DNA of 49,107 nucleotides, taken from IMG/VR virus record IMGVR_UViG_3300033388_003271, positions 1-49,107 of that record, one strand, 5' to 3'. Below, in pieces: positions 1 to 49,107 of the stretch. Every line of letters starts with the position of its first letter. Within the stretch, counting starts at the first letter, position 1. The notes below the pieces were generated by a model. The model had not been told where the DNA came from, ran no database searches, and saw only the letters and a program-made list of their open reading frames with translations. A program made the position numbers and the translations under genes. The stretch comes from a virus.

Positions 1-18
1 CTGAACCCAAGACAAAAT
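1..18. repeat. Terminal direct repeat, left copy
   Basis: The first 18 bases, CTGAACCCAAGACAAAAT, are identical to the last 18 bases of the window (49090-49107). This is what an assembler leaves when it opens a circular or circularly permuted molecule. The late operon also continues across the join: the minus-strand gene at 55-726 would read on into the TerS gene at 48982. I therefore treat the window as a circle. It is too short to be a typical phage direct terminal repeat. Confidence 0.85.
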
Positions 19-54
19 CGCACCATATACCCATCTATACAGTACCTTTTTTAT

Positions 55-726
55 TTATACAAAGCCTATACGTCTTAGTTGCTTGGTTAGGTTACGTGCG
101 TATAGTACTTGTGAAGTACGACCTGTCTTCTTTGCTGTATTAGATAACCAAGGTGTCGCTGCTGTTACTGTACTCTGTCTACTCATATCATATATCATAC
201 GTATATTACTTTTGTTTATCTTATATATACCTTCAGCTTTATTGATAGATAAGAATGCAAACCTCTCCCCATCACGCTTAGCTAGAGCAATCTGTGCAGC
301 TACCAATTGTTTATTATTAGCAGCCTTAATATTCCTTCGCTTGAAGCGTACACTATTCCGCCTGTTGATCTTCTTAACCACCTTGGTACGCTTGTTGCCT
401 GACTGCCCTGCTGCAGCACTTGTTGGTATACCGATTGGTGATCTAGTGAAGCCTTCTTCCTGGTCAGCTAAGTATTGCTGTGTTGAGCCCATTACAGACA
501 CAAGATCACGGCCTTGAGCTTTACGTACTCTAAGGCTATTGCGAGTGAATTTATTACGTTCAGTGAAATTATCACTAATCTCTTCACGTCCTTTATCACG
601 CGCCTTAAAAGCTAAATCATTGAGCGTGTTTCTTTGAGCGAATACGACCCCTCTTGTATTGAGAGTTTTCAATGCGCGCTCAAGCTTCTTAACTGTTCTA
701 GGGTCTAGGGATATGTTTTTAGCCAT
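55..726 (-). CDS. Putative gpZ/HK97 gp10-like tail-completion protein
   Basis: This is a basic 223-residue protein. Its N-terminal half (about residues 15-75) has the pattern of phage minor tail/neck proteins of the lambda gpZ or HK97 gp10 type: a helix with many Arg and Ala, then RNSLRVRKA and a short strand. The middle is very rich in Lys, Arg and Asn, and the C-terminus holds an RMIYDMSRQS stretch. In the circular map it is the first gene of the late operon, about 180 bp upstream of the TerS start. That position fits a virion role but is unusual for a tail-completion gene. The start at 726 has no clear Shine-Dalgarno sequence. The family call is inference; a hypothetical structural protein is the safe reading. 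Confidence 0.45.
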   Translation of the reverse strand: MAKNISLDPRTVKKLERALKTLNTRGVVFAQRNTLNDLAFKARDKGREEISDNFTERNKFTRNSLRVRKAQGRDLVSVMGSTQQYLADQEEGFTRSPIGIPTSAAAGQSGNKRTKVVKKINRRNSVRFKRRNIKAANNKQLVAAQIALAKRDGERFAFLSINKAEGIYKINKSNIRMIYDMSRQSTVTAATPWLSNTAKKTGRTSQVLYARNLTKQLRRIGFV

Positions 727-758
727 GGTGTAATATATACCGTCACAAGGGGATTTGT

Positions 759-789
759 ATAGTAATTAATTAGTGTTCATATATGTTAA
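759..789 (-). promoter_or_regulatory. Weak candidate promoter for the late operon
   Basis: On the minus strand, TTAACA (789-784) is followed 19 bases later by TACTAT (764-759), both resembling sigma-70 hexamers. It would fire towards the gene at 726-55 and then TerS. The spacing is longer than ideal, and late phage promoters often need a phage activator, so this is only a candidate. Confidence 0.25.
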
Positions 790-813
790 TATATAATAAA
801 ATAACCCTAAATA

Positions 814-879
814 GTCGCGTCATAATGATATCAATAACTTACATGTAGTCGCGTCGTCTCGCGTCGTCCTCGCGTCGTC
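814..879. repeat. Left iteron cluster (CGCGTCGTC)
   Basis: CGCGTCGTC occurs at 850-858, 860-868 and 871-879, spaced 10 and 11 bases apart, about one helical turn. A related GTCGCGTC lies at 814-821. The repeats are the reverse complement of those in the right cluster, so the two clusters face each other across the AT-rich core. Helically phased short repeats are typical of binding sites for an initiator or regulator. Confidence 0.8.
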
Positions 880-894
880 TGTTTTTCTTTTTAT

Positions 895-906
895 TTCAAT
901 CACTTA
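895..906. repeat. Left arm of 12-bp inverted repeat
   Basis: TTCAATCACTTA here is the exact reverse complement of TAAGTGATTGAA at 1053-1064. Each arm lies about 15 bases from the nearer iteron cluster, so the whole region from 814 to 1123 is roughly symmetrical. Confidence 0.8.
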
Positions 907-1052
907 TACCTTTTACGTCTTGACGTCTTCACTTTTAAGTTAGTAGGAGATAAAGAGGTTAAATAATATATACATATTTATATAAAATATAAGGGTTATA
1001 TAGGAGGGGTTTGAAAATGCTCGTCGTGCTCGTCAGCGCGTCGTAATCGCTG

Positions 1053-1064
1053 TAAGTGATTGAA
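1053..1064. repeat. Right arm of 12-bp inverted repeat
   Basis: TAAGTGATTGAA is the partner of the arm at 895-906, separated from it by 146 bases that include the AT-rich core. The gap is too long for a simple hairpin. Paired protein-binding sites are more likely. Confidence 0.8.
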
Positions 1065-1079
1065 GTTATTATATGTCTT

Positions 1080-1123
1080 GACGACGCGACCACGACGCGG
1101 GGACGACGCGAGGACGACGCGAC
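1080..1123. repeat. Right iteron cluster, four 11-bp tandem units
   Basis: There are four consecutive 11-base units (1080-1090, 1091-1101, 1102-1112, 1113-1123), each holding ACGACGCG and three of them GACGACGCG. The exact 11-base period places all units on one face of the helix. A further variant, CGCGTCGTA, lies at 1037-1045 in the opposite orientation. Confidence 0.85.
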
Positions 1124-1172
1124 CACCTGAAAATGGTTAAATTACGTGAAAATTACTAAATTATTTAATAGG

Positions 1173-1201
1173 TTGACAGTATTTATATATGTATATATTA
1201 T
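1173..1201 (+). promoter_or_regulatory. Strong sigma-70-type early promoter
   Basis: TTGACA at 1173-1178, a 17-base spacer and TATTAT at 1196-1201 give a near-perfect sigma-70 promoter. It lies about 40 bases before the first early gene, immediately after the right iteron cluster. A protein bound to the iterons could therefore also influence this promoter. Confidence 0.75.
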
Positions 1202-1242
1202 AAGTGTAATTCATGTATATAATTAATTAGGAGTTGTTTAAA

Positions 1243-1716
1243 ATGACACACCATACACCTAAACCTTGGAAAGTCTGTAATCCTAAAGACAAACTTTGGT
1301 ACGTTGAAACCGATAACCAACGTGTTTGCGACTTATTTCGAGAAACGACACATCCTATAAAATTTCGTTGTAATAGTCAGTTTGATAAAGCTAATGCTTA
1401 TTTGATAGCTGCTGCTCCTGACTTGCTTGAGGCTCTTAAGGGTATGATGGAGATGCACGCACCCCGTAACCCTTTGACTGTTTGGAGTGGGCCGTATGCT
1501 GCAGCCCGTGAAGCAATCATTAAAGCTGAACCCATAGTCGCTAAATTAAGCAACAAGTGTAACGATTGTGAGTATTTAGCTAGTGACAAGACCAGTTGTT
1601 CACATCCTGATTTTGACCACAGTGATAAGGACGCCGGGGCCACACCTATGCCAATGGCACGTATAATGTCTAAATGTAATGGCGGCGCTCGCTGGAAATT
1701 GAGGGTAGTGGTATGA
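1243..1716 (+). CDS. Early protein with ANAYLIAAAPDLLEAL motif and Cys-rich tail
   Basis: This 157-residue protein is the first gene of the early operon. The ATG at 1243 is chosen because AGGAG lies nine bases upstream; a longer TTG-started version is less likely. Residues 1-90 carry the HTPKPW opening and the ANAYLIAAAPDLLEAL helix seen in many small phage proteins of unknown function. The C-terminal 50 residues form a separate Cys-rich domain (CxxC, then CSHPDFDH, then a Cys before a final Trp) that probably binds zinc. The same kind of tail ends the next gene and the gene at 2452. The stop overlaps the next start as ATGA. Confidence 0.8.
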   Translation: MTHHTPKPWKVCNPKDKLWYVETDNQRVCDLFRETTHPIKFRCNSQFDKANAYLIAAAPDLLEALKGMMEMHAPRNPLTVWSGPYAAAREAIIKAEPIVAKLSNKCNDCEYLASDKTSCSHPDFDHSDKDAGATPMPMARIMSKCNGGARWKLRVVV

Positions 1717-2162
1717 TCACCGTGGATATATTGATTAAAGAGCTTCAAAAATATGATGGTGAATTACCTGTTGTTTTACGTGATCCTGACACGGGTTGGT
1801 CATTAGAACTGTGTGTTCAAAAAGAATCAGCGTCACAAGAGGATACGGTTAACAAGGAACCTGTCGTTACGATCGGCTCTGAATATAGGTATGACCTACC
1901 TTATGACCTACCTTATAACTCATCATTAAAACCGATTATAACAGAGGTAATAGAACCACACGTTGATTTGATTACAGAAAGGTTTGATAAACCGTGTGAC
2001 GGGTGTAAATATTTAATTCATTTCAACGCTTGCACCAACTCTGCATGCACACATCCTGATTTTGATCACGTTAACAAACACTACAATAACTCACCTCTTA
2101 AAACGGCTAGGGATGAATTAGGGTGTGTCAAAGGTGTTAAATGGAAAGGTACTGAATCATGA
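1713..2162 (+). CDS. Hypothetical protein with Cys-rich C-terminal domain
   Basis: This is a 149-residue protein of unknown function. Its N-terminal half (MITVDILIKELQK, then acidic strands) differs from the preceding gene. Its C-terminal 50 residues closely match that gene's tail: CDGCKYL, then ACTHPDFDH, a Cys, and a final KGVKWK. An internal DLPYDLPY shows a small tandem duplication (DLPY twice). ATGA overlaps on both sides indicate translational coupling. Confidence 0.75.
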   Translation: MITVDILIKELQKYDGELPVVLRDPDTGWSLELCVQKESASQEDTVNKEPVVTIGSEYRYDLPYDLPYNSSLKPIITEVIEPHVDLITERFDKPCDGCKYLIHFNACTNSACTHPDFDHVNKHYNNSPLKTARDELGCVKGVKWKGTES

Positions 2163-2455
2163 GTGACACGCGTCCGGGTATTCGTTTATTAGGTAAAAAG
2201 GGAGTTACTAAAATGCCACATATTTGTAGTGCTACACAATGTTCTGACCAGATGGTTTGTACGCGTTGTGACAGGTCGTGGGATGTTAACGAGCTTTTTC
2301 CCCCTGTGTGTCCCTGTTCTATCAATGAGCGGTTAGGTGACGAACACCCTAACACTGATAAAAAACACAAGGTGCTGGTGGTTGTTCTCCTTCTTTTAAT
2401 CATTGGTGCGATGTTTGGTTTGACCTTTTTATTAACTGCAGCAGGTGTACCATGA
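2159..2455 (+). CDS. Small Cys-rich protein with C-terminal membrane segment
   Basis: This is a 98-residue protein. Its central region has CSATQCSDQ, CTRCDRSW and CPC, suggesting a metal-binding knuckle. Residues about 72-95 are a strongly hydrophobic helix with no charge, so the protein is likely tail-anchored in the inner membrane. Two starts are credible: 2159, coupled to the previous stop, and 2213, which has GGGAG eight bases upstream and gives 80 residues starting MPHICSA. The function is unknown. Confidence 0.7.
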   Translation: MSDTRPGIRLLGKKGVTKMPHICSATQCSDQMVCTRCDRSWDVNELFPPVCPCSINERLGDEHPNTDKKHKVLVVVLLLLIIGAMFGLTFLLTAAGVP

Positions 2456-2808
2456 CCACCTGGCACCCCTTTAATAATTTTACCCCTGTTGACGTGCTTA
2501 TTCGTATCATAGATGTTAAAGGGCAAGTGTGTACAGGTTTTTGGTCTGGTAGTAGTTTGTCTACGAATTTTGTTCTTAAAGGTCCTTTTGTTAAATGGTC
2601 TGAAATTAAGCAACCGGGCCCACCACCATCTGAAACTTGCTCTAATTGTAAGTATGTTGATTCACGTTATCAAGAAAACGGTTCATATGATCACTACTGT
2701 GGTTTTAAACCACCTAAATCATTATGTATCGAAATTAATCTTAACCAATGGGTGTGGGATACAGATTCCTGTTCATTATGGAAATTAGCTAATACTGAAA
2801 GTGAATAA
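2452..2808 (+). CDS. Hypothetical protein with Cys-rich C-terminal domain
   Basis: This is a 118-residue protein. The N-terminal 60 residues look like a small beta domain (VDVLIRIIDVKGQVCTGFW). The C-terminal part repeats the Cys-rich theme of 1243 and 1713: ETCSNCKYV, later YCGFKPPKSLC, then DSCSLWKL. It overlaps the previous gene as ATGA. The function is unknown. Confidence 0.7.
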   Translation: MTTWHPFNNFTPVDVLIRIIDVKGQVCTGFWSGSSLSTNFVLKGPFVKWSEIKQPGPPPSETCSNCKYVDSRYQENGSYDHYCGFKPPKSLCIEINLNQWVWDTDSCSLWKLANTESE

Positions 2809-2809
2809 T

Positions 2810-3235
2810 ATGAAAATTCAAGATATCAAAGACCAAATCACACAAATTGAAATGACAGGTTGTATCAGTGGCCGGGAAGGTGATCGTTACGAAAGCCTGA
2901 AAAAACAGCTTGAAGAAGCTTTAAAATACACCATTGTACTAACTGAACCTGAATTAAACGTTCTCGGTGATCGTTGGAAAAACCTGCTTGATAACTCTAT
3001 TGCTAACACACTCGCGACAGCAAAACGTATAGCTAACCCAGCAACAGCATCATCACGTATTATTAATTCAATGTCACCAGATACGGGTTATAATATCCTT
3101 GGTATTTGCAACACTGTTAACGCAATTTACGGTGCTGATACTATTGATGTTGGTTATGCTCGTCTTGTCATGACCAGCTTAATCAATGCAGGTTTTATTA
3201 CACGACCTAAACGGGGGGAGTATATGAAATGTTAG
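2810..3235 (+). CDS. Hypothetical early protein
   Basis: This is a 141-residue, mostly helical protein with no recognised family. I chose ATG 2810 over an in-frame GTG at 2801. The N-terminus is short and coiled (IQDIKDQITQIEM), and the C-terminal half (about residues 85-135) resembles a small winged-helix fold (GYNILGICNTV, then YARLVMTSLINAGFITRP); that is only a guess. It ends YMKC*, and its last seven bases, ATGTTAG, also start the next gene. Confidence 0.65.
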   Translation: MKIQDIKDQITQIEMTGCISGREGDRYESLKKQLEEALKYTIVLTEPELNVLGDRWKNLLDNSIANTLATAKRIANPATASSRIINSMSPDTGYNILGICNTVNAIYGADTIDVGYARLVMTSLINAGFITRPKRGEYMKC

Positions 3236-3435
3236 AGTTTAAACAGCTGCGTGTTGAAGCTGGTTTATCTTACAACAAGGCCGCTAAGTTACTGCAGGTG
3301 AATCCGCGCACCATACGGTATTGGGAAAACCCTGAAAGCTCGCGTCAACCTACTAATGATCAAATTGATGCTGTTAGGTGGTTTGCTAAAGGTCGTATTG
3401 ATAACGTTCAACCAAGGAAGGTTATAAAATGTTAG
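3229..3435 (+). CDS. Small helix-turn-helix DNA-binding protein
   Basis: This 68-residue protein has a typical phage HTH: LRVEAGLSYNKAAKLLQVN (turn), then the recognition helix PRTIRYWEN. Such proteins usually bind operators as dimers and may control the early operon. It begins and ends with the same seven-base overlap ATGTTAG shared with its neighbours. The gene could thus be a unit inserted by microhomology between the flanking genes. Confidence 0.75.
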   Translation: MLEFKQLRVEAGLSYNKAAKLLQVNPRTIRYWENPESSRQPTNDQIDAVRWFAKGRIDNVQPRKVIKC

Positions 3436-3653
3436 TTATACGTAAATTATCTGAAATTGGTTTTGTTGCTCAATACCACGGTAAAGAAATTTGCAAGATT
3501 AATAGAACTCAAACCGGTGATTGGGTTGTTCGTGGTGGTCCTTTAAACGGTGAGAAATTCAATTCAGACTTAGCCGCCTTCAGTGATCTTAAAAAGCATT
3601 ACGATGGTTACTACCGTGTCGATACATCGCAAGTAAACCCAAGGAGGCGCTGA
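3429..3653 (+). CDS. Hypothetical small protein
   Basis: This 74-residue protein looks mainly beta (LVIRKLSEIGFVAQYHG, then WVVRGGPLNGEKF) with a short C-terminal helix and an Arg-rich end. The start is fixed by the ATGTTAG overlap with the HTH gene. The GG..NG.KF stretch is reminiscent of WIRWGGRANGKRW in the next protein, so the two may be distantly related. The function is unknown. Confidence 0.65.
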   Translation: MLVIRKLSEIGFVAQYHGKEICKINRTQTGDWVVRGGPLNGEKFNSDLAAFSDLKKHYDGYYRVDTSQVNPRRR

Positions 3654-3656
3654 ATT

Positions 3657-4046
3657 ATGGTTAATTTAATAGAGTATTGTTATAGATATGATGACCCTCA
3701 ATGTGAGGAAGTGGTTATATTTTGCCGTAAATATAAAGTAATTAAACATACACCTTTAGGTTTTTGGATTAGGTGGGGTGGTAGAGCTAACGGTAAACGA
3801 TGGATATCTAAAAATGGTAAAACCAGCTATGCTTTTCTCACTCGTGATAAAGCTTGGGAATCGTTCAAACACCGTAAAATACGTCAGTATGAAATTTATG
3901 ACGCTAGAAAACGTCGTGTAGGTGACACAATTGATCTTGCTGCTAGCGTACACAACCCACCTATGGACAGGCTTAGCTTATTTCAATGTGACGGCAAGGC
4001 TAGAAGAAATTTCTTACCCGTTGACAAACCAGACAACACCAAGTAA
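3657..4046 (+). CDS. Hypothetical protein, last gene of the early operon
   Basis: This is a 129-residue basic protein with a strong AAGGAGG nine bases before the ATG. It contains FWIRWGGRANGKRWISK and a Lys/Arg-rich stretch (KHRKIRQYEIYDARKRR), which suggests nucleic-acid contact but no known family. The operon ends at the intrinsic terminator about 45 bases downstream. Confidence 0.65.
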   Translation: MVNLIEYCYRYDDPQCEEVVIFCRKYKVIKHTPLGFWIRWGGRANGKRWISKNGKTSYAFLTRDKAWESFKHRKIRQYEIYDARKRRVGDTIDLAASVHNPPMDRLSLFQCDGKARRNFLPVDKPDNTK

Positions 4047-4090
4047 TTTAAATTTTCAATTTATTAGTGCCTCCCTGTTGGAAAACTTAG

Positions 4091-4118
4091 CCCCGGTGTG
4101 ATGACCGGGGTTTTTTTT
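4091..4118 (+). terminator. Intrinsic terminator of the early operon
   Basis: CCCCGGT (4091-4097), a six-base loop and ACCGGGG (4104-4110) form a perfect seven-pair GC-rich stem followed by eight T residues. It ends transcription of the plus-strand early operon. The T run overlaps the stop codon of the convergent primase-helicase gene, so the two operons meet with no spare space. Confidence 0.95.
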
Positions 4119-6495
4119 ATGCTAAGTATCCTTGGGCTGTCATATAATCAAAAATCACATCACTGGTTACTGCTACTTGACCTTTAAGCATATAGAGCGT
4201 TGGTCTTTTATTATCTTCCTGCATCATAGCCTTGGGTGATCTACCGACCTTAATATATCCCATATCAAGCAACATTTTAGATCGTGCATTAGGTGGTGTG
4301 AAATGGGCTTTTCTTTTCTCGGTTAATAGTTTTTCAAGAGCGATTGAGGATATCCACCCACCTCTAAAGCCTTGGATATTCTCACCCACAGCGTTATCAA
4401 TTTCTTGTTCAGCAGGTCCTTTAGATGTTTCAATCGCTAACGCTGTGGATGTTGTGACAGGCGCTCTATGACAAAGCGTAGCAGGGTTTAAATGGTCTGG
4501 GATGATATAATTAGTTAGGTAGTTTGCGACAATAGCGTACCCGTCACCTCTAAGCCATTCGTATAGGTCTGGGAAGTAATTACCTGACATACCATCTCTT
4601 TTGATGTGTTCAGCGTCCTGTTGTGCTGTAAAGAAAGGAGCATACCTTCTATCATTCTGGTTTTTTATAATGGCGTTTATGTGGTTGGTGTTCATTATCA
4701 TATTAGCTCGGTTATCACCTGTATATTGATCATGACCTTTTCGTTGAATTTCAATTCTGTCATTTGTAATCATGACTTTGAGGGTTTCAGCTGCACCGCG
4801 TTTGTCTGACGTATAGATTTCTTCAATACCAATGAATAATTTGTTTTCAATCCATGCGTTGAACTTATTTGAAATATCAGCAGCGTTTGGGAAATGGCTA
4901 AAACGTTCGCCAACACTGTAAGCAACAGCACGCATTAAAAGCGATTTACCGTTACCCTCAACACCCTGTATTAAAGGACACCATTGAAATTTAGTACCTA
5001 TATGCTGAACGCAAGCTGCCATGTATGACATTATGATAGCTCGATCATTTTCATCAGGTATTAATTTAGCAACATGATTTATAAACGGTGAAGCGTCACC
5101 TTCTATTTTTCTAATTTCCAACGGGTAATATGTATTAACCACTTGTCGCCCTTCATGGTTAATGATTTGACCGGATTCTAACTCTGGTCTGAACACGGTG
5201 CTTTGCACCTTTTTAAATCTTACAGCCCTGGACGCTGTGAACGCCTCCCAAGGGCATTTGGTTTCTTTACCCCCATCTGCATCTAAAGAGAAAATATAAC
5301 CGCCATACGTGGCTTTAAACTGGTCTGGTCGTAACATCACCCCTGTAGGTATTAAAACCCTGTGGGTGTCCTGGATGTAGACACAGTTGTTAAAATAATT
5401 GATTTGTATATCTGGTGTTAGAAACTGGTAACCTAAGCGTATTTCAGGTTGGTTTATGGTTGGTTGGGGTGTTGGTGGGTCAGCTGGTAAAGTTGGTTGT
5501 GAGGTAACGGGCTCACTAGCTACCTGCCCTGGTAAATCAGCAATTGCTTTAGGGTCACTATAAACATTCTGATTAATACTAACCGCGTTTATGATTGACG
5601 TACGTTGATAATCAGGGCGTGTGAGATATTTTGATAAGCCACATAAAGCCGAACGCCTAAATAATCTGTCTATACGGTCACAGTTTGCACCTGTCCAAAA
5701 AGCTAAATGTGTAAATAATGCTTGATCTGCGCTTGATCGATCGAAACCACCTATATTATCTGGATAAGTTTCAATTAACGCATCAATGTCAGCATTCCAT
5801 AAATCCTGTATTGTTGCACGTCCTAGCCATAACGAATCCAATGACGGTTTTGAATCGAACATACGTTTGATTAATTCGTCATCGTCATCAGGTCCAGCCC
5901 AATCAAAACGGGGTGTGGTTGTCCAATTAGACAAGTCAGCGATTACGGCCGGTTCCATATAAGTCTGACAAAATAAATCAACTGCTTGTTGGTGGTTTAT
6001 ATTAGTGTCACCGGTTGCGCTAATACATGTAATAGCAGCGTACCGGCCTTGGTCGTAAATTTCTAAACCTAATGTTTTATTAGTGTGTTTAAAACCCGGT
6101 TGTAATTTAGCAGTGGTAATAACATGTAGACCTACGCCGGATTGTGACACTTCAATAAAGGCACCTGGGAACATGGCACAAACAGCTTTAGCTATAGGTG
6201 ACCACCCGTCAGGGGTAAGGCAGTTATCTAAATCAATAAATGTATAAGGATCATTAGCAGTAAATACGAAACCTTTTAATGAGTTACGCGCTGAAGCCGT
6301 TGAATAGTCAACATGGTTTGCAGGGCTCGTATGGTCAATAGCATTAAATATTTTAATATTAGGTTTAGCTTGTCCCGGTACATGTTGAACCTGGTAAGTG
6401 ATAGGTGTTACCCCGTCACTCGGTACCTTGCGCGGCTTAGGTTCACTCTCAACCTGCAAAGGTTGCCAGTTAATCCATTGAGCAGTATTAAACAT
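4117..6495 (-). CDS. Primase-helicase (PrimPol domain plus SF3/D5-type helicase)
   Basis: This 792-residue replication protein has an N-terminal primase-polymerase-like region with an acidic pair in FIDLDNC (about residue 88), a GLHVI His motif (about 124) and a LEIYDQGRYAAIT strand. A Pro/Gln/Thr-rich linker lies at about 325-350. The C-terminal helicase has Walker A GVEGNGKS (about 510), Walker B LFIGIEEI and the polar sensor MNTNHINA, as in phage D5/DUF5906 SF3 helicases. The expected role is primer synthesis and fork unwinding. Its start overlaps the preceding stop as TAATG. It is the last gene of the minus replication operon. Confidence 0.9.
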   Translation of the reverse strand: MFNTAQWINWQPLQVESEPKPRKVPSDGVTPITYQVQHVPGQAKPNIKIFNAIDHTSPANHVDYSTASARNSLKGFVFTANDPYTFIDLDNCLTPDGWSPIAKAVCAMFPGAFIEVSQSGVGLHVITTAKLQPGFKHTNKTLGLEIYDQGRYAAITCISATGDTNINHQQAVDLFCQTYMEPAVIADLSNWTTTPRFDWAGPDDDDELIKRMFDSKPSLDSLWLGRATIQDLWNADIDALIETYPDNIGGFDRSSADQALFTHLAFWTGANCDRIDRLFRRSALCGLSKYLTRPDYQRTSIINAVSINQNVYSDPKAIADLPGQVASEPVTSQPTLPADPPTPQPTINQPEIRLGYQFLTPDIQINYFNNCVYIQDTHRVLIPTGVMLRPDQFKATYGGYIFSLDADGGKETKCPWEAFTASRAVRFKKVQSTVFRPELESGQIINHEGRQVVNTYYPLEIRKIEGDASPFINHVAKLIPDENDRAIIMSYMAACVQHIGTKFQWCPLIQGVEGNGKSLLMRAVAYSVGERFSHFPNAADISNKFNAWIENKLFIGIEEIYTSDKRGAAETLKVMITNDRIEIQRKGHDQYTGDNRANMIMNTNHINAIIKNQNDRRYAPFFTAQQDAEHIKRDGMSGNYFPDLYEWLRGDGYAIVANYLTNYIIPDHLNPATLCHRAPVTTSTALAIETSKGPAEQEIDNAVGENIQGFRGGWISSIALEKLLTEKRKAHFTPPNARSKMLLDMGYIKVGRSPKAMMQEDNKRPTLYMLKGQVAVTSDVIFDYMTAQGYLA

Positions 6496-6809
6496 TAGTC
6501 AACCAATGCAGCTAAAAATTCAACTTTCTGTGTGTCAGTTAATTCAAGTGTGGCGGGGTGGCTATTCACCAACGCTTGACACACTAATTTAGAGTGATCC
6601 CTTAATATAGCTTCACTTACGACTATGCTTCTAAGTGCACCCATTGTTTTAAAATACTCGCGCACGGTTGATTTTGATGTATTACCACACCGTTTAGCAA
6701 CATTAGCTAAACTGAAAAAATACAAGCCCCGGTCAAGTGCTTCTGACACAGCTGCGTTAATGATCATCTTTTTACGATCTTCACGGGTTAATCTTACTCT
6801 GGTGTACAT
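6495..6809 (-). CDS. TetR-like HTH protein
   Basis: This 104-residue protein resembles the N-terminal DNA-binding half of TetR-family regulators: REDRKKMIINAAVSEALDRG, then LANVAKRCGNTSKSTVREYF as the HTH. It lacks the full ligand-binding domain. Similar short proteins sit beside primase-helicases in other phages. It may regulate the replication operon or act as a DNA-binding accessory; neither is shown here. Confidence 0.7.
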   Translation of the reverse strand: MYTRVRLTREDRKKMIINAAVSEALDRGLYFFSLANVAKRCGNTSKSTVREYFKTMGALRSIVVSEAILRDHSKLVCQALVNSHPATLELTDTQKVEFLAALVD

Positions 6810-6813
6810 TTTA

Positions 6814-7578
6814 TTAGTCCTTGTCGTAATTTACTATCTGGGTACCTATGAAATTCACAATCCCCGGGTGTACAGCGTTACCTAAATGGTATAACTGTTT
6901 TGTAACCAATCCATGCGATAACCCATCAATAATGAAATCATTTGAGGGTTTAAGGTATTTCCTTTTTTTGGCACTGTCTTTGTTGCAGCGTAAATGAACG
7001 CTTCCAATCGTAGGAACGACACCCCATCCCCACTCATGATTTTGGATACTTCCACTGATGACGCTCTTGCTGACATTTGCGCTCTTAGGGTAGGCCAGTA
7101 TCCAAACTCTTTCGCGCTGGTGTAAGGCGCCAATGTGGGAAGCTGCGATAATATGCCATTCCGCATCATACCCGACCTCATCGAGACCTTGCATAACGGT
7201 GACAAGTCCTTTACTTTGCATCCGTTTGACATTTTCAATAATAACCCAATTTGGTTTAATTTCATCGATGAGTCGTAAGTATTCAAACCAGAGTTTTGAA
7301 CGCTCACCGTGCAGTCCTGCACCTTTGCCGGCAACGCTGATATCCTGACACGGGAACCCGCCACACATAGCCGTAGGTTTAATTCCAAAAGCATCCAAAA
7401 CACCTTTATTCAAATCTCTAATATCTTCAAACATAGGTATTTTAGGCCAATGTTTTTTAATTACAGCACGCGGGTAAGCTTCCTTTTCACAGAAAGCAAC
7501 AGTTTTAAACTTACCTGATTTCTCTAAACCAAGTGAAAAACCACCTATGCCACTAAACAGGTCTAATAATTCATACAT
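6814..7578 (-). CDS. C5-cytosine DNA methyltransferase
   Basis: At 254 residues this is short for the family but has its landmarks in order: motif I DLFSGIGGFSLGLE (residues 6-19), motif IV GGFPCQDIS with the catalytic Cys (about residue 78), ENV (motif VI), QRERVWI (motif VIII) and GNAVHPGIV (motif X). The target-recognition region between VIII and X is small. It would methylate cytosine in phage DNA, probably to evade host restriction. It overlaps the VRR-NUC gene by 16 bases. Confidence 0.93.
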   Translation of the reverse strand: MYELLDLFSGIGGFSLGLEKSGKFKTVAFCEKEAYPRAVIKKHWPKIPMFEDIRDLNKGVLDAFGIKPTAMCGGFPCQDISVAGKGAGLHGERSKLWFEYLRLIDEIKPNWVIIENVKRMQSKGLVTVMQGLDEVGYDAEWHIIAASHIGALHQRERVWILAYPKSANVSKSVISGSIQNHEWGWGVVPTIGSVHLRCNKDSAKKRKYLKPSNDFIIDGLSHGLVTKQLYHLGNAVHPGIVNFIGTQIVNYDKD

Positions 7579-8051
7579 TGCCTAAAATCCTCTTTAGACC
7601 TGGCAAAGAAACTAATCCCACCATATGACTTAATGGTAGTGTGAAAAGACGCCTGTGCTATCTCATGATCGTTACCGGACCACTGCCAAGCACCGTGTTT
7701 AGCTTCAATGGATAGGAACACACCCAAAACATGACCAACGTGTTGAGGGGTGATAAAAACAGGTTTAATACCTATCAGGTCAGATGACTTTTTTTCGTCT
7801 GACATAGCTTTAGTATCGTTGGCTAAACCAAACCTGATAGGTACACCTTTTTTATCAAAAGCCACGCCTTTGTTATTGCGCATAAGTAAACAGCCGGAGT
7901 TAGACGCCTCAAGGCGTATATCATTAACAGCAGCAGCTTCAGTACCTGGTTTAGCTGTTTTATTGACAGGCACAGTGAGTATTAGCAGTTCATTTAAAGC
8001 CTGTGCAGGTAGATTCCAACGCTGTAACCAGTTGATTAGGTCAGGTGTCAT
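7563..8051 (-). CDS. VRR-NUC family nuclease
   Basis: This 162-residue protein matches phage VRR-NUC (PD-(D/E)XK-type) nucleases. Visible blocks are EAAAVNDIRLEASNSG, LLMRNNKGVAFDKKGVPIR, KSSDLIGIKP (catalytic Asp) and GVFLSIEAKHG (the ExK pair). Such enzymes resolve or trim branched DNA in phage replication modules. The N-terminal 25 residues are outside the core. The gene ends in TAG, showing that amber works as a stop in this genome. Confidence 0.88.
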   Translation of the reverse strand: MTPDLINWLQRWNLPAQALNELLILTVPVNKTAKPGTEAAAVNDIRLEASNSGCLLMRNNKGVAFDKKGVPIRFGLANDTKAMSDEKKSSDLIGIKPVFITPQHVGHVLGVFLSIEAKHGAWQWSGNDHEIAQASFHTTIKSYGGISFFARSKEDFRQCMNY

Positions 8052-8349
8052 TTGCTGTATCTTTTATTTCTGAAACAATACATTTAATTATATCAATGTT
8101 TAATGCTGTTTCAGCTTGCGCGGCCAAAGTAGCAATCTTTGCTAATCGGTTCATGTATAATTGTTCATTAAAATTATGCTGGTTTCGATCTAATTTACAT
8201 TCACCACATATTTTTTTAGGCATCACATTATTATGATAATTTGCGTCATCATAACCGCGTTTTAATACCTCTGTGTGACCACAATGTTCACATTCAATAT
8301 CTGCAGTAAAATCATTACGATGTTGATTGATTATTTTAATAATTTTCAC
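8041..8349 (-). CDS. Zinc-ribbon protein of unknown function
   Basis: This 102-residue protein has CEHCGHTE and ICGECKLD, two CxxC pairs about 25 residues apart, with a conserved-looking YDDANYHNNVMPKK between them. The second half is helical. Small zinc ribbons of this kind are common in phage replication operons. It overlaps VRR-NUC by 11 bases and the upstream gene by 4. Confidence 0.75.
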   Translation of the reverse strand: MKIIKIINQHRNDFTADIECEHCGHTEVLKRGYDDANYHNNVMPKKICGECKLDRNQHNFNEQLYMNRLAKIATLAAQAETALNIDIIKCIVSEIKDTANDT

Positions 8350-8639
8350 AATCTCAACTCCACAGCTTGTTCTGTAATTTCCTCAGCTAACCCATTAAGT
8401 CTGTTTCTGATTGTTTCAATAATGGCTTCGCGATCAATATGATCATCTATCTCATGTGGTTCATAAGCAAGCGTGTCACCTGTGTGAATAAATTCTTCAG
8501 GGATAGCTAAAACAGCATTACCCATACCAGGAATACGAAGCGTCAGTAATTCACCCTCAAGGAACAAAACACAGTCATCAGGGTGTTTTTCAGCTTCTTC
8601 TTTGGTCATGGGTTGAATAGTGTTATTTGTTTCAGTCAT
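8346..8639 (-). CDS. Hypothetical acidic protein
   Basis: This 97-residue acidic protein starts at ATG 8639, which overlaps the stop of the 34-residue membrane peptide as ATGA. It has a beta-rich centre (CVLFLEGELLTLRIPG) and a C-terminal helix. No family was recognised. Confidence 0.65.
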   Translation of the reverse strand: MTETNNTIQPMTKEEAEKHPDDCVLFLEGELLTLRIPGMGNAVLAIPEEFIHTGDTLAYEPHEIDDHIDREAIIETIRNRLNGLAEEITEQAVELRL

Positions 8640-8740
8640 TTGAAAAACCACCATTTAATAAGGTTATAAGCAACGTCACCGATGACCGCACCTATGATGA
8701 ATCCGATTAAGATAATGTAGTCCTGTTCACACCCGGTCAT
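8636..8740 (-). CDS. 34-residue single-span membrane peptide
   Basis: A short frame, MTGCEQDYIILIGFIIGAV followed by IGDVAYNLIKWWFFK, fills what would otherwise be a gap. It starts inside the previous stop (ATGA) and ends inside the next start (ATGA), which is strong evidence that it is translated. It has one hydrophobic helix with glycine spacing and a C-terminal aromatic/basic end. The role is unknown; a small inner-membrane effector is possible. Confidence 0.65.
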   Translation of the reverse strand: MTGCEQDYIILIGFIIGAVIGDVAYNLIKWWFFK

Positions 8741-9066
8741 GATTTTTTACTTACTCTATATGAACCGCATTGAGGGCAATATGATTCACCATCATCATTA
8801 CCAGTTTCATTAGAGCTACCTAACCATTTACAGTCACTACAGAATATACTTGTATCTGGTGTTTTGGTTGGTTCAACTTCAGTTAATGTGTCACTACCAC
8901 AACAAACACACTCTAATTTTGGCTGTTCACTATCTTTAACAATTGAATAACCAGCTTTATCAAGTTCTTTTAACGTTCTATCAATGTCAAATTTACCCGT
9001 TTTCGTTAAATCTACATAAACTTTACCAAATATAGCTTTAGCTAAAATATCAGCTGTTGTAATCAT
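8737..9066 (-). CDS. Double zinc-knuckle protein
   Basis: This 109-residue protein has four CxxC pairs: CVCC, CSDC, CPQC and a CVCCGSD context. They probably form two zinc ribbons after a helical N-terminal 45 residues (ITTADILAKAIFGK). It overlaps the SF2 helicase gene by 17 bases and the membrane peptide by 4. It may be a DNA- or protein-binding accessory of the replication operon; the function is unknown. Confidence 0.7.
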   Translation of the reverse strand: MITTADILAKAIFGKVYVDLTKTGKFDIDRTLKELDKAGYSIVKDSEQPKLECVCCGSDTLTEVEPTKTPDTSIFCSDCKWLGSSNETGNDDGESYCPQCGSYRVSKKS

Positions 9067-10717
9067 CTTGAATCTTCCTTGTCAGTTCTTCGGTGTCTTT
9101 ACGGTTTAACGTTTGTGCTGTTAAAACATCTACACCGAACTTATGAAAAAATCGCCTGTACATCTCTGATTCAGACATTTCAGGTGTTTTAGTTGAGTAA
9201 TTCCACCAATTGATTGATTCCCTTAGAGGGTTTAAGGCTTCTAATTGCTCACGCTTTAATTTAACCCGTGTGTTGATAACTACTTTAGCCATACCGTAAC
9301 CCTCTAAACGTTTTTTTACATCGTCAGGGGTTTCAATTGCTTCAGCTACTTGACCACGTAAGGCTGCTAAAGCTTCAGGGGTTAATTCGATTAGATCACC
9401 ATCAACTTGTTCAGGTGTACCGCGTCCTTGTGGTTCTGGTTTATGGCCGCAAAATGGGCAAGCAGGTAAAACCCGTTCATAAGCTCTCATACAAGCTGTA
9501 CAGGCTGTAATAGGTATAACTGTTTCGTCAACCTTACCACGGCTACCACGCTCACGCGCATCAAGTGACCAAGTGCGTGGTGCATCTGGTAATGGGTGAC
9601 GACCAGGCGCACCGCCTTGAGTAGCGCAATTACCTACATGGTCAATGATAATTGCGTAATCTTTACCTTCAAGCGGTCTAAGTGCGCGCCCGAATTGTTG
9701 AGTAAATAGCGGGTTTGAGTGTGTAGGCCTACCCATACTGACAACTTCGATTGCTGGTAGGTCGAATCCTTCACCAAACAAATCAACATTAACCAGCTGC
9801 AGTAATTCACGGCGTCTAAAACGTTCAACTAACTCAATACGTAATCTATCAGGGGTTTTAGCACTCACTATTGCGGCCGGTATACCAACATCATTATATT
9901 GTTTTGCTATATCTGTTGCTTGTTCAACGTCAACGGCAAAGGTCACACCGAGTTTACCACCAGCTATTTTGCAATAATTTTCAACAATATTACCGACAAT
10001 TTTTGATTTATGGCACGCTGTTCTAAGCTGATTTGGGTTAAAATCACCAGTTTGTTTGCTGATATCAACATTATATAAGTCAAGATCGTTAGCAGGGGCA
10101 AAGATTCTATAATCGGTTAAATTACCCCAATTAATCAAATCACGCATTGATGGACCTTCAACCATGAAATCAAATAAACCGTCGCTATGACGACCTAAAC
10201 CACGTCCATCAGCACGCCCTGGTGTGGCGGTCAGACCAAGCCCTTTAGCATAAGGGAATTTTTCAACAGCTTTACCCCATTTATTGGTTTTTAATACATG
10301 GTGCGCCTCGTCTTGTATCCACAGTGTGACTTGCTGACCCCATTGACCTAGATCACGGTTCTTTAAGGTATCCACACCAGCAACAGCGATAGGGGCTTGT
10401 GGGTGGAAGAAAGAACGACCAAGCATTTTTATATGATATTGTGAAATGAATTTAACAGTTGAAGCCGATGCTATTATATTATGCCACACACCAACTTGAC
10501 CAAGTGCGAGTGATATCTGACTAACAAGTTCTTGACGGTGCGCAATAGCACATGCTGCGCCTTTATGTTTCTTCAGGATCGACGCTAATAAAACAGTTTT
10601 ACCTGCCCCTGTAGGCATTCTTAATAAAACGTTTAAGAGATTTTGCGCCCAAGCGTCATAGATAGCCTGTTCAGCTTCAGTTTGATAAGGTCTAAGGGTT
10701 GGTTGGGTGAGTGTCAT
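9050..10717 (-). CDS. SF2 DNA helicase (DEAH-box)
   Basis: This 555-residue helicase has Q-type entry LRPYQTEAEQ, motif I MPTGAGKTVLLAS (about residue 37), motif II DEAHH (about 137), motif III LTATPGRADG, and motif VI QQFGRALRP. Near residues 400-425 a zinc finger (CTACMRAYERVLPACPFCGH) is inserted. Similar helicases pair with VRR-NUC and DUF2800 proteins in phage replication modules. It probably remodels forks or recombination intermediates. The start overlaps the radical-SAM stop as ATGA. Confidence 0.9.
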   Translation of the reverse strand: MTLTQPTLRPYQTEAEQAIYDAWAQNLLNVLLRMPTGAGKTVLLASILKKHKGAACAIAHRQELVSQISLALGQVGVWHNIIASASTVKFISQYHIKMLGRSFFHPQAPIAVAGVDTLKNRDLGQWGQQVTLWIQDEAHHVLKTNKWGKAVEKFPYAKGLGLTATPGRADGRGLGRHSDGLFDFMVEGPSMRDLINWGNLTDYRIFAPANDLDLYNVDISKQTGDFNPNQLRTACHKSKIVGNIVENYCKIAGGKLGVTFAVDVEQATDIAKQYNDVGIPAAIVSAKTPDRLRIELVERFRRRELLQLVNVDLFGEGFDLPAIEVVSMGRPTHSNPLFTQQFGRALRPLEGKDYAIIIDHVGNCATQGGAPGRHPLPDAPRTWSLDARERGSRGKVDETVIPITACTACMRAYERVLPACPFCGHKPEPQGRGTPEQVDGDLIELTPEALAALRGQVAEAIETPDDVKKRLEGYGMAKVVINTRVKLKREQLEALNPLRESINWWNYSTKTPEMSESEMYRRFFHKFGVDVLTAQTLNRKDTEELTRKIQDDYNS

Positions 10718-11598
10718 ATCAGATCACCGCGTGAAGCTTCGTAGTCTTCCCATGTCATGGTTTTAAATAAACTTTTGTGATTTACCCATCTTGTAAACCG
10801 TCTTTGACGCCTGGAAGGTTTAATATTATTTTCAAAATCACGATAAGGTTGGGCGAACGGATCAATATATAAAGATTTAAGAAATTTCACACGTTCAACT
10901 GCTTCATCAACGTCTTTAACCAGAACATAACAAAAATATCTTGAAGGCGTTACGTTATGCCAACGTAGGTGGCGAACAGCTTTTTCTACTAAATTCATTG
11001 AACCTTTAGAATCACAAGCCATTCTTAATGGTTTAAGAAATTTTACATTACTTAAAAACTTTGCTGTATTATTATCGATGAAACCTGCATCTAAACCTTG
11101 GTTAAAATCGATTCTCACACCCATATAATTTAACAGTTCTATTTGTTTAATACCATGATCATGTGCTAAAATATTATTATCCATCAACACTAAATTTCTA
11201 TGACGTGTAAATTCGAAAATAGTAGCGTGTGGTGTTATGTTACCTTCCTTAATTGGAACACAACACCATGCACATTTTTTAGGGCATCCACGGGTGACAA
11301 ACCCAAGTGACTAATCTAACCCTTTATATAATGGATAATCAGGACACATATGTTCAATATATTCAGGTAGATTTTTAAAATTATTATAACCTGTACCACC
11401 TTTTATAACGTCTAATGGTAAGTCATCATCACATTCAGTAAAAGTAAATACCTTGGATGAATAAACTAAATTATAATTTTTTGTTTGGTTAAACCATTCA
11501 ACATGGTCACCCTGTGATTTATGCCATGCTGATAGTTTCATCAACGCTAAATTTGGGTATCTAGTATTATCCCCATCATGTAATGCTACCAGTGTCAT
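10714..11598 (-). pseudogene. Radical-SAM protein gene interrupted by an in-frame amber
   Basis: Read through one TAG (11313-11311), this is a single frame of about 294 residues. The N-terminal part (MTLVALHDGDNTRYPN, 95 residues) ends at YKGLD, then TAG. The frame continues SLGFVTRGCPKKCAWCCVP, which holds the radical-SAM CxxxCxxC cluster, and runs to EASRGDLI. Related phage proteins usually read a Tyr at the stop, so TAT/TAC to TAG is likely. Both ends keep ATGA overlaps with neighbours. A restart at GTG 11190 or ATG 11184 would lack the Fe-S Cys residues, so the enzyme is inactive unless the amber is suppressed. Confidence 0.85.
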
Positions 11599-11699
11599 AA
11601 ATACGGGACCCAATTGGATGTATTACTAACTTCTATTAAAAAATAAGTAGCAAAAACTATAGAAACGATAGTTATAATAACCGCATATAATTTAATCAT
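11595..11699 (-). CDS. 34-residue single-span membrane peptide
   Basis: The frame starts MIKLYAVIITIVSIVFATYF and ends NWVPYL*. It begins within the methyltransferase stop (ATGA) and ends within the radical-SAM start (ATGA). One hydrophobic helix is followed by a short polar tail. Its length equals that of the peptide at 8636-8740, but the sequences are not alike. The function is unknown. Confidence 0.65.
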   Translation of the reverse strand: MIKLYAVIITIVSIVFATYFLIEVSNTSNWVPYL

Positions 11700-12244
11700 T
11701 TATATAGACCCCGTGTAATCTCTGCACCTCTGTGACCGTTTTCCCAAACAAACCAAGCGTGTGCTGTCGGTGGTTTTGCTAATTTCTGACCACGTAAATC
11801 AAACCGTAAACATTGGGCTCTATCGCCACATAACCAAATTCTAGCAGGTGGGTTAGCTTCCCACCATGAACCACGATTAGCAAACGTACCTTCACGCCAT
11901 GAATAACGCTGAAAACAGATAATTTTGCGCGCCCCTAAAGCCCTACAATGATCAACGAACTGACAAGCCAGACTAAAAGGCGGGTTCATAATTACTGTTT
12001 TACCTGATAGGTCTTCAAAATGGTTTAGATAATTACAAATAACATCAGGTGCGCGGGTTATATTCCACTGGTATATATCACGGGTTTCAACCTGGTAACC
12101 ACGCTTAGCAACAATATCAGCGATAGCAAAATAACCTACGCAAGGATCAACTACTTGTGCAGATAATAACTCAACATCAAGTATGGCTTCAATAGGCCAA
12201 GCTTCAGTTTCATACGCTTCTAATTTTGTGGCTAATTCTTGCAT
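11696..12244 (-). CDS. Putative adenine-type DNA methyltransferase
   Basis: This 182-residue protein has a SAM-binding motif I (VVDPCVGYFAIADIVAKRGY) followed by an acidic strand end (VETRDIY), and a catalytic NPPF motif in VIMNPPFSLACQFVDHC. Such NPPF/NPPY enzymes methylate exocyclic amino groups, usually adenine N6. It is short and lacks an obvious target-recognition domain, as in many phage enzymes. It starts directly after the stop of the preceding gene. Confidence 0.75.
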   Translation of the reverse strand: MQELATKLEAYETEAWPIEAILDVELLSAQVVDPCVGYFAIADIVAKRGYQVETRDIYQWNITRAPDVICNYLNHFEDLSGKTVIMNPPFSLACQFVDHCRALGARKIICFQRYSWREGTFANRGSWWEANPPARIWLCGDRAQCLRFDLRGQKLAKPPTAHAWFVWENGHRGAEITRGLYK

Positions 12245-12475
12245 TTACCTGACGTCAAACCCGTCTTGATCAATGATTTTTACAGGCTTATCTGTGGTAA
12301 TATCAATAAGTAATACAGGGCTTGGTATACGGTCATGTCGTGGCCCGCTTTGATAATCCCAAACGGGTTGTTTGGTAAAAGTTACTGTTTTACCAAACCC
12401 TGGTTCATTATCAAAAATAAACATCGCGTCTTTAATTTGCATTTGTTGGTAGCTTTTTAATGTTGGATTAACCAT
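12245..12475 (-). CDS. Hypothetical protein, first gene of the minus replication operon
   Basis: This 76-residue protein has AAGG upstream of its ATG. NEPGFGKTVTF looks superficially like a Walker A loop, but the protein is too short for an ATPase and has no other motif. The FDN...FGKTVTFTK pattern also resembles small phage head-tail joining proteins. Neither reading is secure. Its position upstream of the methyltransferase gives no clear clue. Confidence 0.5.
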   Translation of the reverse strand: MVNPTLKSYQQMQIKDAMFIFDNEPGFGKTVTFTKQPVWDYQSGPRHDRIPSPVLLIDITTDKPVKIIDQDGFDVR

Positions 12476-12581
12476 AAAATTTAACCTTATAAATAAATTA
12501 AAAAAGAGTGCACCGAGTGCTATCCCTATCGGTTTAAAAAGACGTCTGGTTTCAATCCGTCAATCACACTCTCACCCAAAA

Positions 12582-12611
12582 ATCCCGGCAACAGGGGGTT
12601 GTTACCAGGAT
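12582..12611. other. Imperfect hairpin in the divergent intergenic region
   Basis: ATCCCGGCAAC and GTTGTTACCAGGAT can pair with two mismatches around a G-rich loop. It lies between the divergent replication operons, whose intervening region (12476-12748) holds no convincing gene. It has no T tract on either strand, so it is not a clear terminator. A leader structure or operator is possible. Confidence 0.35.
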
Positions 12612-12684
12612 GGTTGTTTATTTTTGGATTAATACTAAAGCTTTTTCATTCTGCTTACCTTCCGTGTTAGAGTTATTTTCCTTA

Positions 12685-12713
12685 TTGACAGACCGTACAG
12701 TAATTGTTAATAA
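12685..12713 (+). promoter_or_regulatory. Candidate sigma-70 promoter for the plus replication operon
   Basis: A perfect TTGACA at 12685-12690 is followed 17 bases later by TAATAA (12708-12713); TAAGAT slightly downstream is a weaker alternative. It lies about 40 bases before the first gene of the operon, where a promoter is required. Confidence 0.5.
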
Positions 12714-12748
12714 GATCAACGTCAATAACAAATTTGGGAAAATTGGAA

Positions 12749-13048
12749 ATGAAACTTTTATCCTCAATAATGGGCTTAACCGCATTAAATGCAGTGGTCG
12801 ATCTTAAACAAGAACGAAGGTATTTAAGTATGGCTAGTAATGAAACTTATGGACCGGGTACATATACATGTGGTAAGCGCCTAAACCCCGTCATTATCCC
12901 TGACCGGTTCAAACCTACCAAGTGCCGCGCCACCCGGCGCAACGAAGCCCGCGCTAACCATGAATTAGGCGCTTGGAAGCTTCCAAAAAACCGCTATATG
13001 CTTTCTACAACTGGTCAACACATTGTTAGTCTGACACCACCATGTTAG
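12749..13048 (+). CDS. Hypothetical basic protein
   Basis: This 99-residue frame starts at ATG 12749 (GGGAAAATTGGAA upstream). A second start at 12830 (GAAGG upstream) would give 72 residues beginning MASNETYGPG. The centre is very basic (DRFKPTKCRATRRNEARANH). No family was recognised. The last seven bases, ATGTTAG, also start the next gene, a junction type that recurs in this genome. Confidence 0.55.
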   Translation: MKLLSSIMGLTALNAVVDLKQERRYLSMASNETYGPGTYTCGKRLNPVIIPDRFKPTKCRATRRNEARANHELGAWKLPKNRYMLSTTGQHIVSLTPPC

Positions 13049-13638
13049 CACAAATAAACCCACAATTATTGGCAGTCACAGCGATTGCACAAAATGATCG
13101 GAAGGAAATAACACCTTACAACGGTGTGCGGGTTGAACCTAGCTCACAAGGTGGTATTTTATTAATTGCAACAACAGGTAATATACTCACTGTTGCACAT
13201 GATATCGATGGTAGTTGTAGTGAACCATTTACTTTTTTACCATCTGTTGAAATTCTTAAAGTAGCCAAAACTTCAGCTGCTACTTCTGTTGAGGTTAGTT
13301 CAGATGTTGAAGTTATAGACAAAAATCAATACAGAATAATGACCGGGATGCTTAATTTATCTGAAGGCTTCCCTGATTGGCGTAACATCATACCTTGTGT
13401 TATCCCTGGTATGGTCCAAACAACCCATAAATCTATGTTCTTCATCAAAGCTTTTGATATTGTGGTCAAACAAGCTAAATTATTTGATAAAGAACAAACG
13501 TTTGAATTGCTCACTTTTGGCCCTGAAACAGCTAAAGGTCCTCAATTAATCAAATACACAAACCAACCTGTTTTTACTCTTATTGCACCAAGTGAAAAAG
13601 AGTACGATATTTCTCAAGAACTCCCTTTTATAATTTGA
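13042..13638 (+). CDS. Beta-clamp-like protein (possible polymerase processivity factor)
   Basis: This is a 198-residue protein. Residues about 25-60 read NGVRVEPSSQGGILLIATT and then GNILTVAHD. This resembles the repeated DNA-contacting unit of DnaN-type clamps (NGV.ie...g...vATDGh.L.v). The length would allow about one and a half clamp domains, so two or three copies would be needed for a ring. Its place ahead of an ssDNA-binding protein and DNA polymerase supports a processivity role. The assignment rests on the local pattern only. Confidence 0.5.
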   Translation: MLAQINPQLLAVTAIAQNDRKEITPYNGVRVEPSSQGGILLIATTGNILTVAHDIDGSCSEPFTFLPSVEILKVAKTSAATSVEVSSDVEVIDKNQYRIMTGMLNLSEGFPDWRNIIPCVIPGMVQTTHKSMFFIKAFDIVVKQAKLFDKEQTFELLTFGPETAKGPQLIKYTNQPVFTLIAPSEKEYDISQELPFII

Positions 13639-13649
13639 AAGTAAATACA

Positions 13650-14417
13650 ATGCCTATTGAAAACATCACATGCACGCTTCACGGTTTATCACTTGGTGAA
13701 GCAAGAGATTTTCATGACTTTATCACTGACATAGCTGCTACGCCTGTAGCACCTGTCAATACTGCACCTACACCAGATGCAGCACCTGCACCGCCTGTTA
13801 ATGCAGCACCAGTAGCACCTGCAGCACCTGTCAATACTGCGCCTACATCAGCTGCACCTGCACCTGCACCAGGTACACCAGGTGAGATGAACCCCGCGTT
13901 TCAACCGGGCGCAAATGTTGTTGTTGATAAAACTGGTTGTCCTTGGAATGAACAAATCCATGCAAAAACCAAGAATTTTAAAGCTGATGGTACTTGGAAA
14001 GCAACAACTGCTAAACATCTTGAAGCACAAGGATTAACTAAAGAAGCCGTCGAAGCCCTTAAAGCTCAATTGATTACAGCACATGCAGCCCTTGCACCAC
14101 CAGCTGTCAATGCAGCACCAGCTGTCAATGCAGCACCAGCTACACCTACACCAGCTACACCTACACCGCTTGCAGCAGATGTTAATGCTACACCTGGTAT
14201 GATCACCTACGATCAAATGTTTGAGCAAGTACAGTTTTCAATTGCTGATACTCAAAACTTCTTCCAAGGTGCTCATATTGTTGCACTCAACAAAAAATAC
14301 CAAATCACTGCTTTACCTGACCTTGCCGATAACGCCCGACCTGATGTTATCGCACAAATTCATGCTGATTTGGTTTTTGATCATGGTAATGGTACCTTTG
14401 GTCGTTTACCTGAATGA
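13650..14417 (+). CDS. Modular protein with VxGxPWxxxIHxxxK domain and Pro/Ala linkers
   Basis: This 255-residue protein starts with a short domain (MPIENITCTLHGLSLGEA). A long Ala/Pro/Val linker (about 30-75) follows, then VVVDKTGCPWNEQIHAKTKN with FKADGTWK. This PW...IH...K.....G.W unit recurs in many phage replication-region proteins. A second Pro/Ala linker (NAAPAVNAAPATPTPATPTP) leads to a helical C-terminal domain. An adaptor bridging nucleic-acid or replication partners is likely. It overlaps the DUF2800 start as ATGA. Confidence 0.6.
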   Translation: MPIENITCTLHGLSLGEARDFHDFITDIAATPVAPVNTAPTPDAAPAPPVNAAPVAPAAPVNTAPTSAAPAPAPGTPGEMNPAFQPGANVVVDKTGCPWNEQIHAKTKNFKADGTWKATTAKHLEAQGLTKEAVEALKAQLITAHAALAPPAVNAAPAVNAAPATPTPATPTPLAADVNATPGMITYDQMFEQVQFSIADTQNFFQGAHIVALNKKYQITALPDLADNARPDVIAQIHADLVFDHGNGTFGRLPE

Positions 14418-15547
14418 ACACCGTAAGGTTTAGGGCTAGTGCGGCGCCTATTTGGGTTTTTTGCTCAGAAGCGCCCCACATGTTCCCCTTATATGAAAAT
14501 ACTGATAGTGAACAATCGCGTGAAGGTACTGCAGCCCATGAAATGGGTGAATTACTTTTAACTAGTAAGGTTGGTTCACTTGATGAATTGACAGGGCGAC
14601 AAGCCAAAAACGGTGTGGTTATGACCGGTGAAATGATCCCACATGTTCAAATGTATGTTGATCACATTAGAAACCGAGGTGTGAATTTTTGGATAGAAGA
14701 ATCTATTCACATTGAAACCAGACACCCTAATAACCCTGTAACAGGTAAATGTGACGGTGCAGCGTTTGGTTTTGATCAAAACACAGGTATTCTTTACATT
14801 GATGATTTTAAATACGGTCAAGGTAATGTTGAACCTGTTGATAATTGGCAATTAATTATTTATGCAATTGGTATTATTGCCAAATATGGTTTAACCATAT
14901 CCAAAGTGGTTTTAACTATTATCCAACCCCGCGCATATAACCATTTCGGGCCTATTCGGTCATGGCCGATACATGCTGAAGCTTGGGCTGGTTACGCCCC
15001 TGCTTTGCAAAATATTATTGATCGTAACATGCAACCACCCGCTACTGAATATGCAAGTGGTAGGCAATGTATGACCGGTAATCACTGCAGGTACTGCCCT
15101 CATTTGGCTAATTGCACACCTGCAAAAAAAGCCGCTATAAATGCTGTTGATGTGGTTATGAGCCCTATACCAAATACAGACACACCTGAACAAGTGGCTT
15201 ATTTACTTAATACTTTAGATCGTGCTTCCAAGGCCTTAAAACACACTTATACAGCCATTGAAGCAAGAGCTATTGAGATGATTATCAAAGGTCAAGTTAT
15301 ACCTGGTTATTCAAATCAACCCGGTAAAGGGAATGCTGTTTATACTAACCCTGTTACAGCTAAAGCGACGGCGTTAGGTTTAAAAATTAACCTGTCACTA
15401 GATGGTATATGTACACCTGCCGAAGGAAAAAGGCGCGGTATGCCCGACGCTATCAATAATTCACTGAAACATTCACCCGCAACGGCACCAAAATTGATAA
15501 AATTTGACGCTGCTGCACAAGCTGACAAGGACTTTGCAAATGTCTAA
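14414..15547 (+). CDS. DUF2800 family Cas4/RecB-like nuclease
   Basis: This 377-residue protein is typical of DUF2800 (PD-(D/E)XK superfamily). It opens with an entry helix and REGTAAHEMGE (about residue 36). The metal-binding set is TGKCDGAAFG, then LYIDDFKYGQG, then a Gln/Tyr helix (NWQLIIYA). The C-terminal half has CMTGNHCRYCPHLANC, a Cys cluster like the Fe-S site of Cas4/AddB nucleases. It probably processes DNA ends during replication or recombination. Its last eight bases overlap the SSB gene. Confidence 0.88.
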   Translation: MNTVRFRASAAPIWVFCSEAPHMFPLYENTDSEQSREGTAAHEMGELLLTSKVGSLDELTGRQAKNGVVMTGEMIPHVQMYVDHIRNRGVNFWIEESIHIETRHPNNPVTGKCDGAAFGFDQNTGILYIDDFKYGQGNVEPVDNWQLIIYAIGIIAKYGLTISKVVLTIIQPRAYNHFGPIRSWPIHAEAWAGYAPALQNIIDRNMQPPATEYASGRQCMTGNHCRYCPHLANCTPAKKAAINAVDVVMSPIPNTDTPEQVAYLLNTLDRASKALKHTYTAIEARAIEMIIKGQVIPGYSNQPGKGNAVYTNPVTAKATALGLKINLSLDGICTPAEGKRRGMPDAINNSLKHSPATAPKLIKFDAAAQADKDFANV

Positions 15548-16490
15548 TGTTACTATTTTTACACCCCGTATGAGGTTGATCAAAGGTCACCCTATGAAAC
15601 TCGAAGACGAGTATATTTATGGGTCAAACCCAAGAGCTAAAAAACCTGATGGTCAAGGTGGTTGGGCTCAAATCAATGAAACACGATATGTTGTCTCAAA
15701 ACAAGACCCTGCTTTATATGGTGCTGAAGGTGTTTTTGCACAAATGGCCCAAGCAGCAGGTAGGCCTTGGCCTGAAAACCCTGAATTTGATAAAACTTTT
15801 GCCTGGAAAATTTTGGACGGTGACGCACAATATTTAGACGATAAAACAGGGCAAATGAAAAACCGACCAGATCACGCCCGTGGTTGTTGGATTTTCAAAC
15901 TAAAAGCACCTTGGTTAACTGATTGCTTTGCTATTGACCCTGCTACAAACAAACATGCAAAAATCATGGACCCGAATTCTATAAAATGTGGTGATTACTT
16001 TAATTTAAAACTTCTGGTGAAATCCAACGAAAAACCCGGCGCAACAGCTGGTATTTTCGTGAATGCTATTCAAGTTCGTTTTAACGCCCCTGGTGATGAA
16101 ATTTCACAAGGTGGTTTAACAGCTGCTGATGCAGATGCTGCTTGGGGTAATGAACCAGGCGCTGCATTGCCAGTACCGGGTCAACCTACCTATGGCCAAC
16201 CTGCGCCCGGACAGCCTGCGCCCGGACAGCCAGTACCGGGTCAACCTGCCTATGGCCAACCTGCGCCCGGACAGCCAGTACCGGGTCAACCGCCAGTACC
16301 GGGTCAACCGCCAGTACCGGGTCAACCTGCCTATGGCCAACCTGCGCCCGGACAGCCAGTACCGGGTCAACCGCCTGCAGCTGCAACACCACCGGCTAAC
16401 TATGACCCAAACTTTCACCATGGACCAACAACCGACCCAAACCAACCCCTTGTCAACGCTGCTGGATACCCTGTAAATACGGCGGGGTAA
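15540..16490 (+). CDS. Enc34-type ssDNA-binding protein (DUF2815) with PGQP repeat tail
   Basis: This 316-residue protein starts at ATG 15540 with AAGG upstream, overlapping the DUF2800 stop. Residues 1-205 fit the DUF2815/Enc34 ssDNA-binding fold: a TPRMRL start, WAQINETRYVV, AWKILDGDAQYLDDKTGQ, RGCWIFKLKAPW, and GIFVNAIQVRFN. The C-terminal 100 residues are a low-complexity tail of PGQP, VPGQP and AYGQP repeats, then a polar end. SSBs usually recruit partners with flexible tails, but an acidic tip is not obvious here. It would coat ssDNA for the family B polymerase. Confidence 0.85.
   Translation: MSNVTIFTPRMRLIKGHPMKLEDEYIYGSNPRAKKPDGQGGWAQINETRYVVSKQDPALYGAEGVFAQMAQAAGRPWPENPEFDKTFAWKILDGDAQYLDDKTGQMKNRPDHARGCWIFKLKAPWLTDCFAIDPATNKHAKIMDPNSIKCGDYFNLKLLVKSNEKPGATAGIFVNAIQVRFNAPGDEISQGGLTAADADAAWGNEPGAALPVPGQPTYGQPAPGQPAPGQPVPGQPAYGQPAPGQPVPGQPPVPGQPPVPGQPAYGQPAPGQPVPGQPPAAATPPANYDPNFHHGPTTDPNQPLVNAAGYPVNTAG
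16170..16373 (+). repeat. Tandem repeats encoding PGQP tail of the SSB
   Basis: About 200 bases are built from CCAGTACCGGGTCAA and CCTGCGCCCGGACAG units with CCTGCCTATGGCCAA variants, each 15 bases and encoding PVPGQ, PAPGQ or PAYGQ. The units are nearly identical at DNA level, so the number is likely to vary between relatives by slippage or recombination. Confidence 0.9.
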
Positions 16491-16517
16491 TCAACGACTG
16501 TATACGTTTTTAATAAC

Positions 16518-16543
16518 ACCCGTCACTGTCACAGGTGGCGGGT
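16518..16543. terminator. Hairpin after the SSB gene, possible weak terminator
   Basis: CCCGTCAC and GTGGCGGG pair fully (one G-U) around an eight-base loop, extended by an A-T pair. Only a short TTAATTT follows, so read-through to the downstream small genes and polymerase is expected. It could instead be a processing or attenuation site. Confidence 0.45.
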
Positions 16544-16563
16544 TAATTTGGGAGTGATTGAAA

Positions 16564-16728
16564 ATGAAATATGATCAGTGGCTTAAAGAATTAAAAACTT
16601 TAGCTAAAAAAGCAGGGTGTTTGTGGTTAATTGGCGATGACCCGACAGCTTGTATTGACAATTTTAACGATGGGATGAATCCACAAGAAACACTAGACGC
16701 TAATATTGATTGCGCTCAAGCTGAATAA
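16564..16728 (+). CDS. 54-residue hypothetical protein
   Basis: This small frame has GGGAGTG upstream and begins MKYDQWLKELKTLAKKAGC. It is acidic towards its C-terminus (CIDNFNDGMNPQETLDANID). It fills the space between the SSB and the polymerase. No family was recognised. Confidence 0.6.
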   Translation: MKYDQWLKELKTLAKKAGCLWLIGDDPTACIDNFNDGMNPQETLDANIDCAQAE

Positions 16729-16749
16729 CCCTATGAAAGATTTATTAAA

Positions 16750-16920
16750 ATGACTGAAGAAGAACGATTAGAGAAAGTGAAAGCTGATATTGCATCAATC
16801 CGTGCTGACTTAGTTATAGGCGTGGAACACCCTGCAGTAGCAGCACAACAAATGTGTATAGCTATGTTGGTTGTGATTGATTTAGTTGATTTTCTCATTA
16901 CTGAAGCTGAAGAAGAGTAA
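16750..16920 (+). CDS. 56-residue hypothetical helical protein
   Basis: The frame begins MTEEERLEKVKADIASIRAD and ends EAEEE*. It is a charged helix, then a hydrophobic stretch (MCIAMLVVIDLVDFLI), then an acidic tail. It ends ten bases before the polymerase start. It may be a small accessory or membrane-associated peptide; this is unproven. Confidence 0.55.
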   Translation: MTEEERLEKVKADIASIRADLVIGVEHPAVAAQQMCIAMLVVIDLVDFLITEAEEE

Positions 16921-16930
16921 CACCCACCCA

Positions 16931-18928
16931 ATGAATTACGGTTACGATTTTGAAACTTACCCCAACTTCATCAGTTGCGCTTTTAAATGCGTTGAAACTG
17001 GTGAACGTTGGTATTATGAGATTTCAGAACGTGCTAATGATTTATATGATTTAGTTAATTTTTTCATTACCCTGCGTGATATGCGCGCTTCAATGATTGG
17101 GTTTAATAACCTTCATTTTGATTACCCCATAGTTCATTTTATTTTAGAGCATTATCATGGTTGGGTACATAGCACTAAAGAAGCAATAATTAGTTTCATT
17201 TATGAATTTGCTATGACGATCATTAACAGCAAATGGCACGAACGTTTTAATCATGTTATTTGGCAACCTGTTATTCACCAGATTGACCTTCTAAAAATTC
17301 ATCATTTTGATAATGAAAACCGTCGCACAAGTCTTAAAATGTTAGAATTCAATATGCATTCTCATAACATTGGTGACTTGCCGTTTCCACCTGGTACTTT
17401 TTTACAGTTACATCAGCTTGATACCATGAAATTTTACAACATGGAAGATGTTGAACAAACCCTTAAATTTCACGCATATAGCATTGACCAAATTGAATTC
17501 AGAGCTAAGTTATCAAAGCGTTATAATCGGGATTTTACAAACTTCAGTGATCCTAAAATAGGTGCTGAAATCATCATTGACCGACTTGGTAAAGATAAAT
17601 GTTATTACTATGATCAAAATAATAAACGACAACCAAGGCAAACTAAACGTGATATTATCCATTTAAAAGACGTTGTATTTCCGTATATTAAATTTAATCA
17701 CCCTGAATTTCAACGTATCCATCAATTTTTCCTAAGCCAATCGATCACCCAAACTAAAGGTGTATTTGATGAATTAGAATGTGTTATCGATGGTTTTAAA
17801 TATAAGTTTGGACTTGGTGGTATTCATGCATCAGTTGAACCATGTAATGTTGTGTCAGATGAATATTATGAAATTGTTGATATTGATGTTGGTGGATTTT
17901 ACCCCTCTTTAGAAATAGTGAATAATTTATATCCAGAGCATTTAGGTGCAGGGTTTCCAATTGTATTAAAAACCATTGTTGTTGAAAGGCGTACTTATGC
18001 CAAAAAAACAGCCGAAAATGACGGGTTTAAATTAGCCGGTAATGCTGCTTTTGGTCAGAGTAATAGTAAATTCAGTCCATTTCTTGACCCACAGTTTACC
18101 ATGGCAACCACAGTGAACGGCCAATTACTTCTGTGCATGTTATCTGAACTGCTAATGACCGTTCAGGGGTTAACAATGATTCAGTTTAATACAGACGGTG
18201 TGACTGTAAAAATACCTCGTGTGAACCGGCCGCATTTAGATATGGTTTGCAGACATTGGGAAGTAATCACAGGATTGGAACTTGAAAGCGTTAATTATCA
18301 TTCTATGAAAATTAGAGACGTTGGTAATTACATAGGTGTTTTTGAAGACGGGTCTACTAAAGATAAAGGCGCTTATGTATCAGCACACCCTGATAAGCAA
18401 ACACCAAAGGCTTGGCATAAAGACCTTGGTGGTTATATCATCCCTAAAGCAGCTAAAGCAGTCTTAGTTGATGGTGTTAACCTGGTTGAATATATAACCT
18501 CACCAGAACGTGACGTATTTGATTTTATGATGCGAACAAAGACACCTTACTCGTCTAAGCTGATGTATACGGGTGGTGATGGTGTTCAGCACCCACAACA
18601 GAAGGTTACCCGTTACCACATAGCCCATGACGGGGGTTATCTGGTCAAACACTCCCCACCAACGTCTCCCCACACTGTAGGCACCTTTAAAAAGGCTCAA
18701 AAGATCACAGACGCGCAATATTTTCAATATGATCCCATGGTGTGGAATGAAGCAGTCCATACAAAGAAGAAAAGCATTAACGGCACCAGGGAAGATAGAA
18801 TAAATGCAGGTTGGCAAGTCGCTATTTGTAACAACATGGATGACTTCAACCCTGCTAACTTGAACCACGCTTACTATATAGCTGAAGCTCGTAAGCTAAT
18901 TGACCCAATTTTGAAAAGGACTATTTGA
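16931..18928 (+). CDS. Family B DNA polymerase with 3'-5' exonuclease
   Basis: At 665 residues, with ATG 16931 chosen so that the exonuclease motif lies at the extreme N-terminus, this protein has exo I YDFETY (Asp6, Glu8), exo II GFNNLHFD (about 58-65) and exo III YNMEDV. Polymerase motif A is DIDVGGFYPSL (about 318), motif B is KLAGNAAFGQSN (about 366), and motif C is FNTDGV (about 419), where the usual DTD is NTD. About 240 residues follow motif C. It should be the replicative polymerase. Its last 57 bases recur at 19656. Confidence 0.92.
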   Translation: MNYGYDFETYPNFISCAFKCVETGERWYYEISERANDLYDLVNFFITLRDMRASMIGFNNLHFDYPIVHFILEHYHGWVHSTKEAIISFIYEFAMTIINSKWHERFNHVIWQPVIHQIDLLKIHHFDNENRRTSLKMLEFNMHSHNIGDLPFPPGTFLQLHQLDTMKFYNMEDVEQTLKFHAYSIDQIEFRAKLSKRYNRDFTNFSDPKIGAEIIIDRLGKDKCYYYDQNNKRQPRQTKRDIIHLKDVVFPYIKFNHPEFQRIHQFFLSQSITQTKGVFDELECVIDGFKYKFGLGGIHASVEPCNVVSDEYYEIVDIDVGGFYPSLEIVNNLYPEHLGAGFPIVLKTIVVERRTYAKKTAENDGFKLAGNAAFGQSNSKFSPFLDPQFTMATTVNGQLLLCMLSELLMTVQGLTMIQFNTDGVTVKIPRVNRPHLDMVCRHWEVITGLELESVNYHSMKIRDVGNYIGVFEDGSTKDKGAYVSAHPDKQTPKAWHKDLGGYIIPKAAKAVLVDGVNLVEYITSPERDVFDFMMRTKTPYSSKLMYTGGDGVQHPQQKVTRYHIAHDGGYLVKHSPPTSPHTVGTFKKAQKITDAQYFQYDPMVWNEAVHTKKKSINGTREDRINAGWQVAICNNMDDFNPANLNHAYYIAEARKLIDPILKRTI

Positions 18929-18932
18929 CATG
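18872..18932 (+). repeat. Polymerase 3'-end boundary repeat, copy 1
   Basis: These 61 bases run from within the polymerase C-terminus through its TGA to the ATG of the next gene. They recur at 19656-19716 with two differences (GAC/GAT and TTG/TTA), both synonymous in the polymerase frame. This copy is the one still attached to the polymerase gene. Confidence 0.95.
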
Positions 18933-19316
18933 ACCAGTAACATAAAACCACAAGACTTACGACATATTGCGAAATCTAAAACAGTGAGTAAAGACGTATT
19001 ACGTAACGGGTGTGATGAGGCAGCAGGTGAACTTGAGGAATCACAACGCTATAAACAAGATTTCTTTGACGTGTTTCACTGCATTATTGACGGTGCTGGT
19101 CACAAGAATGAATTTGCCATTAAATGGCGTAGTGAAGAAATCACCATTTTAGAAGCTGTTGACGGTTATGTTGACGAACTGAAAGAAACGATTGAAAAAT
19201 TGAAAACGGGTATTGATCAAGAACGTGAAGAATGTGCTAATATAGCAGACGCTATTGACAGTAAACGCGGTAATGAAGCTGAAATTGCAAAAGCTATTCG
19301 CAGCCGGAGTAAATAA
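18930..19316 (+). CDS. Hypothetical helical protein in the repeat-flanked block
   Basis: This 128-residue protein uses the ATG at the end of boundary repeat copy 1. It is highly charged and probably coiled-coil over residues 75-128 (VDELKETIEKLKTGIDQER). No family was recognised. It is the first of three small genes lying between the two polymerase-end repeats. Confidence 0.65.
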   Translation: MTSNIKPQDLRHIAKSKTVSKDVLRNGCDEAAGELEESQRYKQDFFDVFHCIIDGAGHKNEFAIKWRSEEITILEAVDGYVDELKETIEKLKTGIDQEREECANIADAIDSKRGNEAEIAKAIRSRSK

Positions 19317-19317
19317 T

Positions 19318-19488
19318 ATGACTGTAGGTAGCCATTACGGCCTTCTAAGTCTGTTGATGCTTTTGATAGGTATTGCAGACGGTGATGACCCTATTAGATG
19401 TGTTTTTGGTGTAATGGTTCACTTGTGGTTTATTAGAGCCGTAGAAAATTTCTTATCTAACCAAATCAAACTTCACAGGGGTAAATAA
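19318..19488 (+). CDS. 56-residue membrane protein
   Basis: ATG 19318 has GGAG eight bases upstream. The product begins MTVGSHYGLLSLLMLLIGIA and has a second hydrophobic stretch (CVFGVMVHLWFI) before a basic end. Two short membrane spans are plausible. Small two-span phage proteins can be holin-like or superinfection-related, but the location in the replication operon does not favour a lysis role. Confidence 0.6.
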   Translation: MTVGSHYGLLSLLMLLIGIADGDDPIRCVFGVMVHLWFIRAVENFLSNQIKLHRGK

Positions 19489-19489
19489 T

Positions 19490-19648
19490 ATGACGTTAGA
19501 TGAATTTATTGATGAAGAGTAAAAACGTCTTCAAACATTTAAGGAATTTTGGGTATCAGAAAGTTTAAAACATCCAGAGAATTACCCAAGTGAATTTGGT
19601 CCTGGTGAATGGGATGAACAACTTTTAGCTTTTAATAATTTTAATTAA
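19490..19648 (+). pseudogene. Small phage gene interrupted by an in-frame ochre
   Basis: Reading MTLDEFIDEE, then TAA (19520-19522), the same frame continues KRLQTFKEFWVSESLKHPEN and ends GEWDEQLLAFNNFN*. The intact form (about 52 residues, DEF...E.RL..F..W....PE..P....GEWDEQ) is a familiar small phage protein of unknown function. A CAA or GAA to TAA change is the likely lesion. No in-frame ATG follows the stop, so the rest would not be made without read-through. Confidence 0.75.
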
Positions 19649-19655
19649 GGACACG

Positions 19656-19716
19656 TACTATATAGCTGAAGCTCGTAAGCTAATTGATCCAATTTTAAAA
19701 AGGACTATTTGACATG
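19656..19716 (+). repeat. Polymerase 3'-end boundary repeat, copy 2
   Basis: This is a 59/61-identical copy of 18872-18932. It sits between the ochre-broken gene and the gene at 19714, whose ATG is the last codon of the repeat. It carries the polymerase C-terminal coding sequence out of context. The start codon for 19714 thus lies in exactly the setting used by 18930 after the real polymerase. Confidence 0.95.
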
Positions 19717-20127
19717 GGTACTATACTATCGTGCGAAGAAGAAATTTGTAATATTCGAATTATTGACGCTAAGTCTAAACCCCGTAAAGCTGTATCTGTG
19801 GTGGCGCGAGGCGATTATGTGTTCACGAAAATCAACGATAACTCGGTGATCGTATCAAAGCGATTAAATAAAGAAAAATGGGCTTTTCCACCATCGATGA
19901 CTGGTTGGGGTTTTAGTTGGATTCCCACCACTCTCAAGGCATTAGTGTTATTAAAAATGATTTCACCTGGTGTCGTTAAAAAACACGAAGAATTTTGTGC
20001 TGATAAAGACGCTATCAGAGAGTTAGGATATAGCAAAGACGCTTTTGAACGTTTATATAAAACCCACGGCAAGGATGTATTAAAGACGTGGTTTGACGGT
20101 CTGGTTGTTATATCAAAACAGGATTAA
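19714..20127 (+). CDS. Hypothetical protein downstream of boundary repeat copy 2
   Basis: This is a 137-residue protein with no recognised family. The first half is beta-rich with basic patches (NIRIIDAKSKPRKAVSVVA); the second half is helical (IRELGYSKDAFERLYKTHG). Because it follows a copy of the polymerase 3' end, it was probably the polymerase's direct neighbour before the block at 18930-19655 was added, or in a related donor genome. Confidence 0.65.
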   Translation: MGTILSCEEEICNIRIIDAKSKPRKAVSVVARGDYVFTKINDNSVIVSKRLNKEKWAFPPSMTGWGFSWIPTTLKALVLLKMISPGVVKKHEEFCADKDAIRELGYSKDAFERLYKTHGKDVLKTWFDGLVVISKQD

Positions 20128-20132
20128 TTAAT

Positions 20133-20465
20133 ATGCCTTTACCAGTGATCTTAGAAAGCCCCTACAGTGGTAATGTTGATTTAAACACTAGATACGCACG
20201 AGCATGTTTAAAAGATAGCCTGTCACGTAATGAAGCCCCTATTGCATCACATTTATTATACACTCAAGAGGGTGTTTTAGATGATAATAACCCTGAAGAC
20301 CGTAAACTTGGTATTGAAGCCGGTCTAGCCTGGTGTCACTTAGCTGAACGAACAGTTGTTTATATAGACCTTGGTATCACTGAAGGTATGACAGAGGGTA
20401 TTGAACGTGCTGAAAGCTTCAATAAAGTTATTATTACAAGATCGTTACCTGAATGGGGTGATTGA
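20133..20465 (+). CDS. DUF7768-like protein (nucleoside deoxyribosyltransferase-like)
   Basis: This 110-residue protein matches a widespread phage family. It has an ILESPYSGNVDLNTRYARAC start, SRNEAPIASHLLYTQEGVLD, an RKLGIEAGLAW helix, VVYIDLGITEGM, and a final GIERAE...RSLPEW. The fold is related to DUF4406/nucleoside 2-deoxyribosyltransferase-like proteins, hinting at nucleotide salvage. Activity cannot be read from the sequence. It is the last gene of the plus operon, facing the late operon end-on. Confidence 0.75.
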   Translation: MPLPVILESPYSGNVDLNTRYARACLKDSLSRNEAPIASHLLYTQEGVLDDNNPEDRKLGIEAGLAWCHLAERTVVYIDLGITEGMTEGIERAESFNKVIITRSLPEWGD

Positions 20466-20522
20466 GATGGTAGATACACCTGATGTAATTAATAGCACCC
20501 TTGAGTTTACAGGGTCTGTTAA

Positions 20523-20834
20523 TTACATTCCAGGGCCAAGTTTGTTGAAATGCCGATCGGCTAAAACCCTAACACCAATATATCTTATTTCTGCCAAGGT
20601 GTGAATAACCGGTTTTCTCCAACCTGTTTGCTTAGAGGCAATTAGATGAATTTCTTTACAAAGGTTTTTGTCAGCTTTTAACCGATCGGCACCACCACCG
20701 CCCATATGATAAGCCTCATCATGGTTGACACAGGGCTGTTTTACATCAACACCAAAAACTCTGTCCTTAACGCATGTGCAACCGTCTGACATAGAGTCAA
20801 GCCATGGAGGGGGTTTGAGGTCTTGTTTTGCCAT
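20523..20834 (-). CDS. Phospholipase A2-like protein at the end of the late operon
   Basis: This 103-residue protein has SDGCTCVKDRVFGVD, then CVNHDEAYHMGG and RLKADKNLCKEI. The pattern Cys..HD.aY..GG....R..AD..L is that of the catalytic helices of PLA2-like proteins, with His-Asp as the active pair. It lies beside the endolysin gene, so a membrane-damaging role in lysis or entry is attractive but unproven. DUF1353-like phage proteins share an HD..Y..R..AD pattern and are the main alternative. Confidence 0.5.
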   Translation of the reverse strand: MAKQDLKPPPWLDSMSDGCTCVKDRVFGVDVKQPCVNHDEAYHMGGGGADRLKADKNLCKEIHLIASKQTGWRKPVIHTLAEIRYIGVRVLADRHFNKLGPGM

Positions 20835-20870
20835 TATTTACACCTTTAAATAAAATTACGCCACCTGTTT

Positions 20871-21317
20871 TCATGATAGAGCCATCCTTACACCAGTTTT
20901 AATAACTTGTTCATAATAGGGTTGCACCCCGTTTTCATGCTTAATTATACTTTTAGCTAAAATCACCAGAGTATCAAAATCATCAACGTCAATTTCTTCA
21001 CCCGTCTCAACGTCTAATAATTCACGAACATGATTTACATATGCATCAGTATCATTTTCAACAGGTGGTGCCCAACGGTCAATAATTTCTTGAACAGTGT
21101 CGATTACACTACCGTCTGCAGCTTTGCGCTTGTGGTGGTAAGTCAGCAGGATTTTACATAACGCTCGTATACCGTCAACAGGTGTTGCAAAAGTCGTAAA
21201 CCGAGGGAAGGTAAGGTTTTCCAAACCAACTTCACCTAGCCACGGATCACGATCAAATGCGGTTTGGTTAAAATCGATGTTACCAGGGTTGTTATTTCTA
21301 ATACCGCGTGCAGTCAT
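20871..21317 (-). CDS. Putative endolysin/virion lysozyme (RGIRNNNPGNI type)
   Basis: This 148-residue protein starts at ATG 21317, preceded by GAGGTG. It begins MTARGIRNNNPGNIDF, followed by FTTFATPVDGIRALCKILLT and DRWAPPVENDTDAYV. That is the signature of a family of phage peptidoglycan-degrading enzymes found as endolysins or virion lysozymes. It has no signal peptide or membrane span, so a holin would be needed if it acts in lysis. Confidence 0.75.
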   Translation of the reverse strand: MTARGIRNNNPGNIDFNQTAFDRDPWLGEVGLENLTFPRFTTFATPVDGIRALCKILLTYHHKRKAADGSVIDTVQEIIDRWAPPVENDTDAYVNHVRELLDVETGEEIDVDDFDTLVILAKSIIKHENGVQPYYEQVIKTGVRMALS

Positions 21318-21325
21318 TACGCACC

Positions 21326-21658
21326 TCAAACAGTTTTTATTAATGTTGGTAAAATAGGTATGGGTGATTCAGCGCCTGTGATAGGGTTATTTGACGCGTC
21401 ACGTACTTCAAACTCAATTCTATAATTACCCTCTAAACCAATTGAATCAGCTTCATCAATCAATACCGTGAATTGGGTTGCTGATATGACAGTCACACCG
21501 TCATTCAATGTTTTTGTAAAATCAGGAACAGCTTCAAACCCAAAAGCTTTTAATTTAGATAAACCCACAGTGATTTTAGACGCATCATTTAAATCAAAAT
21601 CTGCAGGACCTGTGACCGTAAAAGTAAAAGGGTCACCTTGAAACCATTGGTCTAACAT
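21326..21658 (-). CDS. Hypothetical tail-associated beta protein
   Basis: This 110-residue protein is almost all beta strands (FTFTVTGPADFDLNDA, ITVGLSKLKAF, YRIEFEVRD) and resembles the N-terminal domain of baseplate upper proteins or other Ig-like fibre accessories. It starts inside the previous stop by the ATGTTAG overlap. It lies between a fibre protein and the endolysin. Confidence 0.55.
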   Translation of the reverse strand: MLDQWFQGDPFTFTVTGPADFDLNDASKITVGLSKLKAFGFEAVPDFTKTLNDGVTVISATQFTVLIDEADSIGLEGNYRIEFEVRDASNNPITGAESPIPILPTLIKTV

Positions 21659-23238
21659 AAAAATGCACCTTCTATTTCAGCTGTATTATTCCAAACAGGG
21701 ATTGATTCAGCTGTATTATTCCAAACAGGTATTGATTCAGCTGTATTATTCCAAACGGGTGAAAGATCAAAATTCTTAATATCAGTTGGTATAGCATCAG
21801 TTATGCCGATAACAATGGAATTGCCCGAGGCTTCCCCAATAATATCAGCAACACTTACAAGCCCGTCAATAGAAGAGTTACCAGAAGTTTCCCCAATAAT
21901 ATCAGCTTCACTTACAAGCCCGGCAACCGAAGAATCCCCCGATGATGAGCCGACAATATCAGCATTAGCAACAGAACCTAAAACGCTAGATTGTCCTGTC
22001 GCTGAGCCCTGGATATCGGCTTCACTTACAGCCCCGTCAACAACTGAAGAGCCGCTAACAGCCCCTGATGTATTGGCGGCGGCAATAGAGCCAACAACCG
22101 AAGAAGAACCGGAAGCAGTTCCTACTATGTTTATAACGCCAGTACCGGGTGTTTCTGGCGCACCGTCTACAATAAACGTACCAGGATCATTTTGGTTATT
22201 ATAATCTGTAGCAATCCAATCCGCCGATAACGCTGAGCCTCTTATTCTAATTTCATCGAGTACCCCCGGCCACTCCCAATTTGGTGTATTGTCCCCAAGT
22301 CTGCCTATATCTGTATCAGTTAAAGTTGACGGTGTTAACGAAGTACCATCTGACCCAGAATTTCCACCATCCTTATATGCTATACGACTGGATGAACTTG
22401 CCCACACACCAACAGCAAATGCTTGAACACCTGAGGAAATTCCACTAGTTGATATTGCTGAATGAAACACGCCCGCGTCACGACTCATCGCTGATATTCT
22501 ATCGCCACCAGTCCCCGGTGTTGAATCGTCGTCAACAATAAGTGCATGTTGATCACCAATTGAACTTTCATCTGATATAGAAACGACACACTTACCATTT
22601 ACTAAATCAGTAGTTTCGATCCATGCTTGTAACGTGAATGGAGGTCCAGAAACAATTGCAGCCCCGCTATTTAAATATTGTGAGGAACCATTAAACTCTA
22701 ACCCGTTACCAATTTTCGCGGCAACTAAATCCCCTGTCACCATTGAACCATTTGATGTTAGATTATGGCCGTTACCTGTCGAGTCTAATATTTGCGGGGC
22801 ACTACCAGAAGGGTCTTCTGCCATATGGAAAACACCCCAGTAATCAGACCATACAGCATCACGGCCAAACGCATCCGCTACGGCTGGTTGGCTATCTGTT
22901 CCAGATGTGTTGTACCAAACATAAAAATCAGTATCGACAGAATTTGAAACCGAAGGGACATTTACCCATATTTCAGCAAAACCGTTGGCGGGGTTGTTGT
23001 CAGTTACAAAAGATACAACGTCAATTGATAACTGTGAACTTCCCGCTTCATCAGAAGATACTCGGATATCTCCACCACCGTTTTGGGCAGGAAAAGAACC
23101 GTCTGCATCAAACATTTCTGAAGGTAGGGTATCGAGCGTAAGTAAAGCTGGAAAGTCAGTTAAAGACGATCCACCACTAACCTGTCCATTTTGGATAGTT
23201 ACCTTTACTCGTCTACCCCATCCTGTCGGAAAAGCCAT
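21652..23238 (-). CDS. LamG/DUF2341-type tail fibre or adhesin with repeats
   Basis: This is a 528-residue protein. Residues about 1-150 resemble DUF2341 (FYVWYNTSGT, WSDYWGVFHMAED). Residues about 150-355 form a LamG/concanavalin-like domain (STGNGHNLTSNGS, FTLQAWIETTD, LDEIRIRGSALS), which usually binds glycans. Residues about 365-480 hold repeats of the form GxxSGxSSVxGxVxxADI, probably a beta-solenoid stalk. The end has PVWNNTAESI three times. The likely role is host-surface recognition. It ends in TAG within the overlap ATGTTAG. Confidence 0.75.
   Translation of the reverse strand: MAFPTGWGRRVKVTIQNGQVSGGSSLTDFPALLTLDTLPSEMFDADGSFPAQNGGGDIRVSSDEAGSSQLSIDVVSFVTDNNPANGFAEIWVNVPSVSNSVDTDFYVWYNTSGTDSQPAVADAFGRDAVWSDYWGVFHMAEDPSGSAPQILDSTGNGHNLTSNGSMVTGDLVAAKIGNGLEFNGSSQYLNSGAAIVSGPPFTLQAWIETTDLVNGKCVVSISDESSIGDQHALIVDDDSTPGTGGDRISAMSRDAGVFHSAISTSGISSGVQAFAVGVWASSSSRIAYKDGGNSGSDGTSLTPSTLTDTDIGRLGDNTPNWEWPGVLDEIRIRGSALSADWIATDYNNQNDPGTFIVDGAPETPGTGVINIVGTASGSSSVVGSIAAANTSGAVSGSSVVDGAVSEADIQGSATGQSSVLGSVANADIVGSSSGDSSVAGLVSEADIIGETSGNSSIDGLVSVADIIGEASGNSIVIGITDAIPTDIKNFDLSPVWNNTAESIPVWNNTAESIPVWNNTAEIEGAFLC
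21676..21759 (-). repeat. 30-bp tandem repeat (PVWNNTAESI)
   Basis: Two full 30-base units (21676-21705, 21706-21735) and a third partial unit (21736-21759) differ by only a few bases. They encode the C-terminal decapeptide repeat of the LamG protein. Near-identity at DNA level points to recent expansion. Confidence 0.9.
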
Positions 23239-23241
23239 AGA

Positions 23242-23451
23242 CTAGACCTCAAGAATGGTTCGTAAATCCGCAACCAGTTGGTCACGCAGCACCACAATAT
23301 CAGGTTGATCACCCACAGGGCTGGCATTACGCAAAGCTGTCGCATCATTCATCCAAGCAGCAACTTGTGATTTAACTTGAGCCGTGCGCTGTTTCAAAGC
23401 CGCATATTGGCTGTCACGGCTTTGCTCTTCACTTCTGGTTTCGTAAGCCAT
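23242..23451 (-). CDS. Small hypothetical tail-region protein
   Basis: This 69-residue helical protein (RDSQYAALKQRTAQVKSQVA, then LRDQLVADLRTILEV) lies between two fibre-region genes with three- to four-base gaps. It is possibly a chaperone or trimerisation accessory for the neighbouring LamG protein. No family was recognised. Confidence 0.6.
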   Translation of the reverse strand: MAYETRSEEQSRDSQYAALKQRTAQVKSQVAAWMNDATALRNASPVGDQPDIVVLRDQLVADLRTILEV

Positions 23452-23454
23452 AAC

Positions 23455-23880
23455 TTAATCCTCAGTGATGGTCGTACCAGTCGTCAGATTGGGAGCTTGC
23501 CCACCTGGAACGATAGCAGCCACGGGGGAGAAGGCACCAGACCAAAGCATTACATCTCCTACTCCTGTACCAATGCTGAAGTGGGTGAGCGTCTCTGTTC
23601 CGGCAGATGGCGAAGGGAATAGAACGTCTGAGGCTAAAGAGCCGACGTTATCAGTTATATCAAAGCCTGCAGCAGACCTAGCAACGTCTTGCCTTACGTA
23701 CCCGGTATACGTGGCCTCATTCGTTGATTGATCGCCAGCCTCGCCAGGGTCAGCAGTATGCAAGGCAATGCTTAAATTTGCGGCTGGTGATGCAGCGGCA
23801 TTATCGGCAATATTTGCGATATCTACGCCATGCAGAATCAACTTCAAAAACGCATTTTCGAATGAATTGGATTTACTCAT
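23455..23880 (-). CDS. Tail-region protein of the FENAFLKLIL/ALHTADPG family
   Basis: This 141-residue protein begins with FENAFLKLILHG, continues LSIALHTADPGEAGD, EATYTGYVRQDVAR, and ends with a Gly/Thr-rich stretch. That order is shared by a common family of short phage proteins encoded among tail fibre genes. It probably forms a beta-sandwich decorating or completing the fibre. The exact role is unknown. Confidence 0.7.
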   Translation of the reverse strand: MSKSNSFENAFLKLILHGVDIANIADNAAASPAANLSIALHTADPGEAGDQSTNEATYTGYVRQDVARSAAGFDITDNVGSLASDVLFPSPSAGTETLTHFSIGTGVGDVMLWSGAFSPVAAIVPGGQAPNLTTGTTITED

Positions 23881-23882
23881 GT

Positions 23883-24257
23883 TTATTTAACTCCTGGTAT
23901 TTTGTCAGCTAAACCTAAAAATTCAGATAATGACTCAGGTGCAAAGATAGTTATGGTCACACCTAGAACAGTCAACAGAATAGGATAAAGAACATAAGGT
24001 TTGGATAACCCACTTAAGAACTTAGACCAATCAAAACTTTTAGATTCTAATTTCTCAAGTCTAATAACGATTTTATCCATCGTGTCAGCTATGTGATCAA
24101 GCTTAACGTTTTGTTCTTCCACAGCAGCCACAACCCCCAAGTTTTCTTTTTGAAGGTTTGTTATATCATGTTTACGCTTTTGGTTAGAAGTGAATAATTT
24201 CTTTACCTCTATACCTTGAGTTTTTGATCTTTCGTCAAGAACTTCATTACTAGTCAT
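23883..24257 (-). CDS. Coiled-coil plus C-terminal membrane anchor, holin-like (XhlA type)
   Basis: GAGG lies upstream of ATG 24257. The 124-residue product has a charged coiled coil over residues about 35-80 (LDHIADTMDKIVIRLEKLES) and then one hydrophobic helix (YVLYPILLTVLGVTITIF) close to the C-terminus. This order matches haemolysin XhlA-like or holin-associated phage proteins. It is the best holin candidate in the lysis/tail-fibre region, but a spanin-like or assembly role is not excluded. Confidence 0.5.
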   Translation of the reverse strand: MTSNEVLDERSKTQGIEVKKLFTSNQKRKHDITNLQKENLGVVAAVEEQNVKLDHIADTMDKIVIRLEKLESKSFDWSKFLSGLSKPYVLYPILLTVLGVTITIFAPESLSEFLGLADKIPGVK

Positions 24258-24267
24258 TAGATTTACC

Positions 24268-24888
24268 TCAAAGCATTACGCAGTTATTAAATACAGACCA
24301 TGTAGAGCCTAATTGCTTACCCCAATGATCCCAAATAGTTTTTGATGTTTTTATTACTTTTTTATTTATCAAAAATGTTTTATCAAAATCAATCTCTTCA
24401 AGTTTATTTGATAACTTAGAAAATTTACGAATAGTAATACCGTCTGTAATACTGTATTCACCACCGCGCCCTAAAGTGATAAGAAAACCTAACATTTGTA
24501 AATTAGTTTTAGGTTTACCAATCACTTCATAAAACTCACCTTGTTTTATTTCATCGACAGGCAAGTTATCCCATTTAAATAAAAGCTGTCTACCAAGTAT
24601 TAACGCTGACACAGATATAAAAATAAGAGAATAAATGGCCGGGTTATCCGGTGGTAATATGTTGAGTGACAAAAATGAATTATGAACTGTGACAGCAACC
24701 ACAAGACTTAATAAAATCAATGATCCTATTTTAGCTTTCCACAATCTTATAGGGGTTGATTTATAAGCAGCCAATACTATCACCAGAGTACCAATATCAT
24801 TTAAAAAGTCGTACATAAACCAATTGTCAGAAAACGTAAAAACAGCCGGTAAAAGCTGCAATATAGCTGCTGACAAATACCACAGCAT
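24268..24888 (-). CDS. Membrane protein with C-terminal soluble domain
   Basis: This 206-residue protein has four hydrophobic stretches in residues 1-105 (including LWYLSAAILQLLPAVF, IGSLILLSLVVAVTV and IYSLIFISVSALILG), then a soluble C-terminal half. The end reads LGSTWSVFNNCVML. An Asn-Cys pair in this setting is reminiscent of circularly permuted NlpC/P60 (LRAT-like) cysteine hydrolases, but I cannot see a convincing His partner. It starts inside the stop of the 40-residue basic peptide (TAATG). The function is unknown. Confidence 0.55.
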   Translation of the reverse strand: MLWYLSAAILQLLPAVFTFSDNWFMYDFLNDIGTLVIVLAAYKSTPIRLWKAKIGSLILLSLVVAVTVHNSFLSLNILPPDNPAIYSLIFISVSALILGRQLLFKWDNLPVDEIKQGEFYEVIGKPKTNLQMLGFLITLGRGGEYSITDGITIRKFSKLSNKLEEIDFDKTFLINKKVIKTSKTIWDHWGKQLGSTWSVFNNCVML

Positions 24889-25010
24889 TATGTTTGACCT
24901 TTCTTAGGCCTGGCCTTCTTAGGCCGGTTCTTAACCCGCGCCGCCTGTTCTGGTTTGGGCTCACGTTTAGCCGATTGTTGAGCTTTGATTTTTTCAGATA
25001 GTTTTTGCAT
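24888..25010 (-). CDS. 40-residue strongly basic peptide
   Basis: The frame starts MQKLSEKIKAQQSAKREPKP and ends KKARPKKGQT*. Its ATG overlaps the TGA of the preceding gene, and its TAA overlaps the next ATG, so it lies in a translationally coupled chain and is probably real. It has 14 Lys/Arg in 40 residues. It may bind nucleic acid or membrane; the function is unknown. Confidence 0.55.
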   Translation of the reverse strand: MQKLSEKIKAQQSAKREPKPEQAARVKNRPKKARPKKGQT

Positions 25011-26377
25011 CAAAATAAATCCTCTAACACGATCATAAGACTTCCTGAAATACCCATGCTAGGACCATCTGAATCTGCTTCAATCCAAACATCGATCCCA
25101 GGCGGTAAAATAAAACTGTTTAACGATTTACTAAATGAACTTGTACCTAAAGTATTTAAACCTTCTTCACGCGAAACATAACTTATACCATCAAGCTGAC
25201 CCACCCTTAGTCTAATTGATGAAAACCCTGCTTGTTTTTTAATTAATGCAGCTGACCATTCTTTAATAAACCCACGTTTATTAAGCGGAATAGTTTGAAC
25301 AACCATTAAAGTTTGGTTAACACCATTATTTATTTGTGCACTAACAGTACCGTCTACCTGTGCGGTTGATGTTAAAACACCAACCATTTCATGTGCACTA
25401 CCACCCGCAAAAGCACGCATTCTAGTCTGTCGTAAATAACTTTTAACTGTGGGTACATTTGTAGTACCGTTATTTATAACGAACTCATTTTGAAATAATC
25501 GATTAGCGTCAAGACCCTGAACATACGTTAAACCCGAACCTGTTGCTGTTGCTCTAACAACCCTGTAGGTGTCACCTATGTTGCTGTCACCGTTTATTAA
25601 TCCACTTTCAGGAAGCACCATTCGCACGATTGTTAACTGTGTTTCTGAATCAATTGAAACCACACCGATAATACCTATAGAGCAATCAGTATCATTAACA
25701 ACAGTATCACCAACTACCACCCCGTCAGTGATGAATGTTGCACTTGAATCAACGATTAAAGCTGAAGATTCTGTTGTTATAGTTCCTGAAGAAATTAATA
25801 ACCCCGCGTCTTCAATCGATGTGGATACAAGATCATGAATTTGTGCCTCTATGGGTGGGACATAAGTATCTGTTGCACCATCCCATAATGTAGCAAACAC
25901 ACCTGTTGTACCGGGTAAAGTTGGTCGTTCACCGTATTTTAAAATTCTTGATTTACCGGGTATTCTACCAGCTGCTAATTCAGTTTCAAAATCAAGAGGT
26001 GGGCCTGACGATACTAAAGATGTAACACCACCTGATTGAACACCTAATACCACATCTTTAGTTGAACTAATTGATATTACCCAAGTGTTATCAAGTGCTA
26101 TAGAACGTGATTCAATCAACCCTGCAGACACAGGTACTGACATACCCATTGTTTTACTGGATGGTTTTAATATTGATTCAGCTATCCTGAATGACGTATT
26201 ACCCATATTCTGAAGCGTTAACGGTGTGCCAGACGGTACGTCTAACACTTCATTGATATTAACCCAATCACCAGCTGGTACAGTGACGTCAGGAAAATTA
26301 GTACCAGCTTGAACAGGGGTTAATAAAACCGATACCCAGATACATAAAACAACGGTAAACAGTTTATAAATTTTCAT
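25010..26377 (-). CDS. Large beta-rich tail-region protein with N-terminal signal peptide
   Basis: This 455-residue protein begins MKIYKLFTVVLCIWVSVLLT followed by PVQA and then GTN, a textbook Sec signal peptide with an AxA-like cleavage site near residue 24. The rest is beta-rich with many Thr/Ser/Val. Its residues 165-300 (DATDTYVPPIEAQIHDLVST, VVNDTDCSIGIIGVV) resemble fibre or tape-like decoration domains. Export of a phage virion protein is unexpected. It could be an envelope-displayed factor, or the hydrophobic N-terminus could have another use. Confidence 0.6.
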   Translation of the reverse strand: MKIYKLFTVVLCIWVSVLLTPVQAGTNFPDVTVPAGDWVNINEVLDVPSGTPLTLQNMGNTSFRIAESILKPSSKTMGMSVPVSAGLIESRSIALDNTWVISISSTKDVVLGVQSGGVTSLVSSGPPLDFETELAAGRIPGKSRILKYGERPTLPGTTGVFATLWDGATDTYVPPIEAQIHDLVSTSIEDAGLLISSGTITTESSALIVDSSATFITDGVVVGDTVVNDTDCSIGIIGVVSIDSETQLTIVRMVLPESGLINGDSNIGDTYRVVRATATGSGLTYVQGLDANRLFQNEFVINNGTTNVPTVKSYLRQTRMRAFAGGSAHEMVGVLTSTAQVDGTVSAQINNGVNQTLMVVQTIPLNKRGFIKEWSAALIKKQAGFSSIRLRVGQLDGISYVSREEGLNTLGTSSFSKSLNSFILPPGIDVWIEADSDGPSMGISGSLMIVLEDLF

Positions 26378-26381
26378 AATA

Positions 26382-26957
26382 TCACCACCCTATTGTTATG
26401 TCATAAGCATTGAGTGCTGATGTTTTTTCCGCGTCGGTACCGATACTTTCGGCAATATCACGTAATGAATCTTTAAGGTCTTGTGCGGTGTCGTCAAGAT
26501 CATCACCCCAATCAAAAAGACCACTAGCGACGTCGATCAATTCATCATCTGTTAAGGTGATTCTTTTCGCTACTGTTCGCATTTTGAAAGTGCGACTACG
26601 ACCGGGGGTTTGTGCTTCATCGTCTTTTGATTTTCGTGCTCGCAATGCAGAGCGATCAAGCCAACGTAAACCGCTATCGTCAGGTTTAAAAACTTGTTGG
26701 TTTGATTGGGGGTCAATGAACGAATAACCAACGGCAAATTTTTGATCAAACAATTTAGACACATCGTTTAATCTGGTGTTTAAAACAGTTGCTAAATTCA
26801 AAGCATCCCAAGCGGTTTGCATTTGTTGAAGTGTTGGTGGGTCTGTTTCTTCATCACGCCAATTAGAATTCATAGCCGCGTAAGATGATAAATCAGGTGA
26901 GGGGGATTCAAAGCCGTCCATAAAACCCATTTCTTTAAGCGTTAAAGCAATATCCAT
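26382..26957 (-). CDS. Hypothetical tail-fibre-associated protein
   Basis: This 191-residue protein starts at ATG 26957, with AGGTGGG upstream. It is acidic and helical, with many Asp (DDELIDVASGLFDWGDDLDD) near the C-terminus. It directly follows the tail fibre gene, the usual place for a fibre assembly chaperone. No sequence family was recognised, so the chaperone idea rests on position. Confidence 0.5.
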   Translation of the reverse strand: MDIALTLKEMGFMDGFESPSPDLSSYAAMNSNWRDEETDPPTLQQMQTAWDALNLATVLNTRLNDVSKLFDQKFAVGYSFIDPQSNQQVFKPDDSGLRWLDRSALRARKSKDDEAQTPGRSRTFKMRTVAKRITLTDDELIDVASGLFDWGDDLDDTAQDLKDSLRDIAESIGTDAEKTSALNAYDITIGW

Positions 26958-26959
26958 AA

Positions 26960-27985
26960 TTAACCCACCTTCTCCATCCAAACCTGGGAATAAATTTCAA
27001 CATCTGTTAACCCGACAGCAGTTGTTCCGAAACCACTGGTTATCTGTGTTGATTGACATATATGTTGTATTTCAAAAGTCTTCACTGCAGCTATTGTAAA
27101 CTGAGTTTCTACCAGTGAGGCAATATTTAAGCTAAATGAAGCATCTGAAAAACCAACGTTGCTTACTGCCACATCGACAGAATCAGAAATATTTCGTAAC
27201 CATGATTTGTGACCATCTACTTTATGTGCCTGCACGTTGTGTCTGTAGTTGTATGTACCTGCAGCGAGGGTGAACTGATTTGCAGCAAGGGTGCAATGGT
27301 TACCAGTGTCTAACGCTTCTAAGGTTAAATCACGAGTTCGGCGCGCACCGCTCGTAAATGTCCCGCTAACTGTTCCGTTTGTTTTTTGATCACGTAATAT
27401 AATAAAATCGCGGGTGATTGGTGTCTCTGTTACAACACCTCTAAGTAATACATGCTTATCTAGGCCGCTATTATATTGAATTCTGTTCATGATCACAGCG
27501 TCAATATCACCGATAACTAACGCTGTGCCGTCTTCGCGCACAATAGTCTTAGCTGTTGTGCCATTCATCGCAGCAGTGGGGGTTGTTGTAGCGTTACCAG
27601 CACTTGCGTAGAAATCAACGGTCATACCGTCAAACAAGACATTTGACGCTTCAAACCTTGTAGGCACAGAACCAGGCGGGGCAAGAACATAAGCGTCTGC
27701 AGCACCTGAATCTTGCATGAATGTTGCACCACCTGACATATGGCGTGCTAGGCCTTGTAAAATCTCAGAACTACCGACTTTATCAGGTGCATTGCTTACA
27801 GCTGTAATACCTGCTTGACGCATTGCGGCTGCATGATAACCACTCATATCAAGCCCCCAAGCCTCGTCTAATGGTGTACCAGAATTATCACCTGGTACCA
27901 CGTCATTTCTGACTTTACCAAAAGGATATTCCGCGTCAGCAGGGTCAGCTTGACCAACATAAGTAAGTTCATAATTAATAGCCAT
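26960..27985 (-). CDS. Tail fibre protein
   Basis: This is a 341-residue protein. Its N-terminus (YPFGKVRNDVVPGDNSGTP, then LDEAWGLDMSGYHAAAM, AGITAVSNAPDKVGSSEILQ) matches the baseplate-attachment domain of myovirus tail fibres. The C-terminal 150 residues are a beta-sandwich-like head (LEALDTGNHCTLAANQF, FEIQHICQSTQ, VEIYSQVWMEKVG), probably the receptor-binding tip. It sits directly after the gp48-like baseplate gene. Confidence 0.8.
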   Translation of the reverse strand: MAINYELTYVGQADPADAEYPFGKVRNDVVPGDNSGTPLDEAWGLDMSGYHAAAMRQAGITAVSNAPDKVGSSEILQGLARHMSGGATFMQDSGAADAYVLAPPGSVPTRFEASNVLFDGMTVDFYASAGNATTTPTAAMNGTTAKTIVREDGTALVIGDIDAVIMNRIQYNSGLDKHVLLRGVVTETPITRDFIILRDQKTNGTVSGTFTSGARRTRDLTLEALDTGNHCTLAANQFTLAAGTYNYRHNVQAHKVDGHKSWLRNISDSVDVAVSNVGFSDASFSLNIASLVETQFTIAAVKTFEIQHICQSTQITSGFGTTAVGLTDVEIYSQVWMEKVG

Positions 27986-27994
27986 GATTAGACC

Positions 27995-28768
27995 TTATCC
28001 GAAATTAACCAAAAGTACAATCCAAGTATGTCTTGGGCGTATTTTCTGAATTGTGTTTAAAAATTCTTCACGTCTCTCTAGCGGTATGTTAACTGAATCA
28101 GGGAATGTCTGACTACCAATATACCAAAAGAACTGATGTTTACTTGTATCATTAGGTATGACACTAGGGTCTTCAGTTAAAGTATTACGCAATAAGTAAC
28201 CTTGCCTACCCATTGTAGCACCGCCACCCATTGTAGCACCGCCACCAAAATACGTATTCCAATCACCTACAAATGATCTAGGGTCACGTTGCACTCTTAC
28301 ATCAGGTACTGTTGCACCCATTGTTGACCGACTATCACCCATATTACTAACGTGGTCAATACAGGCGGTAGGATCACATACCGTTGCTGATAAACCCATA
28401 GTTACCTGGATAGGTCCTGCTTTAACTTCCCACCACTCATGCACAAAAACATCAAAACCAGCCGACCTTAAAACACCTTGTAAATATGATGGTGATTGAC
28501 CACCTACAGCACGCCATTGTGATTCAACCCGGTCACGCCTATCTTGTTCGCTCGCTGTTGTATTAGATAAACCAAATTGCGCCTCCCACTCCTCTAACGC
28601 GCGGGTTGACTGAGGGAAGATATCAAATAATACATCACCACTATCTTCTTCAACATCATCAGCAGTACGTCCTAAACCTTCGAATAAACCACGATGGTTT
28701 GAATTAATCGGCAAGCGGTAAGCGAGCCCGTTACCTAATAAAGACTTGAACCAATCAACCCCGCGCAT
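27995..28768 (-). CDS. Mu gp48-like baseplate protein (YmfQ/DUF2313)
   Basis: This 257-residue protein follows baseplate J with a one-base overlap, as in Mu-type tails. It shows the typical features: an N-terminal WFKSLLGNGLAYR, LEEWEAQFGL, RRDRVESQWRAVGGQSP, YLQGVLRSAGFDVFVHEWW, and a C-terminal IRPRHTWIVLLVNF. This family links the baseplate wedge to tail fibres. A short repeat, GGGATMGGGATMG, lies at about residues 175-187. Confidence 0.85.
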   Translation of the reverse strand: MRGVDWFKSLLGNGLAYRLPINSNHRGLFEGLGRTADDVEEDSGDVLFDIFPQSTRALEEWEAQFGLSNTTASEQDRRDRVESQWRAVGGQSPSYLQGVLRSAGFDVFVHEWWEVKAGPIQVTMGLSATVCDPTACIDHVSNMGDSRSTMGATVPDVRVQRDPRSFVGDWNTYFGGGATMGGGATMGRQGYLLRNTLTEDPSVIPNDTSKHQFFWYIGSQTFPDSVNIPLERREEFLNTIQKIRPRHTWIVLLVNFG

Positions 28769-29967
28769 TAGACAAACACCACGGTATCAAGTGCGGCTTT
28801 TTCACCGGTGCCTAAAGTATAACTAGGGATAACCCCACCACCGCTAGACAATTCAAATTCAGCATCTGTGAATGTGCCATTGTCAGCAGTAACAATATCT
28901 TCAACAATTCCAATAATTGCCGTTTGGGTTATTTTATCGGTACGCGGGGGTAAGGTCACACCATCGATAAAAGGACGCCTTGCCGTAAAGAATGTGGTTA
29001 ATGACGTGTTAATATCTGTTTGCACTTGGGGTAAATCAGACACCCCTGTAATCCCTGTGACAGTCACAGTGAAATCAGTGCGCGTTATCGCTATTGTATT
29101 TACAAAAGCTGTGATAGGGCGGCGTGTGGCTAACCCACTTTCATCTTTATTAATCGCGTCAAGCACGGCCTGAAGTTCAGAAGGTGTAGGTATTCCATCA
29201 GGTGGGTTAGTTGTCTCAACATAAACGTCAACAACACCAGGGTCAGTATCGTTCACATATGGTAAGATATCAACAACACCCGGTACTTCACCACCCCATA
29301 TAACATAGTCAATACCAGCACCGCCTTGAGGGCGTAACTTGAATCGATCAATAACACGCTGTCTATAAATGGCTTCTTCTTCAGCATCTTCACCATTAAC
29401 CAATGATGTATTAACAACTGCATTACGGTCAATATTTGAAAAAGCTGAAACAAATTGTAAGGCATCACCGGCCGTAACATCACCAATAGAACCGGACCCG
29501 TCACCCCCATCTTGGTCAGATACGGCTTTAACCGTGACGATCACAGTTGGCGCGTCTAATAGAACTGATGTTTGAACTGCGTATACAACACCCGTGTCAG
29601 ATTTGATTAGCTGCGAACCAGCACCTATAGAACCCGTTTGCACAGTGACAATGACGTCAACAGTCGCTTCAGCTTGTGACGCGGCTTCAGGACCACCTAC
29701 ACCGATTAACTCACCCCAAAATACAAGGGGGTTTATTGGTAAACCATTAATAATCACTTCACCAAATGTTGCCGTTTGCACAAACATCTGTTGGAATACC
29801 CAACCTATATATTTCCACAATAATGTAAAAACACCACCGACTGCAAAAGCAATAACCCGTAATGCTGACTTGAATACAGTGCTGGCTGTCTGGCCTAATA
29901 TCGCTGTAAATTGCGCAAGTAAATTATTGGCAATCTCAGTTGTTGATTTCTGTTCTGGTGCACTCAC
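28768..29967 (-). CDS. Baseplate assembly protein J (Mu gp47-like)
   Basis: This 399-residue protein shows the BPJ family order: NGLPINPLVFWGELIGVGGP, then VTVQTGSIGAGSQL and VKAVSDQDGGDGS. FSNIDRNAVVNTSLVNGEDA and a RLRPQGGAG-like turn (FKLRPQGGAGIDYVIW) follow. The C-terminus is a beta domain with PFIDGVTLPPRTDK. It forms the periphery of the baseplate wedges and contacts the sheath. It overlaps the gp46-like gene by four bases. Confidence 0.92.
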   Translation of the reverse strand: MSAPEQKSTTEIANNLLAQFTAILGQTASTVFKSALRVIAFAVGGVFTLLWKYIGWVFQQMFVQTATFGEVIINGLPINPLVFWGELIGVGGPEAASQAEATVDVIVTVQTGSIGAGSQLIKSDTGVVYAVQTSVLLDAPTVIVTVKAVSDQDGGDGSGSIGDVTAGDALQFVSAFSNIDRNAVVNTSLVNGEDAEEEAIYRQRVIDRFKLRPQGGAGIDYVIWGGEVPGVVDILPYVNDTDPGVVDVYVETTNPPDGIPTPSELQAVLDAINKDESGLATRRPITAFVNTIAITRTDFTVTVTGITGVSDLPQVQTDINTSLTTFFTARRPFIDGVTLPPRTDKITQTAIIGIVEDIVTADNGTFTDAEFELSSGGGVIPSYTLGTGEKAALDTVVFV

Positions 29968-30365
29968 GCTGCCACACTCCAGTTTAATTCAAAGTTCAAG
30001 CGGACGGTATCACCTGTATCATAGGTTATATTGATAATAATAGTAAGTGTTGAACCATCTAAATTAGCTTCAGCGTCAACAGCACTAGCTAAGCCTTCGG
30101 TAATCATCCACGCGTGATCACGCTTAATAGCATCTTCAACTGCTAACAAACCTGAAGATGACGGGTTAGTTGTTTCAATTACACGCCCTGTTTCAGCATT
30201 CATTTTTGAAGCCGGGTTTTCTTGTAGATCATTAGCGAACCAGGAATCACCACCAAACATAGACAAATAAGAAGCTGTCTGTAGATCATCAGTAAGCGTG
30301 ACAAAACCGTTAATTACTTCGATCTCACCACCGTCATTAGTTTGGAATAATAATAAATCTGACAT
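29964..30365 (-). CDS. Mu gp46-like baseplate wedge protein
   Basis: This 133-residue protein has the GP46/gp25-like layout: a short N-terminus (DLLLFQTNDGGEIEV), LTDDLQTASYLSMFGGDSW, IKRDHAWMITEGLASAV, and an amphipathic C-terminal beta pair (LTIIINITYDTGDTVRLNFE). It is the inner wedge component that nucleates sheath assembly. It starts where the spike gene ends. Confidence 0.88.
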   Translation of the reverse strand: MSDLLLFQTNDGGEIEVINGFVTLTDDLQTASYLSMFGGDSWFANDLQENPASKMNAETGRVIETTNPSSSGLLAVEDAIKRDHAWMITEGLASAVDAEANLDGSTLTIIINITYDTGDTVRLNFELNWSVAA

Positions 30366-30880
30366 TATTGCGGCCCGCTTGTATCGGCTTCAGTATCACC
30401 ATTTGAATCATTTGCTTGCGAGTGATTATGACTGTCACCAATATTTGTACCATTGTTTGTTAGAGTTGGTGTAGTTATTTCAAAACTAGTACAAACTAAA
30501 GCAGCATCCCCTGCGGCGTTAATTGAAAATGAATAATTACCAGCTTTATCAGTTAATGAAAATGAACCATCGCCTTTTAAATGAAATTCAGCAACTACCG
30601 CACCATTTGTATTACGGGCATAAATACGTTTTTCACCAGGTACAGCAACACCTGTGTTTTTATTATCCATCACACCGACTGCTGACTTACCGCCTTGTCG
30701 CTGAACATCGATTAAAGCAACGTTGTCATTTGGTAAAGGTGGGCTATCTTCACCAGAAGATTGAAAATATTCAACAACACGATTATCACCAGCACGATCT
30801 TCAACGGTTAAAGCAGGGTAGTTAATACCACCGCTTTTAGTAACAAACTCAAAACCTAAAACCCTACCTATTACTCCCAT
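30365..30880 (-). CDS. Baseplate spike protein (Mu gp45/gpV-like) with HxH tip
   Basis: This 171-residue protein has an N-terminal OB-like domain (YPALTVEDRAGDNRVVEYF, VALIDVQRQGGKS), a short beta-helix (FHLKGDGSFSLTDKAGNYSF), and SHNHSQAND near the C-terminus. HxH in gpV-type spikes holds an iron ion at the tip used to puncture the outer membrane. This indicates a Gram-negative host. The last residues (DTEADTSGPQ) are an acidic tail. Confidence 0.85.
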   Translation of the reverse strand: MGVIGRVLGFEFVTKSGGINYPALTVEDRAGDNRVVEYFQSSGEDSPPLPNDNVALIDVQRQGGKSAVGVMDNKNTGVAVPGEKRIYARNTNGAVVAEFHLKGDGSFSLTDKAGNYSFSINAAGDAALVCTSFEITTPTLTNNGTNIGDSHNHSQANDSNGDTEADTSGPQ

Positions 30881-31899
30881 GGTAGCCGCTCCGGTACTTT
30901 GCTTGAATACGATTCAGGGAGAACTAAAGATAAGGTTGCCGTTTCCTCATTAGCTGATTGTCGTAATGAAACAGTTTTAATTAAAAACCTACTTTGACTG
31001 TAGATCATAGCGTCAGGTGCCAGTAATGAAATAATAGTATTCGGTTGCCAGATTTTACCATCAGGACCAGACCAAGCAGCAACATCTACAGACCAACTCA
31101 AAGCATCGCCATACATGCGTCCTATACGCGCTTCAGCATCTGTTTTAGTATCGCCACCGCTTGCACCCTCAGTATTGAAAACGAACGGTCTAAAGGCTGT
31201 CACACGATTATTTTTAGCAGTATATTTATCAGCAGGTAACCCTGGTAATGTTGAGCCCATAGCAGTCACACTGCTGTAAATCTTTTGAGCATCAGAAGTC
31301 ATTGCTACATTTGATACACCTGCTTCACCATCTGTTAAAACAGCAATAGGTTTATCATCTACATTAGCTTTCTGGACAACCAGCTGACCACTACCATTTG
31401 TACCTAATACAAGACCACGCTCTTTAGCTAATGAAGCAAGGAACGACATTGCTTTTTGCGATATGTTGGCACCAACAAGTTCAAAAGGTTGACCAACACC
31501 ATCTTTTATAACAACACCGACACCAAACGGTTCAATAACTTTTCTAGCAATTTGTTCAAAATTCAAATCAATATATTCAATAGGGTATTCGTCTGATGAT
31601 ATTTGACAATCGCTAAGTATACCTGTCTTAGCATACCCGTTAATAACAACCCGTGACCCTGAAGGATCACTGACGGGGTTTATACCTACAGCCACACCAG
31701 TTAATGATTTAACACCATCTATAAAAGCTTCTATGGATTGAAAAGTAAGAGGTTTAAAAGTATCTCTGAACGCTTTATTTTCAGGTACCATAGGTGCTTC
31801 AAATGAAAATGTGTCAGATGAACCTATTGACCTGGTCAAGCTGAACGATGACCAAAAATCGAATTGACGATTATTAATTTTTAAAGTTATTTCACTCAT
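30871..31899 (-). CDS. Baseplate hub protein (Mu gp44/gpD-like)
   Basis: This 342-residue protein has an N-terminal NRQFDFWSSFSLTRSIGSSDT region and the hub core MSFLASLAKERGLVLGTNGS. It continues with GQLVVQKANVDD and a C-terminal strand-rich part, ending VLPESYSSKVPERLPWE. It matches the late-control D/Mu gpP family that forms the trimeric hub above the spike. It overlaps the spike gene by ten bases. Confidence 0.88.
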   Translation of the reverse strand: MSEITLKINNRQFDFWSSFSLTRSIGSSDTFSFEAPMVPENKAFRDTFKPLTFQSIEAFIDGVKSLTGVAVGINPVSDPSGSRVVINGYAKTGILSDCQISSDEYPIEYIDLNFEQIARKVIEPFGVGVVIKDGVGQPFELVGANISQKAMSFLASLAKERGLVLGTNGSGQLVVQKANVDDKPIAVLTDGEAGVSNVAMTSDAQKIYSSVTAMGSTLPGLPADKYTAKNNRVTAFRPFVFNTEGASGGDTKTDAEARIGRMYGDALSWSVDVAAWSGPDGKIWQPNTIISLLAPDAMIYSQSRFLIKTVSLRQSANEETATLSLVLPESYSSKVPERLPWE

Positions 31900-33131
31900 T
31901 TAAAAAACACCACTTGACGACCTTTAGGTATTTGCAGCAAGTCAGGGCCTATAAAATTATTTGTCTCAATCAACTTATTGATTGTTTCATCATCCGCATC
32001 ACCATATAAATCAACAGCTAACTCAACAATATTACGTGTGCGGTCAGTGAAGAAACGACGCTCTAAAGGTAATTCAAAAGTATCTGATGTTAACCGGCCG
32101 CGCTCACGCGCTACTGCCTCTTGAATAGGTTGATAAATAACACCAGTGTCAATAATACCTAACGTTGCACGTTGGGTAGCATCCCAAGTATCAACTGATG
32201 TAAATTCAGTATCAAGAGAATTAGCAGCAGCAATAGCATCTTGTCTGCTTCTGTAACCTGCTTGGTTTACTGTAAAATCTACTAACGCAGTCATTACTGA
32301 ATAGTTAATAAGTCTACGGGTGTAATATTCATTGCTTCCAAAACTGTCTATTGTACTTGAAATATTTTGCTGTTGAAAATTTAATAAAGACAAAAAACCG
32401 TCAAAAGAAGCCTGTAGTGATAAAGTCGCATTTATTGGAATTCTTATAAGTCTGTTTACTTGCCGTGCTAAATCAGCAGGAACATTAATTAAAGCATCAA
32501 TACCATTTTTCAATCCTGATACCGCGTCGTCAAACTCTCTAACAACAGTATCAGTTAAATCAGCTATTGGCCGTAAAGTGCTATTGATAGAATCAACCGA
32601 TTGTTCAATGAATGTTTTAGTATTCGCTGTCTCAGAACTTGTGTTAAGTACTAAATTATCATCATAATCAGTAAATACTACCCCGTCAAAATCACTAATT
32701 AATACATTCACAATTGATTTATTGTCAGAAATACCACGGGGAAAGAGTTCGGTTAATGTCTCAATGAACGGTACATCAAAAATAGCTTGCCCGGCCGCGC
32801 TAACAAGATCGTCACGACGACTTATTTTGACAGGAACAACTGTTCTCTGACCATAAATAGGGTGTGTTAATAAACCTGGTCCCGCTTCAGATAACATTGC
32901 AATAAATTTATCAGCAAGCAGGTTATAAATGTCACCAGCTATAAAAATACGTAAAGGGAAAGTTGTCGCACCTGTACCTTTATCTTGGACAAAAGCACCG
33001 GCTACGTTTGAGAATGTGAACACAGAAGTTTTTTTATCAACTCCCAACCGCACATCAGCAAAATCAAATTCAATCTCCTCACCCGATGGAGCCTTATATT
33101 TTCCTTTACTGATTCGATCCTGCCAAGCCAT
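31896..33131 (-). CDS. DNA-circularisation N-terminal domain protein (Mu gp43-like)
   Basis: This 411-residue protein begins MAWQDRISKGKYKAPSGEEI and has FPLRIFIAGDIYNLLADKF and GLLTHPIYGQRTVVP, the signature of the DNA_circ_N domain. The middle is helical. The C-terminus (VDLYGDADDETINKLIETNN, then PKGRQVVFF) looks LysM-like. Despite the name, in Mu-type tails it is a baseplate or tail-tube-tip component next to the hub. Confidence 0.88.
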   Translation of the reverse strand: MAWQDRISKGKYKAPSGEEIEFDFADVRLGVDKKTSVFTFSNVAGAFVQDKGTGATTFPLRIFIAGDIYNLLADKFIAMLSEAGPGLLTHPIYGQRTVVPVKISRRDDLVSAAGQAIFDVPFIETLTELFPRGISDNKSIVNVLISDFDGVVFTDYDDNLVLNTSSETANTKTFIEQSVDSINSTLRPIADLTDTVVREFDDAVSGLKNGIDALINVPADLARQVNRLIRIPINATLSLQASFDGFLSLLNFQQQNISSTIDSFGSNEYYTRRLINYSVMTALVDFTVNQAGYRSRQDAIAAANSLDTEFTSVDTWDATQRATLGIIDTGVIYQPIQEAVARERGRLTSDTFELPLERRFFTDRTRNIVELAVDLYGDADDETINKLIETNNFIGPDLLQIPKGRQVVFFK

Positions 33132-34999
33132 TAGAACGCGCCTGCTGTATCAAGGACCGTTACACCAGGCACTGAAGGCCCGGTACGTGCTGCAGATGCA
33201 CCTGCTGCAGGTGATACAGTAATTTCAGTCCTGTTAGTCTGTGTACGTTCTTCAATGCTTCGCGCTGTTCTGGCTTCAGGTGATGACACAGCAGAAGGTG
33301 TTGCTGGTGTATCATCACCACCTAAAATACCGGACAAGCTACCTTTTAAACCAGAAACACCTTCAAAAATTGTTTTGAACGGTGATGATATAGCACTTAA
33401 AACAGATACCACATTATCGACACCACTTATAATTGACGCCCATAAACCAGTAAAAAATACGCCAACTTTATCCCAATTACTAATTAATAAAATTGCAGCG
33501 GTGCCAAGTAAACCAACACCTGTGATTATTAACCCTATCGGGTTTGCTTTCATTGCTAAATTGACAAGCTTGAACGCAAGAGCAAAACCCTTAGTTGCTA
33601 CCGTAGCAACAAACATAATACCTTTGAAAACACCCATGGTTATATTGTACGCCATGATAGCAGTACGCGCTGCAAACACAGCTACTTTTAAACCAATCAT
33701 AACGACGATAAAACCACCAACAATTTGACCACCGCCTTTAATTATGTTGAATAAATTACCTTGAATCTCTTGTGCTAAAACTTGATTGCTACGAATTGCG
33801 TCATCAACAGTACGCACCCATGATGTAGCAGTTTCGATTGTTTCAGAAATTGCACCACGGTTTAATTTAAAGAAACCAATACCAACACTTTCAACAGACG
33901 ATAACAAAGTTTTAAAACTTGCTGTCACCGTATCGCCCATGGTCTTAGCCATTTCATCAGCTGTACCTTTGGCGTCTTCCAAACGCTTACGATAATCACG
34001 TAATTTATCAGAACCTGATTGCAATAATACATTCACACCAGCGATAGGGATTTTACCAAATATAGCATCTAACACACCGGCTCTATCTGCAGAACCAAGC
34101 CCGTCAAGCGATCCACCAAGATCACCAAGGATATCGACAACATCACGCATATTACCTGTTGCAACGTCTTTAGCTTCTACACCCAAACCCTTCATAACTT
34201 TAGCAGCTTCTTTAGTTGGTGCAGCCAGACGTAAAAATACATTCTTTAAAGTAGTACCAGCATTAGAACCCTTGATACCTGCGTTAGCGAGCTCGCCGGC
34301 TAACGCTGCGAATGTTTCAATATCACCACCTAATTTTACAGCGACAGGCCCACCTTCTTTCATGGCTTCAAATAATTGACGCATATCAGTATTAGCTGTT
34401 GTAGTTGTTTTTGCCATAACATCAACAACACGGTTCAAATTAGCAGCTTTTGTAGCAGCATCATCTGATTCTAAACCCATAGCCCCAAGAGCGTCTGTTG
34501 CAATGTCTGTTGCTTCAGCAAGATCAGTTTGTGATACAACAGCTAATTTTGTGACAATAGGTAAAGCTGCAATGGATTGTTTAGCATTGAACCCTGCCAT
34601 AGCTAAGAAGTTCAAACCGCCGGCTGCTTCTGATGCTGTAAACACAGTTGTACGCCCAACATCTGCAGCAGCTTCTTCAAGCTCGTTAAAGGCTGCTGTA
34701 CCGCGTTTGATACCGCCTGGGAACTTTGCCGACGCATTCACAAGAGTTTGTTCAAATGTAGCCCCTGTAATGATTGCTGATTGCATAGCACGTTGAACGG
34801 CAAAGACACCACCTGCCAAACCTAACGCACCAAAAGCAGCTGATGCAGTGCCGCCCAATTTATTTATATTACGGTCAAGGCGGTTAACTGATGCAGACAT
34901 TAGGCGCATTGTCCTATTAACACCACGCCCCATACGCCTTATTTTACCAGATACTTGGTCAGTAGCTTTGAAAATTATTTCAGCTGGGAATGCTACCAA
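33131..34999 (-). CDS. Tail tape measure protein
   Basis: This 622-residue protein follows the frameshifted chaperone pair, its standard location. The N-terminus is helical (MRLMSASVNRLDRNINKLGG); the core has the TMP family block VGRTTVFTASEAAGGLNFLA, LESDDAATKAANLNRVVDVM and LGDLGGSLDGLGSADRAGVL. Hydrophobic segments lie at about 430-510 (LIITGVGLLGTAAILLIS). At 622 residues it predicts a fairly short tail. Confidence 0.92.
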   Translation of the reverse strand: MVAFPAEIIFKATDQVSGKIRRMGRGVNRTMRLMSASVNRLDRNINKLGGTASAAFGALGLAGGVFAVQRAMQSAIITGATFEQTLVNASAKFPGGIKRGTAAFNELEEAAADVGRTTVFTASEAAGGLNFLAMAGFNAKQSIAALPIVTKLAVVSQTDLAEATDIATDALGAMGLESDDAATKAANLNRVVDVMAKTTTTANTDMRQLFEAMKEGGPVAVKLGGDIETFAALAGELANAGIKGSNAGTTLKNVFLRLAAPTKEAAKVMKGLGVEAKDVATGNMRDVVDILGDLGGSLDGLGSADRAGVLDAIFGKIPIAGVNVLLQSGSDKLRDYRKRLEDAKGTADEMAKTMGDTVTASFKTLLSSVESVGIGFFKLNRGAISETIETATSWVRTVDDAIRSNQVLAQEIQGNLFNIIKGGGQIVGGFIVVMIGLKVAVFAARTAIMAYNITMGVFKGIMFVATVATKGFALAFKLVNLAMKANPIGLIITGVGLLGTAAILLISNWDKVGVFFTGLWASIISGVDNVVSVLSAISSPFKTIFEGVSGLKGSLSGILGGDDTPATPSAVSSPEARTARSIEERTQTNRTEITVSPAAGASAARTGPSVPGVTVLDTAGAF

Positions 35000-35000
35000 T

Positions 35001-35231
35001 TTACTGTAACTCCGTAAGAAGGAATTTATAAAGTTGTCTTAACTCAGTTAATTTTAAGGTTCTGTAATCAGGTATACCAGGACAGTTACGAACTAATAAC
35101 CAAATCATTTCTTTAACTGCACACCAACCTACACGCGTTGTTAAATCCTCGTTTTTAGTGGGGAATTCAACTATGGTAACAAAATAAAAATCGTAGCGAT
35201 AACCACCGCCTTCTTCGTTAAGCGTGCGTCT
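35001..35231 (-). CDS. Downstream ORF of tail assembly chaperone, probably made by -1 frameshift
   Basis: This 76-codon frame has no upstream start; its first stop-free codon follows TAATAA at 35237-35232. It reads TLNEEGGGYRYDFYFVTIVE, then RVGWCAVKEMIWLLVRN and KLTELRQLYKFLLTELQ*. It ends two bases before the tape measure start and overlaps the 3' end of the chaperone gene in the -1 frame. This is the classical layout of the frameshift-extended chaperone. The slip site within 35171-35231 is not obvious. TTT preceded by T in ATTTTTATT (about 35184-35195) is one option. Confidence 0.7.
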   Translation of the reverse strand, partial: RRTLNEEGGGYRYDFYFVTIVEFPTKNEDLTTRVGWCAVKEMIWLLVRNCPGIPDYRTLKLTELRQLYKFLLTELQ

Positions 35232-35581
35232 TTATTAGCAAAGAAACCTGCTTGTTGTTTGCACATTGATTCAGCAAAACGAACAATATCAGCACCCGTC
35301 ATACCGTTCATATTCATAAATGCTTCACCAAGCGGTACACCAAACTTTAAAATGGATTCAACGATCTCACCATTAACATACTTATAACTAAAATGTTCAG
35401 ACCCGTCAGTAAAAATAACACCGGCTTCAATGTACCCAACAAGCGCATTAAATACATCCCTGCGTTGGCGTTCTTCAGGTGTATTATCAAGTGTAAAATC
35501 AGGTAGTTCCAAACCATCTGACCAAGCAGACAGAACACTTAATACTTCTTTCGTAGCAGTATTTTTATCAATCTTAGACAT
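35171..35581 (-). CDS. Tail assembly chaperone (short frame)
   Basis: This 136-residue, mostly acidic and helical protein (VLSVLSAWSDGLELPDFTLD, PEERQRRDVFNALVGYIEAG, FAESMCKQQAGF) lies between the tube and tape measure genes, where myo- and siphophages encode their tail chaperone. Its last residues (KKAVVIATIFILLP) look unlike the rest. They are the zero-frame reading of the region used by the -1 ORF. Confidence 0.75.
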   Translation of the reverse strand: MSKIDKNTATKEVLSVLSAWSDGLELPDFTLDNTPEERQRRDVFNALVGYIEAGVIFTDGSEHFSYKYVNGEIVESILKFGVPLGEAFMNMNGMTGADIVRFAESMCKQQAGFFANKDARLTKKAVVIATIFILLP

Positions 35582-35591
35582 CGATCAACCT

Positions 35592-35969
35592 TTATTGTTT
35601 TGTGAGCTTACCGGGACCCATCATATCAAACGCAGATGCTTGATTTTGGTTAGTCTGCGCAAGTTCACCAGTGATACCACCAGTACCTTGATATACAGAC
35701 CCGTCAGCATAGGTAACGTTGACAGCAACGTTGTCATTACCATCAGCAACAGATTGCAAGAACTCATGATCACCACGGTTATCATCAGTACCGACAACAA
35801 GCCCTGACAAGGACCAAGGGACACGCGATTTAATATTACGCGCTGTGCCATCACCATTAGGTTGTTGTTCGTTCTCAAACCCGCCTAATTTACGGGTAAC
35901 ATCTGCATCAGCTGTTACCGAAAAGTTGCGACCGTTAATCGCAATACTTTCAATTGATCCGCCGGCCAT
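35592..35969 (-). CDS. Tail tube protein (Mu gpM-like)
   Basis: This 125-residue protein begins GGSIESIAINGRNFSVTADA, continues VTRKLGGFENEQQPNGDG and SRVPWSLSGLVVGTDDN, and ends near FDMMGPGKLTKQ. Size and strand pattern match tube proteins of Mu-type contractile tails. It directly follows the sheath gene with a one-base overlap. Confidence 0.9.
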   Translation of the reverse strand: MAGGSIESIAINGRNFSVTADADVTRKLGGFENEQQPNGDGTARNIKSRVPWSLSGLVVGTDDNRGDHEFLQSVADGNDNVAVNVTYADGSVYQGTGGITGELAQTNQNQASAFDMMGPGKLTKQ

Positions 35970-37456
35970 TAGCTAGTACCTCCGAAAAAGAAACCAAAAT
36001 TCAAATCAACAGCAATAATATTTGTATTACCAGAAAGTTTGACGGTAAATGTTACATTAAGACGCTTAGGGTTTTGACTATCGATAGCAGCCACAATTGA
36101 CGCTTTTGCAAAATCAGGGTCTGAAATAATCGCATTTAAAGCAAGGCTGTCGATCATAGCCGATACTTCAGCAATTGCATCTTTAGGACGTTTAGCAGTT
36201 GGGTTAATTGTAGCCTGATTATCAGGTAGCAGCGGTGAACCATTCCAGTCATCACGCGCAAAAATCAAACGTGTATTGAAAATGATTTGCTGTAGTTTGA
36301 CAATATCCACAACGTACCGATAAGCAGGTACAGGTTCACCATCAGGGTGATAGAACGTCACTGTGTCAGATAGTTCAGCAATACCGTCAACAAGCTCAAC
36401 AGTTGACAGACCTGCTTTAACCGCCCGGTCACGTTCCACGTAAGACCAAAAATCATCTGACGCACCAATTTCAAGGCCTGTCAAACGGTTACCTGCGTAA
36501 TCTTGAGGCGGGTTATTATCAGCAACCACGGCTTCACGCGCAACCGCACGGGCTGCGATCTGAATAGGTAAGTTTGTTGAACCCTGTAACGTAGCGTAAG
36601 CATTAACCCGGTCTGTCTTACGACCTGACGGGATTGTTTCAGCAACTGCAATGTCAGCTTCAGGTTCACCAGTCATTACAACAGCGGGCATCGTTACATC
36701 AGGGTTTTGAGCGTCATCACCCCACCGAGGATCACCCCACGCTTGAAACTTACCTAATGTTACCACATCGCCTGGTTCCATCTGGTTAATGATAAACGTT
36801 TCCCAAACAGAAGTAATTAAAGCTAAAGCATCATCAACATCAGGGTTAACAAGCCCACCAGTCATGGCAGTCACTGTGAATGTGATACCGGCTTCAACAC
36901 CGATAATTTCAACCTGAATGTCATTGCTTGATACACCTGACCACTTAGCCGTAAGTTCAAGCACACCAGCATTATCAACAGCAATTACAGGCATTGCAAC
37001 AACACCATTGATTGCTGCAGCCATTTGAACGGCTACGGATGCAGCAGCCGCACCTGATAAAATAGTAAACGGGTCTGATAGAATACCGTTCACCTTAACT
37101 TGATAAGAAGCCGAAGTTGTCTGTGAACCTGCCTGCGTACTGGTACCAGCTGAAGCAACACCAGCCCCATCTTTATCAAGTGGGTATACGGTCACAGGGA
37201 GCGTACCGACACCATCACCGTTGACCGGGAATAATTCAAGTGAGGCTAAATGAATTGGTGAACCAAAACCATAAGTCTCACCAGCTTCTTTCTGGTTTGA
37301 AATTTGACGAGGTGTCGACGCATATGTAACAGCATCACTACCTTGCGCAACAATAGCGATACGTTGTGGTAAAAATAAAATCTGACCAGCACGAAGGTCT
37401 TTAAAATTTACTTCAATCCCAACAACACGCGCAACCGCACTATTTGAAATACTCAT
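35969..37456 (-). CDS. Tail sheath protein (Mu gpL-like)
   Basis: This is a 495-residue protein. The N-terminal block VARVVGIEVNFKDLRAG, LFLPQRIAIVAQGSDAV and TYGFGSPIHLASLELFPVNG is typical of Mu gpL-type sheaths. A variable domain with Ala/Gly-rich SGAAAASVAVQMAAA follows. The conserved C-terminus has WNGSPLLPDN, AIDSQNPKRLNVTFTVKLSG and VDLNFGFFFGG. It forms the contractile sheath around the tube. Confidence 0.93.
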   Translation of the reverse strand: MSISNSAVARVVGIEVNFKDLRAGQILFLPQRIAIVAQGSDAVTYASTPRQISNQKEAGETYGFGSPIHLASLELFPVNGDGVGTLPVTVYPLDKDGAGVASAGTSTQAGSQTTSASYQVKVNGILSDPFTILSGAAAASVAVQMAAAINGVVAMPVIAVDNAGVLELTAKWSGVSSNDIQVEIIGVEAGITFTVTAMTGGLVNPDVDDALALITSVWETFIINQMEPGDVVTLGKFQAWGDPRWGDDAQNPDVTMPAVVMTGEPEADIAVAETIPSGRKTDRVNAYATLQGSTNLPIQIAARAVAREAVVADNNPPQDYAGNRLTGLEIGASDDFWSYVERDRAVKAGLSTVELVDGIAELSDTVTFYHPDGEPVPAYRYVVDIVKLQQIIFNTRLIFARDDWNGSPLLPDNQATINPTAKRPKDAIAEVSAMIDSLALNAIISDPDFAKASIVAAIDSQNPKRLNVTFTVKLSGNTNIIAVDLNFGFFFGGTS

Positions 37457-38115
37457 GATTCTGGAAACTCCATTTTGGCTAAAACTTTACCGTCAGTATC
37501 GCGTTTAATTGTTACGTCCACACCCTCTAAAACTTCAGGGGTAAACTGTGGACTAAATTCATCAAATACAGCGTTCAATGTTATTCTCATACCTGCAGCA
37601 CGCGGTGATGCTTGATTACCTTGGTCAGGTTGAAAAGATTGAACGTTAGCAATCCAGCGACGACCTACTATACCCCTTAAGTCTAGGTAAGTATAGTTAG
37701 CTGACATAATTATATTACGAGCTAACCGCGCACCGCGTTGAACATTAGTAATAGCGTCTTTATCACCTGGTGTATGACCACCTGCACCATCGTCAGCAGC
37801 GTTACCGTTTGCGACAATATCAATATTAAACACACCATCTGTTTGTTGACGCGCAACAACATTGCTTGCTGATTTATTAAATGTTGACCTATCGTACCAA
37901 ACATTGACGACAGGTACTATTGATTTGGAATCACGTAATAATTCCCAAGGATTAAACCGTTCAGCAAAAATTGTCATATCCCATAGTTCAGGGTCTTTAG
38001 TTGCTGTTGTTGCTAACGCCATTTGTGACGCGACTTCATCAGCTAAAATTTGCGCAATTTGATTACGCACAATTTCAAAAGTATCAAGCTTATCAATTAA
38101 TGTATCTATGGTCAT
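37453..38115 (-). CDS. Putative tail terminator (Mu gp37 position)
   Basis: This 220-residue protein is immediately upstream of the sheath gene (ATGA overlap), where Mu-type phages encode the tail terminator. It has VVNVWYDRSTFNKSASNVVA, GHTPGDKDAITNVQRGARLA and RITLNAVFDEFSPQ, compatible with the family. The assignment relies largely on gene order. Confidence 0.6.
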   Translation of the reverse strand: MTIDTLIDKLDTFEIVRNQIAQILADEVASQMALATTATKDPELWDMTIFAERFNPWELLRDSKSIVPVVNVWYDRSTFNKSASNVVARQQTDGVFNIDIVANGNAADDGAGGHTPGDKDAITNVQRGARLARNIIMSANYTYLDLRGIVGRRWIANVQSFQPDQGNQASPRAAGMRITLNAVFDEFSPQFTPEVLEGVDVTIKRDTDGKVLAKMEFPES

Positions 38116-38477
38116 GGCGTAACCTTATAAGGTTCTAGTACCATGGTCACAATACCAAGTTTTTTATCAGGTAATGTTTTAAATATTTTAAAAACTTCAG
38201 TAAGTCGAGTAATCAACCAGGGCGTAGATGATGAATCCTCAATACCTACAGGTACACCAATTGTAATACTTGATATACGACCTGTTACCTGGATAAAATC
38301 ACCGGAAACTTCAACACCTGTGTCAGGATCAATAAACTGACTTATAGAAGAAAATTGACCACTTAAATCAGGTTGTACGTCACCTGCAGGGTTAGTAAGA
38401 TTGTAGACTTGGCCGAAGTCAGAAGTAGATTCTAACGTCAAAGCTAGATCATTTTCGGCCAAGTCTACAATACTCAT
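38112..38477 (-). CDS. Putative head-tail connector protein
   Basis: This 121-residue beta-rich protein (LALTLESTSDFGQVYNLTNP, DFIQVTGRISSITIGVPVG, KLGIVTMVLEPYKVTP) lies between capsid and sheath genes with ATGA overlaps on both sides. Neck proteins of this size are expected here. The exact type cannot be told from sequence alone. Confidence 0.55.
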   Translation of the reverse strand: MSIVDLAENDLALTLESTSDFGQVYNLTNPAGDVQPDLSGQFSSISQFIDPDTGVEVSGDFIQVTGRISSITIGVPVGIEDSSSTPWLITRLTEVFKIFKTLPDKKLGIVTMVLEPYKVTP

Positions 38478-38677
38478 TTTTTAGGCTTCGCTTCAGCTTT
38501 ACGTATTTCAGCTTCAGTAGGCTCTACTTTAGATTCAATAATTGAACCGTTTCTGACAAGGTCTACTAAAGCCTTTTCGCCGCGTGTAAAATCAGACGCA
38601 AAAACAAGTTTACCTGATTTCATAGGGCCGCGTAAAGTGGTAACGGTACGCATAGCGTTAACAACATAATTAACCAT
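38474..38677 (-). CDS. Small neck-region protein
   Basis: This 67-residue protein starts at ATG 38677, with AGGTGG upstream. MVNYVVNAMRTVTTLRGPMK and FASDFTRGEKALVDLVRNGS resemble small phage proteins with an SH3-like fold located after the capsid gene. The C-terminus is charged (PTEAEIRKAEAKPKK). The role is unknown. Confidence 0.6.
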   Translation of the reverse strand: MVNYVVNAMRTVTTLRGPMKSGKLVFASDFTRGEKALVDLVRNGSIIESKVEPTEAEIRKAEAKPKK

Positions 38678-39140
38678 TTGCGCCACCTGTCACGGGACCA
38701 CCTGTAACAGGGTTTGGCGCAGGGTTGGGTACAGGTGCAGGTGGTGTTGATTTAGCAGCAGGCTTAGCATCGGCTTTTTTTGCAGCAGGCTTAGCATCGG
38801 CTTTTTTTGCAGCAGGCTTAGCATCGGCTTTTTTTGCAGCAGTCTTAGCTTTACGCTTTGCAGCAACTTCAGCTTTCTTTGCAGCAACTTCATCATCAAC
38901 AGCTTCAGCTTCAACCTTAACCTTGACGAAAGCTTCAGCTTTCTTTACAGCAACTTCATCATCAACAGCTTCAGCTTCAACCTTAACCTTGACGAAAGCT
39001 TCAGCTTTAAAGGCTTTTTTGTATTCGTCGTCACCAAGCCATTCTTTGAACTTATCAAGCGTGCCTTGCGCGCCGGGATGGATTAAACCACCCCGAACTG
39101 CACGGTACGATTTGCCTTTTACAAGAGAATATAAAGACAT
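38670..39140 (-). CDS. Lys/Ala-repeat protein, histone H1-like tail
   Basis: This is a 156-residue protein. The N-terminal 40 residues form a small domain (LVKGKSYRAVRGGLIHPGAQ). Next come two 22-residue repeats (KAEAFVKVKVEAEAVDDEVA), then AKKADAKPA three times, then a Pro-rich end with PVTGG twice. The basic repeats resemble histone H1-like C-termini. The place after the capsid gene matches lambda gpFI, a packaging accessory. DNA binding or terminase recruitment is possible. Confidence 0.65.
   Translation of the reverse strand: MSLYSLVKGKSYRAVRGGLIHPGAQGTLDKFKEWLGDDEYKKAFKAEAFVKVKVEAEAVDDEVAVKKAEAFVKVKVEAEAVDDEVAAKKAEVAAKRKAKTAAKKADAKPAAKKADAKPAAKKADAKPAAKSTPPAPVPNPAPNPVTGGPVTGGANG
38755..38848 (-). 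repeat. 27-bp tandem repeat (AKKADAKPA)
   Basis: Three identical 27-base units (38755-38781, 38782-38808, 38809-38835) and a partial fourth encode the nine-residue basic repeat. The perfect identity indicates recent copy-number change. Confidence 0.92.
38882..39008 (-). repeat. 66-bp tandem repeat in the same gene
   Basis: Two adjacent copies, starting at 38882 and 38948 with a 66-base period, encode the 22-residue acidic/hydrophobic unit upstream of the basic repeats. They are almost identical at DNA level. Confidence 0.9.
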
Positions 39141-39155
39141 TTTTCAAACCCTCCT

Positions 39156-40241
39156 TTAAGGCGCTGTGTCAATGACAGCAAAGCCATCAATTTGAGTTGG
39201 TACAAAGAGCGGTGCTGAACGTACACCCACTTCAACGTTAACACGACGATCATCAACGTTGCCGTAAGGCTGGAACCGCATAGGTGCGAATTGAGGTACA
39301 CTACTCATAAACGACTCAAGAGCCGTGCCGACTGTAGGCACCAAAATAGGCAAACCGGCAAAGTACAAATCAAAGCGTGTCTCTGAAGACATAACCAGCA
39401 CTTTATCAGCAGGTACATAAGGAACAGCGGTTCCCTCGTTAGGTAAACCAAACCCTAACGGTACGTCATAATTTTGAGGATATGACCACACTTCGAGTTT
39501 ATGCGAACCAATAGTGACTTCACCATGAAGAACACCACCATTGCCAATCCATTGAGGCGCGTTGATAGCAATGTGATCGATACGCCGGAAGTTTGCCGCG
39601 TCTGCCATTTGATCAGATGCTAAGAAATCTTTCAAAGCATCTGTGCCAAATACAAGCACATTAGATTCAATTTTACCATCTTGGCGGTTGACTTCAACCG
39701 CGCCCGTGATATCACCAATAACATCTGCTGTCACAGTTGACCAAGCAGTACCCACAGTGATCTGGTGTGTGGCTTTTTGCTTAAAGTCGATGGTGTCACC
39801 GTTAACCAGCGGAATTGTACCAGTAAACAAAGCGTCTGACGCCTGTTTTTCAATAGCCCTGGTGATATCGTTGGCGTGTTTCTGCTGTTCGGAAACAATC
39901 ACAGAAGCGATATTTAAAGCCGCCTGTGGGTTGCTGAACGGGTCATTACCTGGAATACGGTTCAACAACTCCGAAGGCGAAATAGGGCTGTTCTCATCAT
40001 ACATAGGCGGCGTGTATTCTTTAGTGGTGAAGCGCCGCATACTATCGGAACGGCCACCTGTACCACGAAGAACATCAACAGCAATACGCTCGTTACCACG
40101 AAGGATATCAACAACGATAGCTTCAGTTGAAAAAACATGTGTGTTGTCAGCAGAACGCGCCATCGATGTGAAGAAGTCATAAGTACGAGGCATTTGTACA
40201 AATGCTTCTGCCATGGCTTGGCGTAGAAGTGAAGTAACCAT
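39156..40241 (-). CDS. Major capsid protein (lambda gpE type)
   Basis: This is a 361-residue protein of typical length for the family. Landmarks include the N-terminal helix LLRQAMAEAFVQMPRTYDFF, ERIAVDVLRGTGGRS, YTPPMYDENSPISPSELLNR, and a C-terminal VPTQIDGFAVID. The gene follows the decoration protein, as in lambda. It builds the icosahedral shell. Confidence 0.92.
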   Translation of the reverse strand: MVTSLLRQAMAEAFVQMPRTYDFFTSMARSADNTHVFSTEAIVVDILRGNERIAVDVLRGTGGRSDSMRRFTTKEYTPPMYDENSPISPSELLNRIPGNDPFSNPQAALNIASVIVSEQQKHANDITRAIEKQASDALFTGTIPLVNGDTIDFKQKATHQITVGTAWSTVTADVIGDITGAVEVNRQDGKIESNVLVFGTDALKDFLASDQMADAANFRRIDHIAINAPQWIGNGGVLHGEVTIGSHKLEVWSYPQNYDVPLGFGLPNEGTAVPYVPADKVLVMSSETRFDLYFAGLPILVPTVGTALESFMSSVPQFAPMRFQPYGNVDDRRVNVEVGVRSAPLFVPTQIDGFAVIDTAP

Positions 40242-40253
40242 TGTAAAAACCCC

Positions 40254-40670
40254 TTACTGGTTATCAAGAATGGAATCATCAAGAACACTGTTCAAGTTGA
40301 TCCCATAGTCTCGCAATTGAGTACGAATAGTGTCACCAGTGCCGGTAACAACAGTTGCAGGTGTGTCATTACCATCAAAGAAAACAAGCAACTCTTCAGC
40401 AACTTCACCACCCACAAGAATACGAAATTCTTGTGTTTCAGTGCCGGTAAAAACCAGGTCTTCAACCATGATAGCTTTAGCGTTGTCATCAACACCTGCA
40501 GTACCAAGAACTTGAGTAGGTAGGTACTCGTTTTCTGCTATATCAAACGCAAGCACTGTGCCTTTTAGCAATGTACCAGCGGCACCGCGTGTTACTGCAG
40601 CATCCCGATAAATTGCGTTGAATAACACAAGTCCGCGAGGATCGTTGTTTGTAGTCGTAGGATTAACCAT
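40254..40670 (-). CDS. Head decoration protein (lambda gpD type)
   Basis: This 138-residue protein has the gpD-like layout: NNDPRGLVLFNAIYRDAAVT, GTLLKGTVLAFDIAENEYLP, KAIMVEDLVFTGTETQEFRI and LRDYGINLNSV. It stabilises the expanded capsid by binding at three-fold sites. It lies between protease/scaffold and capsid genes, as in lambda. Confidence 0.88.
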   Translation of the reverse strand: MVNPTTTNNDPRGLVLFNAIYRDAAVTRGAAGTLLKGTVLAFDIAENEYLPTQVLGTAGVDDNAKAIMVEDLVFTGTETQEFRILVGGEVAEELLVFFDGNDTPATVVTGTGDTIRTQLRDYGINLNSVLDDSILDNQ

Positions 40671-40684
40671 AACTCAAAACCCCC

Positions 40685-41026
40685 TTATGATAACTGCTTA
40701 ACGATATCACCAGCCAAGGCTTTCACCTTGTCAGCGTCACCGTTAGCAGTTTCATCAGTACCCAAAGATTCAGTCGAATCAGCTACAGCAGCTAGGCGTT
40801 CGGTATTGTTCATACCTGCAGCCATGTAAACAGCTTGCACAGCTGAAGTGAATTCAGAACCATCAGTGATATATTTAGCTGCAGTTCCCATATCACCACT
40901 TGTTTTACCCATGGTTAAATGGGCATTAACACGGTCGCGTTCAGTTGTAACACCTTCAGTACGACCAAGCGCCATAACACTCTCATACAAAGCAGGGTGT
41001 TCTGCGCGCAATTTATCTAAATCCAT
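40685..41026 (-). CDS. Nested scaffold protein (internal start, lambda Nu3-like)
   Basis: An in-frame ATG at 41026 inside the protease gene is preceded by GAAAGGAAAAGTC, a much better ribosome site than that of the full gene. It would give 113 residues (MDLDKLRAEHPALYESVMAL) that are mostly helical and acidic, as expected of a scaffold. In lambda, Nu3 is made the same way from the 3' end of gene C. The DNA motif is direct evidence; use of the start is inferred. Confidence 0.75.
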   Translation of the reverse strand: MDLDKLRAEHPALYESVMALGRTEGVTTERDRVNAHLTMGKTSGDMGTAAKYITDGSEFTSAVQAVYMAAGMNNTERLAAVADSTESLGTDETANGDADKVKALAGDIVKQLS

Positions 41027-41941
41027 GACTTTTCCTTTCGGGGGTTTGTCAGATTGCGGTTTTAATTGATCCTGTTGCGCGGGCGCATTATGGACCGTAC
41101 TATCAGCAATATTACTGGTAGATTCATCGTCATCACCGTCAGCGGTAATGTTATTAATACTAGGTATAATTTCATCAACCATACCAACGTCTAACCCTTG
41201 ACGGGCAGTCATTACACCACCCTTACCAAAACTTGAATTTACTTTATTGACGGTAATTGATTTTTTATCACGACCAGCAACAATATCGTCAACAAATTGC
41301 GCGTGTAGATCGTCTAACAAAGGCTGTAATGCTTCTTGACCTTCAGGTTCACTGAGTTGACGCATTTTTAAAGGTGCTTTTGAACTTCTAGCAGATACGA
41401 TATTTTCAGATACATAAGCAGGACCAACTGCCACACCGATAGAGCCAATAACATTAGACGGTGATAAAGCAATAATTTTATTTGCTTGCGCTGCAACACC
41501 ATAAGCAGCACTAGCTGCTGTACCAGTTATTTCAGCAGTGATTGTTTTCTGTGACCGTGCATCACGTAAGAATGACGCTAATTCACTAAATCCTGCAGTC
41601 GTACCACCAGGGCTATTAATATCTAAAACAATTTCACTAACAGCTTCGTTATCAAGCGCAGCTTGAACATCTGCGCGAATTTCTGAATAAGCTGTACCTG
41701 TAAAAAATCCGGGCTCCGGCGACATAGAACCATGAACAGCTACCCGCGCTTGATCACCTGTAATAGTCATAGCAGGGCGGGATGTATTGAAAATAAGAAT
41801 AGATGCTGCGCGAGTTGCTGCAGAAACAGTATCTGCTTCAAATAACTCGCTATCATTAGAACAAAGAGCTTCAGAATAAGCATTAAAAGATTTGCTTAAC
41901 AAAGATAAAGCAGCATCGTCTATTAAATAAAAGCCGTACAT
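40685..41941 (-). CDS. S49-family head maturation protease with C-terminal scaffold region
   Basis: This 418-residue protein starts at ATG 41941 rather than the TTG one codon earlier. The protease part has RVAVHGSMSPEPGFFTG, IVLDINSPGGTTAGF and GTAASAAYGVAAQA, the last containing the catalytic Ser of SppA/S49 enzymes. SNVIGSIGVAVGPAY follows. From about residue 306 the protein is the scaffold domain that can also be made alone. It would cleave scaffold and portal during head assembly. Confidence 0.9.
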   Translation of the reverse strand: MYGFYLIDDAALSLLSKSFNAYSEALCSNDSELFEADTVSAATRAASILIFNTSRPAMTITGDQARVAVHGSMSPEPGFFTGTAYSEIRADVQAALDNEAVSEIVLDINSPGGTTAGFSELASFLRDARSQKTITAEITGTAASAAYGVAAQANKIIALSPSNVIGSIGVAVGPAYVSENIVSARSSKAPLKMRQLSEPEGQEALQPLLDDLHAQFVDDIVAGRDKKSITVNKVNSSFGKGGVMTARQGLDVGMVDEIIPSINNITADGDDDESTSNIADSTVHNAPAQQDQLKPQSDKPPKGKVMDLDKLRAEHPALYESVMALGRTEGVTTERDRVNAHLTMGKTSGDMGTAAKYITDGSEFTSAVQAVYMAAGMNNTERLAAVADSTESLGTDETANGDADKVKALAGDIVKQLS

Positions 41942-41995
41942 CAATATACCATTTTCATAAAAGTTGAACCATTGTCTACTTTTTTAGTAAATAAA

Positions 41996-43636
41996 TCAAC
42001 CACGATTATCAACCACATCTTCAACAACTTCTTTTACTTCATCAAGTAGAGCATTAGTAGTGATTGCTGCAGGTTGTTCAATAAGAGATTCGTTTGCGTC
42101 TGATAGGCGTTCGTTCTCGTCTTTCAAACGCTTAACGGTTTCATCATACCTAACACCGAATAAATCAGCAGAGGCGCGTTCGCGTGTAACAAGTCCTTCG
42201 TTGATACCATTGACATAGGCTTTCACGTCTTTACCTAGATCAACACTTGGTTTAATCGGACCAGGCCATTCTGACATAAGCCAAGCTGCCACAGTGTCAC
42301 GTTTTCTTGGGTCACGGCGCGATTCTAATAATCCAGGGGCGTTGATATCGCCAAGCAACGCTTTACCAACCAACCATTCTTCATAAACAGGTTTAGTTGA
42401 TTGGTCTGCGTTCGCATTTTGACGCCATTTTAAATAAGCATTAAATTCGTTAACAGCTGCTTTTGATGCGCTGTAATTTGACGAAAAAGACATACGTAGG
42501 ATTTCAGGCGGTATCTCTTCACCCCATGCACAGGCGGAAATAATAGCTTCTTCGAATCCGCCAAAATTCACATTAGGCCGGGCTGTTGAATGTGATACTA
42601 ATTTTTCACCAACACCTAAACTTTCAAGCTGTACGCCTGGTATTTGTGCTGAAAAATCAATTTGTGCAGTTCCGGCAGCTGTTTGTTCAGTGACAGTATC
42701 ACGACGCACAGCACCGCCTGTTATACTATTGCTTTGAATAGTAGCGGCGTTTTCACGCTCAATTGACAACGCATAGAAAGCATTAACAACAGCAGCACGT
42801 TGTTCAGCATCCCTGTAGCGATCAATTTCTTTAAGAGATTGAAGAATTGCTGCCAAAAGGGGTACACCACGCGTTTGTCCTAACCGACGCGCACCAGAGT
42901 ACATAAGCCATGACATACGACGCCCTGACCTGGACCCGAAAGCAGCTATTCTTTTGGTTTTAAACCCTGTGATATCATTATTGTTATCGATAACATGATA
43001 AGCTACATGACGACCTTTTTCGTCAACTTCCACACCGTTAATGATTTTATTACCTTTACTTGGTATAGAATCAAAAGGCGTAGCAACCCTTGCACCGTCT
43101 ATCAACTCAACAACAGGCAAGTTAAGAGGCGCAGGGTATCTTAAAACAAATAACACATCACCGCTTATTAACGAATGCAAACGCGCTGTTCTTTGTAGCT
43201 CGGTAAATTTAAACTGGTGTGACCAATCAACTGAATGAGGGTTAGAAGCCCACACACGAAATTTACTCTCAACATCGCTAGACCATTCACGCGCATCTTC
43301 AGGGGATATATTAAGTAATTCAGCAACAGGGGTTGATTCAAGTCTTAAACCTGTACCAACTTCATTAGTGATTAAACGGGATAGAATACCCCGTGCATAG
43401 CTGTTTTCGTAAAATAGTTTCCATGAATAAGCACGTAAAAAATTGTAATCAATAGCAGGTTGTGCTGCTGCAGGACCTAGACCAGTTGCGAATTTTTGAC
43501 CATTAAAAATAGTATCAAGTGCACCAACAATAACCGAACTAACAGGATCACTAAACGGCTGCACTTGTGTTAGATCGACAGTAGGTATTGATTGAGGTGT
43601 TGGGGAGCCCGTAGAACTAGGATCAAAAAAACTCAA
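41996..43636 (-). CDS. Portal protein (lambda gpB family)
   Basis: This is a 546-residue protein with family blocks in order: LRAYSWKLFYENSYARGILS and ITNEVGTGLRLESTP, then TARLHSLISGDVLFVLRYPA, SWLMYSGARRLGQTRGVPLL, and ACAWGEEIPPEILRMSFSSN with YSASKAAVNEFNAYLKWRQ. It forms the dodecameric DNA entry ring and docks the terminase. The C-terminal 60 residues are acidic and helical. Confidence 0.93.
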   Translation of the reverse strand: MSFFDPSSTGSPTPQSIPTVDLTQVQPFSDPVSSVIVGALDTIFNGQKFATGLGPAAAQPAIDYNFLRAYSWKLFYENSYARGILSRLITNEVGTGLRLESTPVAELLNISPEDAREWSSDVESKFRVWASNPHSVDWSHQFKFTELQRTARLHSLISGDVLFVLRYPAPLNLPVVELIDGARVATPFDSIPSKGNKIINGVEVDEKGRHVAYHVIDNNNDITGFKTKRIAAFGSRSGRRMSWLMYSGARRLGQTRGVPLLAAILQSLKEIDRYRDAEQRAAVVNAFYALSIERENAATIQSNSITGGAVRRDTVTEQTAAGTAQIDFSAQIPGVQLESLGVGEKLVSHSTARPNVNFGGFEEAIISACAWGEEIPPEILRMSFSSNYSASKAAVNEFNAYLKWRQNANADQSTKPVYEEWLVGKALLGDINAPGLLESRRDPRKRDTVAAWLMSEWPGPIKPSVDLGKDVKAYVNGINEGLVTRERASADLFGVRYDETVKRLKDENERLSDANESLIEQPAAITTNALLDEVKEVVEDVVDNRG

Positions 43637-43890
43637 TTTAATGGCCTCCCATGCGTGGCACCAGTACCGTTAACACAATGTGACATTGTCTGAATTTGTG
43701 AGATCAAACACCCATATGTAGTCTGTAATTCAGGAAGGTCAGCAGCCGTTACACGTTGACGCCCTTGACCTGTGTCAAGTTCATAACTTTGCACACCGTC
43801 ACGGGATAACAAGGCAGTGATAACCCGCAAATATTCATTTGCAACGGTTTCAAGACCTGTTAATTGTGTTGCTAAGAAAGCTGTTGTCAT
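43633..43890 (-). CDS. gpW-like head-tail joining protein
   Basis: This is an 85-residue protein if ATG 43890 is used; two longer starts (43905/43908) have no better ribosome site. A helix-hairpin-helix pattern (LEVTVANEYLRVI-like helix, then YELDTGQGRQRVTAADLPEL, then a second helix) matches lambda gpW. The position between terminase and portal is as in lambda. It prepares heads for tail attachment. Confidence 0.65.
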   Translation of the reverse strand: MTTAFLATQLTGLETVANEYLRVITALLSRDGVQSYELDTGQGRQRVTAADLPELQTTYGCLISQIQTMSHCVNGTGATHGRPLN

Positions 43891-43937
43891 GGTGGTACAG
43901 TACATCAAGTGATTTTAAGAGGCAATAGGTTTGGTGT

Positions 43938-44147
43938 TTAGTGCCATACGTGGCTAGGACAATCTGAATATGTGTTTGAATCAGCATCATAATTGCATTT
44001 TTCACAACGGCGTTTCCCATTAGTACATTTAATGACACGTTGTCGCCCACAATTAGGGCAATCACTACCGTCATAATCACCAGCCCAATCTTCTTTTTCT
44101 TTAGCTTCCTGCTTCCATGTTTTTTCTACACAATCTGAAATATTCAT
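43938..44147 (-). CDS. Zinc-ribbon protein
   Basis: This 69-residue protein starts at ATG 44147 with AAAGG upstream and an ATGA overlap with the HTH gene. CPNCGRQRVIK and CEKCNYDADS form a clear four-Cys zinc ribbon similar to transcription-factor or transposase-type ribbons. The role is unknown. It is co-transcribed with the HTH regulator within the head gene cluster. Confidence 0.7.
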   Translation of the reverse strand: MNISDCVEKTWKQEAKEKEDWAGDYDGSDCPNCGRQRVIKCTNGKRRCEKCNYDADSNTYSDCPSHVWH

Positions 44148-44566
44148 GACCTTTCCCATTCTTCTTCAGGTAAAATTATACTAGGTGTATCTGCTGGCTC
44201 ACCCCCACCAACTGATAACTTATAACAAATTTTACCAATACTAACTTCAGGTCGTACAGTTATATCAACGTTTACAACACCCACTTCATAAGGTGTTAAT
44301 GATTTAATTAGCTTTCTGGAAATAGCAGCAATAATAAGTTTTATAGCTGCTTCGCTATCAAAATGATAAATCGTCTCACCATCGATACAGTCATTGTCGT
44401 CAATAGCAGCCATCAAACGCAAAAGCATTAAAACAGCTGTGGGAGGTTTAGAATCTTCTTTCTCCCATTCATTCACAGTTTGGCGCGTGACATTTAAAAA
44501 ATTGACAAGGTCAACCTGCTTAGGGAAACCGGCGAGGGTGCGAAGTTCTTTAAAGGTGATGGTCAT
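44144..44566 (-). CDS. Cro/C1-type HTH regulator within the head cluster
   Basis: This is a 140-residue protein. Residues 1-50 contain the HTH: ELRTLAGFPKQVDLVNFLNV, then TRQTVNEWEKEDSKPPT. The C-terminal 90 residues are beta-rich (YEVGVVNVDITVRPEV) with no known domain. I chose ATG 44566 over an in-frame GTG at 44575 because it overlaps the previous stop. A regulator between terminase and portal is unusual, and a near-consensus promoter lies upstream of its operon. It may control late genes or be a transferred moron. Confidence 0.75.
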   Translation of the reverse strand: MTITFKELRTLAGFPKQVDLVNFLNVTRQTVNEWEKEDSKPPTAVLMLLRLMAAIDDNDCIDGETIYHFDSEAAIKLIIAAISRKLIKSLTPYEVGVVNVDITVRPEVSIGKICYKLSVGGGEPADTPSIILPEEEWERS

Positions 44567-44865
44567 TTGAAACACCCAGCTATTGCAGATCGTGCATTTC
44601 TCTCGTCTTCATTTCTAGCGTTTTTGGCTAAGTGATCAAAAGTTGGGTGAAAATAAACTTCTGGCTTAAGACCTTCTTTTTTAAGGTGACCCAACGTTCC
44701 GATTTTAACCGCTTCGTTTAATGCTTTGCGAACAGCTCGAGGCATCTTGACTTTTACAATCCTGAAGCGTTCGACCAAGACCATCTCAACATTAGCCTCA
44801 CCCGATGTTATTAACCCGCGTTGCAGCTTGTCGGTAATTCTTTCGATATCATTTTGAACGCTCAT
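44563..44865 (-). CDS. Hypothetical protein, first after TerL
   Basis: This 100-residue basic protein has a pattern found in other phages near packaging genes (GEANVEMVLVERFRIVKVKM, RAVRKALNEAV, LGHLKKEGLKPEVYFHPTFD). The function is unknown. It is the first gene behind the promoter at 44897-44925 and is coupled to the HTH gene by an ATGA overlap. Confidence 0.65.
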   Translation of the reverse strand: MSVQNDIERITDKLQRGLITSGEANVEMVLVERFRIVKVKMPRAVRKALNEAVKIGTLGHLKKEGLKPEVYFHPTFDHLAKNARNEDERNARSAIAGCFK

Positions 44866-44896
44866 TTTAAAACCCTCTAACTGTTTAACTCCCTAG

Positions 44897-44925
44897 ATAC
44901 TAGTAAGATAATTCCACCTTGTCAA
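44897..44925 (-). promoter_or_regulatory. Sigma-70-type promoter after terL, with palindrome
   Basis: On the minus strand TTGACA (44925-44920), a 17-base spacer and TAGTAT (44902-44897) form a good promoter between terL and the gene at 44865. The palindrome TACTAGTA (44898-44905) overlaps the -10 box and could be an operator, for instance for the HTH protein encoded two genes downstream. It may boost or separately control head gene transcription. Confidence 0.6.
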
Positions 44926-44939
44926 CCCACCACGTCAAT

Positions 44940-46940
44940 TTAATTTACATCAACCCACAAAACACCTTCACCAAATTCAACCGCCCATTTCCAGAATGCA
45001 GCATAATCAATACGTAATTCTTTAGGGTCTTCGTTGAGCTCACGCGTGACCTGTAAGGCAAACATATCCAGCGCGGCCATGTTATAGACCCTACAATCCC
45101 AAGCATGGTTTGGTTTGTTAGGAATTTTTATCCAGTTATAACCAATTACTTCACCGGTCTTGCGGCTTTTCTCAACCATTTTTTGTTCAGCTTCATACTC
45201 TCTAAAATAATCATCACCATAATCATGTGGGTAGTTCGGGTAACCCATGGGTTGGTCTTCACCATCACGCCAATCAGAACGAAGCCAGCTTGCAAGCCTA
45301 TCTTTGTACAAAGTGACATTAATGTCAGCAGCGTGTGTCTTATCATGAAAAAAGAAGTTCTTGAGGGCTGCTGTTTTGCGCATACTGTCACGACCAAAAA
45401 TAGGTATGACACCTGATGAATACCGGCCGCAAAATGACCGCACCGAATCAGTTGCATAACCTGCATCAACCAAAGTTAGTTTAATTGGGTATGACCTACC
45501 ATCGTCAGATACCCACCGCTCGTTTTCAATTATGTCAGCTAACTTGAACCACATTAAAGAATCAGCATCTTCAACAGTTTTGTTTTCTTCAGGTTCAAGG
45601 TGTCGCCAATCAACCGAGAACGAACGACCATCAGCACACCAACCTAATATTTCAATATCAATGCGGGTTTTATGGACGTCAGCAGCTGCTGTAAGCATGA
45701 CAACAGGTGACCCTGTCTCAAGTAATGCTGCCTTATTGGGTATCTGATTGCGGCCATATATGGCCCGCCTGTGAGTGATCACCCGTTCAAATGTGGGTGC
45801 CTCACCGCGTTCTTCCCATGGTAGGCCGGTAATGGTGTTGACGAAAGATTTATAACCATCAACATCTTTAACCCGCCCTGTTACAACGTCAAAAACTTCA
45901 GTAAACTCACGGGCAATATCAACCCATGAATACATACCAAGCGGGGAATATAAAGCGTTCAAGTGATATGATCTTGTGAAATCATCTTTAGCCCTGGATG
46001 TAGGGCGCCACTCTGCATAAGGCGTACCATCAACAACCTGGTTAGCGTTTGCAAACATAGCCGGTTTATGATGATCATAAATAGCTGCACCACATTCACA
46101 GCAAATATAAAAAACCTCTTCAGGAATTAAATAACCGTCTTTATCAACCTCAATATTTAAACCATATTCACGCCCGTCTTCCTGCTTACCCTTCATAACC
46201 AGTGTTTGTTTAAACTCACAATGAGGGCAAGGTACGTACCTTTGGCGCTCGTCACCTTCTTTATATAATCGATCAATTTTAGAAGTTTGTTTAATCGTCG
46301 GTGTGGATGTAAAGAACATCTTACGACGCTTACCGTATGCGTTTGTTCTTTTTTGAGCTAGTCGTACAGGGTCACCTTCATCACCTACCGTATCGGGCAT
46401 ACCGTCTAATTCATCAGCATAAAAACGCTTAACCGATATAGCACGTAACTTACCAGGGTTGTTAGCACCCACAGCGCGAATAAAACCACCTGTAAATTCT
46501 TTTAATGTTTTGGTACTACCAGTACGGCGCGATGTTGGATCACTGGCTTTAATCTTATCAGACAAACCACAGTGATTGACTAAAGCACTAATTTTCACTT
46601 CCATTGCTGATTCTGCTAAATCTTTATCAGCAGTCAGATAAAAGAACGGTGCAGGGCTTTCATCAATGGTGTACCCTATCCAGTTCTCAGCAGCCGTTGT
46701 TGCACCGATTTGTGCACCTTTCATCAGAGTGGTTTGCTGTATTGGGCTATTATCGCTTAAGCAATCCATGATCTCAACAAAATGAGGGTTCCAGGTGTTT
46801 GACCAGAAACCAGGGCGGGGCGATAACTCAGAAGGAATAAAACGTTTATTCTCTGCCCACTCACTAACTGACATTTTAACGACTTCAACAGGTAGCGAAT
46901 TAAACCCATCAGTTATATACGTTTGATCATTCAGCAGCAT
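44940..46940 (-). CDS. terL: Terminase large subunit (GpA type)
   Basis: This 666-residue protein matches the lambda GpA family: VSEWAENKRFIPSELSPRPG, Walker A-like LMKGAQIGATTAAENW (about residue 73-88), and Walker B FYADELDGMP. The TSTPT coupling motif follows, then a zinc finger (CPHCEFKQ with CCECG), and the nuclease region (LTAAADVHKTRIDIEILGW, VDAGYATDSV). It cuts and translocates DNA. The first nine codons (MLLNDQTYI) lie in the repeat also found at 48207, and the start overlaps the stop of the inserted small gene. MSVSEW at residue 23 is an alternative start. Confidence 0.93.
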   Translation of the reverse strand: MLLNDQTYITDGFNSLPVEVVKMSVSEWAENKRFIPSELSPRPGFWSNTWNPHFVEIMDCLSDNSPIQQTTLMKGAQIGATTAAENWIGYTIDESPAPFFYLTADKDLAESAMEVKISALVNHCGLSDKIKASDPTSRRTGSTKTLKEFTGGFIRAVGANNPGKLRAISVKRFYADELDGMPDTVGDEGDPVRLAQKRTNAYGKRRKMFFTSTPTIKQTSKIDRLYKEGDERQRYVPCPHCEFKQTLVMKGKQEDGREYGLNIEVDKDGYLIPEEVFYICCECGAAIYDHHKPAMFANANQVVDGTPYAEWRPTSRAKDDFTRSYHLNALYSPLGMYSWVDIAREFTEVFDVVTGRVKDVDGYKSFVNTITGLPWEERGEAPTFERVITHRRAIYGRNQIPNKAALLETGSPVVMLTAAADVHKTRIDIEILGWCADGRSFSVDWRHLEPEENKTVEDADSLMWFKLADIIENERWVSDDGRSYPIKLTLVDAGYATDSVRSFCGRYSSGVIPIFGRDSMRKTAALKNFFFHDKTHAADINVTLYKDRLASWLRSDWRDGEDQPMGYPNYPHDYGDDYFREYEAEQKMVEKSRKTGEVIGYNWIKIPNKPNHAWDCRVYNMAALDMFALQVTRELNEDPKELRIDYAAFWKWAVEFGEGVLWVDVN

Positions 46941-46954
46941 CGATCATCATTTCA
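46913..46954 (-). repeat. TerS/TerL junction repeat, copy A
   Basis: This 42-base segment encodes EMMIDAAE* in one frame and the TerL start MLLNDQTYI in another. It is 40/42 identical to 48207-48248. Here it joins the RHH-like gene (46927-47118) to terL, so the RHH-like protein has acquired a TerS-like C-terminus. Confidence 0.93.
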
Positions 46955-47118
46955 TACCCAGCTTTCCGCAACAAGAACTTGACCAAGCTTTCACCATTAC
47001 GGTCCGCATTAATCTTTTTCAGTGCCTCAATCGGAAACCGCATTGAAACCATTTTCGTTGTTGGCTTCGATTTCTTCCGGCCTGAATTGGGGCGTTTGCC
47101 GCCGTGGGTGTTTTTCAT
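46927..47118 (-). CDS. Small RHH/AT-hook-like DNA-binding protein with TerS-derived C-terminus
   Basis: This 63-residue protein starts at ATG 47118 with GGAACGGATGG upstream. It begins MKNTHGGKRPNSGRKKSKPT, the HGG.RPNSGRK hook common in small phage DNA-binding proteins, followed by a ribbon-helix-helix-like KMVSMRFPIEALKKI. Its last residues, EMMIDAAE, are shared with the end of TerS and encoded by the junction repeat. It seems to be a foreign gene fused in frame to the duplicated TerS end. Confidence 0.75.
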   Translation of the reverse strand: MKNTHGGKRPNSGRKKSKPTTKMVSMRFPIEALKKINADRNGESLVKFLLRKAGYEMMIDAAE

Positions 47119-47119
47119 A

Positions 47120-47305
47120 TTACCATCCGTTCCTTTTCCAAAAATCAAGAGCGTCTTTCTTCTCATACGCTATCCAGCATCCAGCAAACGCCACAGATAT
47201 TCCTGCGATATACAACGCGAACCCCGGTGATTTTCGCAAGATCACCCACCACGGGATCAATCCGTTTTCAGGCGTTTCCGGCCATCTCCAGTTAATATTA
47301 TTCAT
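47120..47305 (-). CDS. 61-residue membrane protein in the inserted block
   Basis: AGGAGGT seven bases before ATG 47305 is the strongest ribosome site in the block. The protein begins MNNINWRWPETPENGLIPWW, has one hydrophobic helix (GFALYIAGISVAFAGCWIAY) and ends with a charged tail. Many Trp residues flank the membrane. It might be an exclusion or holin-like peptide; no family was recognised. Confidence 0.65.
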   Translation of the reverse strand: MNNINWRWPETPENGLIPWWVILRKSPGFALYIAGISVAFAGCWIAYEKKDALDFWKRNGW

Positions 47306-47314
47306 TATAACCTC

Positions 47315-47578
47315 CTAACAAAGCTGCATTATGTTTTTGTCGTGGCAAATCGCAATGCGATCTGTTTGGTAATCCCGGCAAAGAGCAAACATTGTCATTT
47401 TTGTGCGACGGAAGTTTTTATCTAAAACATAATAAGTTGCAACATTTGCAGAATTTCGTTTTTTCAGCTCCATCGCGTTTCCGGTTCTTCTGTGTACGAA
47501 AAGGTGACTTGGTGCTGTTGTCACGACTTCACCAGAAGATTCATACCTGAAAAATCCTTGTAAACGTGAGCGATACAT
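47315..47578 (-). CDS. Hypothetical protein in the inserted block
   Basis: The frame from ATG 47578 gives 87 residues (MYRSRLQGFFRYESSGEVVT); a TTG start at 47605 would add nine. It overlaps the upstream gene by 58 bases in another frame, so one of the two may be mis-started or a frameshift may link them. The product is basic with a likely beta core (TYYVLDKNFRRTKMTMFALC). The function is unknown. Confidence 0.55.
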   Translation of the reverse strand: MYRSRLQGFFRYESSGEVVTTAPSHLFVHRRTGNAMELKKRNSANVATYYVLDKNFRRTKMTMFALCRDYQTDRIAICHDKNIMQLC

Positions 47579-47727
47579 TCTTTTGCGCTGTTGTAGATAT
47601 ACCAAACATAGCCAACGCCCGAGACGTGCTGTTTTTTGAAACTGGCAGAGGCGGGGAGTGCTGCTTTAATTTCACCTAAAGCTTTATTGCTGAATGATTT
47701 TGCTTTTAAAATATGTGTGGTTGTCAT
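47521..47727 (-). CDS. Hypothetical protein, first gene of the inserted block's own operon
   Basis: AGGGGAAAG precedes ATG 47727, and a good promoter lies about 35 bases further upstream. The 68-residue product is alpha/beta (ALGEIKAALPASASFKKQHV, YVWYIYNSAKECIAHVYKDF). Its codons and G+C differ from the phage background. No family was recognised. Confidence 0.6.
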   Translation of the reverse strand: MTTTHILKAKSFSNKALGEIKAALPASASFKKQHVSGVGYVWYIYNSAKECIAHVYKDFSGMNLLVKS

Positions 47728-47762
47728 TTTCTTTCCCCTGTGTTTCCGTTTCCTTAATCATG

Positions 47763-47790
47763 AGTATATACAGTTTTCATGGCAGGTCAA
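47763..47790 (-). promoter_or_regulatory. Promoter inside the inserted block
   Basis: On the minus strand TTGACC (47790-47785), a 16-base spacer and TATACT (47768-47763) form a good sigma-70 promoter upstream of the gene at 47727. An insert with its own promoter inside a late operon is the classic sign of a moron expressed independently of late transcription. Confidence 0.6.
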
Positions 47791-47837
47791 TACATAATTC
47801 AAACTAAATGTAAAATCTATGGTAATTTAAATAAAAA

Positions 47838-47854
47838 GATCATTCAGCAGCATC
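47838..47854 (-). repeat. TerS/TerL junction repeat, partial copy C
   Basis: GATCATTCAGCAGCATC is a 17-base exact piece of the junction repeat. On the minus strand it encodes DAAE* and the start region ATGCTGCTGAATGATC, but no gene uses either now. It marks a third, decayed junction between the gene at 47881 and the promoter-bearing sub-block. Confidence 0.85.
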
Positions 47855-47880
47855 TAGCACCCTTATTACCCTTGATTACT

Positions 47881-48195
47881 TTAATTTTGGGACGCTTTAT
47901 AAATTTTATTAGCTAGATCACGCCTACGATAAAGATCAGGATTACCAGGTCTATCAGCATGACTAACCCTTTTATCAATAGGGATGTTAAAACCTGTGTT
48001 CAAACTACCCCACAGATTTTTAGCTTTCATTTTAATTAAATTCGGGACACCATCAGAACTAGCAATCTTTGCATTTAATGAATGATTTAAAATAAGAAGT
48101 GACCGCATAGAAACAATACATAATCTTAATTCTTCATCAGTACAATCTTCACCCATACGAGCGGATTCTATAATTTCAGTGGTTGTTCTCATCAT
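47881..48195 (-). CDS. Hypothetical packaging-region protein
   Basis: From ATG 48195 (AAGGG upstream) this gives 104 residues starting MMRTTTEIIESARMGEDC. A longer form from 48234 would begin MLLNDQTYI, exactly like TerL, because it uses the duplicated TerL start. The sequence (DEELRLCIVSMRSLLILNHS, ending in GNPDLYRRRDLANKIYKA) resembles a small phage family encoded near terminases. The function is unknown. Confidence 0.65.
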   Translation of the reverse strand: MMRTTTEIIESARMGEDCTDEELRLCIVSMRSLLILNHSLNAKIASSDGVPNLIKMKAKNLWGSLNTGFNIPIDKRVSHADRPGNPDLYRRRDLANKIYKASQN

Positions 48196-48206
48196 TTTAA
48201 AAACCC

Positions 48207-48248
48207 TTATATACGTTTGGTCATTCAGCAGCATCGACCATCATTTCA
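48207..48248 (-). repeat. TerS/TerL junction repeat, copy B
   Basis: This copy joins TerS (EMMVDAAE*) to the gene at 47881, and it still contains an intact TerL start reading MLLNDQTYI. It differs from copy A at two positions: one is synonymous in the TerL frame, and the other changes Val to Ile in the TerS frame. Confidence 0.93.
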
Positions 48249-48982
48249 GTTTCAGGATGTGATTCAAGCGTCTGTACGATCTTACTTTTTGAATCTCGTA
48301 AAATCATAGACACGTTGTCATGTATTTCTTGTTCAATTTTATTAGTGAAATTTTCGTCTTGTTCAAGCCCGGCAACCACAGTGCTAACACCTATTGGCAT
48401 TTCATTTAATAATCTAGCACTAAGTTCAGCTAAATATTTCATACACACATCGACAAACAAAGCACGATCAACCAGCTTACCACGTAATTGAAGCGCCTGG
48501 TTTTCTGCTTTAGTTGCATCCGCCTCAATTTTACGAAGCTTAGCTTTAGCCATACGTGCTTCAAATGAATTAAGGTCTGGTTCTGGTGGTGCAGTCGGTA
48601 CATGGGGTGATCGCTGCTGCTGTGATTGTGGTGGTAAATCTGTGCGTGGTCCTGACGCTTGGGGTGATCGCTGCTGTTGTGGGAGCGGGGGTATATGGGG
48701 TCCAGCTTTAACCTTTACAGGCTTTACCTTCTTAACCCGTTTAGGTTTAGGTACAGGCTTTACTTTATCCACGATACCAAGCTTAAGCTTTATTTGGTCG
48801 TCAGTTAGAACAACACCAGCTTCCGCCATATATAATAAAACGGTTGGGTTACGCGTATCAATAAACTTACCATCTACAATCGGTAAAGCAGGTGAACGCC
48901 CTTCGCGTGATTTTGTTGCTTGGGTTATAGCTGCAGGCGTTTTACCCAAAAGCCTAGACAGCTGAATTTTTCTAATCTTCAT
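48221..48982 (-). CDS. terS: Terminase small subunit (Nu1-like)
   Basis: This 253-residue protein starts at ATG 48982, because MKIRKIQLSRLLGKTPAAIT is the standard Nu1 winged-helix opening. An upstream in-frame extension is hydrophobic and implausible. After the HTH come a basic Lys/Pro linker and a Pro/Gln-rich region with QQQRSP twice. The C-terminal part is KLRKIEADATKAENQALQLR and GKLVDRALFVDV, as in lambda-type small subunits. It recognises the packaging site and hands DNA to TerL. It ends in the junction repeat. Confidence 0.88.
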   Translation of the reverse strand: MKIRKIQLSRLLGKTPAAITQATKSREGRSPALPIVDGKFIDTRNPTVLLYMAEAGVVLTDDQIKLKLGIVDKVKPVPKPKRVKKVKPVKVKAGPHIPPLPQQQRSPQASGPRTDLPPQSQQQRSPHVPTAPPEPDLNSFEARMAKAKLRKIEADATKAENQALQLRGKLVDRALFVDVCMKYLAELSARLLNEMPIGVSTVVAGLEQDENFTNKIEQEIHDNVSMILRDSKSKIVQTLESHPETEMMVDAAE

Positions 48983-49107
48983 TTTATAAAAATAGCATAC
49001 TGTTAAAAAAAACAACAGAACTAAAAAATAAAATGCTGCACTGCACCAAATTAACATAGGGGAAATACAGAAAATGTGTTTCTAGTGCGCTGAACCCAAG
49101 ACAAAAT
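48983..49107. other. Non-coding segment upstream of TerS, candidate packaging site
   Basis: Together with 1-54 this leaves about 180 bases without a gene between the first late gene and TerS in the circle. In lambda the cos site lies at this place. I see A/T tracts, an interrupted palindrome TGCACTGCA (about 49034-49042), and a CTGTT...AACAG pair around 48999-49017, but no recognisable cos consensus. The link to packaging comes from gene order only. Confidence 0.35.
49090..49107. repeat. Terminal direct repeat, right copy
   Basis: This is identical to bases 1-18. The duplication should be counted once when the circle is closed, giving 49089 unique bases. Confidence 0.85.

Follow-up and report, generated by a model that had tools for sequence, protein, structure and literature searches.

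The closest described systems to the locus reported here come from Island3 and LRRHood (Pope et al., 2011; PMC3029335). In mycobacteriophage Island3, the orphan gene 68 is inserted after gene 67 and a 60-bp 3' end is common to both genes, with a single copy present in Brujita. In LRRHood, a 1.35-kb insert that includes the repressor gene 44 lies between 29-bp repeats at a gene end, and the repeated sequence is single in relatives. Boundary repeats tied to mosaic or variable genes have also been described as mobile regulatory cassettes of the T4 type (PeSL) and as the start-associated sequences of Cluster K (PMC4503421, PMC3203893). The repeat of Island3 genes 67 and 68 was re-measured in this study as a positive control, where it spanned 58 bp at 91% identity and ended at the stop codon.

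The window analyzed here is a stretch of 49,107 nucleotides that comprises the entire IMG/VR virus record IMGVR_UViG_3300033388_003271, an uncultured metagenome contig. A tail sheath gene indicated a contractile-tailed phage, and the nearest relatives of its terminase and portal were found in phages of Vibrio, Shewanella, Oceanospirillum, and Acinetobacter. Since the first and last 18 bp (1-18 and 49090-49107; CTGAACCCAAGACAAAAT) are identical, the record is probably a complete genome, apparently opened just upstream of TerS and close to the expected packaging start. The genome also includes a C5 cytosine methylase gene (6814-7578), with a possible role in self-protection of the phage DNA.

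Both terminase genes are encoded on the minus strand. TerS (48221-48982), which ends in ETEMMVDAAE before its stop codon, matched phrog_57 (E=3.6e-7) and a TerS profile built from relatives (E=5e-16). TerL (44940-46940), of the GpA family, matched PF05876 (E=1.7e-62), PF20454 (E=2.2e-46), and phrog_15 (E=2e-166). As described by the first-pass annotation, the two genes are separated by five small minus-strand ORFs, here found to span approximately 1.25 kb, and the sequence of their junction is repeated around this cargo. Its two 42-bp copies were recovered on the minus strand at 48207-48248 (copy A) and 46913-46954 (copy B), exactly where they had been placed, with 40 of 42 positions matching (self-BLAST E=8e-12). 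In the repeat, the native TerS end makes up the 5' half and the native TerL start the 3' half. Both halves are found in each copy, with the native TerS end in copy A and the native TerL start in copy B; hence, an ancestral contiguous junction would have been duplicated as the cargo of approximately 1.25 kb entered. This simplest history, in which DNA entered between contiguous and overlapping TerS and TerL genes (ATGCTGCTGAATGA) and their junction was duplicated, is well supported. The annotated 17-bp remnant at 47838-47854 (copy C, minus strand) also proved to be an exact match and beyond chance, as 3000 dinucleotide shuffles of the 1252-bp cargo produced matches of 13 bp at most.

The duplicated junction is also visible in the proteins of the cargo, where the first ORF can start with TerL residues and the last ends with TerS residues as a result of the duplication. 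The first ORF (47881-48195, minus strand) may be extended to 48234 with the start MLLNDQTYI in the TerL frame, as had been proposed, but its own start at 48195 is more likely because its sole family match (phrog_21314, E=5e-7) begins at residue 15. It is the only cargo gene for which a homolog was found in annotated phages, and the match is weak: a distant homolog occurs in Vibrio phage vB_VpaM_MAR, where no annotated terminase lies nearby. The next two minus-strand ORFs, at 47521-47727 and at 47315-47605 (its true start probably internal), had no family, and a fourth (47120-47305, minus strand) encodes a hydrophobic stretch. The last ORF (46927-47118, minus strand) ends in EMMIDAAE and a stop at 46927, where TerS ends in EMMVDAAE and a stop, confirming the borrowed tail reported for it. 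Sequence searches against Pfam, NCBIfam, PADLOC, and PDB, however, did not support its earlier label as RHH-like, and in PHROGs it gave only a weak match (E=0.0075) to a family of unknown function. No transposase was found in the five ORFs by Pfam, NCBIfam, or PHROG, and searches of the cargo for defence families and RNA families found none.

Apart from repetitive coding stretches, a self-BLAST of the whole window yielded only two strong dispersed direct repeats, the TerS/TerL junction and a longer repeat, absent from the first-pass annotation, at the boundary of the DNA polymerase gene (16886-18928, plus strand; phrog_1252, E=1e-170). The latter consists of the 3' end of the polymerase gene and the next start codon, spans 61-66 bp, and flanks small genes. 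Copy 1 (18867-18932) and copy 2 (19651-19716), both on the plus strand, are 94% identical over 66 bp, with a core of 59/61 (E=4e-22). A random segment of 42 bp or 61 bp would be expected to include a gene 3' end in approximately 5% or 8% of cases, respectively; both repeats of the window do. The two repeat families are unrelated in sequence and unequal in length. Between the polymerase copies lie the plus-strand ORFs 18930-19316, which had no homolog in the phage collection and no reliable family, and 19318-19488. Directly after copy 2, a plus-strand ORF (19714-20127) for which no homolog was found begins with the ATG in which the repeat ends and is presumed to be the original neighbor of the polymerase. 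Judged from its arrangement, this boundary reads like that of TerS and TerL, where copy 2 would give ORF 19714 its upstream sequence.

Two further observations were made on the polymerase side. A cargo ORF at 19490-19649 has a stop after 10 codons and is open again beyond it, and it is probably a decaying gene. The stretches at 19306-19327, 19478-19499, and 20121-20142 present alike combinations of stop codon, ribosome-binding site, and start codon (GGAGTAAATAATATGAC and variants) ahead of successive small genes, and they could conceivably be further boundary repeats or convergent ribosome-binding sites.

A comparison with relatives in which TerS directly overlaps TerL, as the first-pass annotation had suggested, was carried out with profiles for both proteins and included 80 TerL relatives in which both genes were found. 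Adjacency was the rule (62 of 80), and 18 loci, the window among them, carried cargo between the two genes. A second sample of 80 loci, around two other phages, included 56 adjacent pairs and 24 with cargo; the two samples overlap, and their counts are not additive. The cargo of the relatives included an HNH nuclease, several N6/N4 DNA methylases, an HTH protein, and many orphans, which by a hand count formed roughly two dozen unrelated groups. Most of these inserts, including the HNH insert of L008, had no junction repeat above control.

Duplications were observed against empty sites in two other lineages. In L034/L250 and L254, the TerS tail GCTCGCCGAGGCCGCG closes TerS and recurs ahead of TerL, and the two flanks, when aligned to the empty site of L251/L252, overlap over 21 bp; the TerL of L251 is 96% identical to that of L034. 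In L205, compared with the empty L200/L206, the overlap was 13-14 bp and the direct repeat 17/18 bp. Its cargo is a short ORF with paired cysteines that starts in the TerS/TerL overlap and ends in EALKNV before the stop codon, where TerS ends in RALKNV. Such pairs with and without cargo are the solid part of the evidence, although they could conceivably represent the opposite direction, in which recombination between the repeats removed the cargo. No empty-site relative of the window phage itself was found in the collections, where the closest TerL was 50% identical and had its own small ORF at the junction; a single-protein search with the window TerL gave one 26% match in viral contigs and none in genome contigs. 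Additionally, L042 carries a 31-bp repeat at the first two boundaries behind TerS. Unlike the fixed-length target duplications of a transposon or insertion sequence, these duplications vary in length, with 42 and 61-66 bp in the window and 21 and approximately 18 bp in relatives. In a separate pair, L177 and L176, the TerL genes are 99% identical with and without a 190-bp TerS/TerL insert, and the flanks overlap by only 1 bp; here TerS comes from a more diverged lineage, which suggests an exchange at the junction.

A repeat scan that covered 1.4 Mb revealed similar boundaries at other genes. In L106, a DUF2800 gene and a GapR-like gene flank a 48-aa ORF, and identical 24-bp copies enclose an unrelated interior. 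The ORF starts with MSE as does the downstream gene and ends in KDVFQ before the stop as does the upstream gene. Identical 33-bp boundary copies were found in L105, and the patterns of both L106 and L105 occurred in their own contigs only. A stop-aligned survey, in which adjacent and non-adjacent genes were compared, yielded a single strong adjacent pair (L106) in 872, and the signature is thus rare and its cases too few for a general claim; any claim on frequency is further weakened because most examples were found after looking. Two further sets of repeats were also noted. In L081 (3313-4474), 118-bp (86%) and 36-bp (94%) boundary repeats surround small genes downstream of a terminase and are of a regulatory type with the common start region MNTFT, and in L011 (3700-5068), 27-bp and 53-bp repeats of ribosome-binding and start regions occur in a variable gene region near TerL.

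The cargo likely entered through recombination or template switching in which the process resumed upstream of the point where it had left the genome, thereby duplicating the junction. Support for the duplication itself is good, while its molecular route is our inference. Foreign DNA with small genes would enter the contiguous, overlapping junction: recombination or replication would leave the genome just inside TerL, copy or join the foreign DNA, and resume in the tail of TerS, such that a 42-bp copy flanks each side. Copy A would preserve the end of TerS and copy B the start of TerL, and the half left over in each would provide, respectively, a potential start for the first cargo gene and the real end of the last one. 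An event resuming downstream would remove a portion of an essential gene and would not survive. Because the genes overlap, only insertions that repeat at least the overlap leave both intact, and selection would keep the upstream-resuming events. The Gp2.5-like ssDNA binding and annealing protein of the phage (15504-16490; phrog_7011, E=3e-37) is a candidate actor, and a DUF2800 protein is also encoded in the window; the two make annealing or template switching plausible without being evidence for it. Once in place, the repeats could allow short-homology recombination to remove or swap the cargo.

The main competing explanation is that a short boundary sequence common to several phages existed beforehand, and that homologous recombination brought the cargo in from a phage in which it already lay beside this boundary. 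This is the view taken for Island3 and LRRHood by Pope et al. (2011; PMC3029335), and the common cargo but differing TerL starts of L034 and L254 suggest such an exchange at the junction. However, it accounts for transfer and not for the origin of the first double-repeat arrangement, and the exact junction pattern of the window, when sought in viral contigs, was present in no other contig; we regard it as possible but rather unlikely. It is less probable still that an unequal recombination between two phages placed the cargo and a second TerS before TerL, with the extra TerS later trimmed to its tail. The same final anatomy would result, including the TerS tail on the last cargo gene, but an intermediate with two TerS genes is required and none was found in the TerS/TerL survey, where only the best TerS match per locus was scored. 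The cargo homologs upstream of TerS that this history predicts were also found in none of approximately 160 loci with both genes, of which a few kb were visible.

Two other explanations were considered. TerS and TerL lie near the packaging start in many phages, and the repeats could accordingly be functional sites unrelated to gene gain, such as a packaging signal, a recombinase target, or a regulatory element. This seems very improbable given that the two repeat families of the window differ in sequence and length, that an Rfam search gave no match, and that the coding sequence of the flanking genes accounts for each repeat. An assembly artefact is conceivable for an uncultured IMG/VR contig, but it is the least probable of these explanations: the TerS/TerL copies differ at two positions, their longest exact run of 17 bp is below usual assembly k-mers, and the same anatomy occurs in independent contigs and in the isolate genome of Island3.

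If the cargo entered by junction-duplicating insertion, it may have done so more than once. The two successive insertions proposed by the first-pass annotation are plausible as independent acquisitions in light of the third copy and the differing base composition (33.8% versus 41.3% GC), and copy C is most likely the trace of a second event at this junction. Tandem duplication with later divergence was rejected because near-identical flanks enclose unrelated interiors: in the window, flanks that are 95% identical by self-BLAST surround an interior unlike either TerS or TerL, and the flanks of L106 reach 100% identity. A tandem duplication followed by wholesale replacement of the interior, also raised earlier, is conceivable. 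The suggested dating of the insertions by repeat divergence was uninformative, also as to their order, as each repeat core holds two differences (two in 42 bp at the junction) and gene conversion is possible.

How genes are added inside tightly packed, overlapping phage operons has so far been deduced mostly from mosaic end states. At this locus, the event is recorded in the junction itself, and occupied and empty relatives exist at one well-conserved site, so that duplication length, cargo turnover, and reversibility become measurable. We tentatively suggest that overlap-preserving insertion could be a general means by which compact phage operons gain genes, one that would use no transposase, duplicate an overlap or ribosome-binding region of variable length, couple the cargo translationally at once, and be reversible through the repeats. 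For annotators, the locus is a caution that protein ends may be borrowed from neighboring genes.

Morons and free-standing homing endonucleases likewise add genes at places where relatives have the two neighbors side by side, as does the HNH gene at the TerS/TerL junction of L008. The window differs from homing endonuclease insertions in that its cargo contains no endonuclease family, with no HNH, GIY-YIG, or LAGLIDADG gene found. PeSL and the Cluster K sequences are many copies of one regulatory motif, whereas each repeat of the window is private to one pair of coding ends. LRRHood resembles it in having cargo of like length between repeats, but at a site that is not one of overlapping genes. 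The likeness to Island3 lies in an extra gene flanked by a repeat of the upstream gene end; Island3, however, has one gene and one repeat pair, with the start of the downstream gene outside the repeat, whereas the repeat of the window spans the stop/start overlap of two essential genes and is accompanied by a third remnant and a second, unrelated boundary. As in Island3 and LRRHood, direct repeats from the upstream gene end flank the cargo and a cargo gene ends in the upstream tail, and a single-copy, cargo-free relative was seen for L034/L254 (L251) and L205 (L200), though not for the window itself. Because Pope et al. (2011) described the same anatomy and the Island3 repeat was recovered by the same method, the window is a further case of that known kind, and earlier general descriptions of boundary-repeat insertions may exist. 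Relative to the open-access papers covered by a limited search, it adds that the arrangement recurs at TerS/TerL and affects two unrelated boundaries of the same genome, as well as the third remnant and the empty-site measurements.
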